NCBI GenBank assembly: GCA_959018155.1
Contig: CAUEKH010000203.1
Location: 1 to 5,406 of the forward strand
Direction: 5' to 3'
Length of the DNA stretch: 5,406 nt
Source: an uncultured Hungatella sp.
Lineage (GTDB): Bacteria; Bacillota; Clostridia; Lachnospirales; Lachnospiraceae
A model generated the notes under the pieces. It searched no databases. It was not told where the DNA came from and saw only the letters and a list, made by a program, of their open reading frames with translations. The position numbers and the translations under genes were made by a program. Positions 1 through 5,406 of this stretch are shown piece by piece; positions within the stretch are counted from its first letter, which is position 1, and each line of letters starts with the position of its first letter.

Positions 1-987
1 AGCAGCAAGTACATCAACGACTTGAAGGATGTGCTGGAAGGAAAAGATTTCTCCGTTAATATCATATCCAAGTCCGGAACCACGACGGAGCCGGCGATTG
101 CATTCCGTGTATTTAAGGAGATGCTGATTGAAAAGTATGGCCGTGAGGAAGCCAACAAGAGAATCTATGCCACAACCGATAAAGCAAGGGGAGCACTGAA
201 GAACCTGGCGACAGAAGAAGGATATGAGACCTTCGTCGTACCGGATGACGTTGGAGGACGTTTCTCAGTCCTGACAGCGGTCGGCCTTCTTCCGATTGCG
301 GTTTCAGGAGCTGATATTGATAAATTAATGGAAGGTGCTGCGGCAGGAAGAAAGGCGGCTTTAGAGACTCCGTATGAGTCCAACTCCGCATTACAGTATG
401 CTGCTGTTCGCAATATCTTACATAGAAAAGGCAAGGCAGTGGAGATCGTAGCCAACTATGAGCCAAGTCTTCACTACGTTTCCGAGTGGTGGAAGCAGCT
501 CTTCGGCGAGAGCGAGGGCAAGGACCACAGAGGTATCTTACCGGCAGCCGTTGATTTAACGACCGACTTACATTCCATGGGCCAGTTCATTCAGGACGGT
601 TCCCGTGTGATGTTTGAGACAGTATTGAATGTAGAGGATTCACCGGCAGAGATCCTGCTTCAGAAGGAAGAGGTGGATACAGATGGTATGAACTATCTGG
701 CAGGTAAGAGTGTAGATTTCGTCAACAAGAGCGCCATGAACGGCACAATCTTAGCACACACGGACGGCGACGTGCCGAACCTGATGGTTAAGATACCAGA
801 ACAGGACGAGTACTGCTTAGGCCAGTTATTCTACTTCTTTGAATATGCCTGCGGAATCAGCGGCTATATTCTCGGTGTCAATCCGTTCAATCAGCCAGGT
901 GTGGAGAGTTATAAGAGAAATATGTTCGCTCTTCTTGGAAAACCTGGATATGAGAAGGAAAGAGAAGAGTTATTAAAGAGACTGTAA
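1..987 (+). CDS. pgi: Glucose-6-phosphate isomerase, 5'-truncated by window edge
   Basis: Cytoplasmic enzyme interconverting glucose 6-phosphate and fructose 6-phosphate in glycolysis and gluconeogenesis. The frame is open from the first base, so the start lies upstream; 328 residues are visible and roughly 120 of the usual ~450 of the short bacterial form are missing. Counting codons from base 1, the sugar-phosphate-binding SKSGTTTEP is at 23-31, family signature 1 ([13 protein letters not shown]) at about 83-95, a [12 protein letters not shown] segment in the middle, and signature 2 ([10 protein letters not shown], with the conserved Lys) at 296-305. It ends with TAA, and a strong hairpin follows 53 bp later. 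A TTG at codon 8 could be mistaken for a start, but homology clearly continues 5' of it. No frameshift or missing motif is seen. Identification rests on the two family signatures and is firm. Confidence 0.97.
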
Positions 988-1040
988 AGTCATTGGCAGT
1001 AAAAGATATTTATGGTGGTGGCCACCATCAGTGATACACA

Positions 1041-1086
1041 GCTGCGGCATCGGCATGGTCAGATATGCCGATGCCGCAGCATTTTC
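1041..1086 (+). terminator. Probable Rho-independent terminator of pgi
   Basis: A perfect 16-bp GC-rich stem (1041-1056 with 1065-1080) closes an 8-base loop and is followed by ATTTTC. The stem is very stable, but the T-run is short, so termination may be leaky. A 12-base palindrome (TGGTGGCCACCA, 1016-1027) precedes it. It is placed to end pgi transcription and insulate the RNA cluster downstream. Confidence 0.75.
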
Positions 1087-1096
1087 AGTGCGGGCG

Positions 1097-1181
1097 TCTG
1101 ACTGTGCCTGCGCGGCGGGCGGTCAGAGTATCGCCGGGCCTGTTGGACCGAATTTCAGGCTTGAATAAGGAGAATCCGGTG
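1097..1181 (+). other. GC-rich structured intergenic segment, possible additional ncRNA or leader
   Basis: No plausible gene is present, but two foldable units are visible. Unit one: TCTGAC (1097-1102) pairs with GTCAGA (1122-1127), and inside it GCCTGC (1106-1111) pairs with GCGGGC (1115-1120) around a 3-base loop. Unit two: CGCCGG (1132-1137) pairs with CCGGTG (1176-1181, one G-U), enclosing GCCTG/CAGGC (1138-1142 with 1156-1160) and an unpaired 15-base purine-rich stretch on the 3' side. An outer stem, an inner hairpin and a long 3' single strand are also the plan of the RNA at 1330-1380, but the ACAGC motif is absent. It could be a leader of the RNA cluster, a degenerate family member, or chance folding of GC-rich DNA. 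Confidence 0.35.
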
Positions 1182-1190
1182 CCGTGACAG

Positions 1191-1308
1191 GGGCAGGTGG
1201 AGGAACTGGAAGACTCGGAGTAAAAATGTGTCTGGCTGCAGACACTGACAGCAAATATTCCTTGGGGGACTCTGCGTAAGCGTGCCGGTTCAAATCCGGC
1301 CCTGCCCA
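1191..1308 (+). ncRNA. tRNA-Leu-like Y-type ncRNA (tRNA mimic 1)
   Basis: A complete class II tRNA frame without a usable anticodon. Acceptor GGGCAGG (1191-1197) pairs perfectly with CCTGCCC (1301-1307), and the discriminator is A (1308). The D arm is GAG/CTC (1200-1202, 1214-1216) around a GG-containing loop like that of tRNA-Leu. The T arm is GCCGG-TTCAAAT-CCGGC (1284-1300). A short long-type variable arm, TGC-GTAA-GCG, lies at 1273-1282. GAGT (1218-1221) and ACTC (1269-1272) sit where the anticodon stem should be, but they enclose about 47 bases instead of 7. This insert holds a 6-bp hairpin (1228-1233 with 1240-1245) followed by TGACAGCAA. No CCA is encoded. It is inferred to be a bacterial Y-like RNA partner of the Ro60-like protein downstream. 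A decayed tRNA-Leu is the alternative, but perfect arms and the shared insert motif argue against decay. Confidence 0.8.
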
Positions 1309-1329
1309 TTTTAAGTTGAGAATCTATAA

Positions 1330-1380
1330 GAACCTGCGGCGATGGTGTGAAGTCATCATTGACAGCGATTCCTGCGGTTC
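1330..1380 (+). ncRNA. Short Y-like stem-loop RNA without tRNA frame
   Basis: The ends pair as GAACC/GGTTC (1330-1334 with 1376-1380) and continue, past a bulged T on each strand, as GCGG/CC-GC (1336-1339 with 1371-1372 and 1374-1375), giving about 9 bp with two single-base bulges. Inside, GATGGTG (1341-1347) pairs with CATCATT (1354-1360, two G-U pairs) around a 6-base loop. GACAGCGATT follows unpaired on the 3' side. TGACAGC(A/G)A followed by ATTCCT is shared with the insert of tRNA mimic 1. The bulged terminal helix resembles the general plan of Ro-binding Y RNA stems, but the vertebrate GGUCCGA 5' strand is not present. RNA ends are approximate. It may be an independent RNA or a spacer domain of the same precursor. 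Confidence 0.55.
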
Positions 1381-1393
1381 AGACAAAATATCA

Positions 1394-1504
1394 GGGGACA
1401 TAGCTCAGCTGGCAGAGCAGATATGGAGGTTTGACAAAATCTCCAACAGCAACATAACGGCCTCGTTAAGCCCTATGTCGCCGGTTCGACTCCGGCTGTC
1501 CCCG
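1394..1504 (+). ncRNA. tRNA-Ala-like Y-type ncRNA (tRNA mimic 2)
   Basis: Acceptor GGGGACA (1394-1400) pairs perfectly with TGTCCCC (1497-1503). The D arm is GCTC-AGCTGGCA-GAGC (1403-1418) and the T arm GCCGG-TTCGACT-CCGGC (1480-1496), both canonical. The 61 bases between them cannot form a normal anticodon arm. A 5-bp helix GATAT/ATGTC (1420-1424 with 1475-1479) takes the anticodon-stem place, leaving no variable loop. Above it lies an 8-9 bp hairpin (from 1424/1425 to 1444/1445) with a GACA tetraloop, then AACAGCAAC, then a second small hairpin (GGC 1459-1461 with GCC 1470-1472). The 5' half closely matches bacterial tRNA-Ala, but position 3:70 is G-C and the discriminator is G, so alanine identity looks lost. 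No CCA is encoded. The preceding AATATCA is repeated before mimic 3. Confidence 0.85.
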
Positions 1505-1530
1505 TTTGCTTTGCTGAAAATATAATATCA

Positions 1531-1643
1531 GGGGACATAGCTCAGTTGGTAGAGCAGATAAAATGGAGGTTTGACAAAATCTCTAACAGCAACTTATTGG
1601 CCTTTTAAGCCTCTTGTCGCCGGTTCGACTCCGGCTGTCTCCA
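1531..1643 (+). ncRNA. tRNA-Ala-like Y-type ncRNA with G3:U70 (tRNA mimic 3)
   Basis: A diverged duplicate of mimic 2. Acceptor GGGGACA (1531-1537) pairs with TGTCTCC (1636-1642), giving a G-U pair at position 3:70, and the discriminator is A (1643); both are the classic alanine identity elements. The D arm is GCTC-AGTTGGTA-GAGC (1540-1555) and the T arm GCCGG-TTCGACT-CCGGC (1619-1635). The anticodon-stem equivalent is GATAA/TTGTC (1557-1561 with 1614-1618), whose last pair is A-U where mimic 2 has U-A. The insert has the TGGAGGTTT hairpin with GACA tetraloop (1564-1585), ACAGCAAC, then GGC/GCC (1599-1601 with 1609-1611). There is no anticodon and no encoded CCA. It ends 85 bases before the Ro60-like start codon with no terminator between, so 3' processing here would free that mRNA. 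Confidence 0.85.
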
Positions 1644-1728
1644 CTCGATTTACCAGGCAGGCGGCGATTTACGCCTCCGAAGAGCGATAAAGCATCCGGA
1701 CACAGCCCGGAAGGAAAGGGGGACCACC
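1644..1728 (+). promoter_or_regulatory. Structured 5' leader of the Ro60-like gene
   Basis: Two small hairpins lie between the last tRNA mimic and the start codon: AGGCG/CGCCT (1659-1663 with 1672-1676) and TCCGG/CCGGA (1695-1699 with 1707-1711). The second abuts the purine-rich ribosome binding site (1711-1722, six bases before ATG) and displays ACAGC, the motif common to the neighbouring RNAs, in its 7-base loop. No T-run follows either hairpin, so neither is a convincing terminator, and no clear promoter is seen. Control of translation by the encoded RNA-binding protein is possible but unproven. Confidence 0.4.
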
Positions 1729-3315
1729 ATGGACTTCATAGATAAATTAAAGGAAACTCTCGATTCGACATTTAATACTTCCATTACGGAAAATGGTGCG
1801 GCAGGGTATCGCACGACGGGAAAAGAGCTTCTCGATTTGAATTTTTCTGTCACATCATTGAGAAATGAATCTCCGGAAGAGATTGTAAACCGGTTTGCCC
1901 GCGCGTTCTATGAGGACCGCAGGCTGGCTGTTAAGTGGCTCTTTTTTGCTTCTGATGTGCGGGGCGGTCTGGGAGAGAGAAGACTGTTTCAGATCTGTTA
2001 CCGCTATCTGGCGGAGAACCATCCGGAGATTGTGAAGAAGGTCCTCGATTTAGTACCGGAATACAGCAGATGGGATAATCTGCTGGTCCTTCTCGATACC
2101 GATCTGGCTTCCGATGCCGCAGCGCTCATTGAAAAGCAGCTGAAAGAGGACACAGAGAATGCGCACAATGGTCTTTCCGTTTCCCTCTGCGCCAAATGGC
2201 TTCCTTCGGTAAATGCGTCGTCAGAGGAGACGAGGCGGAGAGCCCGCCTTCTGGCAAATATGCTTTCCATGACAGAGCGAGAGTACCGCAGGACCTTATC
2301 TGAGTTCAGGGCGTATTTAAAAGTCATTGAGACATTTATGAGCAGCCACAAATGGGAGGAAATTGCCTACAAAGAAGTCCCTGCCAGGGCGAATCTCATT
2401 TATAATAAGGCATTTTTAAGACATGATGAAGCCCGCAGGCTGGCATACCTGGAGAGCCTGAAAAAGGGCGAGACGACAATCCATGCCGGGGTACTCTATC
2501 CCCACGACATCGTCCATCGCTATACTGAGAACAGCGGCCGCCAGGACTGGAGGCTGATGCCGCAGGATGATACGCTGGAGGAACTGTGGAAAGCCCTTCC
2601 CGATTATGTACAGGGGGGAGGAAACACGATCTGTGTATCGGACGGTTCCGGAAGTATGATGTCCCGGATAGGCAATACGGAGGTGACGTGCCTCGATGTG
2701 GCGAACAGTCTGTCTATCTATTTTGCGGAGCGGTGCAGCGGGCCTTTCCACAATACGTTTATCACCTTCAGTGAGCGCCCCAGACTGGTGAAGTTGTCCG
2801 GAGGAAAGAATCTGAAGGAAAAAATAGAGATTGCCAGACGGTATAATGAGGTGGCCAATACCAACATCGAAGCAGTTTTTGATCTGATTCTGGAGACGGC
2901 CATACGGAACCGTATGGATCAGGAAGATATGCCCGCCTCTGTTCTGATTCTGTCCGATATGGAATTTGATACGGCGACAGGATACGGCCAGACGAGATAT
3001 GTGAATGGCCGGTTCGTACAGGAGAAAGGCTCGGACAGACGTTTGTTTGCGGTGCTGTCTAAGCGGTATGAGGCCGCCGGTTATCACCTTCCAAGGCTGG
3101 TATTCTGGAATATCTGCAGCCGGACCGGTACGATTCCGGTCAGAGAGAACAAGATGGGGGTTGCGCTGGTAAGCGGGTTCTCCGTTACGATTATGAAAAT
3201 GGTGCTGAGCGGGGAGACGGATCCATTCCTCTGTCTGTTAGAGCAGCTCAATTCTCCCAGATACGATGCGGTAGAGGAAAGATGGAGAGAAGCGGTTGAG
3301 GAAGCAAAAGGGTAA
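1729..3315 (+). CDS. DUF2828-family Ro60-like protein (TROVE-like region plus vWA domain)
   Basis: A 528-residue soluble protein without signal peptide or membrane segment. The N-terminal two thirds are alpha-helical and carry the family patterns DVRGGLGERRLFQ (76-88), VPEYSRWDNLL (109-119) and KAFLRHDEARRLAYL followed by GVLYPHDIV (227-262), typical of DUF2828, which I regard as related to the TROVE RNA-binding module of Ro60. The C-terminal third is a von Willebrand A domain with a complete-looking metal site: D305-x-S307-x-S309, T378 in NTNIEAVF, and D410 in LSDMEFD, then the family block LVFWNICSR and VALVSGFS. Length is close to animal Ro60. Known bacterial Ro60 proteins form RNA-binding rings, bind Y RNAs and help nucleases in RNA turnover under stress; this role here is inferred. 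The ATG is set by a strong AGGAAAGGGGG ribosome binding site 6 bases upstream. The upstream tRNA-like RNAs are the probable partners. No RtcB ligase or nuclease lies beside it in this window. Family assignment is strong, function moderate. Confidence 0.88.
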   Translation: MDFIDKLKETLDSTFNTSITENGAAGYRTTGKELLDLNFSVTSLRNESPEEIVNRFARAFYEDRRLAVKWLFFASDVRGGLGERRLFQICYRYLAENHPEIVKKVLDLVPEYSRWDNLLVLLDTDLASDAAALIEKQLKEDTENAHNGLSVSLCAKWLPSVNASSEETRRRARLLANMLSMTEREYRRTLSEFRAYLKVIETFMSSHKWEEIAYKEVPARANLIYNKAFLRHDEARRLAYLESLKKGETTIHAGVLYPHDIVHRYTENSGRQDWRLMPQDDTLEELWKALPDYVQGGGNTICVSDGSGSMMSRIGNTEVTCLDVANSLSIYFAERCSGPFHNTFITFSERPRLVKLSGGKNLKEKIEIARRYNEVANTNIEAVFDLILETAIRNRMDQEDMPASVLILSDMEFDTATGYGQTRYVNGRFVQEKGSDRRLFAVLSKRYEAAGYHLPRLVFWNICSRTGTIPVRENKMGVALVSGFSVTIMKMVLSGETDPFLCLLEQLNSPRYDAVEERWREAVEEAKG

Positions 3316-3320
3316 GATTC

Positions 3321-4169
3321 CTATTCTTTCTCTTCCGCATTCTGCTTTCTGTACTGATTCGGACTCATCCCCATGAATTTCCTGAATATCTGCGAGAAAT
3401 ACGACTGGGAGGCGAATCCGGTGCTGGAAGCGATCTCCGCGATGGAGTGGTTGGTCTGGGTCAGCATATCTTTGCTGACCTCCAGCCTTCTGTGGATTAA
3501 ATAAGTGATCGGTGACATTCCCAGATATTTCGTAAAGGCATGGGATAAGTAAAATTTATTGATATGGGTCGATTCGGCTAAGGAATCCAGGGTAATGGGC
3601 TGCGCGTAGTTCGAGTCGAGATACCGCTTAACCAGAGCGCATTCCTTGGGGATTCGGGCTGATTCCAGGGAGAGAAGCCCCATCTGTTCATTTCTGGTGA
3701 TGTAGATAATTAAAACCTCCAGGATAGCGTGGCATACCCGCTCATATCCGCTCCTTTTTTCTGTGATTTCCCGTATCATCAGCTGGGAGAAGTTGAGCAG
3801 ATGCTTCTTGTCCGACGAATAATTATAGTGGCCGTAGCTGGCCGGGGCCGCCTTTGATCCGAACTGGAAGGTCAGCCCTTCCACACCGAAAACAATATAC
3901 TCTAAAGGGCTGGAGTCGAGAGATTTTTCCGTGTGTTCCACATTGGGATTGATGATGACCAGGTCATTTTCACGAACGGTGATCAGCTGATCCTCAATCA
4001 GAAAATTCCCCTGGCCGCTGATGACGTAAAAGAGTTCTGTAAAATGGTGAGTATGGGGCAGACTCTGCCAGTCCCCCTCGTATTTGGACGTAGAGGCATA
4101 CAGAAGCTTAAAATTAAGCTTGTCCAGCATTTCTATATTCTTATCAAAATTAAATCGTTCGTTTCCCAT
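3321..4169 (-). CDS. AraC/XylS-family transcriptional regulator with N-terminal cupin sensor
   Basis: A 282-residue cytoplasmic DNA-binding regulator. Residues about 35-95 form a cupin-type effector domain (PHTHHFTELFYVISGQG, then ENDLVIINPNVEHT). Residues about 178-276 hold two helix-turn-helix motifs: LDSLAESTHINKFYLSHAF (194-212) and SIAEIASSTGFASQSYFSQIF (from 242), the latter followed by the conserved RKFMGMSPNQYR end. Such regulators usually bind a sugar or related ligand through the cupin and activate a neighbouring transport operon. It is divergent from the solute-binding protein gene, its likely target, and convergent with the Ro60-like gene with 5 bp between stop codons and no obvious terminator. 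A ribosome site AGAAAGGAA lies 12 bases before the ATG, somewhat far. No good promoter was found for it. The ligand is unknown. Confidence 0.93.
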   Translation of the reverse strand: MGNERFNFDKNIEMLDKLNFKLLYASTSKYEGDWQSLPHTHHFTELFYVISGQGNFLIEDQLITVRENDLVIINPNVEHTEKSLDSSPLEYIVFGVEGLTFQFGSKAAPASYGHYNYSSDKKHLLNFSQLMIREITEKRSGYERVCHAILEVLIIYITRNEQMGLLSLESARIPKECALVKRYLDSNYAQPITLDSLAESTHINKFYLSHAFTKYLGMSPITYLIHRRLEVSKDMLTQTNHSIAEIASSTGFASQSYFSQIFRKFMGMSPNQYRKQNAEEKE

Positions 4170-4257
4170 AGAAATTCGCGGTTCCTTTCTAAACTTTTTA
4201 GACCTTTTCCTTCAAAAATGATCCCTTTTTTTGGTTATTTTTCCTGCTTTTGCAATA

Positions 4258-4332
4258 TTTTACTGTTTTAGAGCAAAATCTATAAAATTCAGTTGTGTAT
4301 AATGGTTAGAAAAGACAGGAAAAACTGTAAAA
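4258..4332. promoter_or_regulatory. Candidate operator: spaced inverted repeat in divergent control region
   Basis: TTTTACTGTTTT (4258-4269) and AAAACTGTAAAA (4321-4332) are inverted copies matching at 11 of 12 positions, with centres 63 bp apart, about six helical turns. A TATAAT (4298-4303) lies between them without a matching -35 box. A second, smaller dyad, TTTTGC (4248-4253) with GCAAAA (4273-4278), overlaps the left copy. The placement between regulator and target suits binding by the AraC protein, but AT-rich sequence yields such repeats by chance. Confidence 0.35.
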
Positions 4333-4422
4333 CTCTTGTTTATTATAGGCGATTAAAATGAAAAAATAAAGTATTTTATTGCATGAATAGCAAGATATAT
4401 AAAAAAGTGAACAAGATTCCGG

Positions 4423-4451
4423 TTGAAACTGGGGGAATAATACAATATACT
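4423..4451 (+). promoter_or_regulatory. Sigma-A-type promoter of the solute-binding protein gene
   Basis: TTGAAA (4423-4428) and TATACT (4446-4451) are separated by exactly 17 bases, with each hexamer one mismatch from consensus. Transcription would start near 4458, leaving a leader of roughly 50 bases before the ATG. The rest of the 340-bp divergent region (4170-4509) is AT-rich and holds no gene; a 67-codon frame in it overlaps the binding-protein start in another frame and has no ribosome site. Confidence 0.7.
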
Positions 4452-4509
4452 AGGATCATAACAAAAGGTTCTTGTGCATTGTGCCAAGAAGGAGAGAAGG
4501 AGGATATTT

Positions 4510-5406
4510 ATGAAAAAAACATTATCCATGTTGCTGGCAGCATCAATGGTAGCAGCCACCCTCGCAGGATGCGGTTCCGGAAATAAGGCACCTGAGACTA
4601 CGGCAGCTCCAAAAGCAGAAGAAACTACTACTGCTGCAGAAGCAAAGACAGAGGAGACCACAGTAGCTGAGACTGAGGCTTCCGGAGAACCGGTTACCTT
4701 GAAGCTGGCTATCTTCAAGGGCGGATACGGCGACGCATTCTGGACAGCTGTTACAGATGCTTACACGAAAGAAAATCCGAACGTAACATTTGAGATTGAC
4801 GCAGACCCGTCCATTGGTGAGAAGGTAAACACCAATATGCTGGCCGGCGATATCCCGGATTTCATCTACTGCCCGAGCAACAACCCGTCAGGTCTTGCAC
4901 AGAGACTGATCAAAGACCAGGCGCTGGCAGATTTAACAGACGTATTCGAAGGCCCGTTAAAAGGTAAGATTCTCGACGGCTTCCTTGATACTTCCCTTTC
5001 CCAGCCATACGGCGACGGAAAAGTTTACCTGGCTCCGCTGTATTACACGGCTAACGGTTTATTCTATAATGCAACCTTATTTGAGGAAGCAGGACTTACC
5101 GTTCCGACAACGTGGGATGAGTTCTTCAAGATGGGCGATGATATTAAGGGCAAAGACATCGCAGGCAAGAGCGACCGCTGCTTATTTACATACCAGGGTG
5201 GTAATGCACCGGGATACATGGAGACTGTTATCATTCCGTTAATCGCCGCTAAAGTTGGCGTATCCGGCATGGACGACTGCTTCTCTTACAAAGAGGGTTC
5301 CTGGGAACAGCCAGGCGTGAAAGAAGTATTTGACTTAGTTGCAAAACTTGGCAGCGGCGGATACTTACTTCCGAATACAACCGGTATTGACCATACGACA
5401 GCTCAG
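4510..5406 (+). CDS. ABC transporter extracellular solute-binding lipoprotein (sugar type), 3'-truncated
   Basis: The frame runs without a stop from this ATG to the last base: 299 codons of a protein that is normally 430-480 residues. The start is set by AAGGAGG at 4497-4503, six bases upstream. Residues 1-20 are a lipoprotein signal peptide (KK charge, hydrophobic core, LAG before C21), so the mature protein is anchored by lipid on the outer face of the membrane. Residues about 22-62 are a flexible Thr/Ala/Glu-rich tether. The binding domain follows, with features of family 1 extracellular solute-binding proteins: a TKENPNVTFEI strand, NTNMLAGDIPDFIY, and NGLFYNATLFEEAGLTVPTTWDEFF. It would deliver a sugar, perhaps an oligosaccharide or amino sugar, to a permease pair expected downstream. 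The substrate cannot be read from the sequence. The divergent AraC regulator probably controls it. Confidence 0.94.
   Translation, partial: MKKTLSMLLAASMVAATLAGCGSGNKAPETTAAPKAEETTTAAEAKTEETTVAETEASGEPVTLKLAIFKGGYGDAFWTAVTDAYTKENPNVTFEIDADPSIGEKVNTNMLAGDIPDFIYCPSNNPSGLAQRLIKDQALADLTDVFEGPLKGKILDGFLDTSLSQPYGDGKVYLAPLYYTANGLFYNATLFEEAGLTVPTTWDEFFKMGDDIKGKDIAGKSDRCLFTYQGGNAPGYMETVIIPLIAAKVGVSGMDDCFSYKEGSWEQPGVKEVFDLVAKLGSGGYLLPNTTGIDHTTAQ

What the first reader, a model, noticed from the sequence alone, without database searches (positions are those of the whole stretch)
1191..3315. Cluster of four structured RNAs upstream of a Ro60-like DUF2828 protein
Three anticodon-less tRNA-like RNAs and one bulged stem-loop RNA lie head to tail, ending 85 bases before a TROVE-like/vWA gene. 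Established knowledge: bacterial Ro60 proteins are often encoded beside Y RNAs, and the YrlA class of Y RNA mimics tRNA. What is unusual is four RNAs in one locus, a DUF2828-type partner rather than a classical TROVE protein, and near-complete tRNA frames. Partnership is inferred from adjacency and the shared motif.
Basis: partly seen in the sequence, partly recalled or inferred. Interest (0 to 1): 0.93.

Follow-up and report, generated by a model that had tools for sequence, protein, structure and literature searches.

The report
Split-anticodon tRNA mimics for Ro-like protein
Just upstream of a gene whose protein is predicted to fold like the RNA-holding protein Ro60 lie three tRNA-like sequences that carry a hairpin followed by ACAGCAA in the anticodon arm; the same kind of element recurs beside relatives of this gene in other bacteria and in phages, so these RNAs are likely the protein's dedicated partners.

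Summary
The cluster is real. Three tRNA-like sequences (1191-1308, 1394-1504, 1531-1643) and a weaker stem-loop (1330-1380) precede a DUF2828/vWA gene (1729-3315) whose predicted structure matches Ro60 over most of its length. Across 25 aligned RNAs the split stem shows compensatory changes. A covariance model finds such RNAs in 11 of 397 genomes of one bacterial family; 10 of the 11 hold DUF2828 (38 of 397 do), with the RNA beside it. Other DUF2828 loci carry a like core on other scaffolds: a bare hairpin, a tRNA joined at its acceptor end, a permuted YrlA-like module. ACAGCAA is biased to the gene's sense strand (125 against 5 copies in 89 regions). Arrays are therefore common. Best reading: a Ro60-type RNP whose Y-like RNAs graft one predicted protein-binding core onto tRNA bodies. 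Binding, expression and function are inferred. New variant of a known kind.

The parts
1..987 (+). 3' part of a phosphoglucose isomerase gene (neighbour, not part of the system)
   Evidence: ORF open at the window edge; PF00342, 64 bits
1041..1080 (+). terminator-like hairpin (17 pairs) between that gene and the RNA cluster
   Evidence: a consensus match only
1191..1308 (+). tRNA-like RNA 1, with a tRNA-Leu-like D region and long variable arm (type recalled, no call); carries hairpin plus ACAGCAA
   Evidence: R1 match 49.1 bits, E 1.1e-10; fold z -2.44
1228..1245 (+). core hairpin of RNA 1
   Evidence: sequence and fold
1248..1254 (+). ACAGCAA of RNA 1
   Evidence: sequence
1330..1380 (+). stem-loop RNA 2 with ACAGCGA (1362-1368) on a bulged outer stem; weakest member
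   Evidence: fold z -1.49; core hairpin not in the minimum-energy fold
1394..1504 (+). tRNA-like RNA 3; anticodon stem incomplete
   Evidence: RF00005 42.5 bits; R1 100.6 bits; fold z -4.34
1424..1445 (+). core hairpin of RNA 3 (9 pairs, loop of 4)
   Evidence: fold
1446..1452 (+). ACAGCAA of RNA 3
   Evidence: sequence
1531..1643 (+). tRNA-like RNA 4; complete split anticodon arm
   Evidence: RF00005 46.0 bits; R1 120.3 bits; fold z -2.58
1557..1558 (+). RNA 4, nucleotides 27-28: first part of the 5' anticodon-stem strand (GA)
1559..1598 (+). RNA 4, 40-nt insert between nucleotides 28 and 29
1564..1585 (+). core hairpin of RNA 4 (9 pairs, loop of 4)
   Evidence: fold
1586..1592 (+). ACAGCAA of RNA 4
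   Evidence: sequence
1599..1613 (+). RNA 4, rest of the anticodon arm: GGC, loop CTTTTAA, GCCTC
1729..3315 (+). DUF2828 + DUF7788 (vWA) protein, 528 aa, predicted Ro60-like fold

Best explanation
This is a Ro60-type ribonucleoprotein locus: a DUF2828/vWA protein predicted to fold like Ro60, preceded by three tRNA-like RNA sequences (and one weaker stem-loop) that each carry a hairpin-ACAGCAA core in the anticodon arm, which the protein likely binds. Shown: the anatomy; covariation of the split anticodon stem; the genomic coupling of these RNAs to DUF2828; a like core on differently built RNAs beside other DUF2828 genes. Inferred: the RNAs are transcribed and cut out as separate RNAs; the core docks on the protein's ring; the tRNA body stays outside. 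Because the core is attached at the anticodon stem in some RNAs, at the acceptor end in others and in a permuted YrlA-like module in at least one, the feature that all tRNA-bearing versions can keep is the D-loop/T-loop elbow. The most likely job of the body is therefore to act as a handle that an elbow-reading tRNA enzyme (a processing, decay or repair factor) grips, so that the Ro-like ring and that enzyme work on the same defective RNA. The anticodon loop keeps a U33...A37 frame but not its triplet, so it is likely a shape and not a decoder.
For: Covariation on 25 RNAs: 93.9% of 748 cells paired, 21 of 30 pairs with changes on both sides, score 0.571 against 0.200 shuffled; both pairs of 27-28/42-43 and all three of 29-31/39-41 change on both sides. 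In 18 DUF2828 genomes all 28 matches above 60 bits have the coordinates of the DUF2828 loci, in 14 of 18 genomes; ordinary-length matches there reach 59.7 bits (at most 150 candidates scored per genome). 397 genomes of one family: RNA in 11, of which 10 have DUF2828, against 28 of the other 386 (p 2e-10); in all 10 the RNA is upstream on the same strand (9 candidates scored per genome; the centre genome G016 had supplied a model sequence). Second order: the only two long matches in 396 genomes are beside DUF2828 (one, G008, had supplied a model sequence). ACAGCAA is in 22 of 28 upstream regions of DUF2828 genes without an R1 match (1.9 expected; reverse complement in 1). Core-at-ends pattern: 38 in 89 regions, 0.85 per shuffle, 1 antisense. 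Phage records: 24 sense copies outside the gene in 10 of 14, none antisense outside it; 3 of the 24 lie in annotated small ORFs. Fold. Anticodon loop: U33 in 34 of 37, A37 in 36 of 37, 14 triplets; 13 RNAs sharing one acceptor strand carry 7 triplets.
Confidence: 0.72

Rival explanations
1. Decoys. The tRNA bodies with an anticodon loop are bait for anticodon nucleases or other tRNA-attacking toxins, and the Ro-like protein stabilises or parks them; the changing triplets follow changing enemies.
For: The loop frame (U33, A37) is kept while the triplet changes among RNAs with the same acceptor strand. The protein is common in phages (672 records), and RNA ligases lie near DUF2828 in 2 of 14 phage records fetched, 3 of which are unannotated. 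PMC7790460 (passages read) raises competitive inhibition of an anticodon nuclease by YrlA as a possibility.
Against: Some RNAs have no anticodon arm left (89-90 nt forms in L016 and L033), and several copies of the core have loops of 25-45 nt, too short for a tRNA. Triplet change is also what loss of decoding would give.
Confidence: 0.2
2. Interrupted real tRNAs. The insert is an intron that is removed and the halves joined (for example by RtcB) to give working tRNAs.
For: The stem is complete if the two parts of its 5' strand are read together (25 of 66 RNAs with two nucleotides before the insert; 42 of 97 with all five pairs).
Against: The triplet varies within one acceptor group; an ordinary tRNA-Lys(UUU) gene exists in G001, whose RNA carries the same triplet; the core also occurs in RNAs too short for a tRNA; many copies lack a complete stem or loop; no ligase gene is seen in the window.
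Confidence: 0.05
3. Cis-acting leader. The array is the 5' untranslated region of the DUF2828 mRNA and controls it, for instance by binding its own protein.
For: The array is upstream on the same strand in all 10 co-occurring genomes, and the last RNA ends 85 bases before the start codon.
Against: In other DUF2828 loci the elements lie downstream: 43 sense against 4 antisense in the downstream flanks of 50 further viral loci, Cronobacter phage S13, L068 and L034. Seven-bp acceptor stems and a tRNA form suggest separate RNAs.
Confidence: 0.1
4. Debris. tRNA pseudogenes and repeats gathered at a tRNA hot spot, with no function.
For: The bodies resemble ordinary tRNAs.
Against: Compensatory changes in all six helices, strand bias and coupling to one protein family.
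Confidence: 0.03

Closest known systems
Ro60/Rsr with YrlA RNA (Rfam RF02553; PDB 6CU1)
   Same: Ro-fold protein beside small RNAs with a tRNA-like module; D and T arms kept; a further arm stands where the anticodon arm would be
   Different: YrlA is circularly permuted relative to tRNA (PMC11472068, passages read); here the tRNA order is kept, the anticodon stem is split and not replaced in the best copies, and the arm has ACAGCAA, absent from the YrlA consensus
Classical Y RNAs with Ro60 (vertebrates, Deinococcus)
   Same: Small stem-loop RNAs predicted to serve a Ro ring; the core-at-ends RNAs have the Y-like layout (recalled)
   Different: Core sequence, tRNA bodies and arrays of several RNAs
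tRNA (Rfam RF00005)
   Same: Acceptor, D and T arms; Rfam score above cut-off for RNAs 3 and 4
   Different: Interrupted anticodon stem; ARAGORN does not call them; free triplet
DUF2828 / PHROG 850 phage 'RNA-binding protein', 'Ro-like RNA binding protein'
   Same: Same protein family (450.8 bits; record names)
   Different: No RNA partner of DUF2828 appeared in the listings of the searches named
Intron-bearing or permuted tRNA genes (recalled)
   Same: Insert within a tRNA body
   Different: No sign of removal; the insert carries a core shared with non-tRNA RNAs

Membership tests
tRNA (RF00005) | Score above the Rfam gathering cut-off | tested here: met
   42.5 and 46.0 bits against 29 for RNAs 3 and 4; RNA 1 not listed
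tRNA (RF00005) | Uninterrupted anticodon arm that a tRNA finder accepts | tested here: not met
   ARAGORN: 0 genes; split stem in RNA 4, incomplete stem in RNA 3
YrlA (RF02553) | Score above the gathering cut-off | tested here: not met
   Best 32.3 bits against 69, spanning the end of RNA 3 and the start of RNA 4
YrlA (RF02553) | Permuted order, T arm before D arm | tested here: not met
   Window RNAs 3 and 4 run acceptor, D arm, insert, T arm
Y RNA (functional class) | Encoded beside a Ro-like protein gene | tested here: met
   85 bases upstream; Ro60-like predicted fold
Y RNA (functional class) | Bound by the Ro protein | not testable with these tools
   needs biochemistry
Ro60/TROVE protein (PF05731) | Match to the TROVE profile | tested here: not met
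   Only PF25043 and PF11443 listed at E <= 1
Ro60/TROVE protein (PF05731) | Helical-repeat ring plus vWA fold | tested here: met
DUF2828 (PF11443) + DUF7788 (PF25043) | Scores above curated cut-offs | tested here: met
   121 (cut-off 29) and 163.9 (27.1) bits

The most novel reading that the evidence does not exclude
DUF2828 Ro proteins across Clostridia and many phages are the partners of an undescribed RNA superfamily defined by one hairpin-ACAGCAA core, grafted onto tRNA bodies at three different places (inside the anticodon stem, at the acceptor end, and in a permuted YrlA-like frame) or onto bare hairpins. YrlA would then be one permutation of a general design: a Ro dock plus a tRNA elbow. 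The split-anticodon form is a tRNA with a protein dock built into its anticodon stem and a freely changing pseudo-anticodon.
Probability: 0.5. Interest if true: 0.92.

Novelty: new variant of a known kind. Interest (0 to 1): 0.85.

Why it matters
Ro60 and its Y RNAs are known from vertebrates and some bacteria, and why bacterial Y RNAs mimic tRNA is, to my knowledge, unsolved. If one core is placed on tRNA bodies in several topologies, then the tRNA elbow is what selection keeps, which makes the question testable with a defined set of natural variants. It also assigns a likely RNA partner to a protein family that is common in phages (672 records) and is mostly annotated there as 'RNA-binding', 'Ro-like' or 'hypothetical' in the records listed, and it gives a short signature (ACAGCAA or RYNGCAA after a hairpin, sense strand, beside DUF2828) by which such RNAs, two of them now annotated as odd tRNAs, can be found.

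Tried and rejected
YrlA membership: rejected; the match joins two neighbouring RNAs. Single-protein scans of the genome and viral collections found no confirmed relative; the alignment-based scans did. PDB sequence search: no match, so the fold was predicted. Encoded CCA: 91 of 102 long R1 matches lack it; the ordinary tRNA genes printed from G001 and G016 lack it too, while the two printed from G004 have it and the two RNAs of that genome (L008) do not, so the test is mostly uninformative. Promoter scan: none found, uninformative with a consensus scan. RNA 2 as a clean member: not supported. Intron reading: put low (see rivals). In 50 further viral loci the upstream motif is weak (12 sense, 5 antisense) and lies mainly downstream (43, 4), so an upstream-only test would have missed it. 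One search counted three RNA genomes; G621 is a 73-nt match of ordinary tRNA length at 64.4 bits and was set aside, so bit score alone does not separate the two kinds in every genome. An earlier count said 29 matches above 60 bits; the recount is 28 (entry 9).

Rows dropped: of L001-L068, 59 of 68 loci were used (nine left out by hand, mostly with little or no upstream sequence or a partial gene); of L069-L136, 50 of 68 were listed by hand. One search lists 72 matches in 37 of 60 sources; one overlapping duplicate was dropped (71), identical sequences then removed (66). In one search, 23 of 120 matches were dropped as shorter than 85 nt or identical. The 89 regions are 88 regions upstream of DUF2828 genes (59 loci, the window, 28 fetched) and the stretch around the RNA of L147. 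Several loci are near copies (such as L009/L047, L008/L057, L003/L017), so counts are not independent. Chance presence of ACAGCAA in a few kb is not rare, so the antisense counts are the control to look at.
Full report
What is in the window. The order is: the 3' part of a phosphoglucose isomerase gene (1-987), a terminator-like hairpin (1041-1080), the RNA cluster (1191-1643), an 85-base gap, a DUF2828/DUF7788 gene (1729-3315), an AraC-type regulator on the minus strand (3321-4169) and the start of a solute-binding protein gene. No whole genome is held for the window. Among the 120 best protein relatives listed, those that carry an organism name are Lachnospiraceae MAGs.

Are the RNAs real? 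Rfam scores 1394-1504 and 1531-1643 as tRNA above its cut-off, with a 55-base stretch not shown where the anticodon arm should be; ARAGORN finds nothing. Folding energies beat dinucleotide shuffles for RNAs 1, 3 and 4 (z -2.44, -4.34, -2.58) but not clearly for RNA 2 (-1.49).

Relatives. An alignment of 34 homologues recovered 56 genome loci and 80 of 284 viral loci. In 15 of the 56 genome loci scanned with Rfam, 26 of 27 matches are unusually long tRNA matches (89-119 nt) upstream of DUF2828, in 13 of the 15 loci; the other is an ordinary tRNA. A scripted search of 59 loci plus the window listed 72 matches (71 without one overlapping duplicate) with at least six of seven acceptor pairs in 37 of these 60 sources; 20 of the 37 have two or more, at most four.

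The split anticodon arm. In 25 of 66 distinct RNAs the best-scoring reading is a 5-bp anticodon stem whose 5' strand has two nucleotides before the insert and three after it, with a 5-nt variable region and a 7-nt loop; in others the split lies elsewhere, the stem is incomplete, or no arm is left. RNA 4 of the window is a full case: GA^GGC, CTTTTAA, GCCTC. On a 25-sequence alignment (A2) all six helices have pairs with changes on both sides: 93.9% of 748 cells paired, 21 of 30 pairs with such changes, covariation score 0.571 against 0.200 +- 0.014 shuffled and 0.08-0.17 when slid; both pairs of the outer and all three pairs of the inner part of the split stem change on both sides. These sequences are related, and the structure was written from one of them, so the slid control leans in its favour.

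Coupling to DUF2828. The model R1 in 18 DUF2828 genomes gives 28 matches above 60 bits, all at the coordinates of the DUF2828 loci, in 14 genomes; matches of ordinary tRNA length reach at most 59.7 bits there (at most 150 candidates scored per genome). The four genomes without such a match (G013, G015, G017, G018) carry more distant DUF2828 proteins (37-48% identical). In 397 genomes of one family at E <= 1e-12, with stricter filters and 9 candidates scored per genome, 11 have the RNA; 10 of these are among the 38 with DUF2828 over the cut-off, against 28 of 386 RNA-negative genomes (Fisher p 2e-10, without correction for kinship), and in all 10 the RNA lies upstream on the same contig and strand. 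The centre genome G016 had supplied a sequence of the model. The exception, G149, has an RNA with ACAGCAA but no DUF2828 or TROVE match. In a second order, 396 genomes gave two long matches, both beside DUF2828 (one in G008, a source of the model), and one 73-nt match; 11 of 396 have DUF2828 over the cut-off.

One core, several scaffolds. The upstream regions of the 28 DUF2828 genes without an R1 match were fetched. By z the top 7-mers there are TACAGCA and ACAGCAA; ACAGCAA is in 22 of 28 regions against 1.9 expected, its reverse complement in 1. In 59 genome and gut-type viral loci, tRNA words lead and ACAGCAA comes sixth (40 of 59 against 4.0); in 50 other viral loci the upstream region shows no such enrichment, but their downstream flanks hold 43 sense against 4 antisense copies. 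In the tRNA-like RNAs the motif itself varies: exact ACAGCAA in 46 of 97 long R1 matches and 13 of the 25 model RNAs, RYNGCAA in all 25. Many copies sit in a second layout: helix strand AAG..., then the motif, then a loop, then the complementary strand followed by G. This layout occurs 38 times in 89 regions, against 0.85 per shuffle (20 shuffles) and once on the antisense strand. It looks like the core of RNA 4 with its ends moved: there the helix is closed by its own loop and the tRNA is attached on the other side. The loop of the second layout can be short and plain (L008, L058, L061), can hold a tRNA joined at its acceptor end (L177, L175 and L165: Rfam tRNA 47.9, 43.1 and 45.3 bits, between the two core strands to within a base), or a permuted YrlA-like module (L155, RF02553, 45.7 bits over the full model though below its cut-off of 69, beginning ACGGCATATACAGCA). 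The permuted form rests on this one example. Of 14 phage records, 10 have 24 sense ACAGCAA copies outside the gene and none antisense outside it; 3 of the 24 lie in annotated small ORFs (L185 4788, L186 4847 and 4936), and 3 records are unannotated; the exceptions are L182, L188, L192 and L195. Cronobacter phage S13 has two R1 matches (72.2 and 61.5 bits) that its record calls tRNA-Ser (121 nt) and tRNA-OTHER (113 nt).

Pseudo-anticodons. Among 97 distinct R1 matches of at least 85 nt, 42 have all five split-stem pairs and 37 of these a 7-nt loop: U33 in 34, A37 in 36, but 14 different triplets. Thirteen RNAs with the same acceptor strand (AGGGCUA) carry seven triplets, with U33 and A37 in all 13; a fourteenth (L016) has a 5-nt loop. 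Genome G001, whose RNA carries a UUU loop, also has an ordinary tRNA-Lys(UUU) gene; for the other three genomes looked at, an ordinary gene with the same triplet was not among the 20 regions fetched, which were chosen by score and not by anticodon. The frame is kept and the reading is not, which argues for a shape and against decoding.

How it most likely works. The Ro-like ring likely holds each RNA by the hairpin-ACAGCAA core. Since the tRNA body is joined through its anticodon stem in one form, through its acceptor end in another and permuted in a third, only the elbow is common, so an elbow-binding tRNA enzyme is the likely partner of the body. This is inference. In Deinococcus the Y RNA tethers Rsr to PNPase (PMC7790460, passages, citing earlier work), which is the precedent for a handle. 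Decoys for anticodon nucleases remain the main rival.

What is known. YrlA is circularly permuted relative to tRNA (PMC11472068, passages). Jumbo-phage TROVE proteins have been set in the context of RNA repair (PMC7824862, passages), and a Ro60-related protein has been noted in a Vibrio jumbo phage (PMC7765460, passages). A full-text search for DUF2828 gave four papers, all on plants by title (search listing only). Nothing on DUF2828-linked RNAs or tRNAs with such an insert appeared in the listings, several of which show only the best 10-20 of many hits; the library holds only open-licence papers, and three main papers on bacterial Y RNAs are not in it, so this is no proof of absence.

Noticed in passing
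L190:4368-4610: Cronobacter phage S13 record annotates two RNAs matching R1 as tRNA-Ser (121 nt) and tRNA-OTHER (113 nt), downstream of its DUF2828 gene.
   Followed up: partly
L193:5412-5522: A 111-nt R1 match (57.1 bits) lies in the tRNA cluster downstream of DUF2828 in Klebsiella phage KP13-16; not annotated as a tRNA.
   Followed up: no
L184:5351-6443 and L192:932-2140: RNA ligases near DUF2828: an RtcB-like gene in Listeria phage LP-083-2 and an RNA ligase in Salmonella phage SE_PL, which hints at RNA repair.
   Followed up: no
L147:1501-1616: A lone R1-type RNA with AACAGCAAA in a genome without a DUF2828 or TROVE match, next to a nicotinamidase-like and a PRPP-synthetase-like ORF (names recalled from sequence, no family call).
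   Followed up: partly
L216, L217: One genome with DUF2828 (G002) also has a classical TROVE gene (588-aa open frame); its neighbourhood was not examined.
   Followed up: no
L155:1155-1250: A full-length but sub-threshold YrlA match whose 5' arm reads ACGGCATATACAGCA, so a YrlA-like RNA may carry the DUF2828-type core.
   Followed up: partly
L139, L141, L144, L145, L147: In some relatives the hairpin tip differs from CTTG...AAAG (for example CATGTTTGTG), a possible second version of the core hairpin.
   Followed up: no
L070-L136: Further viral DUF2828 loci have ACAGCAA mainly downstream of the gene; upstream the words TGGTGGT and GGTGGTA are enriched and unexplained.
   Followed up: no
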